64,000 nt of DNA, taken from Prorocentrum cordatum. Taxonomy: Eukaryota; Sar; Dinophyceae; Prorocentrales; Prorocentraceae. A program made the translations under genes and the position numbers. This document shows positions 1 to 64,000 of the stretch, one piece after another. Under the pieces are notes generated by a model, which saw only the letters and a program-made list of their open reading frames with translations, was not told the origin of the DNA and ran no database searches. Location: positions 130,001 through 194,000 of the forward strand of contig CAUYUJ010018038.1 in the NCBI GenBank assembly GCA_963575745.1, read 5' to 3'. The first letter of the stretch is position 1, and each line of letters begins with the position of its first letter.

Positions 1-225
1 GGGTCGTCTGGAAGGCTTTTCAAGAACGATCCCAAGACGATGTTAGAACAGCAATTTCCAAAACGATGGTGTTGTTTTGTTGTCATGTGTTGAGGATGTC
101 CCTAGCGAAACCGTTTTTGCTCGGCAGTCATCAGGGCGCTATTGGAGCCATGTTGAGGTCATTATGGGGCTCTCACTTCTTCATCTTGAAACCCTTCAAG
201 AACGATGCCAATACGATGTTAAAAA
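1..225. other. Unassigned start of window
   Basis: No gene seen. Contains GAGGATGTCCCTAGCGAAAC at 91-110, one of many dispersed copies of the motif GCGTTTCGCYYGAGACATCC (reverse complement). Confidence 0.5.
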
Positions 226-2290
226 AATAATTCCCAGTCATCCTGTGGTGTTGGGTCCTCGTTTTGACGAGACGGTCCCCGCGTTCCTCCTCCCTCCTTC
301 CTCCCTCATCCTCCCCCTCCTCCGTCCTCCCCTCCTCCGTGCGTTTCATCAACCCAGTACAGCGTGGGCCCATTGGGAGCTCCCCCGAAGCCCCCATTGG
401 GACCGTCCGCATGCGTCCCGAAAACCAAATTTGGCACACCCCTCACACGCGTCGTGGCCCCATAGGGAGCTCCACCGAAAGCCCCAGTGGGACCGCCCGC
501 ATGCGTCCCGAAAAAAAAAACACGTGGCGTTTTCACCCACCCAGTACAGCGCTTCGTCGCCCCATAGGGAGCTCCACCGAAGCCCCCAGTGGGACCGCCC
601 GCATGCGTCCCACACACCCAACTTGGCACTTTCACCCACCCAGTACAAGGTTTCGTGGCCCCATAGGGAGCTCCACCGAAGTCCCCAGTGGGACCGCCCG
701 CATGCGTCCCACACACCCAACTTGGCATTTTCACCCACCCAGTACAGCGTGTCGTGGCCCCACAGGGAGCTCCACCGAAGCCCCCAATGGGACCGCCCGC
801 ATGCGTCCCCCACACCCATGTCGGCACACCCCTCACACGTTTCGTGGCCCCATAGGGAGCTCCACCGAAGGCCCCAGTGCCACCGCCAGCCTGCGTCCCC
901 CACACCAATTTCGGCACACCCCTCACACGTTTCGTGGCCCCATAGGGAGCTCCACCGAGGGCCCCGGTGCTACCGCCCGCACGCGTCCCCCCCACCCATT
1001 TCGGCACACCCCTCACAGGTTTCGTGGCTCCATAGGGAGCTCCACCGAAGGCCCCGGTGCTACCGCCCGCACGCGTCACCCCAACCCAGTGCAGCGCTCC
1101 GTGGCCCCATAGGGAGATTCACCGAAGGTTCCAGCGCTACCGCCCGCATCCGTCCACCCCACCCAGTACAGCGTTCTGTGGCCCCATAGGGAGCTCCACC
1201 GACAGCCCCAGCGCTACCGCCCGCATGCGTCCCCCCCTCCCAGTACAGCGCTTCGTGGCCCCATAGGGAGCTCCAGCGACGGCCCCAGTGCTACCGCCCG
1301 CATGCGCCCCCCCTGACCAAGCGCTTCGTGACTTCGTGGCCCCATAGGGAGCTCCACTGAAGGTCCCAGCGTTACCGCCCGCATGCGTCCGCCCCACCCA
1401 GTACAGCGCTTCGTGGCCCCATAGGGAACTCCACTGAAGGCCCCAGTGCTACCGCCCGCATGCGTCACCCCCACCCAGTACAGCGCTCCGGGGCCCCATA
1501 GGGAGCTTCAGCGAAGGTTCCAGTGCCACCGCCCGCATGCGTCCTCCCCACCCGGTGCAGCGTTCTGCGGCCCCATAGGGAGCTCCACCGACGGCCCCAG
1601 TGCTACCGCCCGCATGCGTCTCCCCCACCCAATACAGCGCTTGGTGGCCCCATCAGGAGCTCCAGCGACGGACCCAGTGCCACCGCCCGCATGCGCCCCC
1701 CCGACCCAACGCTTCGTGACCCCATAGGGAGCTCCACTGAAGGTCCCAGCGCTACCGCCCGCATGCGTCCGCCCCACCCAGTGCAGCACTTCGTGGCCCC
1801 ATAGGGAACTCCACCAACAGCCCCAGTGCTACCGCACGCATGCGCCCCCCCCAACCAGTAAAGTTGCGTGGCCTCATCGGGAGCTCCACCGACAGCCCCA
1901 GTGCTACCGCATGCGGGCCAGTGCTACCGCCCGCATGCGTCACCCCCACCCAGTACAGCGTTTCATGGCCCGGAGGGAGCTCCACCGACGGCCCCAGTGC
2001 TACCGACCGGGTGCGTAACCCCCACCCAGTACAGCGCTCCGGGGCCCCATAGGGAGCTCCACCGAAGGCCCCGGTGCTACCGCCCGCATGCGACACCCCC
2101 ACCCAGTAAAGCGCTCCGGGGCCCCATAGGGAGCTCCACCGACGGCCCCAGTGCTACCGCCCGCACGCGCTCCCCCCCACCCAGTACAGCGCTTCGTGGC
2201 CCCATAGGGAGCTTCACCGAAGAAGATATTCACAAATGCGGTACCCACAACTGCATATGGTTGGTCAGTCGCCAGGATAATTGTTTTCAA
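226..2290 (-). repeat. Minisatellite module A1 (~78-100 bp units) with conserved ends
   Basis: About 20 units share GGCCCCATAGGGAGCTCCAC. Spacing falls from ~100 bp to 90 and then ~78 bp along the array. One side ends in the block ACCACAGGATG...ACGCGGGG (226-300, reverse complement). The other ends at 2215-2285 with GAAGATATTCACAAATGCGG and GCATATGGTTGGTCAG. Long open frames here are repeat by-products. Confidence 0.85.
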
Positions 2291-2675
2291 GATGTCCCCA
2301 GCCAAATGCAAATTGTCTGCCGTGCTCTTTTCTCTGATCCGCCGTGCTACCGCTCATTTTGCTGAGGACTTCCCTAGCGAAAACGTAATTTTCAACATAA
2401 GAGGATGTCAGAGAACGCCTCCGTCGACACCCCATTTTGGCTAGGATGTCTCAGGCGAAACGCAAAGTTCTACAGATTAATAAATTTCGCTGATCTCAAT
2501 TGTTCGAGGATGTCTAGGGCGAGACGCTTGTTTTTGCTAAACGCGATGTCGCGAAGACCTCAGTTGTGTGAGGATGTCTCAGGCGAACTCGCTGTTTCCC
2601 CTATCAGAGCTTGCCTCTGCAGGGGTCCTAGCGGATTCATATGATTAATTAGGTGAGGTGCGTCACCGATTTCCG
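2291..2675. repeat. GGATGTCTCAGGCGAAACGC repeats
   Basis: Five degenerate copies of GAGGATGTCTCAGGCGAAAC about 50-60 bp apart (2362, 2402, 2444, 2506, 2569), with AT-richer spacers. Confidence 0.65.
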
Positions 2676-2679
2676 CGGC

Positions 2680-3093
2680 CCGCCCGGGTGCCCGGGTGCC
2701 CGGGTGCCTTATAGCCATATAGCCCCATAGCCCTATAGCTCTATAGCCCTATAGCCCTATAGCCCTTTAGCGCTGTAGCCGTATAGCCTTATAGTCTTAT
2801 AGCCCTATAGCCCTAGAGCCCTAGAGCCCTATAACTCTATAGCCCTATTGCCTTATCGCTCTATAGCCCTATAGCCCTATAGCCCTGTAGCCCTATAGCC
2901 CTATAGCCACATAGCCACGTAGCCCGATAGACCTATAGCACTGTAGCCCAATAGCCCAATAGCCCAATAGCCCAATAGCCCAATAGCCCTATATCTCTTT
3001 AGCCCTATAGCCCTGTAGCCTTATGGCCCTATAGCCCTATAGCCCTATAGCCCTATAGCCCTATAGCCCTATAGTCATATAGCCCTATAGCTC

Positions 3094-3136
<43 letters not shown>

Positions 3137-3375
3137 AGGCCCAGAGCCCTATAGCCCTATAGCCCCATAGCCCTCCAGCCCTATTGCCCTATAGCCCCAT
3201 AGCCCTATAGACTCATAGCCCTATGGCCCTATGGCCCTATAGCCCTATGGCCCTATAGCCCTATAACCCTATAGCCCTATAGACCTATAGCCCTATGGCC
3301 CTAAAGCACTATAGTTCCATAGCCCTGTAGCCACATAGCCCCATCGCCCTATACCCCAATAGCCCTACGGCCCTA
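2680..3375 (+). repeat. CCCTATAG octamer satellite with AT core
   Basis: About 700 bp of CCCTATAG units with single-base variants, interrupted by an (AT)n run at 3096-3132. The unit differs from the plant-type telomere repeat CCCTAAA found in dinoflagellates. Confidence 0.9.
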
Positions 3376-3660
3376 ATTCTGGTATCTTGAGCAATCCACG
3401 AACCGCAATCCCATGCGATCCGCCACTCCAGTTTGTAAGAAAGAATCAGAGATGTTTCAGATTCAGCCACAACGTCCAGCTCGCTTCTCGTACCTCGAAG
3501 ACGCTTCCCGTCATCCGCCGACTATGTCGGCGTGTGCGAGGGGGTTGTCTGTTCGAGTCATCGTCTCCGTCAGTCGTCGTCTGCGTCGTCCCCTTTCCCT
3601 TCACCCTCCTCAAGCCTGTCAGCGAGAGAAAATCTTGCAATGTCGCAATCGAATCGACCC
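3376..3660. other. Unassigned; contains CCGCCGACT.TGTCGGCGTGTG block
   Basis: No coding support. The block at 3516-3590 recurs next to array A4 at 15297-15360 (CCGACTCTGTCGGCGTGTG, GTTCGAG.C.TC). Confidence 0.4.
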
Positions 3661-4265
3661 CCCCTGGGGTCCCAGGGCTGCAAGAAGTATCAAGACAAGC
3701 AAAGAGTGCCCCAAGAGGCCCCCGAGACGGTCCAAGAGGGCCCCCAATCGCCAAACGATCGGTCCAAAACGCCGTCCGCTCCAAGACTGCGCAGGAGACC
3801 TCCAAGACGCCCCAAGAGGCCTCCAAAGGCACTCCCGAGACGGCCCCAAGAGGCAAAAATCATTGATTTACCCTAGGCTTTTGACAGATCTGGGCGTTCT
3901 CGCCTTGTCCGCTTCCCGCCGCTCCAAGACGACCGAAGAGGCCCTCAAGATCGCCCCAAGACGGTCCAAGAGGCTTCCAAGAGCGCTCCAAAACATCCAA
4001 AGAAAACCCCAAGACAGCCCAAAATGCCTCCAAGACGGCCCAAGAGGCCCCCAAGACGGCTCCAAGAGCGTGTATTGGCCCTCGGCCCCGAGAAGCTCCC
4101 AGGAGGCCCCAAGAGGTTCCCAAGAGGCCCCAAGAAGCCCACAAGAGGCCCCCAGGACACCCGAAAAAGCCCCCAAGAGGCCCACAAGAGGCTCCCAAGA
4201 GACCTTAAAATTCCTCCCCGGAGGCACCCGAGAGCCTTCCAAAGAGACCCCAAGAAGCATCCCTG
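3661..4265 (+). repeat. CCCAAGAGGC-type decamer satellite
   Basis: Degenerate 9-12 bp units (CCCAAGAGGC, CCAAGACGGC). Same family at 11745-12595, 45500-45770, 60440-60650, 62720-63060 and, inverted, 63720-64000. A spacer starting ATTGATTT...GGGCGTTCTCGCC (3862-3935) recurs at 62665-62740. Confidence 0.85.
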
Positions 4266-4336
4266 AGGACTCGGGCCCACGTCAGCGTCGTCGTCGTCGC
4301 CGCCGCCACCGCCGCCGTCGTCGTCGACGTCCCCCT
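4266..4336 (+). repeat. CGTCGC triplet microsatellite
   Basis: A short CGT/CGC triplet run just before module A2. Confidence 0.7.
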
Positions 4337-4344
4337 TCAGGCTC

Positions 4345-5045
4345 GGCGGCACCGGCCGTAAGGCCTTCGTAATATTGCGGGGCCGCCATGCGGGCGCTGC
4401 AACTGGGGCCTTCGGTGGAGCTCCCTTTGGGACCACGAAAGGTGCAAGGGGTATGCCGAAATGGGTAGGGCGGCCGCAGGTGGACATCCCCACTAGAGCC
4501 TTCGGTGGAACTCCTCTTGGGGGTGCGAAACACGAAAAGGATGTGCCGAAAGCATGGGGCGGACGCATGTGGACATCGCCGCTGGGGCCTGCGAGGGGGG
4601 TGTGCCGAAACGGGCGTGGCGCCCACATGCGAACGTCGCCACTGGCGCCTCAGGTGGAGCTCCCTATGAGATACCGAGTCGCGCAAGGGGTGTGCCAGTG
4701 TGCCCAGACGGGCGTGGCGCCCACATGCGAACGTCGCCACTGGGGCATTCGGTGGAGCTCCCTATGGGGATCACAAAACGTGAGGCGTGTGCCGAAACGG
4801 GCGTGACACCAACATGCGAACGTCGCCACTGGGGCCTCAGGTGGAGCTCCCTATGGTGACACGAAACGTGTGGGGGGTGTACCGAAATTGTTGATGCAGC
4901 CGCATGTGGACACCGCCACTGGGAAGTTGCTTTACTTGCTGAGGGAAGGGGCAGGGATGGGAGGAAGGCGGAACGGGAGGAAGGAAGGAACGCGGGGCGC
5001 TCCCTTCAAAACGAGGACCCCGCATCACAGGATGGTTGGGAAAAA
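4345..5045 (+). repeat. Minisatellite module A2 with conserved ends
   Basis: Starts GGCGGCACCGGCCGTAAGGC, also seen at 16231. It then has ~85-bp units around GGTGGAGCTCCCTATG and ends GGAACGCGGGGCGCTCCC...TTCAAAACGAGGACC...CACAGGATGGTTGGGA. Confidence 0.8.
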
Positions 5046-5354
5046 GAAAACGGCTCCAGAATTGAACCCGGAGCCCGAACAGGAAGAAAGACGGCGACGT
5101 TACTGGGCAGAAAGCGGCAAAACGAAAGCGATACAAAAACTGCCCTGCCGTTTCCCATCGACCTCCACCTGCCGCACCTTCCGAACGGCAGGTGCCGCGC
5201 AGCGGCCGCCGCCAGTGCGGCCGCGGTGGCGGCCGCCGTCGAGGCCGCAGCGGCGGTCTCGGCGGTCGCCGCGGCCGCGCCGCGGCGGGAGCTGCTGCGC
5301 GGAAGGCTGGAAGGTGGAGGTCGAGGGTCCGAGAGCCACTGAGGCAGCACGGTC
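5046..5354. other. Unassigned GC-rich DNA
   Basis: No gene recognised. Local GCCGCCG-rich composition keeps several frames open. Confidence 0.4.
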
Positions 5355-5365
5355 TTTGCCGTCGG

Positions 5366-5421
<56 letters not shown>

Positions 5422-5426
5422 TCGGA

Positions 5427-5460
<34 letters not shown>

Positions 5461-5505
5461 GCGTCGGCGTCGGCGTCGTCGTCGCCGCCGTCGTCGTGCG
5501 AGGCA
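5355..5505 (+). repeat. TCG triplet microsatellite
   Basis: About 150 bp of (TCG)n with GCG interruptions. Confidence 0.9.
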
Positions 5506-5989
5506 AGCGAGGGTGGGGCACTGTGTTTCTCGGCGGCGGGCAGAAGCTCCAGCAGGCAGTCGGCCAGCGGCGGAGGCCCCATGGGGCGGTCACAGGAGAG
5601 GGGAGGCCGGGAGGGAAGGGGGAGGAGGGGCGGGCACACGCCAATCTAAGTGGGGCCCAGGGAGACAAATCAGTGGAAGCAACTGTCCGAGGATTCCCCG
5701 TCTTTTTTCCGAGATGTTCTGGAGTGTCGTGATCCCCCCCCCCCCTTCCCATATTTCCACTGTCTTGGGAATCGACGATGTTTTGTCTCTGTGCATTTTT
5801 CCCTGCGAAAATCTGGCGGATGCGTGGCTCTGGCGAGTGGGCGCCAGATCCACGGAGCGGGGAAAAGACCCCCCGAAGTACGACGACGGTGCCACCTCGT
5901 TGGGCGACAGAAAGCGCGCCGATGTTGCACCGAAGCAGGACCCGTCGCTAATCCGTATGGCTTGGCACATGGATTGCACCAGGGCTGGA
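5506..5989. other. Unassigned; 12-C homopolymer
   Basis: Nothing coding is convincing. A run of Cs starts near 5735. Confidence 0.4.
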
Positions 5990-6110
5990 CCTAAAAGTTG
6001 CTGTTCGTTTTGTTATCGTTTTGTTTTTCGTGTTGCTCTACCTGTTTTCCTGTACCTCCCTGCCAAAACGAAAAACAAAACACAGCCGAAGTCCAGCAAA
6101 ACAGCGCGTG
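5990..6110 (+). repeat. Dispersed repeat shared with 31685-31800
   Basis: TTGCTCTACCTGTTTTCC, ACCTCCCTGCC and GTCCAGCAAAACAGC occur here in the same order as at 31.7 kb. There the A-rich part is a pure A run. Confidence 0.65.
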
Positions 6111-6368
6111 GGTCCAACCCTGGATTGCACATCGAGGGTGCAATAGCCCACTGCTTGGAGCCCACACGGTTCTCCACGAGCCTCTCCACCTTCTTCCTGG
6201 TTAAAATCATAATCGTCACAACGATTGCCGGAAAGGCTGCCCTGAATCCCACTAGGAAACCAATTTCCTGGGGGATAGCGCATGTTACCTGGGGGCGGAG
6301 GGGGGGGATGGGGGAGGGGGTAACGGTAACTGGGGCCGCGGCGCACACCCCCTGAGGCGCGCCGCCTA
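6111..6368. other. Unassigned sequence
   Basis: No gene or repeat recognised beyond a G-run near 6300. Confidence 0.35.

Positions 6369-6421
<53 letters not shown>
6369..6421 (+). repeat. GTC triplet microsatellite
   Basis: A (GTC)n run of about 50 bp. Confidence 0.9.
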
Positions 6422-6423
<2 letters not shown>

Positions 6424-6429
6424 CAAGCC

Positions 6430-7975
6430 CACAGCGCCTGTGCACACAGCACGGGCTCTGTACAATGCCTTTGTGCACCAGGGCTGCTACAAAAATCGTA
6501 TGTGTGTGCACAACGGCGACTGTGTACACCATAACAGCCGCATGCACCACGACGCCTTTGTACATCGCGCGATCTGTGCACACCACGGCGCCTGCGTGCA
6601 CCATACCCGCTGTTTCAGCTCCCCCTGTGCACCACAGCGCCTGCGCACACCGCAAAATTCGTGTACGCCTGAAAGCAATACCGACGGGGCCAAGCTCCGG
6701 AAAATCGCCAGGGGCCCGAACGTATCAAATTCAATATGTAATTTATTTGTGATTATTGATATTTCTGGCCCAGGGTATGGTCCCCCCGTTATTGGCCGAC
6801 CATGAATGTGTACACCACAGCGCCTGTCTAGCGTGCGCCACGGCGCCTGTCTAGCGTGCGCCACGACGCCTTTGTACACCACAGCTGCTTGTGTACACCG
6901 CAGCGCTTGATTAGACAACAGCGCCTGTGCACACCACAGTGCCTGTGTACACGACAACATCCGTGTGCACCAGAGCGCCTGTGTACACTGCGGTGCTTGC
7001 GCACACCACAGGAGCCGCGTGCACCGCAGAGCATGGCAAACATTTGCGCCACAGCGCTTCCGTGCACCTCCAAGGTCCCGCCGGGGCCCATATCTGGAAA
7101 ATCGCCAGGGGCCCGAGCATGTCAATATGTAGCTCATTTGTGATTATTAATTATTCTGGCCGGGGGTGCGGTACCCCCCCGTTTCTGGTCGACCATGAAT
7201 GTGTACACCACAGCGCCTGTCTAGCGTGCGCCATGACGCCTTTGCACACCACAGCTGCTTGTGTACACCGCAGCGCCTGTCTACACAACAATGCCTGTGT
7301 ACACCACAATGCGTCTGTACACCACAACACCCGTGTGCACCGCAGCGCCTGCGCACACCACACACACTGCCTGTGAACACGACGACGCCTATGTGCACCA
7401 CGGTTGCTGCTTCAGCACCATACTTGTGCACCACAGCTCGGGTGCACCAAAGTGTTTGTGCACACCACAGAACTGCGTACACTTCCAGGGCCCCCAGCAG
7501 GACCGAACGCATGAAAATCGTAGAATCCGAACGTATCAAATCCAATGTGTAAGCTATTTGTGATTATTGATTGTTCTTGCGCAGGGAACGGTCCCGTCTT
7601 TTGGGCACACAAAGTCTGTGTACACCATAGCGAATGTGTGCACAGCAGCGGACGTGTACACCGCAGCGCCTGTGTACACCACCCGGTGTGGTACACCGCA
7701 ATGACAGTGCACCACACTGACCCTGTACACCACCATGCCCGGGATGCCTGCGCGCATGATAACTGATGTTGCAGCAGCAGTTGTACACACCACAAAGCCT
7801 GTCTTCACCATATTGCCTGGGTGCATCACGATGCCCGCGTGCACCGCGCGACCTACGTGCAGTTATGATTGCGTGCACCACAACGCCCGCGTACACAACA
7901 GATCTTGCTGCAACAACAGCATATGCGCGCACCAACGCGCCTCGCTGCGTGTGCACAACGCAATGCCTGTGTACG
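6430..7975 (+). repeat. TGTGCACACCACAGCGCC satellite with ~400-bp higher-order units
   Basis: Units of ~24-30 bp (GTGTACACCACAGCGCCTGT). A spacer reading TTTGTGATTATT...GTCGACCATGAATGTGTACA recurs at about 6750, 7140 and 7560. The unit family returns at 58285-58600 and, inverted, near 59015-59110. Confidence 0.85.
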
Positions 7976-7994
7976 CGCTGCTCACGTGCACGTC

Positions 7995-8140
7995 CAGATG
8001 CCTATGGACGACGTCGGTCGTCGTCGGTCGTCGGTGTGGTCGTCGTCGTTCGCCGTCGTCTATCTTCATCTATCGTCATCTATCGTCGTCTGTCGTCGTC
8101 TGTCGTCGTTTCTCGTCTGTCGTCTGTCGTCGTCGTCTCC
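7995..8140 (+). repeat. CGTCGTCTGTCGTC triplet-derived repeat
   Basis: An imperfect GTC/TCT triplet tract. Confidence 0.8.
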
Positions 8141-8480
8141 CCGTGCCACTCCAAGCCCCAACGTTTCGCCAACGTGCATCCAAACACCAGCATGCTGTGG
8201 CGAACACCACCGCGCCGTTGAACACAGCGTTCCCTTCAAGCTCCCTGCGCCCCCCACCCCACCGGACCTGCACAACCGGCTAGGTTAGGTTATCCTGGGG
8301 CGGGGGGGGGGGCAAGCCCGATAACCCGGGTTATCGACGGACCCTCAAAATTATCCCGGCAAAGCAACCTAACAGCGATGTGTAGGAGCATATCTGGAAG
8401 CATTTCCCTTAAGATTCACATGAGAATCCAGGTGTAGAATTCTGCTGTTCTCGCAGTCGTAGTCGCATTCGCGATGACAG
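8141..8480. other. Unassigned; 16-bp palindrome
   Basis: GATAACCCGGGTTATC (8320-8335) is a perfect palindrome beside an 11-G run. TAGGTTAGGTT (8281) and CAACCTAAC (8364) are weakly inverted around it. No gene seen. Confidence 0.45.
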
Positions 8481-8481
8481 T

Positions 8482-9805
8482 CACAGCGACCTGCATCAGC
8501 CTCAGCCTCAGCCTCAGCCTGCCTCAGCATCAGCCTCAGCCTCAGCCTCAGCCTCAGCCTCAGCCTCAGCCTCAGCCTGCCTCAGCCTCAGCCTCAGCCT
8601 GCTTCAGCCTCAGCCTCAGTCTGCCTGCAGCCTCGGCCTCAGCCTCAGCCTGCCTCAGCCTCAGCCTGCCTCAGCCTCAGCCTCAGCCTCAGCCTGCCTC
8701 AGCCTCAGCCTGCCTCAGCCTCAGCCTCAGCCTGCCTCAGCCTCAGCCTCAGCCTGCTTCAGCCTCAGCCTCAGTCTGCCTTCAGCCTCGGCCTCAGCCT
8801 CAGGCCTCAGCCTCAGCCCTGCATCAGCCTCAGCCTCAGCCTCAGCCTGCCTCAGCATCAGCCTGCCTCAGCCTCAGCCTCAGCCTGCTTCAGCCTCAGC
8901 CTCAGTCTGCCTTCAGCCTCGGCCTCAGCCTCAGCCTGCCTCAGCCTCAGCCTGCCTCAGCCTCAGCCTCAGCCTCAGCCTGCCTCAGCCAGCCTGCATC
9001 AGCCTCAGCCTCCTTGCCTCAGCCTCAGCCTCAGCCTCAGCCTCAGCCTCAGCCTCAGCCTGCCTCAGCCTCAGCCTGCCTCAGCCTCAGCCTGCCTCAG
9101 CCTCAGCCTGCCTCAGCCTCAGCCTCAGCCTGCCTCAGCCTCAGCCTCAGCCTGCTTCAGCCTCAGCCTCAGCCTGCCTCAGCCTCGCCTCAGCCTCAGC
9201 GTGCCTCAGCCTCAGCCTGCATCAGCCTCAGCCTCAGCCTCAGCCTGCCTCAGCCAGTCAGCCTGCAGCCTCAGCCTCAGCCTCAGCCTGCATCAGCTCA
9301 GCTGCTCAGGCCTCAGCCTGCCTCAGCCTCAGCCTCAGCCTCAGCCTCAGCTCAGCCTGCATCAGCCAGCCTCAGCCTCAGCCTCAGCCTCAGCCTCAGC
9401 CTCAGCCTCAGCCTCAGCCTGCCTCAGCCTCAGCCTCAGCCTCAGCCTGCCTCAGCCTCAGCCTGCTTCAGCCTCAGCCTCAGTCTGCCTCAGCCTCGGC
9501 CTCAGCCTCAGCCTCAGCCTGCCTCAGCCTCAGCCTCAGCCTCAGCCTCAGCCTCAGCAGCCTCAGCCTCAGTCTGCCTTCAGCCTCGCCTCAGCCTCAG
9601 CCTGCCTCAGCCTCAGCCTGCATCAGCTCAGCCTCAGCCTCAGCCTGCCTCAGCATCAGCCTGCCTCAGCCTCAGCCTCAGCCTGCCTCAGCCTCAGCCT
9701 CAGCCTGCTTCAGCCTCAGCCTGAGTCTGCCTTCAGCCTCGGCCTCAGCCTCAGCCTGCCTCAGCCTCAGCCTGCCTCAGCCTCAGCATCAGCCTGCCTC
9801 AGCAT
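8482..9805 (+). repeat. CAGCCT hexamer array
   Basis: About 1.3 kb of CAGCCT with regular CTGC variants. The period is a multiple of three, so all forward frames stay open (Gln-Pro, Ser-Ala, Ser-Leu repeats). No promoter or conserved flank supports a gene. Confidence 0.95.
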
Positions 9806-10165
9806 TCAAAATGTAGCCCGGGAATGGAATTCTGGGAACTCGAAGAACACGAAGTGGCCTACAGTTGGCTCCGGGCATTCACGATCATGCCCAAGAATGG
9901 AAATCTGGGAACTCGAAGACCACGAAGTGGCCTACAGTTGGCTCCGGGTATTCAAAATCATGCCCAGGAATGGAGTTCTGGGAACTCGAAGACCACGAAG
10001 TGGCCTACAGTTGGCCCCGGGCATTCAAAATGTGGCCCGGGAATGGAGTTCTGGGAACTCGAAGACCACGAAATGGCCTACAGTTGGCTCCGCGCATTCA
10101 GAATGTGGCCCGGGAATGGACTTCTGGGACCTCGAAGACCACGAAGTGTGTAACTGTTTGCTTAA
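9806..10165 (+). repeat. 73-bp tandem repeat, 5 copies
   Basis: Copies start at about 9822, 9895, 9968, 10041 and 10114 with an exact 73-bp period (GAATGGA.TTCTGGGAACTC, GAAGTGGCCTACAGTTGGCT). The period is not a multiple of three. Confidence 0.95.
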
Positions 10166-10605
10166 AACGACTTCCGCGGTTTCTCCCCGGATCCTGCCCG
10201 GACCCCCCTGGGGAGTCAAGATGCTCTGTTTTGACCCCACTAGAAACTTATCAGTCTTCGCTGTTGGGTAAAAAATCTCCTGCGTGCACCGCAGTGCACG
10301 CCCACGTGCATAACAGACCCCAAGCTGCCCAGGATCGCGCGCTGGATCGGGGCCGGGGCGTTACCGCTACAGGGGGGGGAGGGGGGGATGACATGCGTTA
10401 TCCCTTGGGTGGATAAAAATGGTCTCCAGCCCAGTGGGCGTGAGTGGTTTAGAGAGCTTCCTCGTCCAAACCCCCGTGGTCCCCTTCGGGGAGGGACAGA
10501 TCACTGCTCCTTACTAATCTACACCCCCTCCCCCACCCGACCAGCGACGAACCAGGGACAATGACAACCACCACCCCGCCATCCCTGTCAAAAAATTGAC
10601 TTGGC
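10166..10605. other. Unassigned sequence
   Basis: No gene or repeat recognised. A G-run at about 10372-10388. Confidence 0.4.
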
Positions 10606-10985
10606 GACAGACCCAACCATACGCATTGGTGAGTAACACACTTGTTAGAATCGTCTTCAGTGGAGCTCCCTATGGGGCCACGAAACGGGTAAATGGGTCG
10701 GGCGGACGCATGTATACACCGCCATTGGGGCCTTCGGTGAAGCTCCCCATGGGGCCACGAAACGTGTGAAGGATATTCGAATGTGGATCGGGCGGACGCA
10801 TGTGGACCCTGCCCTTGGAGCTTTCGGTGAAGGTCCCATGCCAATGGGGCCACGAAACGTGTGAAGGGTGTACCGGAATGATGATGACGATGAGGTGGGA
10901 GGAGAGGGAGGACGAGGAGTGACGCGGGGCGTTGCTGATTCAAAAGAAGGACCCAACACCACAGGATGGTTGGGTCCTGTTCGTG
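10606..10985 (+). repeat. Minisatellite module A3 (shortest, both ends present)
   Basis: Left end CAGACCCAACCATACGCA...TTGGTG, three ~85-bp units, right end GACGCGGGG...CACAGGATGGTTGGGTC. CCCAACCAT at the left and ATGGTTGGG at the right form an inverted repeat. Confidence 0.75.
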
Positions 10986-11014
10986 GGGGCGCGAGAACAA
11001 TGTATATTGTTTTG

Positions 11015-11245
11015 TTGACAGGGACGGCAGGGGGTGTCAGTATAAGGCCTGCTGTGCTGAGGGCCATCCTCCCTGTCAGAGGCAATGCAAACCGCACTTC
11101 GTGGCTCAATCTGGACCGTGCGCGGGCGCCCCGCGATCACACTGCATTGGTTCTTGACAGGGGCGGCGGGGATGCTGGCATATCGTCTGCTGTGCTGTGC
11201 ATGATGGCCACTCCGCCGCGTTTGCGCCGTGGCTTTCGGCAAAGA
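11015..11245 (+). repeat. ~133-bp tandem duplication
   Basis: TTGACAGGGACGGCAGGGGG and TTGACAGGGGCGGCGGGGAT start two units at about 11020 and 11154, each followed by TGCTGTGCTG. Confidence 0.6.
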
Positions 11246-11575
11246 TGGTGGGGACCGACGTGACGCACCTCGCCCCGGCGTCGAGCACCTAGGGTCTGCA
11301 CTGGTTCCCAGCAGCTGCCCATCCAAAGGCGACCGCTGAATACAGTCAACCAGTATAGTAAGGATGCGCGATAAGGATGCAAGGGCTTTGGACGCCCACC
11401 TCGAAGTTTTTCGAGCGGGGCGCGGCCAACGAAATCCCACCAGCCCTTTAGGGCGTAGGTGGTCTAGAGCGTTTCCTCTGCCAACCCCCCTTCTTTCCCT
11501 TCGGGGGGGGGTTTACCCCTCCCCTTACCCCTCCCCACTGACCTGGACGGGGCGTTCCGCGACGCGTTGGGACGC
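11246..11575. other. Unassigned sequence
   Basis: No gene recognised. Contains a G-run at 11505. Confidence 0.35.
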
Positions 11576-12596
11576 CCAAGATGGCCCAAGACTGCTCCAA
11601 GAGCGAAAAGGCGAGAAAGCACAAAACATTGATTTTCCTTAGGTTTTGGAAGGATTTTGGCCTCTTGGGGGGGCCCAAGAGGCGATCCGAGGCACTCTAG
11701 AGGGGCGAGGCTAATTAAGGCTCCCCCCTTCTTTGATATATATTCCCAACATGGCCCCAAGAGCGCCCCGAAGGCTCCCAAGAGCGCCCCAAGAGCGCCC
11801 CAAGAGCGCCCCAAGAGGGCCCCAAGAGGCGCCCAAGATGCCTCCAAGAGGCTCCCAAGAGACTCCCAAGAGGCCCCAAGAGAATCCAATATGGCCCAAG
11901 ACGGCTCCAAGAGCGAAAAGGCGAGAAAGCAAAAAACAATGATTTTCTGTAGGTTTTGGACGGGTTTTGGCTTCTTGGGGGGGGGCCCAAGAGGCGACTC
12001 GAGGCACTCTAGAGGGGCGGGGCTAATTAAAGCTCCACCCTTCTTTGATAGATCTCCTCCAAGATGGCGCCATGAGCACCCCGAAGGCACCCAAGAGCGC
12101 CCCAAGAGCGCCCCAAGAGAACCCCAAGAGGCTCCAAGAGACGCCAAGAGGCGCCCAAGAGGCCTCCAAAAGGCTCCCAAGAGACCCCCAAGAGGCCCCA
12201 AGAGGCTCCCAAGATGGCCCAAGAAGGCTCCAAGAGCGAAAATGCGAGAAAGCAAAAAACATTGATTTTCCATAGGTTTTGTAAGGATTTTGGCCTCTTG
12301 GGGAGCCCAAGAGGCGACTCGAGGCACTCTAGAGGGGCAGCGCTAATTGGGGACCCCCCCTTCTTTGATAGATCTCCTCCAAGATGGCCCCAAGAGCGCC
12401 TCGAAGGCTCCCAAGAGCGCCCCAAGAGCGTCCCAAGAGGGCCCCAAGAGGCCCCAAGAGGCTCCCAAGAGGCCTCCAAGAGGCCCCCAAGAGACCCCCA
12501 AGAGGCCGCAAGAGGCTCCCCGAGATACGCAAGAGGCCCCCGGGACCGCCAAGAGGCCCCAAAGACGGCCCAAGAGGCCCCCAAGCTCGCCATTGT
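11576..12596 (+). repeat. ~315-bp higher-order repeat, 3 units
   Basis: ATGGCCCAAGAC.GCTCCAAG with a following GAAAGCA.AAAACA.TGATTTT starts at about 11580, 11891 and 12213. Each unit includes AGGCACTCTAGAGGGGC and TTCTTTGATA, then CCAAGAGCGCCC decamers. Confidence 0.85.
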
Positions 12597-12975
12597 CCTC
12601 CTCCTCCTCCTCTTTTTCTTCCTCCTCCCTCCTCCCCCTCCTCCCTCCTCCCCCTCCTCCTCCTCCTCCTCCTCCTCCTCCTCCTTCTCCTTTTCCTCCT
12701 TCTCGTCCTCCTCGTCCTCGCAGTCCTCCATCTCCTCCTCCTGATTTTCCTCCTCCTCCTCCCTCCTCCCTCCTCCCCCTCCCCCTCCTCCTCCTCCTCC
12801 TCCTTCTCCTGCTTCTCCTTTTCCTCCTTCTCGTCCTCCTCGTCCTCGCAGTCCTCCATCTCCTCCTCCTTATCTTCCTCCTCCTCCTCCTCCCCCTCCT
12901 CCTCCTGCTCCTCCTCCTGCTCCTCCTCTTCCTCCTCCTACTCCGACGACGACGACTCCTCCTACATCCTCCCCC
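12597..12975 (+). repeat. TCC triplet microsatellite, with a ~115-bp internal duplication
   Basis: (TCC)n with TTC interruptions. TTCTCGTCCTCCTCGTCCTC with GCAGTCCTCCATCTCC occurs twice (about 12700 and 12825). Confidence 0.9.
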
Positions 12976-13967
12976 TCTTGGGGCGTATGGCGGCTCAACC
13001 CGCTCTTTGTTCTTCTGCATGCTCCCCCGCTTCCCTCATCACCTCCACTCCCCTGGGGCTCATTTCTGGACGGGCTGGTGGGGATACGCGAAGCGTCTAG
13101 AATTGGCCAAGGATGGACCGAGGAGGCAAGGATGCAAGGGTATCCTTGGGAAGGTTGCCCATCCTTACTATTCGGGTTGACTGTATGGTGAGAGTCGGGT
13201 ACTACTTACGTGTTGGGTGGGCGGGTGGGAGTGAGCCGAACAGCTTGCGCATGGGAGAAATGTCTCGACCCCTCCCCCGACCTGCCTCCTTGGACCTGAA
13301 CGGGGGGGCGCGACCAGTTGGAGCGGCCAAGATGGCCCAAGATGGATTCCAGGAGGGCCTCATAGAGCCGAGGATGACCTCGAAGATGGCTCGAAATAGC
13401 TCAATGTTGCTCAAGATGGCTTCCAAGATGCTGCAAGAGGCCTCCAGATCGCCACAAGAAGACGCCACGTGGCCACGGCGCCTCCCAAAGAAGCCACCAG
13501 GAGGCCAAAATCCGGCAAACCACCACGGTTGAGCATTGTTGTGTTCCTTCTCGCGTTGATGTGTTCGATGGCCCTACGAAGCCTGAAGATGGTTCGAAGA
13601 GGGTTTCGAAGGCGCTGTTATATAAAGCCCCCCTCTCTTTGAACAACAAAAAACACAAATTACCCTGACGATGTGCCCAATCCCTGCGCGATGTGTGGCC
13701 AGAAGGGCTGGCAAGAATTTACAGAGGGTGGTAACGTGGCAGGGACCTGAAATTGTTGCGAACGCTACTTGGGAAGCTCGCCGATCTGCGCGACTCGCAG
13801 GGCACCGATCAATGGACAGGGGCTTGATGGAAGTGATCAGGTATTTCCCTGGCCCGACAGGAAAGAGAACATCGAAAATGGCAGCGCCTTCCCAGATCGC
13901 ACCCACCAAAGGGAACGGCGAGATCTAATCTAGGCTCGCGGCAAGCACCCCCCCGCCCCCCGACAGC
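12976..13967. other. Mostly unassigned; CAAGATGG repeats at 13325-13450
   Basis: Short CCAAGATGGC-type units in the middle. Otherwise no gene or repeat recognised. Confidence 0.4.
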
Positions 13968-15300
13968 GGGCGCGTGTGGACACCGCCACTGGGGCCTTCG
14001 GTGGAGCTCCCGATGGGCCCACCAAATGTGTGAGGGGTGTGCTGACATGGGTCGGGCGGACGCATGCGGACCCCCGCCACTAGGACCTTCGGTGGAGCTC
14101 CTTATGGGGCCATGAAACGTGTGAAGGGTGTGCCGAAATCGGTGGCGCGGACGCGTGTGGACACCGCTGGGGCCTTCGGTGGAGCTCCCTATGGGGCCAC
14201 GAAATGTGTGAGGGGTGTGCCGACATGGGTGCCGCGGACGCATGTGGACACCGCCACTAGGGCCTTCGGTGGAGCTCCCTATGGGGCCACGAAATGTGTG
14301 ACGGGTGTGCTGACATGGGTCGGACGGACGCATGTAGACCCTGCCCTTGGGGCGTTCGGTGGAGCTCCCACTGGAAGCATGAAACGTGTGAGGGGTGTGC
14401 CGAAATCGGTGGCGCGGACGCGTGTGGACACTGCCACTGGGGCTTTCGGTGGAGCTCCTTATGGGGCCACAACGCGTGTGAGGGGCGTGCCGACATGGGT
14501 GGCGGGGGCGCATTTGGACACCGCCACTAGGGCCTTTGGTGGAGCTCCCTATGGGGCCACGAAATGTGTGAGGGGTGTGCTGACATGGGTGGCGCGGGCG
14601 CATGTGGACACCGCCACTAGGGCCTTCGGTGAGGCTCCCTATGGGCCCACCAAATGTGTGAGGGGTGTGCTGACAGGGGTCGGGCGCATGTGGACCCTGC
14701 CCTTGGAGCTTTCGGTGGAGCTCCCAATGGGGCCACGGTGCGTGTGAGGGGTGTGCCGACATGGGTGCCGCGGACGCATGTGGACACCGCCACTAGGGCC
14801 TTCGGTGGAGCTCCCTATGGGGCCACGAAATGTGTGACGGGTGTGCTGACATGGGTCGGACGGACGCATGTAGATCCTGCCCTTGGGGCTTTCGGTGGAG
14901 CTCCCACTGGAAGCATGAAACGTGTGAGGGGTGTGCCGAAATCGGTGGCGCGGACGCGTGTGGACACTGCCACTGGGGCTTTCGGTGGAGCTCCCTATGG
15001 GGCCACAACGCGTGTGAGGGGCGTGCCGACATGGGTGGCGGGGGCGCATTTGGACACCGCCACTAGGGCCTTCGGTGGAGCTCTCTATGGGGCCACGAAA
15101 TGTGTGAGGGGGTGTGCTGACATGGGTGGCGCGGGCGCATGTGGACACCGCCACTAGGGCCTTCGGTGAGGCTCCCTATGGGCCCACCAAATGTGTGAGG
15201 GGTGTGCTGACAGGGGTCGGGCGCATGTGGACCCTGCCCTTGGGGCTTTCGGTGGAGCTCCCAATGGGGCCACGAAACGTGAGAATCGTGTGCCGAAATC
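13968..15300 (+). repeat. Minisatellite array A4 with 536-bp higher-order duplication
   Basis: About 16 units of ~84 bp (GGTGGAGCTCCCTATGGGGC, GACGCATGTGGACACCGCCA). The segment 14220-14755 is repeated as 14756-15291 with near-identical order of variants. Confidence 0.9.
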
Positions 15301-15394
15301 CGCCGACTCTGTCGGCGTGTGTGAGGGGCTTTTCCGTTCGAGCCGTCATCTCCGTCATTCTTTGTACTCGTCGTCTCTGTCCTTCCCTTTCCCT

Positions 15395-16065
15395 GGGAGA
15401 CCTCTTCCCCTGGGCTCCAGCCAAGCCGACCTTGAGCAACCTCGTAATTGAGTCGAAGGGAAGCCCCTTCCCTTTGATCCCTCCCCCGCCGGGAGGGGGG
15501 GGGGGTAGCGACCCCCCCCCCGGGTCAGATACGACGCCCCCCCCTGGGACTCCTCTTCCCCTGGGCTCCAGCCAAGCCGACCTTGAGCAACCTCGTAATT
15601 GAGTCGAAGGGAAGCCCCTTCCCTTTGATCCCTCCCCCGCCGGGAGGGGGGGGGGGTAGCGACCCCCCCCCCCGGGTCAGATACGACGCCCCCCCCTGGG
15701 ACTCCTCTTCCCCTGGGCTCCAGCCAAGCCGACCTTGAGCAACCTCGTAATTGAGTCGAAGGGAAGCCCCTTCCCTTTGATCCCTCCCCCGCCGGGAGGG
15801 GGGGGGGGTAGCGACCCCCCCCCCGGGTCAGATACGACGCCCCCCCCTGGGACTCCTCTTCCCCTGGGCTCCAGCCAAGCCGACCTTGAGCAACCTCGTA
15901 ATTGAGTCGAAGGGAAGCCCCTTCCCTTTCATTCCTCCCCCGCCGGGAGGGGGGGGGGGGTAGCGGGGGGGGGTAGCGACCCCCCCTCCGAGTCAGATAC
16001 GACGCCCCCCCCCCGTACCGACCTTGAGCAACGTCGTCATTGAGTCGAAGGGAAGCCCCTTCCCT
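15395..16065 (+). repeat. 151-bp tandem repeat, 4 copies plus a variant
   Basis: CCTCTTCCCCTGGGCTCCAG starts at 15401, 15552, 15704 and 15855. Each unit ends in G and C homopolymers of 8-12 nt around TAGCGA. A shortened unit continues to about 16065. Confidence 0.95.
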
Positions 16066-16224
16066 TTCCCTTCCCCGACGGGGGGGGGAGAGGAGGTCCC
16101 GGGGGGGGTCCCGGGGGAGTCCCGGGGAAGTCCCGGGTCAGATACGACACCTCCCTCCCCCACCTTCTCGTCCTTCTCCCCGTTCTTCCAAACCATCCCA
16201 CAGCCCGTGCCTCTTGCTGCGCAT

Positions 16225-17251
16225 TGCGAACAGGGTCGGCGGCACCGGCCGTCAGGCCTTCGCAATCGGTGGCGCGGACGCGTGTGGACACAGCCACTAG
16301 GGCCTTCGGTGGAGCTCCCTATGGGGCCACGGGACGTGTGAGAGGTGTGCCGAAATAGGTGGCGCGGACGCATGTGGACACCGCCACTGGGGCCTTTGGT
16401 GGAGCTCCCTATGGCCACGGCGCGTGTGAGGGGTGTGCCGACATGGGTGCCGCGGACGCATGTGGACACCGCCACTTAGGACCATCGGTGGAGCTCCCTC
16501 TGGACCCACGAAATGTGTGAGGGGTGTGCTGGCATGGGTCGGGCGGGCGCATGTGGACCCTGCCCTTGGGGCTTTCGGTGGAGCTCCCTTTGGGGCCACG
16601 AAACGTGAGAAGCGTGTGCCGAAATAGGTGGCGCGGACGCATCCGGACTGCGACACGGAAACCTTCGGGGAGCTCCCTATGGGGCCACGACACGTGCAAG
16701 GGGTGTGCCGACATGGGTGGCGCGGACGCATGTGGACACCGCCACTGGGGCGGTCTGTGGAATTCCCTGTGCGGCCACGAAACGTGTGAGGGGTGCGCCG
16801 ACATGGGTGGTGCGGACGCAGGTGAACACCGCCAATGGGGCCCTCGGTGGAGCTCCCTATGGGGCCACGACACGTGTGAGGGGTGTGCCGACATGGGTGG
16901 CGCTGACGCATGTGGACACCGCCGCTGCGGCCTTCGATGGAGCTCCCTATGGGGCCACAAAGCGTGTATAGGTGGCGCGGACGCATGTGGACACCGCCAC
17001 TGGGGCCTTCGGTGGGAATTTCGGTGGAGCTCCCTATGGGGCCACGACGCGTGTGAGGGGTGTGCCGATATGGGTGGCGCGGACGCATGTGGAGACAGCC
17101 ACTGGGGCCTTCGGTGGAGCTCCTGATGGGGCCATAAAACTTGTGAAGGGTGTGCCGAAATCGGTGGCGCGGACGCATGTGGACACCGCCACTGGGGCTT
17201 TCTCTGGAGCTCCCTATGGGGCCACGACGCGTGTGAGGGATGTGCCGAAGC

Positions 17252-17310
<59 letters not shown>

Positions 17311-17409
17311 GTGACGATGATGATGATGATGATGATGACGATGACGATGACGATGACGATGATGATGATGATGATGATGGTGATGATGATGGTGATGATG
17401 ATGATGATA

Positions 17410-17460
<51 letters not shown>

Positions 17461-17820
17461 GTGGTGGGGATGATGATGATAACGATGGTGATAATGATGA
17501 TTATGGTGGTGGTGGTGATGACGATGATGGTGATGATGATGATAATGATGATGCTGATGGTGATGATGATAATGACGGCGATGATGACGACGATGATGGT
17601 GATGATGACGACGACGACGATGATGATTATGATGATGATGGCGATGATGATGATGCCGATGATGACGATGGTGACGATGGTGATGATGACGACGACGATG
17701 ATGAGGATGATGACGATGATGATGTTGGGAGGAGGGAGAAGGGGGAGGAGGAAGGAAGGAGTGGACGCGGGGAGCTGTCTCTTCAAAACGAGGGCCACAC
17801 CACAGGATGGTTGGGAACAA
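16225..17820 (+). repeat. Minisatellite module A5 with internal GAT array
   Basis: Left end GGCGGCACCGGCCGTCAGGC. About 12 units of ~84 bp to 17245, then (GAT)n, then right end GACGCGGGGAGC...CTTCAAAACGAGGGCC...CACAGGATGGTTGGGAA. Confidence 0.85.
17248..17730 (+). repeat. GAT triplet microsatellite (~480 bp)
   Basis: (GAT)n with GAC and GGT interruptions. Frames read as poly-Asp, poly-Met and poly-His on the two strands, so they are not genes. Confidence 0.95.
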
Positions 17821-18485
17821 AACCAAACGTATCTAGTCATACAAACAGTTCAAGGCAAAAAGGCATAAAACCCTCAGGTGATCCATGAAAAGACCTTGCA
17901 GGTTTCCTGCCCGCGCGCGCATGCTGAAACCATAAGAAACCATATGGACTTGGCCATCTCCACCAGAACCCGCATTCCCATCTCACAACGAGGTGCACCA
18001 ACGTTGATCCAGCATGCGCCCAGTGCGCTAACCAATGGAAAGAATACCATGAAGGGAACGTGCGCGCGCCACCACGCGCGCGTCAAAAACCATACGAAGT
18101 TCAGGATCTAGCTGTGCAAAAAAATGTGAAAACCTAATGTTTCACAAGTCTGCCAAGTGTCTCAAATTTCCGCGCGCGCGCTTCCTCACCACCCCGCCCT
18201 CAGCGACGCCGCGTTGCCGCCGTTACTGCCATCGTGAAATGCCGCCATTGTCGCCATCATCAGTCAACCACCTGTGCCACCGACCCATGGACATCATCAT
18301 CGTTACCGTCGTCACCAGCATAGGCGCCGTCATTGGCCTTGCCGTAATCATCGTCATCATCGCCACCACCACCATCGCTAACATCATAACCGTCACCGCC
18401 GGTGCCAACGTCATCATGATACCGCGCCCGCTCGAATCACCGACCCGCTATGACGCACCCGTGCGACAGCGCGGCCTCTGAGACG
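17821..18485. other. Unassigned; CATC-rich tract
   Basis: No gene recognised. 18290-18420 is a degenerate ATC/ACC triplet tract. Confidence 0.4.
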
Positions 18486-18489
18486 CGTT

Positions 18490-18770
18490 CAGAAGTTCCA
18501 ATCGATTAGAGCCATCGCGGCCGCATCACTTGTGCCAAACCAGCTGATCGCTCTGCGCGCGAGCTTGCGCGCGCTGGCGCAGCCGAAGAGATGCGCCAGC
18601 CAGGGCCAAGTAATCACCACGATCGCGGCCGCATTGAGGCGCGCAGGGAGGTTCCAATCACTAAGCGCTATCGCGGCCGTATCATTTGCGCCAAACCAGC
18701 TGGTCGCTCTGCGCGCGAGCGTGCGCGCGACAGCGCGCCAATGCCGCCGCAATGACGACGGCCGAACTTA
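18490..18770 (+). repeat. ~157-bp tandem duplication
   Basis: GTTCCAATC and GCCAAACCAGCTG.TCGCTC followed by TGCGCGCGAGC occur at about 18495-18570 and 18651-18725. Confidence 0.75.
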
Positions 18771-19021
18771 ATTGCACCTCATAGCTGCCACCGCATGGCT
18801 TGCACCACGTAACTTCCACCACCTGTGTTCCACCACACAGCTTGCACCTCCAGAGTGCACCCAATCACCGTTTGGAGTCTACGCTGGCCAGCGTGCATGT
18901 ATGCGTACGTTCAATACTTATACACACAGACTGGGAGAAAGAACGGGAAAGCGAGAAAGAGAGAGAGAGAGAGAGAAAAAAAGTCGAGAGAGAGAGAGAA
19001 AGAGCGAGAGAGAGAGAGAGT
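18771..19021 (+). repeat. GA dinucleotide microsatellite
   Basis: (AG)n with AAAA interruptions at about 18940-19021, preceded by a short CACCACCTG-rich stretch. Confidence 0.85.
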
Positions 19022-20640
19022 TGACCCACTATTAAGGAGGGTCAATATGGACGCAAATCCCTTCTGCCACTCGGTTGGGTTCGTTATGTTGTGTTGGAGC
19101 GGAGTCGGCAGCTTCGGCGTAGGCATAGTGAAGTGATGTCCTGCCCCTTATCCTGATAACGCGGACGCAGCGATACAGATCGCCCTGCATCAGTGGACAG
19201 GCCTCCGATCCACACGGTCTGCACGCGTTGGTGAGAACATCCAAGTCTGGTCCTAGCTGCCTAGCTCACACGCGACAGATCAAGCGGCACTAGGCACGTC
19301 GGCAGAGAGCACACAGCGATGGGCCAGTAGGGCACAGGTCAAGACAGATCCATTGAAAAAGGGCGAGCGCAGCAATGGAAAAGCGCGCTCCGCCATCCGA
19401 TATCCAAGAACTCACGCGCGCGCAGCTTCGTGAGGCAGTCATTCCACGTCCCTGGTCCTTCCTCTAAATTCTGACACTCACAGGCAGGGCACCCTGGATT
19501 GTCCAGCGAGCGTTCCGGCAGGCCCTGCTCGGTCACTGATGGCCCCCTCTCCTCACGAGGTGTTTCATTGAGCGATGACTGGCAACACGGAAGCTGAAGC
19601 AGAACTTAGGCAGGCAGAGAGTCGCTGATTTCCAGCCTCTCAGGGGCATAAGGCAGAAATTCGCCAGAGGGGGCGGAGGCAACTGACGGCGCACACGGGC
19701 GAGCAATGGCCAGCACACAACGGCAAGTAAGGGCAGACAGCCAGACTGGCAGGCAGGTGGACGGGCAGGCAGGCAGGCAGGCAGGCAAGGGACATACGAC
19801 AGGCAAGAGTAAGCACGGCTCATCAGCAAAACAGCTGTTTATAAGGTCTCGCCAACATGGAAAGACTGAGGCGAGTAAAGGAGACCAGACGAAGCAAGCA
19901 CGAGCTGGACAAGCTAGCCTAAACAAGAGAGTCAGCACCCAGGGCATGCAAAGAACGATCACGAAAAGTTAGCGGATGCGATCTAAGGAAGCATGCGAAA
20001 AGATTCATTGACGAAAAAGGCACGCATATGCAGCATGGGTAAAGAAGCAATGACAGACGAATTGGCAAGCAGAGATAAGCACAAGCATGCAGAGGCAGGG
20101 AAAAGCAAGCAACCAAACACGAATGAGCGAAGATCATCAAAGGGAGGCGGCAGGGCGAAGCACAGAGAACGAATGCAGACGAGCAGAGGCGATCGAGGGT
20201 AGGCAGCACCAGACGCAAAGAAATGCTGAGGAACACCTCCAGAAGCATCGGGAAGAAAACTGGAGGCACCCGCCGAAGAATCCGTGGGCAGGCACGACGA
20301 CAGACTCCAACATCCCCGCAGGCGCCCTTCTTGCAGCGCCCTGTCGTCGGCCACGCACCGAACCGGGTCAGCACCGACCCAGGTCAGCCAAGGCGACGTC
20401 CCGAGGTCAGGCCGGCCACGATGCAGCTCCCGAACCCATGTCGGCGGAGGCCCAGGGAGGGGGAGGGGTCGGCCCCAGATGGCTCCCAAACCTGGGTCGG
20501 AGGGGATCGGCTCACCCCCGTTGCCGCTGACCCCGGTTGCCTGCCCACACGTGACAGAAACGGGCATGCGTGAACGCACGGGCGACGATGCAATCTGCGC
20601 TTGCTTGGATCTGAGAACCCCACTCCATCCTTGGCACCCA
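19022..20640. other. Single-copy-looking DNA, no gene identified
   Basis: Little internal repetition apart from (GGCA)n at about 19766-19792. Open frames on both strands (for example 20747-19983, minus) have no recognisable domain or codon bias. Confidence 0.4.
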
Positions 20641-20647
20641 TAGAAGC

Positions 20648-20816
20648 CTGAGCATTTTCTTAGGGTGGAGGGCTCAGGGTGACATCCCTCGGGCTCTTGC
20701 ACCTCGAAAACCAATCCGTATTGTGATAAGTTGTTTTGCAAATTCAAATCTCGAAAATCAATCGAAACGGCATTTCAGATTTCACCCTTTGCCCTCCACC
20801 CAAGGAAAAGGCTCGG
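20648..20816. mobile_element. MITE family 2, copy A
   Basis: About 169 bp. The left end is CTGAGCATTTTCTTAGGGTG and the right end is the imperfect inverse (through CCACCCAAGGAAAAGGCTCG), giving a ~35-bp inverted repeat around GGGTGGAGGGC. It is an inverted copy of 22856-23025. No target duplication was recognised. Confidence 0.7.
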
Positions 20817-21168
20817 GAAACGGTGCAGCGACAGACCGTGCGGCGTGCGGTGACCTCAGCATCTCCAGAGACCTCACCGCACGGCCTGCCGCGCACGGTC
20901 CCAACACCTGGTGACCCCAGCGGCCCGAGACGTCCTCGGAGAACCACCCGAGCCCCGAGCCCCAAAACCGTGAGGTCACCCCGAATCCCCACTGACTCAC
21001 CACACTGGCCAGCCTTCGAATGTTTGGTTGCCAGGCCGTAGCTCGAGTCTTCCAGAGGCTGGTCGGAACGATCCAGGCACCCCCAGAACGCCCTCGAGGA
21101 GGCGCAGCTGCTGGAAAGCGTCCAGAGGCGAGAATCCCTCCAAAAAGCCACGAAGCCGTCCGAAGACC
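20817..21168 (+). repeat. ~130-bp dispersed repeat at 20865-21005, then unassigned
   Basis: CCGCACGG...CCCGAGAC.TCC.CGGAGAAC...CCAAAACCG.GAGGT...CCCCACTGACTCACCAC is shared with 47260-47395. Confidence 0.6.
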
Positions 21169-21170
21169 TA

Positions 21171-21349
21171 CTCCAGATTTCGTAATAAAAGGGAGGGGGT
21201 CTCATTTCGGGGGGGGTCTCTTCCAGGCTATCTTGGAGGGCCTGGGGGGGTCTGGGGACGATGTTTTGGAGGGTTCTCCCACGGGGGAGGTCTGAAATGG
21301 CTTGTCTTGGAGGGTCCAGACCCCCTCCCTTTTATTACGAAATCTGGAG
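21171..21349. mobile_element. MITE family 1, copy 1 (Tc1/mariner-like)
   Basis: A 179-bp element with a perfect 32-bp terminal inverted repeat beginning CTCCAGATTTCGTAATAAAA, flanked on both sides by TA (21169-21170 and 21350-21351). A TA duplication with CTCC ends resembles Stowaway-type MITEs mobilised by Tc1/mariner transposases. No coding capacity. Confidence 0.85.
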
Positions 21350-21351
21350 TA

Positions 21352-22061
21352 GCATTCGACATCCCAAATCCCGCACCGTTTGGAGAGGCCTCCGAACCTG
21401 GGACGAGGATAAACTCGGATGAGGATAAATTGAGCATCTCTGAGATCTGGCGGCTCTGGAGGCTGTCTCCAGCGACACGGCCTCCTCCGAACGCTCTGGT
21501 ACGGATTGATCCTCGTCCTGGCCCCGTCCGGCTCTCCCCCTCTCTGCTCCAACTCCTGCGCGCGCCGCCCCACCCAGACACCCGGCTCCTCAATTCTTTT
21601 CGATGCGTGGGCCCTGGAAGCCCGGACCACTTCTCCAGGACCCGTCCTTCGTCCTGAGTTGTTGCTTGACGGTCCCCGGGCCCAGCGAGGGCCCCTGGAG
21701 GCCGAAAATCGGCGGTGGACAAACCTCCCTTTAGTAAACCTCCCCTTAGTGAAAACGGCCTGGGACCGAAACCGACGGACCTGGACCCGCAAAAATGACG
21801 GCCGCGACGCCCTCGCGCGAACCGAAAACGGCCAATTCGCTAATCGACGTGTCAGGGTAGGAGGTCTGTCCACCCCCGAGAAAACAGCCCAAGACCGCCC
21901 GCTCCGATTCTTGTGGGAGCGTCGGATCTCTGGGCAGAGAGCGCTTCGGGAGCAGCCGCTCCGCGGCATGCTCGACCGCTGGGGAGCACTCCCTCCCCCA
22001 CGGCAGGCCCGAGCGGCGGGAGCCCTGTCGCTCCCAGGAGCGGAGCGGCCAGCCCGGCCTC
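21352..22061. other. Unassigned sequence
   Basis: No repeat seen. Overlapping open frames without known domains. Confidence 0.35.
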
Positions 22062-22137
22062 CTCCTCCTCCTCCTCCTCCTCCTCCTCCTCCTCCTCCTC
22101 CTCCTCCTCCTCCTCCTCCTCCTCCTCCTCCTCCTCC
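22062..22137 (+). repeat. TCC triplet microsatellite
   Basis: A pure (TCC)n run of about 75 bp. Confidence 0.95.
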
Positions 22138-22196
22138 CCCCTCCACTTGCGCGTCTGGTGGTGCGGCGGGCATGAGTCATCCAGAATGACTGCCTA

Positions 22197-22349
22197 CCAA
22201 ACCACCCCAACCCAACCCGAAGGTCCAGATTTCGGGTTGGGGGGGGTACGAGTTCCATCCTGTGCTTTCCATGTTCCCGACGCCCACCCCCCCCCACACT
22301 GAGAACGGAGGGCAGATTGGGGCCTTCGGGTTGGGTTGGGATGGTTTGG
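22197..22349. mobile_element. Terminal-inverted-repeat element (CCAAACC ends)
   Basis: A 153-bp segment with a 27-bp inverted repeat that has one mismatch, starting CCAAACCACCCCAACC on the left with its inverse ending GGTTTGG on the right. Only one copy in the window and no clear target duplication, so transposon origin is inferred from structure alone. Confidence 0.5.
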
Positions 22350-22392
22350 CGGGTGGTGAAATCCAGAAGGAAGGACGACGGAGGAGAAGGCG

Positions 22393-22536
22393 CAGGGCTC
22401 GAGCTAAACAGTGCTTTCCGTTCTCGTTTTGCTTTCGTTCTCCCTCGCTCTGTCTTCGGTCCGACTTTGCTGCAAAATGGAACCAACACGAAAACGTTCC
22501 ACGAAATCGCCAAAACACAAATTAGCTCGAGCCCTG
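22393..22536. mobile_element. hAT-like MITE
   Basis: A 144-bp segment with a perfect 15-bp terminal inverted repeat (CAGGGCTCGAGCTAA). It is flanked by AGAAGGCG (22385-22392) and AGAAGGAG (22537-22544), a 7/8 match. CAGGG-type ends with an 8-bp duplication are the signature of hAT elements. The flank is purine-rich, so part of the match could be chance. Confidence 0.55.
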
Positions 22537-22855
22537 AGAAGGAGGAGGCGGATCGGGAGAAGGAGAATTAGAAGGAGGCGGCAGAGAAACAAAACAAAAA
22601 AAAAGGGAGAGAGAGAGAGAGAAGAAACAAAAAAAGAGAAAGAGAAAAAGACGCCTACGGCACGAGCGGCGAGCGTATCCAAATCCATGGCCTCACGGTC
22701 TGGATCCCAGGGGCGCGATCCCGTGGATACGCGGTCGCATGGGGCACGGTTCCGCGCGGGGCACCCGCGACAAAAAAAAACGCTCCGCCTCCGCGGGGTC
22801 GCTTTTCTGAGCCCGCTCTAGCCGTGGAGCCGAGAACCCCCATGCAGGCCATCCA

Positions 22856-23025
22856 CCGAGCATTTCCTCTGGGTGGAGGGCAAAGGGTGAAATCTGAAAT
22901 GGCGTTTCAACTGATTTTCGAGGCTCGAATCTGCACAAGGTGAATTCACAAGACGGATTGATTCTCGAAGTGCCAAAGCCCATATGGATTTCACCCTGAG
23001 CCCTCCACCCTGAGAAACTGTTCAG
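22856..23025. mobile_element. MITE family 2, copy B (inverted relative to A)
   Basis: About 170 bp. The reverse complement of copy A aligns along its whole length, for example GGGTGGAGGGCAAAGGGTGA at the left and the inverse of GGGTGGAGGGCTCAGGGTGA at the right. The two copies differ substantially, so the family is older than family 1. Confidence 0.7.
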
Positions 23026-23144
23026 ATCCAAATGGGGTCCGAGCAGACGGGGTCGGAAGGTCGCATCGGCGATGCATCGGCGACGTCGGGATGGAGAAAG
23101 CTGGGGTCTGACGGCGAGCCCTGCGGCCAACGCGTCGGCGATAC
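23026..23144. mobile_element. MITE-like family 3, copy 1, left half (split by copia)
   Basis: It begins AATGGGGTCCGAGCAGACGG and contains GCATCGGCGATGCATCGGCG. Both match the terminal parts of the copies at 41513-41753 and 46581-46754. The other half resumes after the copia element at 30445. It abuts the end of another MITE (22856-23025). Confidence 0.75.
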
Positions 23145-23227
23145 TGATGAGATAGTATGTCGATGGACAAGATATCTCTTTTCCATCTTGAGCCAAAATG
23201 GGTGCACGGAGGAGGGTGTCAGAATCA
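23145..23227 (-). repeat. 3' LTR of the copia element (83 bp)
   Basis: Identical to the 5' LTR. It directly follows the polypurine tract in element orientation and is followed by the GATAC target duplication at 23140-23144. It also contains the DinoSL-like sequence (23210-23187, minus strand). Confidence 0.95.
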
Positions 23228-23240
23228 CTCCTCCTCGGGC
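23228..23240 (-). promoter_or_regulatory. Polypurine tract before the 3' LTR
   Basis: The minus strand reads GCCCGAGGAGGAG directly before the 3' LTR, giving a purine run GAGGAGGAG abutting the LTR, as needed for plus-strand priming. It is short, and similar purine runs are common in this window. Confidence 0.6.
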
Positions 23241-23426
23241 CTGGCCGCCAACCCGGCCAGGCACGACCTACGTCGTACGCGGGCGCGCCCAAGCCGACGC
23301 GCCCATCTCATCAGCTAGGCTGCGGCCATGCCGCGAGCCCCTCACTCCGTCCGGCGCGATCATACCGCCGCCGGCGGAACCTCATCCAGCCCCACAGGTA
23401 GCGGAGCATGGATTCGATCCACTCCA

Positions 23427-26400
23427 TCACTTGAAGTCCTTCTGAGTCAAACTCGGTGTCCGATCCCAGATGTTGAGCGTCGCCATGTGTCTCCTCAAAA
23501 GGGATCCACCCACGCTCTTGGTCAGCACGTCCGCGACATTGTTCTTACCAGGAACCGCGGCGATCGAGAGGTCGCCCTTACCCACGCGCTCCTGGATCCA
23601 CAAGTATCGTGATTGAACATGTCGCATCTTCCCGAGACCCCGCCGTTGGACGTGGCCCCGGGCCGCCGATGAATCCGAGGCGAGCTCTACCTTCAGGTCC
23701 AGCCCCCAGTCCGCGAAGAGGCTGTGAAGGCCCAGGCCCACGCCCCCGCCCTTCACCAGGGCGTAGTACTCGCTCTCTCCGCTGCTCAAAGAAACCGTCG
23801 ACTGCAGATTACTGCCATGCTTGACGACATGATGCCCCAGCATCGCCACGAAGCCTCCGGTGCTCTTCCGGGTGACTGCGCAGCCCGCATGATCGGAGTC
23901 CACGTACACCCGGATCTTGTCGAACATCTTCTGCTCCGTGAAAACCGTCACCGTGCTAGGATGCCGCTTGAGGTAGCGGCCAACCCTCTTGAGCATGAGC
24001 CAACTCGCCTCCGTTGGCGTCTGCATGGACCTAGCGAGCGTCTTCGATGCCTCTGCCAAGTCCAGCCTGTCCTGAGACAGGTAGGCCACCCTCATGGTGA
24101 GGGATCGGAAGCGCGAAGCTTCCGCTGCTCCCAACGCCGCCGACTTCGCATCCATCATCTGCTTGTCGGCGCTGCGCTTCTCCATCGGCGTGTCCACGCC
24201 GTTGGCCTTGCTGAGACCCAACTCGTCGATCACGATCTCCGCGCGCCGCTTGTCCGGCTCGATCATCGCATGCCGGCAGGGCCGGCCACCGCCAGGCGGA
24301 ACTCCCGCACTGACCTCGATGACCCGATTCAGGAAGACCGCCTGCTTGTCATCGCCCTCGTCGAAGCCTAGGTTCGCAGTCTTCTTGAACTCGTACTTCT
24401 TGCCCAGCGTGGCCTCGAAGCTGTCGATGTCCTGCTGCTGAGCCAGCACCGCGAAGTCGTCGCCGTGCCCCAGCAGCCTCGTCTCGTCCACCTCCTTGTA
24501 GAAGACCGCTGGGCACGACACGCCCGCCTTGTAGCCGTGTTCCTCCAGCAGCTCCGTGTAGTCGCCCTGCCAGATCTTGCTGGCGTCCTGCGTGCCGTAC
24601 CAGGACTTGAGGAGTAGGCCGCACTTGTCCTCGCCGTACTCCTTGCGACTCTCCTCCTCCAGCTCTACGAAGATCCTCCGCTGCGCCTTCCCGTAGAAGT
24701 GCGCCCTGCTGATGTCGAAGAAGCCGATCTTGAAGTTGCCCGGCTTCCTGCCCTTCTTGCGAAGCGACTCCTGAATGTGGAGCGGTGCTTCCCGCGTCCA
24801 CGTGACCATCAGCGAGACCAGCGACCGCATGGCCTCCAGAGGAGGCATGGCCGAGAAGACCTCGGACGCCTCCAGCTGCTCGTCGGGGCGCTTCTTCGCC
24901 TTGATCTCCTTCACGACGAGCCTGCTCCTGTAGTTGGGCCTCTCCGCGTCACCCTTGTTCGTGTCGACCCACTTGAGTGGGATGGGCGGACGCCCAGTCT
25001 CGGCGAAAGCCTGAGACCTCGGGACGATCTCGATCAGCTCCTGCTTCTTGACCCACTCGCGCTCGACCGCGCGAGCCTGGGCCACAAGGCCCGCCTCCAG
25101 GTAGCCGCCATTGACGTCGTCCCAGTAACTCGTCCAGTCCCCGGGCGGCACTGCCGCGTCCACAGGGACTGGGCCCGACTGCTGCACCTGGGCGGTGCTG
25201 AGCTCTCCCACGTCATCCAGCGTGTCCTTGAGCTCCTCCAGCACCGCCTCTACCAACTTCGGTGGATAGACCTTCGCGAACCGCGCGATGCCGCCCACGA
25301 GCGTGATGTGGCGATGCCATTCCGCGCGGCCGTCCACATTGCTGCAAGTGCCCTGCAGCCTCCGGGCTAAGCCTGGATGGTTGGTGACCCATCCGGTCTC
25401 CTTGCGCACGAACTCCTCCTGACCACTGCGTGGGTTCGTGAGCTTCATGCCCCACCGACACATGGGGCCTTTGACCGTGAAGACTCCTGGATGCGCGACC
25501 AGCTCCTTGACGATGTCCTCATTCCACGATCGCGCGCTCCAGGGATGCTCATGCAGGAAGTACCTGCCTGGCTTCCTGAGCTGACGCCAGTAGGCGTCGA
25601 CTGCCACCTTCAGGTGGTGTCTGGCCTCCTCCATCTCAGCCGCCTCCTGCTCATCGGTCCTGAACTTGGCGCTCAGGCCCCTCAGCAAGCTGAACTTCTC
25701 GCATGGAGGGGACCCCGTGAGCAGGATGGGATCCATCCGCTCCTGCTGCCTCTCGAGCTCCTTGACATCCTCGGGGCGCCGCAAGTCCCACGGCGCCCCG
25801 TCCTCCTTGAGTTCCTCCAGGTCCGCCGCGAAGCCCGGGCGCAGCTGAAATTCCGCTGCCCGAGCCGAGAACCGATGTGGCGAGTACACCTCGGCCACGT
25901 CCACGGCGCCCAGCTGCAACGCCGATAGGGCGATGCTGTCCACCTCTTCGTCGGCGATGTCCACGCCGGCGCTGGCCCAATGGCCACTGACCTGTTCGCG
26001 AACGAGCGGGAGCAGCTCCGCCTTCGCTCTCGTCAGCACTCCGAGCTCAACCAGCTCGATCGACGCCATATCGAGGGCGAGCACCCGCATGTGCCTCCCC
26101 TCACTGGCGTTCCACACGACTGCCACTCCAGCTGGCAGCTGAGGTCCTTCCGCTGGCGCCGGCTGCGCCGCGAGATCCTCCATGTCCACCGGTACCGGCA
26201 CGTCTGCCGGCTGTGGATCACCGCGCTCGAGGGCCTCCGGCACGTCATCCGGGGCCACCTCTGCCAAGCGCTTCAGCCGCGACCTGGCCGCGGTCATGTC
26301 GACATCCGCGGCGGCCTCTGCCGCTCGCGCCGCTCCCGAACTGGAGCTCGCTCCTCCTGAAGGAGCCGCCACGCCGAAGCCCGGTGCTACCGGCTGGCTC

Positions 26401-28274
26401 TCTCGCATGCGCGCCGCTGTGGCTGCCACGGCTGGCGCTGCTGCCGATCGGGCCGCGGCCGGCGCGGCCGATGCCGCTGCCGCCGCTGCCACCGGCTCGG
26501 TGATCCTCCGAGCCGTCTTCGGCGGAGGGGTCCCTGCCGCGGCCGCTGCCGCTGGTCGGACTCTGGCCTCTTGGCCCTGCCTCCGTTCTCGATACTGGCC
26601 GGTCCTTTCCCGGCCTGCCTCCTCCGCGTCCAGCGCTTCGAAGATCCTCTTGCTGCACACCGCGTTGCGCGCGTGGCCAGCCAGCACCCGGCCGTGCTTG
26701 GCGATCGAGACGCACCCTGGGCATCCCGGCGTTGCGCCCAGCCGCTCGACGTCCGCCTTGAGGACGTACATCCTCCTCGGCGCCTGCGGCTGCGGCGACA
26801 CCACCACAATTGGTGGCGGTCCGACCTCTCCAGGTCCGACGATGGCCCGCGGCGCGCTTGCCGCACGCGGAGCCACGTCCCACGGCAGGCCCTTCAGGCC
26901 ATCCCAGCCCGCCGTGATCCACTTCTCGCTCTGCGGCAGGCTGCGAAAGCCGACCGCCTTCTTCACGCCGTCGCTCGTGATGACCATCATCGAGCCGTCG
27001 CGCGGGTGGTGGCCGATGTAGCGAGCCTCCACCATCTGCTCCTCCAGCGCGTTCTTCCTCGCGCGCTCCCCGGCGAACCGCGCCATCAAGCGCTCGCCGA
27101 AGAGCGGGACCGGCTTCCTCCACTGCCGTCCCGTGAGCCGCTGGAGAGCGGTCTTGCCATCCTGGCCGCGCCGGTATCGGTTGATTACCGATGCGGCGTG
27201 CTCCGGCAGGTGCGCTAGCACCGGGTGCTTGTCCTCCACCTTGACGCCCAGCTTGGACTCCAGGTCCATCTTGAGCGCCCGCACCTGCTTCTTAATCTCG
27301 CGCACCGTGACCTCGATCTCCCCATTGGCCTGATGATCGGCCGGTGCCGACTCCTGGGGAATGGCCTCGAGGCCAGGAACCTCCTCCACCGCACGCCTCT
27401 TGACCAACAGGATCGCCGGCTCGCCGTCGGACTTGTTGACGATCTTCCTGTAGCCCAGGATCCGCAAGAAGCGTGCGAAGAACTTGATGGCGTAGGCGTC
27501 GTCGCCCTTCTTCTCCACGAATGTCGCTGCCATCATCTTCGAGCGCCGATCCCTAAGTACCAGCATCGGCATGGTGTCCGCGTCGTCCTGGCCCATGAAG
27601 GCGTAGTCGGACGAGACCACCGGCACCGCCGTCTCGTCGTCCTCCGGTGCGCGGAGATGCGGCTGGCCTTGGCCCTTTGCCGCAATACACACGCGACACC
27701 AGCTGCGATAAGTCGCGTGTCCCATCGCCTCGTGTTCGTCGATCTCCCTCTGAGAGGGCTCATGAGGTGCCTTCAGCACTCTCGGGCGAGCCTCCTCCTC
27801 GCCCTCGTCGGCCTGCTGTCCATCAGGAGCAGCTGGCAAAGCGTCGGCCGCAGCAGCTGCCGCTGGCTGAAAACCCGGCGGTCTCACGTCGGAAGGCCCC
27901 GACCCCGCCGCTGCCGCCCCCGCAGCCGATGCCGCCGGGGGCCGTGGTATTAAGTCCTCCAGTGGGCTTACGCCGAGGGCTGCCTCCTGGGGACTGTCTT
28001 CTCGAGGATCTCCAGCAGCTCCTCCTTCGACTTGCCGCTGAGGAGCTCCACTAGCTCGGACTTCGACTTCGCCGAAAGTCCCTCCTCGAGAGGAGCAACC
28101 GAGCCATGTTGGCCCTTCTTGAGGTAGAAGTTGTAGACGCCCTGCTCGCGATAGACCGGCAGCATCTGGTGCTTCGCCGCCTTCGCCTCCTTCTCGAGCA
28201 TGCCTACCACGCGCTTGCCGATTGGGCTCTTCTCGTGGAATATCCAGCCGCCATTGCGACCCAGGAATGAACAC
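23427..28274 (-). CDS. pol: Copia integrase / MTase-like / RT / RNase H polyprotein
   Basis: A 1615-aa open frame, uninterrupted. The first ~102 codons overlap gag-pr, and the frame is -1 relative to it, so expression probably needs a -1 ribosomal frameshift. I saw no textbook slippery heptamer in the overlap. Domains in order: integrase with zinc-binding residues H181, H186, C193, C196 and a D,D35E triad (D223, D283, E319); a second Cys/His cluster, C518-C521...H534...C540; an Ala-rich linker (570-660); a cytosine-methyltransferase-like segment (about 793-1015); reverse transcriptase (about 1070-1330) with motif A FFDIS (D1187) and motif C HGDDF (D1272, D1273) in place of the usual YVDD; and RNase H (about 1455-1590) with D1459, E1500, D1534 and D1582. 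It would copy the element RNA to DNA and integrate it. The first residues listed precede the frameshift and are probably not translated. Confidence 0.93.
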   Translation of the reverse strand: MFIPGSQWRLDIPREEPNRQARGRHAREGGEGGEAPDAAGLSRAGRLQLLPQEGPTWLGCSSRGGTFGEVEVRASGAPQRQVEGGAAGDPREDSPQEAALGVSPLEDLIPRPPAASAAGAAAAGSGPSDVRPPGFQPAAAAAADALPAAPDGQQADEGEEEARPRVLKAPHEPSQREIDEHEAMGHATYRSWCRVCIAAKGQGQPHLRAPEDDETAVPVVSSDYAFMGQDDADTMPMLVLRDRRSKMMAATFVEKKGDDAYAIKFFARFLRILGYRKIVNKSDGEPAILLVKRRAVEEVPGLEAIPQESAPADHQANGEIEVTVREIKKQVRALKMDLESKLGVKVEDKHPVLAHLPEHAASVINRYRRGQDGKTALQRLTGRQWRKPVPLFGERLMARFAGERARKNALEEQMVEARYIGHHPRDGSMMVITSDGVKKAVGFRSLPQSEKWITAGWDGLKGLPWDVAPRAASAPRAIVGPGEVGPPPIVVVSPQPQAPRRMYVLKADVERLGATPGCPGCVSIAKHGRVLAGHARNAVCSKRIFEALDAEEAGRERTGQYRERRQGQEARVRPAAAAAAGTPPPKTARRITEPVAAAAAASAAPAAARSAAAPAVAATAARMRESQPVAPGFGVAAPSGGASSSSGAARAAEAAADVDMTAARSRLKRLAEVAPDDVPEALERGDPQPADVPVPVDMEDLAAQPAPAEGPQLPAGVAVVWNASEGRHMRVLALDMASIELVELGVLTRAKAELLPLVREQVSGHWASAGVDIADEEVDSIALSALQLGAVDVAEVYSPHRFSARAAEFQLRPGFAADLEELKEDGAPWDLRRPEDVKELERQQERMDPILLTGSPPCEKFSLLRGLSAKFRTDEQEAAEMEEARHHLKVAVDAYWRQLRKPGRYFLHEHPWSARSWNEDIVKELVAHPGVFTVKGPMCRWGMKLTNPRSGQEEFVRKETGWVTNHPGLARRLQGTCSNVDGRAEWHRHITLVGGIARFAKVYPPKLVEAVLEELKDTLDDVGELSTAQVQQSGPVPVDAAVPPGDWTSYWDDVNGGYLEAGLVAQARAVEREWVKKQELIEIVPRSQAFAETGRPPIPLKWVDTNKGDAERPNYRSRLVVKEIKAKKRPDEQLEASEVFSAMPPLEAMRSLVSLMVTWTREAPLHIQESLRKKGRKPGNFKIGFFDISRAHFYGKAQRRIFVELEEESRKEYGEDKCGLLLKSWYGTQDASKIWQGDYTELLEEHGYKAGVSCPAVFYKEVDETRLLGHGDDFAVLAQQQDIDSFEATLGKKYEFKKTANLGFDEGDDKQAVFLNRVIEVSAGVPPGGGRPCRHAMIEPDKRRAEIVIDELGLSKANGVDTPMEKRSADKQMMDAKSAALGAAEASRFRSLTMRVAYLSQDRLDLAEASKTLARSMQTPTEASWLMLKRVGRYLKRHPSTVTVFTEQKMFDKIRVYVDSDHAGCAVTRKSTGGFVAMLGHHVVKHGSNLQSTVSLSSGESEYYALVKGGGVGLGLHSLFADWGLDLKVELASDSSAARGHVQRRGLGKMRHVQSRYLWIQERVGKGDLSIAAVPGKNNVADVLTKSVGGSLLRRHMATLNIWDRTPSLTQKDFK
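25230..25898 (-). other. Cytosine-methyltransferase-like domain within pol
   Basis: Residues about 793-1015 of the pol frame match no standard copia domain. They contain VAEVYSPHRF near the start, LLTGSPPCEKFS (G854-C858), YFLHEHPWSARSW (E909-P911) and a later MCRWGM block. C5 DNA methyltransferases have a SAM-binding start, a catalytic PC loop (motif IV) and an ENV loop (motif VI) in this order and at similar spacing. That fold is therefore a reasonable guess. Classic FxGxG and ENV motifs are absent or altered, so activity is uncertain. Cytosine methyltransferases captured by dinoflagellate copia elements have been reported. Whether this is that family, a decayed copy or something unrelated needs a profile search. 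Confidence 0.55.
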
Positions 28275-29914
28275 TGTCCAGCTCCTGCTGCCTGCCCCAC
28301 CGAGATCAACGGCTTGTGCACGTTCGTCGCGCGTCCCTTGAGTGCTCGTAGCACTCCGTACTCGTCCTCCGCCTTGAGCTGCAAGCTGCCCTCGTCCGGG
28401 ACGAGCTCACCACTGGCCGTACGATACGTGCTGCCGTTGCCGTTCATTCCCGTCGGCGGCGCGAAGCTCCGAGGGAATGCTGAGATAGCTGCACCGCTGT
28501 CCCAGTTGAACTTCATCCAGTCGTCCTGCGCGAAGGGGGAGAGGTCGACCGCCGCTATGCCGCGGCCGCTGCCGCTGGCGAGCTCCAGGCAGTCCAAGCT
28601 GCCCATGTCCAGAGCGGCGACCTCCGCTTCAGGCTCCTCCTCCAGGCTGCCTGCCGCCTTGCCGCCGGCCTTGCCGCCGCGGCTACCGACTTTACCACCA
28701 GCGCTTGCCCCCGTTGCGGATCCAGTTCCAGCCCTCGTACTCGATCCCTGCTCTTTCCTCCAGCAGTCGGATGCCTTGTGGCCCCATCTCTCGCAGTTCC
28801 GACAGTAGCCGTCGAAGCGCCCGCTGGTGCTTCGAGGTGCCGTGTGCCCTGAACCACGGCCCGAACCCGTCGGGGATGTGCGGGAGCCTGAGTATGATCC
28901 GTTCGTCGATTTGCTCTTCCCCTTCGGCTCCTGAGTCTTGCCTTTCCCTTTGCTCTTGCCGTCCTTGCCCTTGCCTTTGCCTTTGCCTTTCGGGGCTCCG
29001 AACGATCCGACGTCCATGTCGTCCGGATGATGCGCCCGCGCACGGATCGATGGCTCCTTGATCTTCACGCCGGTCCGAGCCTCTACGATCGTCATTACCT
29101 CGTTCAGACTGTCCTGGAACGTTACGAGCCGATGCTTGTTGAGTACGAGGTGGTTCTCGATGTCCTGAGGCACGAGCATCTCGAGGGCCGCCATCTTGAT
29201 ATCCTCCGGCAGCTCGGCCAGACCATCTTCTCCTTGGCGGCGTTCGTACCTGCCTATCTGCTGGATCCACTTCTCTAAGGCGGACCCCAGCTCGTCCGCG
29301 CTGCACTTCGGAGGCGAGATGATCGACCTCAGGATCAGCCTCTTCCTCGGGCCTGTCGTCGGATCCCACCTGCGGTGGAGCTTCCGCCAGGCTTCGAGAC
29401 CGTTCCCGTCGGGGGCGCCCGTCACGAGGTCGTTGCTCTCGCTGCCGTCCGCCGTCGTGCTGATCAGCGCCGCGTACAGCTGGTTGACCTTGGTCTCCAG
29501 CTCTGGAACTCCGTCGTGCACCGCCCGAGCTCCCTCGATCGTCACGGGGCGTTCGGCTTCGGCTGCCCACCGAAGAACAGGGCGAAAACTCTCTCCGTAC
29601 ACGCCGATCACGTAGTTCTCCATCTTGCGATTCCAGGCGCCGAACTTCTCTTGGTCGTCGCCCAGCGTCGTGGGCTTGCCGATCCCCTTGGTGTCTACGA
29701 GACCTTGAACGGCTCCACCCGCGCTCGTCGCGCCTCTGATCTGCTCGCCCATCCGCTCGATCGCCTGCGGGATTGCCGCGAGGCCTCCTGCCACCTGCTG
29801 CTGAAGACGCTGATTCTCGTTCTCCAGCCTCCTCATCTCGTCGGCTGCCTGACCTATTTGAGCCGCGAACTCCTGCCTCAGCAGTTCGAACTGATGCCGA
29901 ACCTGCTCGTCCAT
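27968..29914 (-). CDS. gag-pr: Copia Gag-protease polyprotein
   Basis: A 648-aa ORF. The N-terminus (about residues 1-45) is predicted coiled coil, with heptad-like Leu and many Glu/Arg/Gln, followed by a Gag-like helical region to about 300. Lys/Gly/Ser-rich linkers surround a CCHC zinc knuckle (CRNCERWGHKASDC, about residue 370), the RNA-binding motif of retroelement nucleocapsids. A retropepsin-type aspartic protease follows, with catalytic D472 in FNWDSGAA. Gag packages the element RNA; the protease would process the polyproteins. The ORF ends at TAA (27968-27970) and overlaps the pol ORF by about 300 nt in another frame. The ATG at 29914 is used, but the frame upstream (30098 to about 29925, +1 relative to this) also reads as a charged coiled-coil sequence. 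A longer N-terminus through a frameshift, or a small intron, is therefore possible. Confidence 0.9.
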   Translation of the reverse strand: MDEQVRHQFELLRQEFAAQIGQAADEMRRLENENQRLQQQVAGGLAAIPQAIERMGEQIRGATSAGGAVQGLVDTKGIGKPTTLGDDQEKFGAWNRKMENYVIGVYGESFRPVLRWAAEAERPVTIEGARAVHDGVPELETKVNQLYAALISTTADGSESNDLVTGAPDGNGLEAWRKLHRRWDPTTGPRKRLILRSIISPPKCSADELGSALEKWIQQIGRYERRQGEDGLAELPEDIKMAALEMLVPQDIENHLVLNKHRLVTFQDSLNEVMTIVEARTGVKIKEPSIRARAHHPDDMDVGSFGAPKGKGKGKGKDGKSKGKGKTQEPKGKSKSTNGSYSGSRTSPTGSGRGSGHTAPRSTSGRFDGYCRNCERWGHKASDCWRKEQGSSTRAGTGSATGASAGGKVGSRGGKAGGKAAGSLEEEPEAEVAALDMGSLDCLELASGSGRGIAAVDLSPFAQDDWMKFNWDSGAAISAFPRSFAPPTGMNGNGSTYRTASGELVPDEGSLQLKAEDEYGVLRALKGRATNVHKPLISVGQAAGAGQCSFLGRNGGWIFHEKSPIGKRVVGMLEKEAKAAKHQMLPVYREQGVYNFYLKKGQHGSVAPLEEGLSAKSKSELVELLSGKSKEELLEILEKTVPRRQPSA

Positions 29915-30347
29915 GTTTGACAGCGTGTCTCTCGGCGAGCTCCTCCCGGCTCTCCGCTATCTCTTGCCTCGTGCGTTCGAGGTCCGTAATCCGGCCTAGG
30001 ACTTCCTTCTGCGTTCTCTCAACAGCGTCCGATGAGTTCTCCGACGGGTGGTCCTCGATGTACGCGAGGTGGTGAAGTTTGTTGCCCGTCTCCCTCAAGT
30101 CGTGCTTGAACTGGAGCTGCTTGCGCCTGGTCTCGATCGCCTCGTCGCTCCTCTTGCCGCGCCTGCGGCCACTCTTCCCGGCCCCTGCCGGTTGACTCCT
30201 CCCGGCCCCTGCCGGTTGCTCGGCCGCTGCCGAGCTCGGTGCGGCCGATGCCGCCCTCTTCCAGCCTCGAGCCTCTTGCCAGCTCGCCGTGGCGCCCGCG
30301 GGCGCGGCGCGCCGAGGCCTTGGTGGGGTCGGCAGCAGTGAGTGGCC

Positions 30348-30361
30348 AGCTCACGCTACCA
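30348..30361 (-). promoter_or_regulatory. Primer-binding site (tRNA-iMet-like)
   Basis: Directly after the 5' LTR, with no spacer, the minus strand reads TGGTAGCGTGAGCT. TGG is the complement of the CCA tail of a tRNA. TGGTAGC is what a 3' end of the GCTACCA type, as in animal initiator tRNA-Met, would prime. The match beyond seven bases is not convincing without the host tRNA set. Confidence 0.6.
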
Positions 30362-30444
30362 TGATGAGATAGTATGTCGATGGACAAGATATCTCTTTTC
30401 CATCTTGAGCCAAAATGGGTGCACGGAGGAGGGTGTCAGAATCA
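30362..30444 (-). repeat. 5' LTR of the copia element (83 bp)
   Basis: Identical over 83 of 83 positions to the LTR at 23145-23227, with TG...CA ends. Read on the minus strand it has 17 nt, then a 24-nt DinoSL-like segment (30427-30404), then about 42 nt starting ATGGAAAAGAG and ending CATCA. The 17 nt before the SL-like segment leaves almost no room for a U3 promoter. This suggests that transcription starts elsewhere or that the RNA 5' end is made by trans-splicing (inference). Confidence 0.95.
30404..30427 (-). promoter_or_regulatory. DinoSL-like sequence inside the 5' LTR
   Basis: On the minus strand the LTR reads TCCGT, a 4-nt GCAC, then CCATTTTGGCTCAAG. The last 15 nt match the 3' 15 nt of the dinoflagellate spliced leader exactly, and the first 5 match its 5' end (D = T). 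Only the two-nucleotide AG between them is replaced, by GCAC. The next bases are ATGGAAAAG. The same block is in the other LTR at 23187-23210. The leader sequence is quoted from general knowledge of dinoflagellate mRNA. Confidence 0.8.
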
Positions 30445-30496
30445 GATACGGCGCGATCCACCGACCCCACCTGCGCCGCTCCCCTCTGGTCGGCCT
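30445..30496. mobile_element. MITE-like family 3, copy 1, right half
   Basis: Starts with the GATAC duplication and continues GGCGCGATCCACCGACCCCA, matching the right terminus of the intact copy at 41513-41753 (GGCGCGATCCGCCGACCCCG). Joining the halves at GATAC restores the expected ...TCGGCGATACGGCGCGATC... layout. Confidence 0.75.
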
Positions 30497-31148
30497 GGAC
30501 CCCAGAAAGTAAAGGGGCCCTGGGACACATGAATAAATAGACACAAATCCCAGGCTTCCTCACTTCTCCTCGTACTTTCTGGTGTTCGTCTTCCCCCCAC
30601 GTCCCATATGTTCCCATACTTCCCTGGGAAGCGACGACCCAATTGTGCCCGTGTCTCTGCCCCCCTCCCGCTGGACCCCAGGAGCCCCCGCAGAACCCCG
30701 CGGCGACGACGACGGAGAAGGCCGCGCCTCCCCCCGCGGCGCCAGGCCTTTGCGCTGGGCCGCGGGGCTCGCCTCCCGCGCGTCAGGAGTGGGCCGAGGA
30801 GGACCCCAGCGAGATGTGGTGGTGCTGCTCCGTGCTCGGCGTCAGCGTGCTCGACGGGATCGAGCACCCCGAGTGTCCGGACCCGGCCTCGGGCGGGAGC
30901 AGTCCGCATCGGCGGACCCGATCGGCTCGGAGCGGAGCGTCGGGTCGAGAGGCATCGGCCCCGCGACAGCGCGGAGACACCCTCGTGCCCTGAGGCTTGT
31001 TCGGCATAAGGCTCCCGGCGGGGGGCGCGGGGCGCCGAAGCCCCCCGCGGAGCTCGCGGAGGGACCTTCGGAGCGGCCCACGAGGTCCCCCGGAGGTTGC
31101 CCGAGAAGACCATGAGTGGTCCCAAATCTCCGACGATCTGATGCGCTG
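30497..31148. other. Unassigned GC-rich DNA
   Basis: Several overlapping open frames on both strands, none recognised. Confidence 0.35.
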
Positions 31149-31400
31149 GAGGGGGAGGAGGAGGAGGAGGAGGAGGAGGAGGAGGAGGAGGAGGAGGAGG
31201 AGGAGGAGGAGGAGGAGGAGGAGAGGAAGGAAGGAGGAGGAAGAGGAGGAGGAAGAGGAGGAAGGAGGAGGACTCCCAGGAAGCCTAGAGGAGGGGAGGA
31301 GGAGGAGGCGGCGGAGGAGGAGGAGAAGGACTCCTAGGAAGCCTAGAGGAGGGGAGGAGGAGGAGGAGGAGGAGGAGGAGGAGGAGGAGAAGCAGGAGGA
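31149..31400 (+). repeat. GGA triplet microsatellite
   Basis: (GGA)n with a twice-repeated block CTCC.AGGAAGCCTAGAGGAG (about 31274 and 31331). Confidence 0.9.
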
Positions 31401-31684
31401 GGAATGTTTGGGGGGTGGCGGGGCGCGAGCTGACGTCTAGCCTCAGTTCCCTTCCAGCACGACGAGGGGGCCGAGGGAGGGCCCGAGTAGCGGAGCGAGG
31501 CGAGGGCCCTCCGAAAAAGGGGCGAGGCCCTAAGGCACACGAAGCGAAAGGGGCCGACCGAGACGCCAGAGGGGCCGCGAAAAATCGCGCAGGGGCACCG
31601 AAACAGACAAGCGGGCTCGGCAGCAAGCCTGGGGGGAAAGTGAAAGGGTCCGGTGGCAACTCCTGGGCAGGGCTGGACATAGAC
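31401..31684. other. Unassigned sequence
   Basis: Nothing recognised. Confidence 0.35.
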
Positions 31685-31756
31685 GTTGTTACTTGTTTTG
31701 TTTCCGTTGTGTTGTTCGTTTTGCTCTACCTGTTTTCCTTTACCTCCCTGCCCCCC

Positions 31757-31792
<36 letters not shown>

Positions 31793-31800
31793 AAAAACAG
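31685..31800 (+). repeat. Dispersed repeat with a long A run
   Basis: Same repeat as 5990-6110, but with about 27 uninterrupted A at 31757-31783, followed by GTCCAGCAAAAAAACAGC. Confidence 0.7.
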
Positions 31801-31879
31801 CCCTGGTCGGCAGCAGGCCTGCGGGGAAAGGGAGAAAGTTCGGTGGCGGAGCCTCTCATACCATCTTGTCGGTGCTTGC

Positions 31880-31992
31880 GAGAATCGACGCTAGTCGACG
31901 CCAATCGACGCTGAATCGACGCCCAATCGACGCCCAACTGACGCTAATTCGGCGCAATCTCGTCGACGCCCAGCCTCGAATCGACGCTACTT
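31880..31992 (+). repeat. AATCGACGCC ~11-bp minisatellite
   Basis: About ten degenerate units (TCGACGCCAA, TCGACGCTGA). Confidence 0.8.
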
Positions 31993-32049
31993 AATCAACT
32001 TGAAAGATGGAATTAAGATAGTACGCCAGGCTCCCATGATTTGCTACCG

Positions 32050-32235
32050 AAAGAAGGGGCGGGCCTTCTCAGAAGGCTCGGAAGGCCTCGGGCCGCCCGA
32101 ATCTTCGAAGCCTTCCCCGAAGGCACGAAAAAAACTTCTCGGAAGGCGCGGGGGATCCAGAGAAGTCCGGCCGCCTTCTGAAAGAAGGCATTCCCCTTCT
32201 CACTCCCACCCCCTTTACTCGCCGCCGATAACGAG
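32050..32235. mobile_element. MITE family 4, copy i
   Basis: GGGGCGGGCCTTCTCAGAAG at its outer side and CTTCTCACTCCC...ACTCGCCGCCGATAAC at its inner side match copy iii. The outermost ~30 bp are degenerate. It faces copy ii in inverted orientation, with a membrane-protein-like ORF between them. Confidence 0.6.
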
Positions 32236-32598
32236 CTGGCATCAGCGGCTTCAATCAAGCCACAGCTGCAGCGCATACGAAATCGCGGCGCGAATCGTCG
32301 ACCTCAACCTCCGCATCTCCCACCAGCGCCCGCCTCATACGTCACAGAACCTACCGCTAAGACACAGGAGCGGGAGGGGGGAAAGGTCGAAGGCCAGCTC
32401 CATCTCAGGAGTCCCAGAAGGCTTTCCGCCGACACCGGGGGCACTTGACCGCCCGCTTTGCGGCGGCAATGCTACGCAGTCGAACACAATCTCGACAAAG
32501 TGGGGCAGGCTCAGGAATTGAAGATTGAAGGTCGAGCCGTCGGCCTAGCCGCACAAATGGCTGCGAAGTGCCATGCGCGGCGCGTTCAGCGCATCATC
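32236..32598. other. Unassigned; 3' side of the membrane-type ORF
   Basis: Probable 3' flank of the minus-strand ORF ending at 32599. Nothing else recognised. Confidence 0.35.
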
Positions 32599-33342
32599 TC
32601 AACCACTCCTCTGGAAGAACAGGCCCACCATGCTGAGAGTCCAAGTGGACTGATCCGGAGAGTACATCTTCCTATTCACGAGCTGCATCAAGAGCTTCGT
32701 GCTCAGTTCCACGAGGCACGCGAGCGGGCTCGAGGCCAGCGGCAGGCGTGAGAGGGCCATCGCCGCCTGGCTCGGCAGGCCCAGGCGCGGCAGGCACGAG
32801 GTGAACTGGCGAAGGCCGAACGGGAACAAGAACGCCACGTTGAACCTCAGGGTCGCCTGCAAAGACCCCCGGAGGTCAGTGAGAAACTGGATCACTAGGT
32901 CCGGCATCAGGGCGAACTCGCGCATAGGCACGCTCAGGTTGAACCACAGGCGCAGGAAGATCAACTGAAACAACGGGAGGACGACCCAGAAGCACAACGC
33001 TGGCAGGACCGATGAGGTCAGAAACACCATCGGTAGGCTTCGGCTTAGGCTGAGCGGCAAGAGGAACGTCACGCTGAGCGAGAAGGTCCTCCGCAAGCCC
33101 TTCAAGAAGTACATCAGCAGGACCAGGATCAGCGGGCGTACGCTGAAACTCAGCAGGTCCATCGATAGGGAAACGACGAACGCCACGAGACGCCGCAAGG
33201 TCGTCAGCAGCATGCTGAACGGCAGGTCCGTCGCAATGACGAGCACCAAAGACACGCAAAGTCTCTCGGAACGACTCCAGGGCGGTCGCGCGCGCGGCCC
33301 TGGGCGTCGCCAACCGCCTCTCGGAACCAGATGAAGCAGCAT
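32599..33342 (-). CDS. Hydrophobic (membrane-type) protein, 247 aa
   Basis: An ATG-to-TGA ORF of 247 aa that looks genuinely coding. Third codon positions are strongly G/C biased toward common dinoflagellate choices (CTG, TTC, GTC, AGC, CCG), and amino-acid composition is not repeat-like. After an Arg/Pro-rich start (1-27) come hydrophobic stretches at about 29-48, 51-67, 69-80, 88-130 and 165-180. This suggests several membrane passes, or a fragment of a larger channel- or transporter-like protein. I do not recognise the family. It may be one exon of a longer gene. It is flanked by two inverted MITE family 4 copies (32050-32235 and 33511-33690), which raises the possibility that the whole segment moved as a unit. 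An Ala/Pro-rich alternative frame (33313-32876) is also open but has a weaker codon pattern. Confidence 0.5.
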   Translation of the reverse strand: MLLHLVPRGGWRRPGPRARPPWSRSERLCVSLVLVIATDLPFSMLLTTLRRLVAFVVSLSMDLLSFSVRPLILVLLMYFLKGLRRTFSLSVTFLLPLSLSRSLPMVFLTSSVLPALCFWVVLPLFQLIFLRLWFNLSVPMREFALMPDLVIQFLTDLRGSLQATLRFNVAFLFPFGLRQFTSCLPRLGLPSQAAMALSRLPLASSPLACLVELSTKLLMQLVNRKMYSPDQSTWTLSMVGLFFQRSG

Positions 33343-33510
33343 GCTACCCCCAATTCCTTAAGGCGAGTTTATCAAGAGTACAACGGCAGCGATGGTCTCA
33401 TCGTAGGCACTGGCGCACGCGCCCCAAGCGTGTCGCGCAGGGACCCAAAGGCCCAACAGGGCCGGTCTGAACGCCTCGCACCGCACTGCAACGCCCTCGG
33501 CGCGGCCCCA

Positions 33511-33690
33511 CCCCAACTTCGGCGGCGAGTGAGGGAGGGGGAAGTGAGAAGGAGAAGGCTTTCTCAGAAGGCGGCGGGACTTCTCAGAAACCCTCGCGCC
33601 TTCTGACAAGTTCTCTGCGTCTTCGGGAAGGCTAGGACAACTTCTCACCGGGGGACTTCCGAGCCTTCTCACAAAGCCCGCCCCTGATCA
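33511..33690. mobile_element. MITE family 4, copy ii (inverted)
   Basis: Begins CTTCGGCGGCGAGTGAGG, then GGGAAGTGAGAAGGAGAAGG, and ends near GCCTTCTCACAAAGCCCGCC. It is the reverse complement of copy i in layout. Confidence 0.6.
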
Positions 33691-34265
33691 ATCCCCCCCC
33701 TCCGCCGATCCTCACACGTCGGGCGAACGTCTGCGCGTTCGCGGCAGTCCGAGCCCGGGCCGCAGACTGGCCCATCATCTTGCCGCTGGATCTCCCGGCA
33801 AGGCCGCCCGCTGCCGCACCGCAGCAGGCCCGACATCCACGGCGGCAACTTGGCGCGGAGGGGAACGTGGATTCGCGCTGATTTGGGACGGGTCGGGGGG
33901 ATGGGGACTACCTCGACTACGCCTGTAGGTCCAATACTATTTTGCCCTCGCGGGCTCCCCGCTGTTCTCCGTTCTCTCTGCACCTCCAATTCCGCTTATT
34001 CATGGATTCTGGCGACATAATATTTTCCACACTGCCATGCGTTGTTTTCCACAGACGCTGCAATCTAGGTCTAAAGTCCGCTCAACGTCGAGAAAGGAGG
34101 AGGACCAGCGAAAGCCCAAGACTCACCGACGAGTCTGATAATCCTGGACCGTGCTGGAACGCCATTCCTGGGACCTCAACGCCGCGAACTACCCTTACTT
34201 CTATGTCTCGACGATCCTGAGTCGCGTCAGAACACCGTTCCCCGGACTTGAATCAACACCACGAA
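33691..34265. repeat. Unassigned, with ~70-bp repeat units at 34125-34265
   Basis: AACGCCGCGAA and CGCGTCAGAACACC occur here and at 52790-52930. Confidence 0.45.
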
Positions 34266-35590
34266 TCAACGAAACTGCTGCGCACTTACAGCCCGACATC
34301 TTCCCAGAGCGCTATGTCTGGGACATTGGCCATGAGAAACCTTGAAACTGCTGTCAACTCGTAAAACGCATGAGAAAGGGGGGGGATTGTTTTTGGCCTC
34401 GGCGCTATCACCTCTGACCACTCCGACGAACACGAACTCCAGGAAGACCAGGCCGAACGGCTCGACGACCGGGTACGGCATGACAACAACGATGGGAACT
34501 GCCGTGACCATGACCTGCAGTGACTGCTAAAAGCCGAAGCCGTCCAGGTCGCTCTCGTCGAGCGGGTCTGCGCTGGAGTCGTCGGACCGAGCCACCGCGA
34601 ACCGAAAGAACAACGCCCCAGCATCCGCCACTCCTGTCCTTGGCAGGCTCCCACTTGCATAATCACTGCAGCCGAACAAGCGGCCTTCACCAGGATCGAC
34701 GGGGAGTCCCCGCAGGATCCACGACGGGGCGGCGAGAGAGGGCAAGGGGCCCTCCCTCTACGGCACCGAACTGCTCGCCAGCACGTGCACTTCCCCTCCC
34801 TCAGAGCCTTCAGCCGCAGGGGGACGGCCGCGCGGCAGGACGAAAAGACAGTAGCGCCGCACGTGCACCTGGCGCCTGCAGCGTCCAGCCTCGCCCAGCT
34901 GCCCGCACCAGGAACGAGGGCAGGAGCTTCAAAGCGAAACTGAAATTGAAAACCTCCACGGCCGTCAAGCCCAGGAACAGCATGAGCGGCCAGAACATCA
35001 GCTCCAGGGTTCCCGAAGCTCGGCTCCACGCCATTTGGCAATTGCTCCTGAGGCTCCAGTAGCCGATCCGCGAGCGCGAAAGGAGGTGCCAGGCGCGCGG
35101 ACTTCTGGAGGCTCCTCAGCTCCTGGCAGCGGACCTCGGGGCCTGGTGCCTGCGCAGAATGCTCGGCGAGGTTACGGAGAAGGATGTCGGCGTCGGTCAG
35201 AGGAGCCTCCAGTACTCCATCTCGGGCTTGCAGCTGTGCCCGCAGGACTGATTCGATGCTCCTCCACCGTCGGCGAAGCTCGTCTCCTCGCAGGTCATCA
35301 GACTCCCCGCCGAATAACACACTGCGCAACCTGTCGTTCTCGCGAACTTGCACCGCGAGCCGCTCCTCGAGGTCACGGAGCTTGTGATGGGCCGCCGCCA
35401 GTCCAGCGTCTGCCGCCGCCAGCGCCCGCTGCTGGACCGCCGTACGGGCGGCACGTGACCTCCGATACCACCCAGAATCACCGTCAGGCGACTCCGCCCG
35501 CACCATCTCAAGCTCTCCAGTCCCCTGCAGCGCCACACTCCGGGCCGGCAATGCGCGGGGGAAAATGTCGACCAGGGGGCTTGAGGCTGG
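34266..35590 (-). pseudogene. Decayed retrogene downstream of a relict spliced leader
   Basis: The long frame is open from 35551 to 34286. Its first ATG is at 35506, about 85 nt after the relict spliced leader (35591-35612). The first ~150 codons read as a real protein: a polar start, then Ala/Leu/Glu/Arg-rich coiled coil (LRDLEERLAVQVREN and similar). Coding signal then moves between frames. A membrane-like stretch (MFWPLMLFLGLTAVEVFNFS) lies in another frame at about 34995-34930. A third frame carries 34745-34527 and then MVTAVPIVVVM...LVFLEFVFVGVV at 34511-34400. This pattern fits a processed mRNA copy that has since gained frameshifts. Family unknown. The downstream 3' boundary and any poly(A) were not found. 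Confidence 0.45.
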
Positions 35591-35612
35591 CTTGAGCCAA
35601 ACTGGCTACGGA
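35591..35612 (-). other. Relict dinoflagellate spliced leader (21/22 nt)
   Basis: The minus strand reads TCCGTAGCCA, then G, then TTTGGCTCAAG. This is the 22-nt DinoSL with a single T-to-G change. Genomic SL sequence joined to coding sequence is the known mark of a trans-spliced mRNA that was reverse-transcribed and reinserted. A GGA microsatellite begins just upstream (35619). Confidence 0.85.
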
Positions 35613-36075
35613 GGAAGGGGAGGAGGAGAGGAGGAGGAGGAGGAGGAGGAGGAGGAGGAGGAGGAGGATGAGGAGAAGGCGGGAGAGAGGAGAGGAGGAG
35701 GAGGAGGAGAGGGTAGGAGGGAGGAGGAGAAGGAAGGAGGAGGGAGGAGGTGGAGGAGGGGAGGAGGAGGAGGAGGCGGAGGAGGAGGGAGGAAAGAGCG
35801 GAGGAGGCGGAAGGAGGAGAAGAGGAAGAGGAGGAGGAGGAGGAGGAGGAGGAGGAGGAGAGAGAGAGAGGAGGAGGAGGAGGAGGAGGAGGAGGAGGAG
35901 GAGGAGAAGGAGGAGGAGGAGGAGGAGGAGGAGGAGGAGGTGGCGGAGGAGGAGGAGTGCGGAGCGCCTGCCCGGGCTGGAGCGCGCACTGCGCGGGCTG
36001 CCGGAAAGGATGAGGAGGATGAGAGAGGACGAGAAAGAGAGGAGCAGGAAAAGAAGGGGGAGGAGGAGGAGGACG
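35613..36075 (+). repeat. GGA triplet microsatellite (~450 bp)
   Basis: (GGA)n with GAGAGA and GGGAGGAGG variants. All frames are open, giving Glu/Arg/Gly runs. Confidence 0.95.
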
Positions 36076-36885
36076 TATTCCTCCTCCTGATCAGGTTATT
36101 GGATTCTGCATTTCGATCGGTCCCTCCTCCTCTCACACCGCCTGGCTGGCGCATATTATGTGCCCATGAGGGCCCTCTTCTTTGCTTGTTCTCATTGCCT
36201 GACCAGTGGCTGTGCCAGCCAGGTGTGATGTGTGGCTCACTCCGCATAAGTCGGCGATCTCTTTTGAATCCTAACGCTTCAGGCTCTGACCTTGAGTTAG
36301 CGCAACGTCAAAAGAAAGGGTTCTGGGGACAGGGCTGGAGATCGATGGAGGAGAAAATGAAGGAGCAGGAGGAGGCCAGGCTGGAGGACACGACCCCACT
36401 CTTGCCCAGCGCTTCACGACGCCTGCTGTCCCTCGACTCGCGCTGGAGTTTCCACGGCTTCTCCAGACTCATACGGGCATCCCTGGGTCTACCTCGACCC
36501 GTCTCGGCTCGCGCAAAGCTGCCTCGACTTGTCTGGATTGACCCCACGCGAATCATCTGGAGACGCCCGCGGGACGCAGAAGGACACGCTTGTATCACGC
36601 ACCCCCCCTGGAGGAAGACGCTCACACCGCACGAACAGTGCTGACATCTGACATTGTGTCGTTACCCTGGCGGCATGGCCAGACAGCGCGCTCGCCACCA
36701 AGCATGCTCCTCCGTCTCCTCCTACCAGAGATTAGAAGTGAGACCAAAGTGAAGCGGAGACCTCCGGGAATAGGCTTCGATCTCGCGCTCGTGCCTTGCG
36801 TTCGGGCAAGGCGCGAAGCCGCGTGCGCGGGTGAGAGCAGAAGACGCTCCTCCCGTCCGGGTGGCGGTTTGGGGCCCGCGGTTGT
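36076..36885. other. Unassigned; ~90-bp inverted-repeat segment
   Basis: CACCGCCTGGCTGGC (36137) is inverted near 36213 (GCCAGCCAGGTGTG). The plus frame through 36644 is open but unrecognised. Confidence 0.4.
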
Positions 36886-37140
36886 CCAGCGGTTGTCCAG
36901 AGGTTGTCCCGTGGTTGTCCCGTCGTTATCCTTTGGTTGTCCGTGGTTGTCCCGATAGTTGTTTCGACGGGTGTCCCGATGGTTGTCCCGATGGTTGTCC
37001 CGATGGTTGTTTCGACGGTTGTCCCAACGGTTGTCCCGATGGTTGTCCCGATGGCTGTGCCGATGGTTGTGCCGATGGTTGACCCGACGGTTGTCCCGAT
37101 GGTTGTCCCGATAATTGTCCTGACGGTTGTCCCGATGGTA
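36886..37140 (+). repeat. GGTTGTCCCGAT 12-mer array (~20 copies)
   Basis: A regular 12-bp period with few variants. Divisible by three, so several frames are open. Confidence 0.95.
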
Positions 37141-37375
37141 GGTCGGTTCATTGATAGTGAGATCGACAGATCGATGGTGAGGCCGAGGAATACATATATC
37201 GTTGATCGTGAGATCGGCGGACACATAGCGATATCTAATCTAGATCCCTATATATGGATAGATAGAACGATCGACACATCAATTGGTCTTTAGACCCACC
37301 CAAGTAGCTGGAAACTAAGAACCTCTTCGGCGACCTTATTGACGGACAGCTACTTATCCGCGGCACCCGCTGCAC
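37141..37375. other. Unassigned, ATCGAT-rich
   Basis: GATCGACAGATCGATGG and similar short motifs. No gene. Confidence 0.35.
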
Positions 37376-37645
37376 CCGCTGCACGACGACGACGACGATG
37401 ACGACGACGTGACGACTACGATTTCGACTCCGATTACGACTACGACTACGACTTCAAACACGACTACGATCACGACTGCAATCAAGACTACAATCGCGAT
37501 TACAGTCACGGTTGCAATCACGAGGAGGAATGAGGTGAGAAGGACGAGGAAGAAGAGGAGCAAGAGGAGGAGGAGGAGGAGGAGGAGGAGGAGGAGGAGA
37601 AGGGGCGGAAGGAGGAGGAAGAGCAGGAGGAGGAGGGGCGAGTTG
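37376..37645 (+). repeat. GAC/TAC degenerate triplet tract, then GGA microsatellite
   Basis: 37383-37520 is a period-3 tract (ACGACTACGACT). 37550-37645 is (GGA)n. Confidence 0.85.
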
Positions 37646-38478
37646 GTTCCCCGCCTAGAGAAACAGGGGGGGGCTCAAAACTAAAGACCTCCTGACGCTA
37701 GTGACATCATCGATAAATGGATAGTGTCACCTCGATATCCGCCGATCCGGCGTGTGAGATAAAAGAGCTCAGCCTGAGCTTCAGCTCTGCTGAGGGGGTT
37801 GCCAGGGTGGCTCTGCCCGGGGAAAAGGGAGGGGGCGGGGCAGAATCTGTTTCGCTGGGCTGGGACCAGAGCTGGGCCAGGGCGGGCTGGGGCCGGGGCC
37901 AGAGCCAGGGCAGGGGCTGGGGCCCCTGGGGCCGAGGCTGGGGCCAAGGCAGGGGCCCGGGCTGGGGCCGGTTGAGTGCAGCCCTTCAAGCAGGGGAGGA
38001 GAGGACGGATGGAAGGGGGAGGGAGGAGGATGGACCACGGGAGAGATTCTCAGAGGGGCTAGGAGCAGAAAACACGTGGCAGAACCAAACGCGCAGATTG
38101 GGTGGGCAGACCCCAGCAGGCGGGTCGGGAAGGCGGGCCCAATATCGGCCTGGCCAGGATCGGTGCAACTACGTGCAGCTGGTGCCCTCCAAAGATCGGG
38201 TCGGCTTGAAAGCGGATCGGAGCGCGCCTAGAAACGTCGCGGAATCGGATCGGGATCGGACCGCCTGGGATCGCAGACAGAACGCGACCCCTGCGGACCA
38301 AGAGGCGGGATCAGTCCATGATGGATCGGATCGGATCGGGATCGGAATCGAGATGTGGGAATGAGACAGGATGGAATCGGACCGCGAGCAGCCCTGCCTG
38401 ATCACCTTGATGCGTTGGGCAGCCCTCCTGGGGTCGCCGAGGCCCTCCGCAGGTCCTCCAGAGGCCTCCAGAGCCCAC

Positions 38479-38516
<38 letters not shown>

Positions 38517-38990
38517 GCAGCCGCCGCCGGGAAGCAGGCGTCCCTGCAAGGGAGGCTGGCGCGCTAGTGGCGCGCAGGCCTTCTGCGAAGGCCACTCGAT
38601 GTGGGATCGGGCCAAAAACAAGTCAAATATGGAACGGTTGCACGAGACGTCGTGCGTTCATCGCCAAGCGTGCTGCATAAAACTACTCCCATTCCCCTGC
38701 CAAACAATCTAACTCGATGCCGCGTGTGCCCACGAGCTCCAGCCAGCGAGCTTTGCATATGACACCTAACAGAAGCATCCCAAAATCCCCCCCATACGTC
38801 AGCGATGCGAGTTTCACCAGTGCGCGGCCTCAGAGGTCCCACCTGCCCCCTTCCCTGAGGTCGGGCATGTCCCACTACAGGCGGATTTTGGAAGAACAGC
38901 CAAAAATAGTCAACATATACTCCAACAGAAACAAAATTACTCACTGCGTGGAGCTCCCCATATGTGCATCCTTTTTTAAAGGTAATATTG
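37646..38990. other. Unassigned; GGGGCC, GATCGG and GA tracts
   Basis: GGGGCC-rich 37870-37970, GATCGGATCGGGATCGG-type 38200-38350, (GA)n 38480-38516. No convincing gene. Confidence 0.4.
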
Positions 38991-38994
38991 TATA

Positions 38995-39195
38995 TGGGTC
39001 TACAGGAACACACGTAAAACACCAAGGACTCGTGCCCCAGGAGAGGCCCAGTATATAGGAACAAAAGTAAAACAATTAGGATTGCTTACACAGGAGAAGG
39101 ACAATATATAGAAACATACGTAGAACATCAAAGAATCGTGCTCCAGGTGAGGCCCAATCGATAGGAGCATACGTAAAACACATGGGATTGGAGCC
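38995..39195 (+). repeat. ~60-bp tandem repeat (ATACGTAAAACACA)
   Basis: Three units with ACGTAAAACACC, CGTGCCCCAGGAGAGGCCCA and TATATAGGAA. An inverted fragment lies at 43160-43260. Confidence 0.75.
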
Positions 39196-39465
39196 ACTCC
39201 TGTTGCCTTCTGAGGCCTACTGCTCCTGGGGCCTCTCGGGGCCTCCTGTTGCCTTCCGAGGCCTCCTGGCACTTCCTGTTGCCTCCTGGGGCCACCTGTG
39301 GTTTCCGGAGGCCTTCTGGAGCTTCCTGGGGCATCCTGGAGCCTCTTGGGACATCCTGTGGCCTCTTGAATCTTTCTATGGCCTCCTGATGCCTCCTGGG
39401 ACCTCATGTGGTCTCCTGGGGCCTCCTGGAGCCTGTTGGAGCCTCCTGTGGCATCCTGAGAAGAA
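39196..39465 (+). repeat. GCCTCCTGGGGCCTC ~10-14 bp minisatellite
   Basis: Degenerate CTCCTGGGGC units. Confidence 0.8.
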
Positions 39466-39477
39466 TCTGCGCCCACG

Positions 39478-40320
39478 AGCCTGGCCACCAAAACAGGCAA
39501 ACCGATCGAGACGTCCTCAAAATCTGGCCCACCTGGGGGGTGAAAATGAGCGCCTCGCTCGAGACATCCTCCAAATCTGCTCCGAAAGCGAAAGATGTTG
39601 GGCACAGAAACAGGCAAACCGCCTGAGACATCCCCACAAAATGGCCGCGAACGAGCCCGTGCAACCACCCCTGGCGGCTCCCCTTAGGGCCACGAGCCTG
39701 GCCACCAAAACAAGCAAACCGATCGAGACATCCTCAAAATCTGGCCCACCTGGGGGGTGAAAATGAGCGCCACGCTCGAGACATCCTCCAAATCTGCTCC
39801 GAAAGCGAAGGATGTTGAGCCCAGAAACAAGCAAACCGCCTGAGACATCCCCACAAAATGGCCGCGAACGAGCCCGTGCAAACACCCCTGGCGGCTCCCC
39901 TTAGGGCCACGAGCCTGGCCACCAAAACAAGCAAACCGATCGAGACATCCTCAAAATCTGGCCCACCTGGGGGGTGAAAATTAGCGCCTCGCTCGAGACA
40001 TCCTCCAAATCTGCTCCGAAAGCGAAGGATTTTGGGCCCAGAAACAAGCAAACCGCCTGAGACATCCCCACAAAATGGCCGCGAACGAGCCCGTGCAACC
40101 ACCCCTGGCGGCTCACCTTAGGGGTGCTGAAACCAGCGCCCCGCCTGAGACATCCTCACAATCTGCTCTCCAAGCGAACGATGTTGGGCACAGAAACAAG
40201 CAAACAACCTGAGACATCCCCACAAAATGGCCGCGAACGAGCCCGTGCAACCACCCCTGGCGGCTCCCCTTAGGGGTGCTGAAACCAGCGCCCCGCTTGA
40301 TACATCCTCCAAATCTGATG
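39478..40320 (+). repeat. ~217-bp tandem repeat, 3 full plus partial copies
   Basis: GAGCCTGGCCACCAAAACA starts at 39478, 39693 and 39911. Each unit has three GAGACATCC motifs. Shortened units continue to 40320. Confidence 0.95.
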
Positions 40321-40500
40321 TGTGTTGAGTAAGTCTGAGTATGAGTAGGTCTGAGTATGAGTATGCCTGAGTATGAGTAAGTCTGTGTATGAGTAAGTCT
40401 GTGTATGAGTAAGTCTGGGTATGAGTAGGTCTGTGTATGAGAAAGTTCTGAGTATGAGTAAGTCTGAGTATGAGTAAGTCTGAGTATGAGGAGGGGAGGA
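40321..40500 (+). repeat. GAGTATGAGTAAGTCT ~16-bp repeat
   Basis: About ten units of GAGTAAGTCTGAGTAT with small variants. Confidence 0.9.
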
Positions 40501-41512
40501 GGAAAGAGGAGGAAGGAGGAGGAGTAGGAGGCGTCCAAGTAATAACAAGAACCCCATCTTAGGATATGGGGAAAAAATCGAAGGTCCCCGGACAATGTTT
40601 GACTACTTTTGAAGATCCCTCCTGCAGAGGGACATGCCCGACTTAAACCTGACCCCTTCCCCAAGGACAACGGGCCCCATAGGCCGAGACCAAGGACAAA
40701 CGCCAATCAACCGATCAATCACAATTTGTACGCCGCGCATGCACCGCACCTCGGCTCCAAAGTGCCCGCCGACTGGAGGCGCAGGTCTGGCGAGTGCCTT
40801 CCACTCGCGCGAGATGTCACGCGCGGGACAGAGAAACCCATCTCGTCGGAGACCCAGGGTCGATCCCCCTCGATCCCCGACGCTCGGGGGCCGGTCCACT
40901 GGCTCGCCAGCCAGAGCGCTCGGAAGCTCCAACGCAGCCAGCCAGCCTCCTCACGCACAGTAAAGGGGGAGGAGGGTGAGGAGGAGAAGGAGGAGGAGGA
41001 GGACGACGACGACGACGAGGGCGAGGAAGAGGGGGACAAGGATATCTCTTCGGACCGCGAGCTCCAGCCCACATACACCCATGGTGGTGGGCGAGGCCAC
41101 CATGGGGTGTCAGCGGGGGGCCTGGATCCGCTCCACCGCCACGCGGGAGGCTGACCAACCCAGGACCCCCCCGACCGCGAACGGGTCCACACTGAGCTCG
41201 ACGAGCGAGCCAGCGTTCGCAAGCAGTCTCCGCCGCCGGCTGTATCAGGGCGCGCCGCGCCGCGCCCTGGGCCGTCGGCCGCGCCAGTGCACCGCGCCCG
41301 CGCTGCCGCCGACCCGCCGCCACCCCGAAAGTCTGCCACGGGAGGAGACCCAGACTCCGCGCGCCCAGGCGCCGCAGGCGTCAGCGCGGGCCGCGGGGGG
41401 AGGTCGTCGGCCCACTCCACTCGTCCTTCATGGACGCGTCCGGGCCCGCTGCCGCCGCGCCCCTCGGAGCCCCGCCCCGCGGCGCAGGGGCTGCTGCGCC
41501 AGCACCCGAAAG
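40501..41512. other. Unassigned; GGA and GAC tracts at 40970-41030
   Basis: Open frames on both strands are GC-rich and unrecognised. Confidence 0.35.
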
Positions 41513-41753
41513 AGGCCTCCTGGATAGGGGTCGAAGCAGGTGGGGTCGGAGGATCGCGCCGCATCACCGATGCATCGGCAATGAATCGGCGATGCCTCGG
41601 CGATGCACCAGCGATGCATCGTCGACGTCGGCGATGCATCGGCGACGTCGACGTGAAGAGAAGTCGGGCTCCGCGTCGAGCCGCATCGCCGATGCATCGG
41701 CGATGCGGCGCGATCCGCCGACCCCGTCTGCTCCGACCCCATCTGGGAGGCCT
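41513..41753. mobile_element. MITE-like family 3, copy 2 (intact)
   Basis: A 241-bp element with long imperfect terminal inverted repeats. The left end starts AGGCCTCC and continues GGGGTCGAAGCAGGTGGGGT. The right end is the inverse, finishing GGAGGCCT. The interior is made of GATGCATCGGCGATGC-type palindromes, so the whole strand should fold into a strong hairpin. No transposase, so non-autonomous. No clear target duplication beyond AG on each side. Confidence 0.75.
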
Positions 41754-42126
41754 AGAACCCCGCTCCTCCTCCTCCTCCTCCTCCTCCTGACTGTCCTGCT
41801 TCGCGGCGTCGCCGCCGCCGCCGCCGCCGGCAGCCGCGCCTGCGCCGCACCGTCCCCTGCGGCCGCGAGGCCTGCGCCGCCTCCGAGGAGGCGCGCCGGG
41901 CGCAGCCGCGTCCGCCCCCCGGGGAGGCAGCGCCGCGAGTGAGGCCGCCAGCTCGGCCACCGCGGAGCGCAGCGGGCCCTCGGCAGCCCGCAGCAGGCGC
42001 GTCCCCGCCCGGCATCGCCCTGCTGCACGGCTGGCGTGGGCCGCCAGGAGGGCGCCGCGCGCAGCCTCCAGGGCGGGGCGGCGTCCGTCGGTCGCCAGGG
42101 CCGGCGGCGGGTCGGCAGCGCACGAG
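41754..42126 (-). other. GC-rich possible retroposed fragment
   Basis: Follows the SL-like match at 42127-42145 on the minus strand. One frame reads an Ala/Leu helix (VAELAASLAAL, about 41965-41930) with G/C third positions. No family recognised, and the frame is lost upstream. Confidence 0.25.
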
Positions 42127-42145
42127 CTTGAGCCAAGACGTTACG
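42127..42145 (-). other. Possible degenerate spliced-leader relic
   Basis: The minus strand reads CGTAACGTCTTGGCTCAAG. The last 10 nt (TTGGCTCAAG) and the initial CGTA match DinoSL, but the middle does not. It is followed on the minus strand by a GC-rich stretch (42126-41760) with an Ala/Leu-rich frame around VAELAASLAAL. A retroposed gene fragment is possible but unproven. Confidence 0.35.
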
Positions 42146-42200
42146 AGGAGGAGGAGGAGGAGGAGGAGGAGGAGGAGGAGGAGCAGCAGCAGCAGCAGCA
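42146..42200 (+). repeat. GGA then CAG microsatellite
   Basis: (GGA)n 42146-42182 followed by (CAG)n to about 42204. Confidence 0.9.
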
Positions 42201-42529
42201 GCAGGGACCTCTGCTGGCTCCTCAAGCCGGCATCACATCCAATCCATCATGGAAGTGCGACTCTTACCAGATACTGCAGGAACTGGCGGGCGGACGACTC
42301 CATGTTCGCAAATCAAGACGTTTGATGCAGAAAGCCCGAAGGATATCCGCCTTAGTTTCCAGCACTTCCGGGATTTCTTTGAGAACATCACCAGGAGAAA
42401 GGTTGGCCGCGCCGAGTTAGGAGCCCAGTGACGGAGGGTCTGTTCTGGGTCGAGAAGGCTGGTGTAAAGGTCCAGCGAAGCTCATCACAGGAGAAGGGCT
42501 CGAGCTTAGACTCACAGAGTCCTCGCCAG

Positions 42530-44330
42530 CTTTCGTTCAAAGCTGTTCACCAACGAGTTGCGCAACCAATTGTTGCAAAAAGCTGTCAGGAAGAAACTCC
42601 AGTACCCCGAGAACCCCGATGAGGACCTGCATCCAAGGGCCAGAGCAATTCGGGAGTTTGGGATCAGGGGCCATCCTTTTTTTGCAAGGTCTGGAACAGT
42701 TCTAAGTGGAGCTGCTCATGTAAGCGCACTGTGGAGCAGCTGCTGTGTGGCACGACCCCGACCAACCATCTCTTGTGGAAGAGAGGCTACTCCAGATTTC
42801 GTAATAAAGGGAGGGGGGTCTCATTTCGGGGGGGGTCTCTTCAAGGCTATCTTGGAGGGCCTGGGGGGGTCTGGGGACGATGTTTTGGAGGGTTCTCCCA
42901 CGGGGGAGGTCTGAAATGGCTTGTCTTGGAGGATCCAGACCCCCTCCCTTTTATTACGAAATCTGGAGTACAAGGTGGAGCCGGCATTGGGCATGCCCCT
43001 GCTGCGGTCTGCGCGATCCGACACTGTCCACCATCGAGTGCGGTGCTGCCCTCACGGGGAGCCGGCTCGGCGGGCTGCGGGTCGGGTGATCGTCGATGCT
43101 GCCAGGAGCTCCGTGTGGAAGTGCCCCTTCTGTACGGGTGTAGTATGCCATTCCCCTGTGGCCTCAATCCTTTGTGTTTCCCCGATGCTCCTACAGACTG
43201 GGCCTCTCCTGGGGCACGACCCATTTTACGCATGGTCCTATAGATCGGGCCTCTGTATCACTGGCGTGGCTGGCTGTATCACGGTCCAGCCATTCTATAC
43301 CCACCTCTGGCTTCCTGTTCCCGAGGTTCGTAGGTATGCGCCGCTCGAGGATGTAGTTCAGTATGTGGACAGGGTAGGCGACGATGGTGAGTTCGCCTTC
43401 GCGTGCACCACACAAAGGTTTATATCGATGGGAGCTGTATTGAACCCGCCAAGTCCCTAGTGGCCCGCGCGGGCTGGACGGCGGTTGAAATCACGGAAGG
43501 AGGAGACCTCAAGAGAGCTGTTGGGGGTCCACTTCCTAGGCGATATCCCAAAAACGCTGCAGGGGCTGAGCATTATGTTTTCCTCCAGGGACTCAGACAC
43601 CTCTGGGAGGACCCGTTCAAAGGAAGATGAGGACGCCGACGTTTTTGATGACCGCCAGGCGTTGATCGCAGGATGCGTTTTCTCGTTCCGAGAATTGGAC
43701 GGGACATCTCAGCAGGCAGGCACTGGCGTCCAATCCAACGTCTCGACAAGCAGTCCACGATACACAAGATTGCTGCTCATCAGTCTCTTCACAGAGGGGA
43801 CCGTCCTTTTGCACAGCAGCTGCATGGTTTTGGCAACGCGTGGACAGATACCATGTGTCGTGAGGCGGCCAAGATTCCCTAGACGGCTGGCTTGAAGTCC
43901 TCAAGGCGCGGTAGCTATCCTCGAGCTCCAGCCGCCCGCTCGGGGAATGCATGGTGCTTTGAATGAGGAACCCAAGTCTTCCAGGCCCCACCCCCCTACG
44001 CCCCCGAAAAAATCTAAGCAGCAAAATGTTGTGGAGTGGCCGCCTCTGGAAATGTCTCTCGTGCGCCAAGAGTTTCAGGAACCCTCCCTCCGGGGCCCCC
44101 CGGTAGGCTGCGTTTCCACCCAGTTTCGGGGCCCTTGTCCGAGGGGCAGGTCTTCCTAATTATTCCTTGTCACAGGCTCTGGGCGACCACGATTGCTGCC
44201 AGCAGGATTCCTGTTTTGTGCTGGTCGAGGTGCGGGTCGTACTGCATTCGCGGGCCTAAGCACCTGCTTGGAGCGTACCACCATGTTCAGAAAGCACAGG
44301 CTTGCTGTTTTCGCCGCGGAGAGCTGCCGT
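42530..44330 (+). pseudogene. LINE ORF2 3'-end relic (RNase H and zinc ribbon)
   Basis: Fragments of a non-LTR retrotransposon polyprotein in shifting plus-strand frames. A helical segment (ELRNQLLQKAVRKKLQYPEN, about 42555-42615) leads to a C-C-C zinc-like cluster (ACPCCGLRDPTLS, about 42990-43030). An RNase H core follows: KVYIDGSC and ARAGWTAVE (43415-43490), GAEHYVFLQGL (about 43560-43600), DDRQALIAG (about 43650), then AAHQSL and GNAWTDTMCREAA (43770-43870). A terminal zinc ribbon (CWSRCGSYC) lies at about 44215-44250. At least two frameshifts separate these blocks. A family 1 MITE (42790-42968) and a ~60-bp repeat (43150-43260) interrupt it. It is dead, and matches dinoflagellate LINE C-termini in block order. 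Confidence 0.6.
42790..42968. mobile_element. MITE family 1, copy 2 (Tc1/mariner-like)
   Basis: Same 179-bp length as copy 1 and nearly identical, with only a handful of differences (for example in the A/G run of the left end). It is also flanked by TA (42788-42789 and 42969-42970). It sits inside a LINE-derived coding relic. Removing it with one TA rejoins a readable frame across the site (LLWKRGY then KVEP). Confidence 0.85.
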
Positions 44331-44529
44331 GGCCAAAGGGGACGGCCTTCTTCCGACCTTGGCGTGTCCACCATGGTGCTGCTCAGTGGTGGAAGGACAA
44401 GGCGGAGGGACCCCTGCGGCTGGGGGAGGAGTCTGGTCTTCCCCAAGCCCTCGTTCCTTCTGAATACCAGGTCATGCAAGCTTTGTTGTGGATGAGCATT
44501 GAGGAGCCACTCACTCAATCAGGAGGGGA

Positions 44530-44905
44530 AGGAAGACGGGGAGGAGGAGGAGGAGGAGGAGGAGGAGGAGGAGGAGGAGGAGGAGGAGGGGGGAGGAGTG
44601 GGGAAGGGTGGAGGAGGAGGAGGAAGGGAGAGAGAGAGAAAGAGAGAGAGAGAGAGATAGAGAGAGAGAGAAGAGAAGAGAAGAGAAGAGAAGAGAAGAG
44701 AAGAGAAGAGAAGAGAAGAGAAGAGAAGAGAAGAGAAGAGAAGAGAAGAGAAGAGAAGAGAAGAGAAGAGAAGAGAAGAGAAGATAAGAGAAGAGAAGAG
44801 AAGAGAAGAGAAGAGAAGAGAAGAGAAGAGAAGAGAAGAGAGATGGGAGAAGAAGGTGAAGGAGATAGAGGAGGAGGAGGAGGAGGAAGAGGAGGAGGAG
44901 GAGGT
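44530..44905 (+). repeat. GGA and AAGAG microsatellites
   Basis: (GGA)n 44538-44625, (GA)n to 44670, (AAGAG)n pentamers 44672-44843 with one TAAGAG variant, then GGA again. Confidence 0.95.
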
Positions 44906-45149
44906 GCTTGAGGACGAGGAGGACCGATCCCCAAACGACTCCCTGTGACTGCATCGGAAGAAGGAAGCATCGCCCTCGACCGCCAGCGGCCGAGGCGGCG
45001 ACGGCAGACCACCCCTCGCAGTTGTCTCGCTGGCTGTTGGCGCTCCGGACGGCCTTGATCGGCGGCAGCTCCGCCAGGCCGTCCTTGCAGGCCCCAGGGG
45101 CCCAGGGAGGATCGAGGTTCGAGCTTCGATCGGCTCATCCGCCGCATCC

Positions 45150-45478
45150 TCCTTTTATGTTTCTTCTTCTTGATGGAATTATTCGTGATATTATTCGAAG
45201 TCTGAGAATATGATTATCCTTAATGGTACCCTTCGCAGTATTAGTTTCATTATTACAAGTCTGATTAGTTTTAGTTTTATTATTAGTTTGTTAAAATTGA
45301 TACTGCTACTACTATAGATAGTAGGATCCATAGTATTAGTATCAGTATGTGTATTATCCAGATTCGTCTTCTTAGTAGTATTGGTATTACTCTTTTTTCT
45401 TGCTAAGACTAATACTGCTACCATCGTGAATACTAATATTACGATTATCATTAGTATTAATATTCCTCGTCCTCATCC
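45150..45478 (+). repeat. AT-rich degenerate period-3 tract
   Basis: About 330 bp with far lower GC than its surroundings, made of TTA/TAG/ATT/GTA triplets (GTATTAGTATCAGTATGTG). Long stop-free frames result but look unlike proteins. Confidence 0.75.
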
Positions 45479-45499
45479 TCCTCCTCCTCCTATGAGAAG

Positions 45500-45802
45500 C
45501 ACTGGAGATACCCCCAACCGAGACGGCCCAAGAGACTCCCACGACTACTCCAAGAGAGCCTCCCACGAGGAGCCCCAACGTGAATTTGAAGTCCTCCGCT
45601 CCGAAAGACCCTCCAAGACACCCCCAAGACGCCCCAATAAGCTCCCGTGAGGCTCCAAGAAGACCAATTACTACCGCCAAGAGCCCGCCGAGAGCCTCCC
45701 AAGAGACCGTCACGAGGCTTCAAAACTGCCTCTAAGAGGCTCCCGGGACACCCCAACAGCGCTTCATGCGGCGAAGCGCCGTGAAGCCCCAGGAGGACCA
45801 AC
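45500..45802 (+). repeat. CCAAGAGACC decamer repeats
   Basis: CCCAAGAGACTCCC- and CCAAGAGGCTCCC-type units run up to the assembly gap. Confidence 0.75.
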
Positions 45803-45902
45803 NNNNNNNNNNNNNNNNNNNNNNNNNNNNNNNNNNNNNNNNNNNNNNNNNNNNNNNNNNNNNNNNNNNNNNNNNNNNNNNNNNNNNNNNNNNNNNNNNN
45901 NN
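45803..45902. other. Assembly gap (100 N)
   Basis: Exactly 100 N, the usual placeholder for unknown length. Directly after it is (CTC)n, so the join failed in a microsatellite. Confidence 1.
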
Positions 45903-45988
45903 CTCCTCCTCCTCCTCCTCCTCCTCCTCCTCCTCCTCCGACTCCGACTCCGACTCCGACTCCGACTCCGACTCCGACTCCGACTCCC
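45903..45988 (+). repeat. CTC then GACTCC hexamer microsatellite
   Basis: (CTC)n to 45938, then (GACTCC)n. Confidence 0.95.
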
Positions 45989-46580
45989 CTCTCCTTTATA
46001 TGATGGTGGTGGCGAAAAATCGGCCCATCAGAATTGGTGACTTTGACGCTCAGGGGCCGCGGCTGGGAGGTTGTTAGCGTGTCGCGCCGAGGCGTGAGCC
46101 CGAAAATAGTAAGACTTGCAGAACCCCCTTCTGATGTGCTTCTCTCCGCTCCGCCTCTGGGCCCCATCGAGGACGGTGCTCGTTCGATGTCGAGCCGAGG
46201 CGGCTTTGGCACGAAGAGCCCCTGGGGAGGGGGGAGGGGAGGAAACGTGCACCCGCCGTTTCGAATGAGATTCGACCCAAAGCAAGATCTTCCAAGGCGC
46301 GCGTGTCGGCAATGAGCTCACCATGGGCAGCGAAAACACGTCCGTAAGCTCATGGCCGATGACAAACAACGATGATCCTCACTCAAAACGTGTGTGTCAG
46401 CGAAAACTTTTGCTTGTCCACAGAAGCCATCCAAAATGACGCAGGCGGTGATGGCCGACACAGGCGGCGTGATGTCGGCGGAGCCAGAATGGTGTAAAAG
46501 CACACTGTGGCCGACACGCGACCTAAGGAACATCGAAAAAATAAAACTGAATTCGATGCCGCAAAAAAAAACATGTTCTG
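45989..46580. other. Unassigned sequence
   Basis: No gene or repeat recognised. Confidence 0.35.
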
Positions 46581-46754
46581 AGGCCTCCCAGATGGGAACG
46601 CAGTAGATGGGGTTGGAGAGTCGCGCCGCATCGCCGATGCATCGGCGACGTCGGCGTGGAGAAAATCAGACCCCGCATCGAGCCGCATCGGGGATGCATC
46701 GCCGATGCGGCGAGATCCCCCGACCCCATCTACTTCGACCCCATCTGGCAGGCA
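46581..46754. mobile_element. MITE-like family 3, copy 3
   Basis: Starts AGGCCTCCCAGATGGG and ends ACCCCATCTGGCAGGCA, with GCATCGCCGATGCATCGGCG inside. It matches copy 2 over both ends but has a shorter interior (174 bp). Confidence 0.75.
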
Positions 46755-47031
46755 TGGACTGCCTTGAGCCCAGTCAATGATGAGCTCATCGCCGCCCCCC
46801 CCCCCTGTGCCTTCGCGGACCGCGCGCCGCGGAGGCGGCGAGGCCACAGGATGCCCAGGGCGAGCCTGACCCTGGAGCCGCCCGCGACCTGTCTGCCCTG
46901 CCTGGCGGTCCGGCCGACGGCCGCTGGTGGGCCCGCAGGCGGCCCGACGCCGACGACGACGACGCCGACGACGCCGACGACGACGCCGACGCCGACGACG
47001 ACGCCGACGACGACGACGACGCCGACGCCGA

Positions 47032-47072
<41 letters not shown>

Positions 47073-47400
47073 ACGACGACGGCGGCGGCGGCGGCGCTGG
47101 CGCCTTCGGCAAACCCGCCCGCAGCCCAGCGACGACGACGAAGGCAGCGCGACGGCCACGGCGGCGGCGTTGGCGGGGACGTCGAGCGCGGTGGCAGTCG
47201 GAGCCAGTGCTCGGGGATGTTCAGGATGAGCGGGCGGTCGGATCACGAGAGGAACGAACGACCTCACCGCGCGGTCCGTCACCGCACGGCACTGGGACCT
47301 CGGAGGCCCCAATCGCTCGAGACATCCCGGGAGAACGACTCAAGTTCCAAAACCGCAAGGTGAACGCGAACCCCCACTGACTCACCACCCGGTGTGGTCA
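46755..47400 (+). repeat. CGACGC triplet array plus ~130-bp dispersed repeat
   Basis: 46946-47095 is (GAC/GCC)n. 47260-47395 matches 20865-21005 (CCAAAACCGCAAGGT, CCCCACTGACTCACCAC). Confidence 0.75.
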
Positions 47401-47584
47401 CCACACCATGTGGGGGCTGCCGAAAAGAACGAACGAACGACGCACGAAGCGGCCCCGGGAAGGGACGGACCAGCTAGCAGCCTGCGCGAGGCGACCGTGG
47501 CAACACACGTGATCGGCGTCAGGGTTCCTTCACGGTGCTATCCAGCGGTGCTGACAAGACCACCTTCCTATCAATCCCACCAGT

Positions 47585-47790
47585 CCTTCGGCGGCGAGCC
47601 CGGGGGGGAAGTGAGAGGGGGCGGGCCTTCTCAGAAGGCTCGGAAGTCCCCTGGTCTCCTGAGAAGTTTGCCTGGGCTTCCTCGAAGGCACTGAAAACTT
47701 TTCAGAAGGCCAGAGGCCTTCTGACAAGCCCCGCCGCCTTCTGAGAAGGCCTTCTCCTTCTCATTCCCCTAGCTCGCCGCTGATATAAAT
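47585..47790. mobile_element. MITE family 4, copy iii
   Basis: The left end reads TTCGGCGGCGAGCCCG, then GGGAAGTGAGAGG and CCTTCTCAGAAGGC. The right end reads CCTTCTCCTTCTCATTCCCC then CTCGCCGCTGA, the inverse of the left. The interior is dominated by the palindromic GAAGGC/GCCTTC motif. Copies i and ii are at 32050-32235 and 33511-33690. Confidence 0.6.
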
Positions 47791-48140
47791 CCCACCCACG
47801 AGTCCTTGCCCAACGCTATCGCAAGCCATGTAACATTGTAACGTCGTTGGTATCGCGGTGTTGGGAGGGCGCCGGCCATACGCCTGCACCGAGCCCGGCC
47901 AGGCCCATCCCGGGCCCAACATCGGTGTGTACTGGCCTGGCCGAGAAGGCATGTACGCCAGTCCTGAGGCCAGGATCGGAACGGCCAGTGACGGTGGAGT
48001 TGACCAGCAGCCCAAGCGAAGTGAGCCCCCCAAGCTGAGAGGGCACGAGCGTGCCTTTGACCAGGGACGCAACACTCCCCGCGGCGCGGCGCGCCTGGGA
48101 CGCCGCGGGTCCAGCCACCGACACCCGCGGAAATCACAGG
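47791..48140. other. Unassigned sequence
   Basis: Open on both strands, unrecognised. Confidence 0.3.
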
Positions 48141-48320
48141 TCGGGGGCGGCCAAGAGGGGGGCGTCCAAGAGAGGGGACGCAAATCATGGCCGGCGGCAT
48201 GTGCGCGACCCCGGGGGGGCCAGGGACGCATTGAGACAAGAAGAGGCGTCATGAAATCTGGGGAAATATCATGCCCCAGCCATGATACCACCCCATCACC
48301 CCCCTCTTGGCCGCCCCCGA
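48141..48320. mobile_element. Terminal-inverted-repeat element (TCGGGGGCGG ends)
   Basis: A 180-bp segment whose first 22 bp (48141-48162, TCGGGGGCGGCCAAGAGG...) are perfectly inverted at 48299-48320. The interior has no coding potential. Single copy, and no clear target duplication. Confidence 0.5.
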
Positions 48321-48609
48321 GAAGGACACAAGGGTACCTTGCCCCGGGACTGCAGAGGGCACGACGCGCGAACACAAAAGCACCCTTGATCCGGCAGGGT
48401 CGACCAACGAATCCTTGCCAAGTGTATGAGATGGAGCCTCCATACGGAGGAAGAAGCAGCGCCGCCTAAAAAGTGGATCAGCTGAGAAACTGTCAGAAGC
48501 GCACAGTCACTCGACACGCGTCCCTCCTTTTGCCCCAAGTCCCTGCGTTTGAGGGCTTCCGCCGAAAAATAACAGCAACAGAAAAGTCCCTGATCCAGGC
48601 GTTACATGG
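48321..48609. other. Unassigned sequence
   Basis: Nothing recognised. Confidence 0.3.
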
Positions 48610-48722
48610 ATTCTCTCCTCCTCCTCCTCCTCATCATCATCCTCCTCCTCCTCCTCCTCCTCCTGCTCCTGCTCCTGCTCCTCCTCCCCCTCCTCCTCCT
48701 CCTCCTCCTCCTCCTCCTCCTT
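48610..48722 (+). repeat. TCC triplet microsatellite
   Basis: (CTC)n with CATCAT and TGC interruptions. Confidence 0.95.
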
Positions 48723-49315
48723 CTGCCCGCCGACGCCAAGCCCCATCCGTCCGCCCCTGGCTCGGCGGCAGATACGGAACGAGCCGGGAGCAGGTCAACT
48801 GCGCACCGTCACCACATCTGACGGGGCCCGCCAACACCCCAGACCCGGTGCACTGGCACTCCTGGCCACGCTAAGAGAAGGGTCCGCACGTGCCCTGCCA
48901 GCTTTCGTCGAGCTTTTAGTTCCACTCTAACTACTCGCAACTGCTCGCAAAGGCCTGGATCCTGGGATGAACGATTCATTGCATCGAGGCAGTGCTAGCG
49001 CTTCTCCTCGATTTCGGCACCTGGAGCCCGTCATGCCAAGAACTAGGACCATCGAAAACAGATCCCGGGCGAAGAACTGGCCCCAGGTAAGGGGTCGGGA
49101 CCTCTGGGGCCGCGGATTCAAAAAATCAGATCGGCGGATGTCAGGGGGACGCGTCTGCCAGATCCAGGACGTGCCAAGCACTCGATGGAGGAGGCCATTC
49201 GAGAGGCAGGGGGTTAGAGGTCAAGAAGGCGCCCGAAAACGGCATCCAGATTCTGCCAGATTCCCGAAACTGCGAAGGACAGGCCGCCTGAATCTGTTCC
49301 AGGCCGCTAGATGAC
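48723..49315 (+). repeat. Unassigned plus dispersed repeat at 49010-49150
   Basis: GGGGTCGGGACCTCTGG...GCCGCGG with GGCGGATG matches 51790-51920. Confidence 0.5.
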
Positions 49316-49319
49316 GGCA

Positions 49320-49460
49320 CCCCACCACCACCACGACCAAGACGTCGTCCCCCCTGACGATGGTGATCACGCCGACGACGACGCCGACTAGGTCGACGGC
49401 GACGCCAACGCCGCCGGCGTATAGACCGATCGTCGGCGTCGCCGTCGACCTAGTCGGCGT

Positions 49461-49493
<33 letters not shown>

Positions 49494-50735
49494 TGCCGTT
49501 GCAGTCGCCGGCGTCGTCGTCGTCGTCGTCCTCGTCCTCGTCCTCGTCATCGAGGTCGTCGTCGACTTTGTCATCCTCGTCCTCCTCGTCGGCGTCGTCG
49601 TCGTAGACCTAACCTAGTCGTCGTCGTCCTCGTCGTCGTCGTCTTGATCGCCGTTCGTCGTCGTCGTGCCCTTCGTCGAAGTCGTCGTCGCCGTCGTCGT
49701 CGTCGCCGCCGTCGCCGTCGTCCTCGTCCTCTTCGTCGTCGTCGTCGTCATCTTGATCGTTGGTCGTCGTCGTCGTCGTTGTCGTCCTCGTCCTCGCCGT
49801 CGTCGTCTTGATCGCGAGTCGCCAACGTCGTCGTCGTCGTCGTCTCGATCGCCGGTCGTCGTCGTCGTCATCATCGTCCTCGTCGTAGTCATCGCGGTCT
49901 TGATCGCCAGTCGCCGCCGTCGTCGTCGTCGTCGCCGTCTTGATCGCTGGTCGTCGTCGTCGTATTCGTTGTCCTCGTCGTCGTCGTCTTGATCGCCGGT
50001 CGCCGTCGCCGTCGACGTCGTCGTCGTCGCCACCGTCGTCGGTCGCCGTCGTTGTCGTCGTTGTCGTCGTCGTCTTGATCGCCGGACGTCCTCGTCGTCG
50101 TCGTCGTGGCCACCGTCGCTGGTCGCCGTCGTCGTCGTCGTCGTCGTCGTCGACTTGATCGCCTGTCGTCGTCGTCGTCTTGATCGCCGGACGTCGTCGT
50201 CGTCGTCACCGCCGTCGTCGTCGTCATAGTCGTCGTCGTCGTCGCCGCCGTCGCTGGTCACCGTCATCGTCGTCTTCGTTGTCGTCGTCGTCTTGATCGC
50301 CGGTCGTCGTCGTCGTTGTCGTCGTCCTTGTCCTCGTCGTCGTCTTCGTCGTCGTCGTTTTGATCGCCGGTCGCCGTCGTCGTCGTCGCCTGTCGCCGTC
50401 GTCGTTTGCGTCGCCGTCGTCGTTGTTGTCGTCTTCTTGATCACCAGTCGCCGTCGTCGTCGTCGTCTTCGTCGCCGCCGTCGCTGGACGCAGTTGTCGT
50501 CGTCGTCTTGATCGCCAATCGGCGTCGTCGTCGTCATCGTCATCGTCCTCGTCGTCGTCGTGGTCGTCGTCGTCTTGATCGCTGGTCGTCGTCGTCGTCG
50601 TCGCCGCCGTCGCCGGTCGCCGGTCGTTGTCACCGCCGTCATCGTCGTCTCGAACGCCGGTCGCCGGTCGTCGTCGTCGTCGTCCTCGTCGTCCTCGTCC
50701 TCGTCGTCGCCTTGGTCGTCGCCGTCGTCGTCGTT

Positions 50736-50769
<34 letters not shown>

Positions 50770-50800
50770 ACGTCGACGGCGGCAACGGCGCCGACGACGG
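49320..50800 (+). repeat. GTC triplet megatract with TTGATCGCCGGTCG punctuation
   Basis: About 1.45 kb of (GTC)n. CTTGATCGCCGGTCGTCG or close variants recur every ~40-100 bp (for example 49816, 49901, 49940, 49990, 50076, 50295, 50360). The 510-aa minus frame (Asp/Thr/Arg runs) is a by-product. Confidence 0.9.
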
Positions 50801-51515
50801 CGCCGCGGCGGCGGCCCCGCCTCGCGGCGGCGGCATCGTCGGGGGCGCCAGTCCACATCAGCGCATCGCGCGGCGGCCGGCGCGGGCTCCCGGTGGCCGC
50901 GCCCGAGCCAGGCGCAGCTCGTGGGCCGCCGTCGGCGTGCCCGCCGTCGCCGTCGGAAGCCACTCCTGCGAGAGCGTCATCAGGACATGCTCGTGGGGAT
51001 AGGAATCGGTTAAGCAGTGCCCAACATGGGGCCCCCTTCCTTCCGTAGCTGCCATGTTGGCTCAAGTCAACTACAAATACGGTTCGGCCCGAGCCCCGAG
51101 GGTGGGCAACATTCCACGCAATCGCATTTTTCGAATGTTCCTGCATATGTTCATTTCAGCGTGTCAGATGTCATGGGACTCGCAGTGCAGCCCGATGAAG
51201 AGGCCACTGAGCTGCCATCAGGCCAGATCAAGCCGCAGACTGAGCTGGACGAGGCGGGATGATGCGTGGTAAAACCAGGCACTGAGCGGAACTCGAGCAG
51301 ATCAAGCCAATTCTCGACCAAAGATATACCAGCGCCTATTCAGAATTATTTCACCTCCCGTGAGTTGCAACCTGATCGGCGTGCTGGCCGCCACCGCCTT
51401 CGTAGAGCGAGGAGGAGGATCCTGAGATCCATGACCCCTCGCGTCGTGGGAAAGAGCACGACGGGCCCTGAAATCCTGGCGTCCGAATTTCTTCAAGCTG
51501 GACGTGTTCGCCCGA
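50801..51515. other. Unassigned sequence
   Basis: No gene recognised. Confidence 0.35.
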
Positions 51516-51925
51516 TTTCGGGCCCCAGGAGGCTCACATATCGATCCAGCTCGAAAAATGGGGTCTGGGGCTCTGTTCGCGATTTTTCGCAATGTTGCAC
51601 TTTTTTCGCTGCGTCGAATCTCGAGGGAAGGGGTTTCGCTAATTTTCGGCCTCTGCAAGCCCTTGCCGGGCCTCGGGACCGTCAGAAAGCGACTCGGGAC
51701 GGAAAGCCAGCCACAGGGGAATGATCTAAGCCGTTGGGTGTCCTGAATCTCCGACGATTTGATTTTCATTCCGGGCGTTTTTCCCTGATTTCGGCCTACA
51801 GGGCCAGCATCGGGCCCCAGGACCATCAAAAATGGGCATGAGGCGGAAAACTGGCCCTGGGTATGGGGTCGGGACCTCTAAAGCCGCGGCTTCCCAAAAA
51901 AATCCTATCAGCGGATGACTGTGAC
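51516..51925 (+). repeat. Dispersed repeat pair
   Basis: CGGGCCCCAGGA recurs at about 51522 and 51813. GGGGTCGGGACCTCTAA...GCCGCGG (51865-51890) matches 49095-49125. Confidence 0.5.
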
Positions 51926-52049
51926 CCTGAGATCCCATCCACCTGGATGCGACCTCAATCGCCGAACCTCGATCCTCGGACCCCGATCCGAGCCTCCACC
52001 CTTCCCCGCCCCCCAGTCGCGAGGCTGAGCAGGCGTCGTGCGCTCTGGG
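51926..52049. other. Unassigned sequence
   Basis: Nothing recognised. Confidence 0.3.
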
Positions 52050-52622
52050 ATGAGGAGGAGGAGGAGGAGGAGGAGGAGGAGGAGGAGGAGGAGCAGGAGC
52101 AGAAGGAGGAGGAGGAGCAGAAGGAGGAGGAGGAGGAGGAGGAGGAGGAGAAGGGGAGGAGGAGGAGGGAGGAGGAGGAGGGGGGGGGGAAGGGGAGGAG
52201 GGGGGGGAGGGGGAGGAGGAGGAGGAGGAGAAGGAGGAGGAGGAGGAGGAGGAAGAGGAGTTTCCCTGTCAAGACCTCGAGGCGGAAGCCCGACCAGGCC
52301 GAGAACGAGGAGGACGGAGGCGAGGCGAGGGCAGGAGGCGAAAGGTACGAGGAGGAGGAGGAGGAGGAGGAGGAGGAGGAGAAGAAGAACGACGAGGAGC
52401 AGGAGGAGGAGGAGGAAAAGGAGACAAACCTCGATCCTCCAACTCCTTCATTCGAACCTGATGCTGTTCGGATGGGGGGTAGGAGATGAGAGGGGAAGGG
52501 AGGGAGGGAGGGCGGGAGGGCGGGATGAGGGGGAAGGAGACGAAGGAGAAGGAGAAGGAGGAGGAGGAAGAGGAGGAGGAGGAGGAGGAGGAAGAGGAGG
52601 AGGAGGAGGAGGGAGGAGGACC
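52050..52622 (+). repeat. GGA triplet microsatellite, interrupted
   Basis: (GGA)n at 52050-52262, 52345-52420 and 52540-52620 with GC-rich spacers. Confidence 0.9.
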
Positions 52623-52779
52623 AGTGCAAACGGAAGACGCACCAACGATGTTGCAATAAACCCTCACTCCAAGCTATTTCTTCATACGTCCTTAACAGAC
52701 TTGGTCATACTTGCGGGAAGTGGCGGAGTAGAAGACAACCGTCTGAGAATACTCAGTCGTGCCAAAACACTGTTTGGGG

Positions 52780-53305
52780 GAATTCAACGCCGCGGATCAA
52801 CGTGGCCGCTACGTCCTGACATTCATACATTCAGAGATCGTGTCAGAAACCAACCCTGGGACTGCAACACGGCGAACCAACATGACTGATGAGTCCTGAC
52901 AACCCTGAACCGCGTCAGAACACCAGTCACGGGACGTCCACCATACGACCCCCTGGAAACTGCTACAAACGTGTAAGACGAACGTGCGCGGTGGCATCGC
53001 GAAAGCCACAGCTTGAAAACGAACCGCCATCCATTCGTGAAGCTGCTGCAAACTTTTGAGACGACTGCTCGCGGCGCCAAGGCGACAGCCACATTTTAAA
53101 AACGGCCCGCCCTCCGTCCGCGAAGCTGCTTGCAAACTTGGAAAACAATGCTCGCGGCAAGAGAGCGAGGGCCACGCTTTGAAAAAGAACCGCCCTCCGT
53201 TCGCGAGACTGTTTACAACCTCTTGAGACGAACGTGCACGGTGCTAGGCGAAAGGCGCACGTTGAAAACGACCCGCCCTCCATCCGTGAACGTGTTGTAC
53301 ATTCC
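52780..53305 (+). repeat. ~70- to 85-bp tandem repeats
   Basis: First units resemble 34125-34265 (CGTGTCAGAAACCA, GCGTCAGAACACCAG). Then four ~85-bp units (AACG.CCGCCCTCC.TCCG with GCGAAGCTGC) from about 52960 to 53300. Confidence 0.75.
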
Positions 53306-53505
53306 AAGCTTCAGGATCACCAATGGAGATCAAGTCTCAGGCGAAACGCCCAGCCCACCCCACCGACACGTCTGGGCTCACGACAGGGAAACGTTACCCT
53401 TACGGAAAAGACATGGAGGAGGACCCTCCTCCCTCCTGGCTCACCCCCTAAACCATCGATCCTACATCCCACCCCTTCCGTTAATAAGGCAAGAGGTCAA
53501 GGAAC
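53306..53505. other. Unassigned sequence
   Basis: Includes AAGTCTCAGGCGAAACGCCC (53330), the dispersed GTTTCGCCTGAGAC motif. Confidence 0.35.
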
Positions 53506-53870
53506 GAGGGAGGGGGGGAGGAGGAAGGAGGAGGAGGGAGAGGAAGAGGAGGAAGAGGAGGAGGGAGGAGGGAGGATTGAAGAGGGAGGAGGGCGGAGGG
53601 AGGGGGGAGGAGGGAAGAGGGAGGAAGAAGGAGGAAGAGAGAGGAGCAGGAGGAAGAGCAGGAGGAGGAGGAGGACCCCCCTCCCTCCTGACTCCCCCTT
53701 CGACCATCGAGCCTTCATCCTCCTCCCCCCCCAGCCCCCAACGACCTCTACAAGGCCGGAGAAGGAAGGATCAGGGAGGAGGGACGGGGGAGGAGGAGGG
53801 AGAAAGGAGGGAGCGAAGGAGGTAGGGACGGAGGGGGAGGAGGGAGAGAGGAGGGGGAGGCTGGCTGGCT
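53506..53870 (+). repeat. GGA-rich microsatellite tract
   Basis: AGGAGGAGGGAGGAGG-type purine tracts with a C-rich break at about 53683-53750. Confidence 0.85.
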
Positions 53871-54670
53871 GGGGTGGCCCACTTGGCGGCGTTCGCACGC
53901 TCGGGCACGCATGATTTTAGTGGGCCTGACCGGGCAGGAGGAAGCCTCCCGCGACGGAGCATCCCCACACCGACCACTGTGCCTCCAAGCGGGCTGGTCC
54001 ATGGCCACCTCTGGTGCCTGGAAAACCGGCGATGGAAGGGACAGCGACCGTGTCAGGGGTGGGATGGGCCGGAAGAGAGTCCGCGTCTCAACTTCCGGGA
54101 GTTTAGCCCTGTCCCCCAACACCCGCAATCAGAACAGCGTGCGCGAAGCGCCACTGCTGACAGGCAGACAGGGAGGGGAGACGAAGACCCTCCGTGGGAA
54201 ACCGACGGAAATTCGATCCCAGCCCAACCTGGCCGACGTCGCATCCAGTTGCCGCAGCGTCCCTGCTGGAGAAACGGCCCTGAGCAGGGAACGCGCCACC
54301 GGAAGGAGGGAGGGAGGGAAGACGTCATCGCAGCCGTCGCCCAGGACACCCCCAGCCTCGTCTCATCGACGCGCGAGCAGAAAGGGGTGGAGGAGGAGGA
54401 GGAGAATTCGGGAGAAGTCGGCTTCGACGCAGTCGAGTTTCGTCTGGGCGGGTGCCGCGTCGGGAGCCCAGAAGCACTTGGGGCCCTAAGGGCGGCACAG
54501 GACCCGTGGGCCCCAGAGATCAGGGCACGGGCTCTAGTGCGGGATATGTTTACCCCGAGACAACCGAGAAATTACATACTTCCCATTCTTTGTGGGGGGC
54601 CGCAGGGGTCGAAAAGCCCCTTGATACTTCCCCCGTCAGACGCTTTGGCTCGACGGCCACAGACTTTGCA
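53871..54670. other. Unassigned sequence
   Basis: A 281-aa plus frame (53874-54719) is open but has no recognisable domain. Confidence 0.35.
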
Positions 54671-56770
54671 TCACCACATGGAGGCATGCTTTGCATACTC
54701 CATGGTGTGCGATGCGTGAACGGCTCTTAGGCCAATCTGGACAGATCGCCTAGTGATTAAATCCCCTCGGGTCTTTGGGATCCCTGGGGGCTGGGGCTTG
54801 CAAATCCTAAGCCATCTTTTGATGGTGGTGAGTCCTGACTTGCTGCTGATTGCCTCGTTGCACGAACTACAGCGCCATCTACTGCGGGAGGGGTGGAGGC
54901 GATGCGGGGTGGAGGAGACGGCCTGGCTCAACTCACTAATCCTCCAAGCTCTGGTTCGTTTTGCTCCTGAAGCCTCCTGGACCTCCTGGGACGACGGATC
55001 TCGAGCGACAGCATCGACGTGGGCGCGGAGGAGGCGTTTCCACACGAGCGAGGCCGTCGCTCGCGCCTATTCATACAAGCGCATCTGCTCTGGGGATCGC
55101 GTGCTGGGCTGCGCCCCGCTCTGCCAAGGCGTCAGCCACCGCGTTGCCGAGCCAGGCCTGCTCGTCGAGGTGCAGCGCGATCATATCCTCGGCCTCCAGG
55201 TGGCTGCTGACGCGGCGCAGTTCGACCTGCTCGGATGGGTGCTCGTGCCCTGGGCTACGCTGCCGCAGGGCGCTCTCCATGGCGTCCCAGATGCCTCTGT
55301 TGCTTATTGGCGCGGCTGCTCTGACGTAGCGTGCCCTCTGCCATCCTCGGATTGCGACGTCTGAGTCGGTCCATATGAGCACTCTACCCTTGGTGGATCT
55401 CAGCGCCTGGACGATGGCCCACAACTCTGCACGGTTGTTGGTCTGACGTCGTCCTGGCAGTGGTCCGCACTGAGCTCGCTGCATCCTCCATGATCCATCT
55501 TCTTATGCCAAAATGGCCCATCCCCAGCCGCATCGTCTGCATCGCGGGTCGCTGGCGTGCCCCCCGCCGCTTCCGTCCGTGCTGAGGATTGTGATGTCGT
55601 CTGCGTCGAGGGTGCCGCCATCGTCGCCGAAGCTTATCGGTTGGTTGGTGGTCGTGCATTCAGGCGGCGTGGTCCACTCACGCGGTACCAGCCCTCTCAA
55701 CCATAAGCACGGCACGTGCTGGCTACCCTCGATCGCTCGTTCACGTAGCATGTTGGTCTTCACGTAATCCTCGCGGTCCTCGTCTCGCGCTGTGAAGGTG
55801 CCCCATACTCTGTGTAGGTCGTCGCAAACCAATCCACATTCGCATGTGTTGTCCGTGTTGTCGAAGGTCTGGTGCTTGCGCCCTGGCGTTCGCATCCCCG
55901 CGCAAGCTATTGCTTGAAGCATTCCTGCGTCGTGGTGCTTCCCTTGTCTGCGTAGCTTTCGTAATTTCCTGCTGCCGTCGTACGTGTCGATGCCCAACTC
56001 GCAGCCGTTGCCAAGCCAATGTTCCGTCCGCCGCATTGGCCCAGTGCTGGAGTTGGTGTGCTTCCAATATGGCGTGGATCACGTCGGCAGGGTCCCCACG
56101 GTGGTCGTCGCCTCCCATCTGCCATAGGTTGCCCTGGTTGTCGATCCACTCTGTTGGAGATGCTGCATCCCAGCCAATCTCCCACAGTGAAAGTATGACT
56201 GTCTCGCCTCTGTTTCTATCGGTGGATGGGAGGTACGTTGTGGAGGCGCTGGTAGATAACTGGCCATGTCTGGTGGGCCCCTCTGGCGTAGGTGGCCGCG
56301 TCGGCTCCACACGTCGAACCATGTGCCCGTCACTCTGAGGATGGCTGTAGCTGGGTCCGCATCCGCCAGGGTGAGGTAGGTGCGGAGGCATCTGCCCGAC
56401 CAGTGCTTCCCCAGCGCCCTGGCGCACCGACATTTTGCTGTCGTAATGGCTGTCGGCGCTTCTCCGTACACTCTGCATCCGTAGAAGTATGAGGCCATGG
56501 GACCCTGCGTGATCAAGGCTCTCTTGCGTTGAGCTCGCAGTCGGCGTAGCTTCAGCGCTATATTGCGTAGGCGTCCTGTTGCTTGTCGGCGCCCCTTGCT
56601 ATGTGTTGGCCTGCTCGTTGGCGTACGTCCTGCCCGATCCTGTCCGAGGTCTCGGCCAGTGGCCGCCGCCTTGATGTGAATGCCCTGCTGTCGCACGCGC
56701 CTGCAGATGGAGTGCGTCATGTCCATGTCGTTGCTGATGACAACACTCTTGTCAGCCATCTCGAGCCCTT
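54671..56770 (-). pseudogene. LINE ORF2 C-terminal half: thumb, RNase H, zinc ribbon (broken)
   Basis: On the minus strand the sequence reads as the part of a LINE polyprotein that follows the RT palm. It has KSVVISNDMDMTHSICRRV and ITQGPMASYFYGCRVYG (about 56755-56480), a segment in another frame (ETVILSLWEIGWDAASPTEW, about 56205-56145), a C-C-D-H knuckle (CECGLVCDDLH, about 55850-55820) and RNase H (ILSTDGSGG... RAELWAIVQAL... WTDSDVAIRGW... GNAVADALAERGA, 55590-55090). After a further frame change comes a terminal WRCSSC zinc ribbon (about 54870). The RNase H is interrupted by a single in-frame TAA at 55503-55505; both sides stay in the same frame. The upstream palm is missing and replaced by a GGA microsatellite at 56833. 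Confidence 0.7.
55071..55600 (-). pseudogene. RNase H domain of the LINE with in-frame stop
   Basis: A type I RNase H layout with first Asp in STDGSGG, Glu in NNRAELWAI, Asp in WTDSDVAIRG, and a GN.VADALAERGA end. It would remove RNA from the RNA-DNA hybrid during target-primed reverse transcription. A TAA at 55503-55505 follows GWGWAILA, and EDGSWRM... resumes directly after it in the same frame, so a single base change explains the break. Confidence 0.7.
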
Positions 56771-56825
56771 GCTCGCTCAGGCATGCACTCGCAACTCCCA
56801 TGCAGAGGCCCACCTTCAGGAGAGG

Positions 56826-57115
56826 GGGGGAGGAGGAGGAGGAGGAGGAGGAGGAGGAGGAGGAGGAGGAGGAGGCACGAATTGGGCCCCTGCTTCGAGA
56901 GTAGCGCAGTCGAGAGGGAGGGAGGGATGGAGGGAAGGAAAGAGAAAGGGAGAAAGAGAGAGGGGGAAGCAAAAAAAACAAAAATAACAAAAAACAGCAA
57001 CAACAACAAAAAGAGAGAGGAGAGAGCCCTAGAGGGCGGGAGGAGGGTACGCGGCGACAGCCACCTAGCCGCCGCCCTGTCCACAGCTAGCGCGAGCAAG
57101 GCAGCCTCCACATAG
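56826..57115 (+). repeat. GGA microsatellite and purine-rich tract
   Basis: (GGA)n 56833-56873, then AGGGAGGGAGGGATGG and A/G-rich DNA to about 57030. It occupies the place where the LINE RT palm would be expected. Confidence 0.85.
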
Positions 57116-57403
57116 CCCGTCTGGTTTGGGGTGGAACTTGGACTTGCCACCGCACGTGATTCCTGCGACTCCAGTGGTGGTGTTCCGCGGGCGTGCCAGA
57201 ATTCCGCACGCTGGCTCGCCACTGTCTCGCACACTCCCAGCCATGGAAAATGCGGTTCCTCGTTCGTATCCCACACAAGATACACGGTCATATGCGCGCC
57301 CTGGAGCGTTTGCCCGACTCGTGTCCCAGCGCGAGGGCACCCATCCGAAGACGCGACAACGACCTCTGGCCCAGCTGGACCTCCCACGAGGAAGGGGAGT
57401 CCA

Positions 57404-58030
57404 CTACATGCTGGAAGTCGGGAAACCAGGACGCAGGGAGAGATACGGTAATGAAAGACGATGCTGGCCAGCTGCCTGCCGCCAACGTTCCTCTGAGAAC
57501 CGTGCCAACTTGTCCTGCCTGGACCTCGACCTTGTACCTATCCCTGATGCCCTGCGGATGCTGGAGGGACCAGACTGGCCACTCCGGTATGCCCCAGGAG
57601 CTGAGAAGAACTTGAAAGGCCTTGGCCCACGCGTGGCCCAGCTACGCGCGCGCGCCCCGGAGACCGTTTCGGCACAGGTCCCCGTCTGGAAGTGCCCACA
57701 GCGCTCTCTCCTGGATGCCACATCGCCCACCAGCCGCGCTGCCCCCGACAGGCGCCAGCCCATCTCGCTGAGCGCTGGTGCGGGCCCCCACCATGGCGGA
57801 ACGCCCAAAAAAAACGTGCCCAGCGCTCGTACGCCGCATCCGCGGCCTTCTCTCCATCAGACGCCCGGGCCCAGAGCCACCTGCCGAACTTGCAGGCGTC
57901 CACCTGTAGATCGAAGACGCCGGCCGCAGCGGATAGTGGAAGCTCCTCGCGAGTCACCAGGCCCGCCAGCGCTTAGACATGGGAGGCCACAGCGCTGACT
58001 CGATCCCTGCCCATGGCCAGTAGATCCAAG
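57404..58030 (-). pseudogene. LINE ORF2 pre-RT linker fragment
   Basis: Minus-strand frames read IYWPWAGIESALWPPMSKRW, then (after a frameshift) TREELPLSAAAGVFDLQVDA and AAYERWARFF...GGGPHQR. This resembles the region between endonuclease and RT of dinoflagellate LINEs. The first ~52 bp recur at 63365-63417. Identification rests on remembered family style and is tentative. Confidence 0.4.
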
Positions 58031-58039
58031 TCGCTACGC

Positions 58040-58200
58040 CATGGGAGACCCAGGAGAGCGTTTCTTTATGCTCGGCGATGACGGGCGTCATGGGGGGGGG
58101 GGGCGGAGGGGGGGTATGACGCAACGACCCGTCCCCCGCCGTGTGGCTCCGGCACCACAGCCGCACCCGCGCGCACGACGCGACGAGCGACGAGCGACGA

Positions 58201-58244
<44 letters not shown>

Positions 58245-58282
58245 AACGACGAGGACGACGCGAACAAATTGTAGGTGGCGAT
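58040..58282 (+). repeat. G-run and CGA/GAC microsatellite
   Basis: A G-run at 58091-58101, and (GAC)n at about 58195-58258. Confidence 0.85.
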
Positions 58283-58605
58283 ATGCCTCACTGCGCCTTT
58301 GTAAACATCGCTCGCGTGCACCACAACGCGCGCGAACACCACAACACCTGCGTACACCGCAAGAACCGTGTGCAACGCACCGCCTGTGTACACCACAGTG
58401 TTTGCGCACACTACAGCGCCAGTGTACATGTGTACACCGGAGCACCCATGTGCAACAGATCGCCTGTGTACACCACAGTGTTTGCGTGCACCGCGGCGCT
58501 TGTGCACGCCACAGGGCCTGTCTACACCACAGCATCCGCATGCAACGCAGTGCGACTGTACACCAGTGCCTGCGTGCAGGACAGTGTTGATAACCGAATG
58601 CAACA
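58283..58605 (+). repeat. TGTGCACACCACAG satellite, second location
   Basis: Same unit family as 6430-7975 (GTGTACACCACAGTGTTTGC). Confidence 0.85.
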
Positions 58606-58609
58606 TTAT

Positions 58610-58805
58610 TTCCTCTTCCCTCCTCCACCTCCTCCACCTCCACCTCCACCTCCTCCTCCTCTTCCTCCTCCTCCTAATCCTCCTCCTCCTCCTCCTCCTC
58701 CTCCTCCTCCTCCTCCTCCTCCTCCTCTTCTCCTCCTCCTCCTCCTCCTCCTCCTCCTCCTCCTCCTCCTCCTCCTCCTCCTCTTCCTCCTCTTCCTCGC
58801 CTTCC
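58610..58805 (+). repeat. CTC triplet microsatellite
   Basis: (CTC)n with CAC and TTC variants. Confidence 0.95.
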
Positions 58806-59300
58806 TCCTTACAGCCTGTCGTGCGGGGTGGCGCTACACCGCACGTGCGCATGTCACCGCGCAGTGCACCGCATAATGGTCAATCGAATCGGGCCACTTG
58901 GTTCTCGCACGGCCAATTTCGCTGGAGACTCCTGGACGCTGATGAGAGAAGTTAGGGTGATGCGGGCGACACAACAGTTGTTGTGCCCGCGAGCACGGTG
59001 GCACAAACTGACGCTGTGTTGCACGCGGCTGCCGTGGTGTACACAGGCGGTGTGGGGTACACAGGCGCTGTGGTGCACGCAGGCACTGTGGTGTACACAG
59101 GCAATGTGGTGCAGATCGCCACCTACATGCTGGTGCTACCCGTCCTCCGTCATTCCTAAGCATTCCCAGACACCGCCGGCGCGAAGCAGGATGTCATCGA
59201 CCCCGTCCACACCCCCTCAGATGATTGCCGCGATCGGCCCGGAACAAATAACAGGCTCCAGCCGCATCCGCGCGCACGACGACGATGAGCGACGAGCCAC
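58806..59300. repeat. Unassigned, with inverted TGTGCAC units at 59015-59110
   Basis: GGTGTACACAGGC units, the reverse complement of the 6.4-kb family. Confidence 0.6.
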
Positions 59301-59326
59301 GAATGACGACGACGACGACGACGAAA

Positions 59327-59379
<53 letters not shown>

Positions 59380-59473
59380 TGCGGAACAGACTCCTATGCG
59401 GATTCTTACGCGGACACCTACGCGGATCCCAACGCGCACGGCGGCAGAGCCCGGAGCGCACTGGGAGGGAGCG
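59301..59473 (+). repeat. GAC triplet microsatellite
   Basis: (GAC)n 59306-59381, then CGCGGA-type units. Confidence 0.9.
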
Positions 59474-60300
59474 TTACGTCATGGGGGGGGGGGAGCGGGG
59501 GCCATGACGCCCGGCATGCCCCAAACAAAAAAAAATGGTTTCCAGCCAGCGATGTTTGGTCACCATGGCGATGGGCATCGGTTCCTGGTCCACCAAAGCA
59601 AGGACTGATGGCTCCTCCTTCTGGAAGGCCTGAAGGATCCGGTGGCCCCCCGACACCATAGCAGTGTGCTTGGTATCCTTGGCGTGAGGGCTGGCCTTGT
59701 GTTTGTATGCCCACGCTGCGAAAACCTGCAAGATTTCTGCGCGCCTCCTCTGCTGCTGGTTAGAAGCACTGGGTCGTCCGCGTGTAGCACTGCCCGAAAC
59801 CTCTGGGGAGCAGCCCAATCCAGCGCCTGCAAGGCCGAGGCCTCCAGATACGGATGGGCATCCACTTGGGCCTGCGAAGGTATCTCGCGCCTCTCCCTGA
59901 TATCCACCAGGTGCTGCCCTGACCACGTCTCCACCAGAGTCCCTGTGCATGACCATTCCCTAGCCTGTCACTGTGCAGGCATGGCCCGTCCCACGCCCAC
60001 CCCTCATCCAGCGCCCACGGGGGCGATCGAGAGCTCGTCGATGCACGAAGGAAAACACAGAGGTCCCAAACTGCCTCCTTCGGGACAGCCCTGCACGACG
60101 GCTTCCACGTGCACATAAGTGTGGTTCACATGCACGTGGTATCCATCTAGCATGGACCCGAGAATGGCCAGTGCCCCACCTGTGACCCCCGCCCGGTGGG
60201 CGAGCGTCCGAAGAAGCTGTTCTCGCCATACCCTCGGGAAAGCCTTCTGCTGCTCCCCGAAAAACCATCGAGATGGCCCTCTGCTGCCCTATGGCTGCAG
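59474..60300 (-). pseudogene. LINE reverse transcriptase palm fragment (frameshifted)
   Basis: The minus strand gives EQQKAFPRVWREQLLRTLAH (motif A region, about 60260-60200), then QGCPEGGSLGPLCF and CIDELSIAP (motif B region, about 60090-60025), ending at TGA near 60004. In a second frame, LHADDPVLL (59765-59790) is RT motif C. In a third, WAYKHKASPHAKDTKHTAMV (about 59700) matches the helix that follows motif C in LINE RTs. At least two frameshifts, so it cannot be functional. It is upstream of, and out of canonical order with, the linker at 57.4-58.0 kb, so more than one LINE copy contributed. Confidence 0.6.
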
Positions 60301-60439
60301 CGCGTATGTCAAATTCGCCGGCCCAACGGGCCAGAGGCGTGCTAAGATCTCTGGCGACTGGTAAACAATATTTCTAGTTCGCGCGCGCGGGGCGGCTCCT
60401 GGGGGTCCCAGGACGAAAAGTACCCCTGGCGGTCCGACC

Positions 60440-60650
60440 CAAGGATGGTTTTTCCTTTTGGGCGCGGCTCTCAAGCGTCGCAGAGCGCTCCTAGAGGGCC
60501 CCAAGAGTCCCCAAGACCCAAGACTGTCCAGGAGGGCTCCAGGTCGCCGACCGATCGGTCCAAGACGCCCAAGATAGCCTCCAGGCGGCCGCAGACGCCC
60601 CCAAGACGCCCAAAGAGGCCTCGAAGAAGCGTCTCAAGAGGGCCGCAGGA
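60440..60650 (+). repeat. CCAAGACGCCC decamer repeats
   Basis: Same decamer family as 3661-4265. Confidence 0.75.
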
Positions 60651-60699
60651 GGCAAACATGATCGACCCACGAACCCGGAAAGGAATATAAAAATGTAAG

Positions 60700-62085
60700 A
60701 CATGGCAACGTTTCAAAGACACCTGATTGGGCGACGGGCAAATGCAATGCTTAGTGTATCGACCTTGATGTACCGTGCCGAGGGCTGTGCTGTGCTGTGC
60801 CGTGCTGAATTGCGATGTGCCATGCCACGAGTGTGCTCTATAGCGCTGTGGATCGAGTCCTCCTTTGCGTCCGAGTCCTGACCGAACTGATCTGGATCTT
60901 AAGCTCGAGCTGCCTAAGCACATAACTAGTAGCTGCCCCAGAGTTGATTGACAAGGGAACATGCCAGGAGGACGCGCCGCAGAACGTCCCAAGGGACGCG
61001 CCAGGCGACGTGCCAGGGGACGTGCCATGGGGACGCACCGCGGGACGTGCCAAGGGGACGCGCTACGGAATGTGCCAATGGACGTGCCACGGGACGTGCC
61101 AAGAGACGCACCAAGCGAGGTGCCAGGGGACGTGCCACGGGGACGCACCGCGGGACGTGCCAAGGGGACGCGCTACGGAACGTGCCAATGGACGTGCCAC
61201 GGGACGTGCCAGGAGACGCGCCGCGCGACGTGCCAGGGGGACTCGCCACAGGACGCGCCACGGAACGTGCCAAAGAACGTGCCAAGTTGCAATGCTGAGT
61301 GAGTGTATCGATCTTGATGTACCGTGCCGCGGGCTGTGCTGTGCTGCGCCGTGCTGAACTGCGATGTGCCACGTGACGATTGTGCTCTATAGAGTTGTGG
61401 ATCGAGTCCTCCTTTGCATCCGAGTCCTGGCCGAACTGATCTGGATCTTAAGCTCGAGCTGCCTGAGCACATAGTAGCTGCCCCAGAGCTAATTCACGGG
61501 GGGCATGCTAGGAAGACGCGCCGCCGAAAGTTCCAAGGGACGCGCCAGGCGACGTGCCAGGGGACGTGCCATGGGGACGCACCGCGGGACGTGAGAAAAG
61601 GGACGCGCTACGGAACGTGCCAATGCATTATGGACGTGCCACGGGACGTGCCAGGGGACGCGCCGCGCGACGTGCCAGGGGGACTCGCCACAGGACGCGC
61701 CACGAAACGTGCCAAAGAACGTGCCAAGTTGCAATGCTGAGTGAGTGTACCGATCTTGATGTAATGTGCCGAGGGCTGTGCTGTGCTGCGCCGTGCTGAA
61801 CTGCGATGTGCCATGCCGCGATTGTGCTCTACCGCGTTGTGGATCGAGTCCTCCGTTGCATCCGAGTCCTGGCCGAACTGATCTGGATCTTAAGCTCGAG
61901 CTGCCTGAGCACATAGTCCACGCAGTAGCTGCCGCAGAGCTAATTGACAAGGAAACATGCCAGGAAGACGCGCCGCGGAACGTTCCAAGGGACGCGCCAG
62001 GCGACGTGCCAGGGGACGTGCCATGGGGACGCACCGCGAGACGTGCCAAGGGGACGCGCTCCAGAACGTGCTGGGGACAAGCGTC
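60700..62085 (+). repeat. ACGTGCCAGGGG 10-12 bp satellite in ~440- to 540-bp units
   Basis: ACTGATCTGGATCTTAAGCT occurs at about 60887, 61436 and 61877. Each is followed by CATGCCAGGAGGACGCGCCG-type units and then TTGCAATGCTGAGTGAGTGT. Confidence 0.85.
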
Positions 62086-62280
62086 GTGTCGGTGGCCTGG
62101 ACACGTAAAAACACGGTGCCAGCTCGGGACAACCATGAGAGATACCCCCTGGGTGGCCTGGACACGTAAAACACGTGGTTCCAGCTCGGGACAATCATGT
62201 TAGAGATCTCCCTGGGTGGCCTGAGCATGAAAAAACACGTGGTTCCAGCTCGGGACAGCCATGTTAGATACCCCTCTGCG
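62086..62280 (+). repeat. ~63-bp tandem repeat
   Basis: GGTGGCCTGGACACGTAAAA with CCAGCTCGGGACAACCATG, at about 62091, 62152 and 62215 plus a partial copy. Confidence 0.85.
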
Positions 62281-62575
62281 TGACTTGGATACGCTGAATT
62301 CGCGCTCCCGCTCGAGACATCCTCACAACGTCTTCCCTGGAGAGGCCCCCAAAGCGCATCCCCCTGTTCAGAGCAAGAAGCCATCACTTTTCCTCATAAT
62401 TCGGCGTTGGGCCCGACGCCTTCTGAAACCAAGCGTTTCGCTCGAGACATCCCCAACTCTGCAAAACCAGCGTTTCGCTCGAGACATCCTCAACACATTC
62501 TGAAAAACAAGCGTTTCGCTCGAGACATCCTCAAAAATAATTCCGCCGGCCCTAATCCCGCACGTAATTCATCGC
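62281..62575 (+). repeat. GCGTTTCGCTCGAGACATCC repeats
   Basis: Five copies, with AAGCGTTTCGCTCGAGACAT at about 62431, 62469 and 62510 among them. Confidence 0.85.
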
Positions 62576-62659
62576 AGAATAATTTCGCCAGCCATACAGC
62601 CGTCAGATCCGGGGGTAAACAGCTAAAAGAGAACCCTGGGCTCGAGCCCTTTCCGGGAA

Positions 62660-63065
62660 AAACATAGATTTCCATTTGGTTCTTGAAGGATTTGGGCGTT
62701 CTCATCTGTTCCGCTTCCCGACGCTCAAAGACGGCCCACGAGGCCACAAATATCGTCCCAAGACGGCCCAAGAGGCCCCAAGAGAGCCCCAAGAGGGCCC
62801 AGGAGGGCCCCAAAACGGCCCCAGAGGCGCCCAAGATCGCCCAAGAAGGCCCCAAGACGGCCCCAAGAAGGCCCAAGAGGGGGAACACGAACCACCAAGT
62901 CGAGCCTTCCGCCCCAAGAGGCCGCAAGAGAGCTCGGGAGGCCCCCATGGAGGCCCCACGAGGTCCCGAAGAGGCCCAAAAAGAGGCGCCAAGAGGCCCC
63001 CAAACGACCCCCACGAGGCCCCAAGAGGCCACCAACGCGCAAGCAAACGCCTGCGATGGCTCAAT
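62660..63065 (+). repeat. CCCAAGAGGCCCC decamer satellite
   Basis: Decamer family with the GATTTGGGCGTTCTC spacer also found at 3880. Confidence 0.8.
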
Positions 63066-63364
63066 ACGGGCCGGTGGAATGAGCGAAGCGATCCGCCGCC
63101 CCACTGGGTACGGCGCGTGAGATCCACAGCATGGTCTTCAATAGTGAATTGTGTAAGCCTTCTCTCCAGCGCGCTTTTCATACCTACCCCTGCCTCTGAG
63201 CCGTCGCAACCCCTTCTAATGTCCTCCCCGCGCCTCGCTCATTCCGCCGGCCCGGGTGCCCCGGCTGCGGCCGGGACGCCTTCTGACCGCCATTTCCGTC
63301 CCAAGACGACCCCCCTGACCCCCCTTTCACGTGCTAGCCTCCCAGGCGCCGCCAGGCGCTCTCA
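63066..63364. other. Unassigned sequence
   Basis: Nothing recognised. Confidence 0.3.
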
Positions 63365-63417
63365 GCGTTTAGACATGGGAGGCCGCAGCGCTGGCTTGAT
63401 CCCTGCCCATGGCCAAT
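63365..63417 (-). repeat. LINE linker fragment (second copy)
   Basis: About 52 bp (ATGGGAGGCCGCAGCGCTGG and on) nearly identical to 57972-58023. On the minus strand it reads YWPWAGIKPALRPPMSK. Confidence 0.45.
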
Positions 63418-63494
63418 AGACCTGGCCCGGCACAGAAACGGAAAGAGCGCTTCAGAAACAGAAACCGAAATTACTCACACCACGGTTCGTACTG

Positions 63495-63720
63495 GGAGCC
63501 TTGGCGTTCAGAGCTTGTTACGTCACCCCTCGCTCTTGGGAGCCTTGGTGTTCAGAGATTGTTGCGTTGCCGCCCGTTCCTGGGCCTTGGCTGGGCCTTG
63601 GTGTCAGGAACTTGTTACGTCACCGCTCTCTGCTGTGAGCCTTGGTCTTATCAGCTTGTTTACGTCACCGTTCGCTCTTGGGAGCCTTGGTGTGAAGAGC
63701 GTTTTGCGTTACCGATCGCT
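63495..63720 (+). repeat. ~44-bp tandem repeat
   Basis: GGGAGCCTTGG.GTTCAGAG with TTGTTACGTCACC, about five units. Confidence 0.8.
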
Positions 63721-64000
63721 CTCTATTTGGCGTCTCTGGGCCTTCTTGGGAGTCCTATTGGGGCCCTTGTCGGGCCCTTTTGGAGGCCTCTTGGGAACCT
63801 CTTGGGGCCTCTTGGGGCTTCTTGGGGGCTATGGGGGCCTCCTGGGAGCTTCTTGGGGCGAAAGGCTAGATTTTTCGGTTCGTAGCCCCCCTCTTGGGGC
63901 CGTCTTGGGGTCCTCTTGGGCCGTCTTGGGCGCCTCTTGGGCCGTCTTGGCGCCCTCTTGGGCCGTTTTGGGGGCCTCTTGGGAGCCTCTTGGGCCGTTT
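63721..64000 (-). repeat. Inverted decamer satellite (CCTCTTGGG)
   Basis: CCTCTTGGGG and GCCGTCTTGG units, the reverse complement of the CCAAGAGG family. The array runs off the window. Confidence 0.85.

Follow-up and report, generated by a model that had tools for sequence, protein, structure and literature searches.

Ty1/copia LTR retrotransposons are known in dinoflagellates from Oxyrrhis (PMC3942190) and, as cited in PMC11453091, from Symbiodinium; the available text of these sources describes no leader within an LTR. The spliced leader of these hosts, DinoSL, is printed as DCCGTAGCCATTTTGGCTCAAG in the accessible parts of PMC7245778 and PMC12014239. According to the available text, DinoSL-tagged retrogenes (Slamovits and Keeling 2008, as described in PMC12014239 and PMC6050394) have the leader fixed in DNA by reverse transcription and are trans-spliced again; addition of a new leader costs the old copy its first seven bases, as far as the internal AG (PMC12014239). 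In the peridinin-chlorophyll a-protein gene, the RNA 5' end matches the leader at 21/22 positions, which its authors, in the text available, read as trans-splicing exactly at the identical sequence or as a start or truncation there (Bachvaroff and Place 2008, PMC2488372). Cer1 of C. elegans is a Gypsy/Ty3-related LTR retrotransposon with RNAs that take SL1; in the accessible account, a spliced 2.4-kb RNA occurs with and without SL1 and the SL1 site of the full-length 8-kb RNA is not used for trans-splicing (PMC3315495).

Each of these systems resembles the locus described here in some respects and departs from it in others. The window, by which we mean the whole stretch of 64,000 nucleotides that was analysed, comes from Prorocentrum cordatum, a red-tide alga, and contains an element that is of Ty1/copia type by structure, with paired LTRs (TG...CA), a short TSD, RVT_2, a PBS, and a PPT (Table 1). 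It shares these features, including the 5-bp TSD, with the described dinoflagellate Ty1/copia elements, but its R appears to start with the host leader. As in the DinoSL retrogenes, whose described relic is an identical 15 nt, CCATTTTGGCTCAAG is present; however, retrogene relics lie next to a processed host gene, are described as taking the splice at their internal AG, and build up tandem arrays, whereas here the leader is part of an LTR, duplicated at the two ends of an element that looks autonomous, and hardly ever has the internal AG. On neither count does the window element itself look like a relic retrogene, as the leader lies within both of its LTRs and lacks the internal AG. With the peridinin-chlorophyll a-protein gene it would share a genomic leader copy exactly at the RNA start, although that case, as far as it is described, concerns a host gene, one end only, and no strand-transfer role. 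Cer1 is likewise an LTR element able to take a spliced leader, but is Gypsy/Ty3-related, and the accessible text mentions no leader in its LTR. No description of a leader inside an LTR was found in the accessible open-access literature, subscription papers and preprints lying mostly outside the search. Strand transfer works only between identical RNA ends, which is why an LTR element normally carries both copies of R itself. In hosts where most mRNAs are trans-spliced, the RNA 5' end is replaced, and LTR elements should therefore fail there unless the LTR matches the leader. The DNA of LTRs of the window type looks like a solution to this replacement of the 5' end, reached in several families.

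Table 1. Features of the Ty1/copia-type element, in positions of the window.
Feature	Position	Strand	Remarks
5' LTR, 83 bp, TG...CA	30362..30444	minus	83/83 (100%) identical to 3' LTR; TSD and PBS adjoin
3' LTR, 83 bp	23145..23227	minus	100% identical to 5' LTR
TSD GTATC, 5 bp, 5' side	30445..30449	minus	read from sequence
TSD GTATC, 5 bp, 3' side	23140..23144	minus	read from sequence
LTR start TGATTCTGAC	30435..30444	minus	contains CTGAC
DinoSL block of 5' LTR, TCCGT-GCAC-CCATTTTGGCTCAAG	30404..30427	minus	putative acceptor
DinoSL block of 3' LTR, same 24 nt	23187..23210	minus	putative R, putative role in strand transfer
PBS TGGTAGCGTGAGC	30349..30361	minus	directly 3' of 5' LTR
gag with CCHC knuckle and protease-like region	27968..29914	minus	begins at first ATG after 447-nt ATG-free leader
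pol frame: integrase-like region, RVT_2, RNase H	23427..28406	minus	integrase and RNase H by eye
Polypurine tract GAGGAGGAG	23228..23236	minus	adjoins 3' LTR on its upstream side

The coding part of the element is that of a copia retrotransposon with close relatives in the same alga. Pfam recognised RVT_2 in the pol frame (E 4.1e-12, 46.6 bits vs a cut-off of 31.6) and named no integrase, although an HHCC-like stretch can be seen by eye upstream of RT in the same frame. The gag motifs were also assigned by eye, Pfam naming none in that frame; the P. cordatum protein P0001 begins with MDEQVRQQF, a peptide related to the start of the window gag. Among 194 related proteins, the best 20 are all from P. 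cordatum and 90-100% identical over the aligned part, and the first three (including P0001 and P0002) are 98% identical across the entire queried RT-RNase H part. Those relatives listed under a name are dinoflagellate, most entries carrying none. Protein readings running through the LTR were found neither among the 120 relatives listed nor in a second search, and the same 120 proteins used as queries revealed no further copia fragments in the window at E 1e-5. No copia relatives were confirmed in IMG/VR. An apparent SHFGSR leader peptide in protein P0106 was dropped, as its relatives align there without a leader-like stretch. The PBS would pair with the 3' end of an initiator-like tRNA, a putative match based on general tRNA features, and CTGAC at the LTR start is a possible branch point, judged against the branch consensus; tRNA genes and Rfam families were not found in the window. 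The ATG directly 3' of the DinoSL block opens a 15-codon uORF in the 5' leader of the element (window 29914-30403), and a second ATG lies at the LTR/PBS junction, after which no ATG occurs until gag. ATG-free windows of this length (447 nt) make up 2% on the element strand.

The minus strand at 30404-30427 reads TCCGTGCACCCATTTTGGCTCAAG and is followed by ATGG. Compared with DinoSL, 20/22 bases are present and the internal AG is changed to GCAC, with exactly 17 LTR bases upstream of the block; the position, the 20/22 count, GCAC, the 17 bases, and the adjoining ATGG are as the preliminary description had stated for the 83-bp LTRs. With the internal AG gone, no AG of the LTR comes before the last two leader bases (30405-30404), and this position makes the terminal AG the natural candidate for an acceptor, as had been proposed. 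Of the TG-starting stretches on the element strand, 14% likewise have no AG before base 40, and this feature alone is thus not rare; the 30 bases before the terminal AG are more pyrimidine-rich than those before approximately 97% of AGs on the same strand. At no more than two mismatches, CCATTTTGGCTCAAG occurs 5 times in the window vs 0.16 expected, a number reached by 0/100 shuffles, and its exact expectation in an 83-mer of LTR composition is 3.6e-8. Throughout the 4.13-Gb assembly, the exact 15-mer is present 23,175 times (11,634 + 11,541) vs 3 + 0 for the reversed control, which is the expected picture in an alga whose genome abounds in DinoSL-tagged retrocopies; from this count, the probability of finding it on one particular strand of a random 83-bp stretch works out at about 2e-4. 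The window has two more DinoSL relics outside the LTRs (35591-35611, minus, and 51043-51066, plus); one matches over the full length with a single mismatch, and the other has a 3-nt insertion and a mismatch. The last 15 nt of the leader and ATGG can fold as CCAUUUUG-GCU-CAAGAUGG (window 30362-30444), an 8-bp hairpin that would form most of R; the z of the LTR fold is -2.3.

We propose that this is probably a Ty1/copia LTR retrotransposon whose R is built from the host spliced leader and whose RNA is trans-spliced at the terminal AG. Transcription of the element would enter from upstream or begin close by, and host SL RNA would be trans-spliced at the first AG of the LTR (CAAG^ATGG), joining the SL to ATGGAAAAG. 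The 5' end of the genomic RNA would then be host DinoSL, i.e., the host would supply the 5' copy of R. The 3' end would be made at the A-run just past the leader block of the 3' LTR, and the RNA would also end with the LTR-encoded leader copy, the 3' copy of R. A candidate for this polyadenylation site is AAAAG, 4 nt 3' of the leader at 30395..30399 (minus), with the copy that would be used at 23178-23182 in the 3' LTR; it resembles the AAAAG/C site for which the available text gives 3-5 adenines, often followed by G or C (Bachvaroff and Place, PMC2488372). First-strand DNA from the PBS would copy the host leader and jump to the 3' leader copy by complementarity, and a trans-spliced LTR element would therefore have to encode the leader in its LTR. 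Without the internal AG, splicing would stay at the terminal AG and tandem leaders could not pile up.

The jump would often precede the 5' end of the leader, leaving only its 3' part normally host-derived, and longer runs or a different acceptor would yield restored bases or partial tandem leaders. A reverse transcriptase that stopped near base 8 would renew about as much as the 15 leader bases present in these LTRs. In full-length reads of P. glacialis, as far as that source is available, approximately 70% of leader-type transcripts start at leader base 2 or 8, a pattern that its authors tentatively attribute to the binding of methylated cytosines at these positions during cap selection (PMC7245778). 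It counts against this proposal that one and the same acceptor would have to be active in the 5' LTR but left unused in the 3' LTR; Cer1 also offers, in the text available, the counterexample of an 8-kb RNA that escapes trans-splicing (PMC3315495).

Copies of the element were collected and their LTRs aligned, as the preliminary description had suggested. The family search held U3 TTCTGACA and part of U5 fixed with 22-42 bases free between them, and returned 72 LTRs genome-wide (control 0), LTRs that differ in the fixed parts being missed. As the leader region was left free and the block nevertheless recurs in 72/72, it is a feature of this family (family A). Leader bases 10-22 are intact in 71, the sole break (in C6427) being one substitution private to one LTR of its element; base 9 is T instead of C in 20/72. 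Before ATTTTGG, the LTRs read GTGCACCC (26), GTGTACCC (23), GTGTACCT (11), GTGCACCT (9), or GTGTAGCC (3). The last seven leader bases are doubled (GCTCAAGGCTCAAG) in 4/72 LTRs, which belong to 2 elements. Thirty LTRs read with their flanks include 11 two-LTR copies apart from the window element; 10 have clear 5-bp TSDs and the eleventh sits in a CT repeat. Among the 18 copies first compared, identity across 1.6 kb of 5' internal sequence is 84-100%, which suggests a fairly young family. U3 before the leader measures 17-26 nt.

The loss of the internal AG matters, a point that the preliminary description had missed. An AG at the DinoSL place is present in only 3/72 family A LTRs and in 3/168 of the leader-plus-PBS places described below, and an AG-free run of at least 22 nt precedes the terminal AG in 17/18 hand-chosen representatives, the exception being C13211 (family J) with another AG 14 nt before it. 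In a relic sample from one contig, AG stands at the DinoSL place in 21/29 contexts, one of the 29 being a family A LTR; thirteen of these 21 read exactly TCCGTAG and five owe the AG to the preceding unit of a tandem leader. The replacement takes the form GTGCAC/GTGTAC in families A and B, GTGCGC in C, GTGTAC in E, CGTCGCC in D and I, and CCGCAACC in G; in family I, CGTCGCC is the only change in 21. The change in E may have a common origin with that in A-C, and the one in D with that in I; counted in this way, these sequences represent at least three kinds of AG loss. One family B copy (C2547:510191) has the AG, and the two other copies of that family that were read have GTGTACCTATTTT. That copies differ in having GCAC, GTAC, or GTAGCC speaks against a variant host SL RNA as the source of GCAC.

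Other LTR families carry the leader as well. A pattern joining the last 12 leader bases, a spacer of 6-66, and CATGGTAGCG (LTR end CA and PBS) matched 78 + 90 = 168 places genome-wide, and its control matched 0; random co-occurrence would give one or two, by arithmetic that assigns the 12-mer roughly the frequency of the 15-mer. The leader is built into the pattern, and the 168 places are therefore no measure of how many families carry it. Judged by spacers among the approximately 100 places listed, A, B, and C share U3, D, E, F, and G are unlike, and H-K comprise one locus each; 18 representatives were chosen by hand and fetched. Whether further copia families share the block had been raised in the preliminary description, and two do so with paired LTRs and TSDs of their own, in addition to family A. 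Family D (C3205) has identical 160-bp LTRs, TSD ACGTA, and a copia pol (E 3e-65); family E (C9669) has LTRs that are 93.6% identical, TSD CAGCG, and a copia pol (E 2e-44), with one substitution in the leader 12-mer of its 3' LTR. The description of U3 as almost absent fits family A but does not extend to families D and E, in which approximately 90 nt precede the leader. Families F to K were assigned from leader, CA, and PBS alone, and singletons among them could be chance matches; in F, H, and K the 5' part of the leader is little or not kept. All 18 representatives (18/18) have an A-run of at least 3 directly after the leader. The same leader-spacer-PBS stretch occurs twice on one strand of contig C1126 (71268 and 73822), 2.55 kb apart and with a PBS in each, as a tandem duplication or a nested short element.

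An approach that started from RT gave 8,854 first-look RVT_2 candidates, of which 150 were scored; ten hand-picked stretches reaching 1.5 kb downstream were analysed. A leader match of 11/12 on the element strand was found in 2/10, and the best match in the other eight was 8-10 of 12, the two at 10 apparently lying in coding sequence. For comparison, the opposite strand gave 8-9 of 12 and reversed controls 7-9. These ten stretches were anchored on RT rather than on located LTRs, and leaderless families may exist. The number of first-look candidates makes the copia load of this genome look very high. Three RVT_2 hits of equal score lie approximately 24.3 kb apart on one contig (C19562:103816, 128122, and 152479), which points to a large tandem repeat carrying a retroelement or to an assembly effect.

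Close copies of family A differ at the leader in ways that resemble the host sequence. Across approximately 1.6 kb of 5' internal sequence, C16567, which has the tandem 7-mer, is 99.4% identical to C295 without it, and C18719, which also has it, is 99.8% identical to the tandem-free C13446. The two tandem copies are only 91.4% identical to each other and each is closer to a tandem-free copy; therefore, the 7-base tandem arose twice. This tandem fits the use of the TG before GCTCAAG as an acceptor, although it could also have arisen by slippage; TG is suggested as a non-canonical acceptor for DinoSL retrogenes in the accessible text of PMC12014239. Leader base 9 is T in C13446 and the host C in C18719. 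Similarly, C15808 has the internal AG and is 99.8-99.9% identical to C1559, C6427, and C15768, all of which lack it; C15545, with the internal AG and the same flank as C15808, is probably the same insertion.

A tree was built from 33 of the 38 copies examined, five with only a 3' or solo LTR being omitted. On this tree, column 28 (leader base 9; C in 24, T in 9) requires 6 steps, and the other six variable LTR columns require 1, 1, 1, 1, 1, and 2; of 172 informative ungapped two-state internal sites, 170 require 1-3 steps, one 5, and one 6. Since T is the state of four copies close to the midpoint root, one most parsimonious history would have this base revert from T to the host C six times; the homoplasy could also stem from recombination or recurrent mutation. 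The differences between close copies support the view that the host leader is sometimes copied back into the LTR. The pattern would fit a partial and occasional renewal, mostly of the 3' part and now and then further 5'. This narrows the self-renewing LTR of the preliminary description: occasional, partial renewal agrees with the close copies, but complete renewal every cycle is excluded, because in many elements the two LTRs alike have inherited GCAC/GTAC and the T at base 9.

The main rival is that the block serves as a core promoter, a TTTT box for a dinoflagellate TBP-like factor, with the start downstream and leader identity not needed; LTRs would have acquired this promoter by capturing a leader relic. 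TTTT(G) in DinoSL relics has been proposed as a retrogene promoter in the accessible parts of PMC6050394 and PMC12014239, an affinity of TLF for TTTT is cited in those of PMC5029490, and TTTT is kept in 71/72 family A LTRs. However, the available text of PMC5029490 also reports TTTT as absent from the upstream regions of 6 genes, and the GGCTCAAG part of the block, with no obvious promoter use, is equally invariant in the 72. A promoter alone also leaves the rarity of AG, the A-run after the leader, and the tandems that end exactly at the end of the leader without explanation. We regard it as unlikely as a replacement for trans-splicing at the terminal AG, and it may hold in addition to it.

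It is very improbable that the block acts only in strand transfer of RNAs spliced at another AG, or as a leader mimic for translation or packaging. Complementarity would work for any reverse-transcribed SL-capped RNA, and splicing upstream would also give leader-derived sequence. Such splicing would nevertheless leave U3 and a second leader and often build tandems, which are limited to the 7-nt doubling in two family A elements, and the window LTR has no earlier AG. That the block is a chance match or a one-off capture of a DinoSL relic by an ancestral LTR, carried without function, is hardly credible: relics are very common (the 23,175 exact 15-mers) and the 83-bp family seems fairly young, but several unlike LTR families carry the block between U3 and an A-run near the LTR end, the 3' part of the leader is intact, AG is nearly always lost, and changes recur at leader positions.

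If an R built from the host leader and trans-spliced at its terminal AG is extended beyond these families, many dinoflagellate LTR retrotransposons may need no promoter or R of their own, with AG lost repeatedly so that the splice stays in register, and with the host leader occasionally copied back, a single host RNA thus editing many families at one and the same site, a wider reading in which we place somewhat less than even confidence. The leader block provides a sequence handle for annotating dinoflagellate LTR elements, and the elements are a possible source of the reverse transcription behind DinoSL-tagged retrogenes.

DinoSL sequences were also encountered in other settings. A scan of GTDB contigs with the 15-mer gave at least 116 stretches that look like chance hits in prokaryotes and were set aside. 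The same scan of IMG/VR gave 37 stretches, of which only L001 was judged by context to bear DinoSL. L001:1936-2914 (minus) is part of an AT-rich (22% G+C), giant-virus-like contig with a glycosyltransferase 41 gene; it holds two full DinoSL copies at a distance of 147 bp from each other, and after the second comes a 254-aa ORF in seemingly G+C-richer sequence. A trans-spliced mRNA of a dinoflagellate may here have been copied into the genome of a virus. On contig C1 of P. cordatum (L154-L183), many DinoSL relics lie directly 3' of (TCC)n or (GGA)n microsatellites, e.g., ...cctcctcctccgtag-CCATTTTGG, and retrocopies may land in or grow from such repeats.
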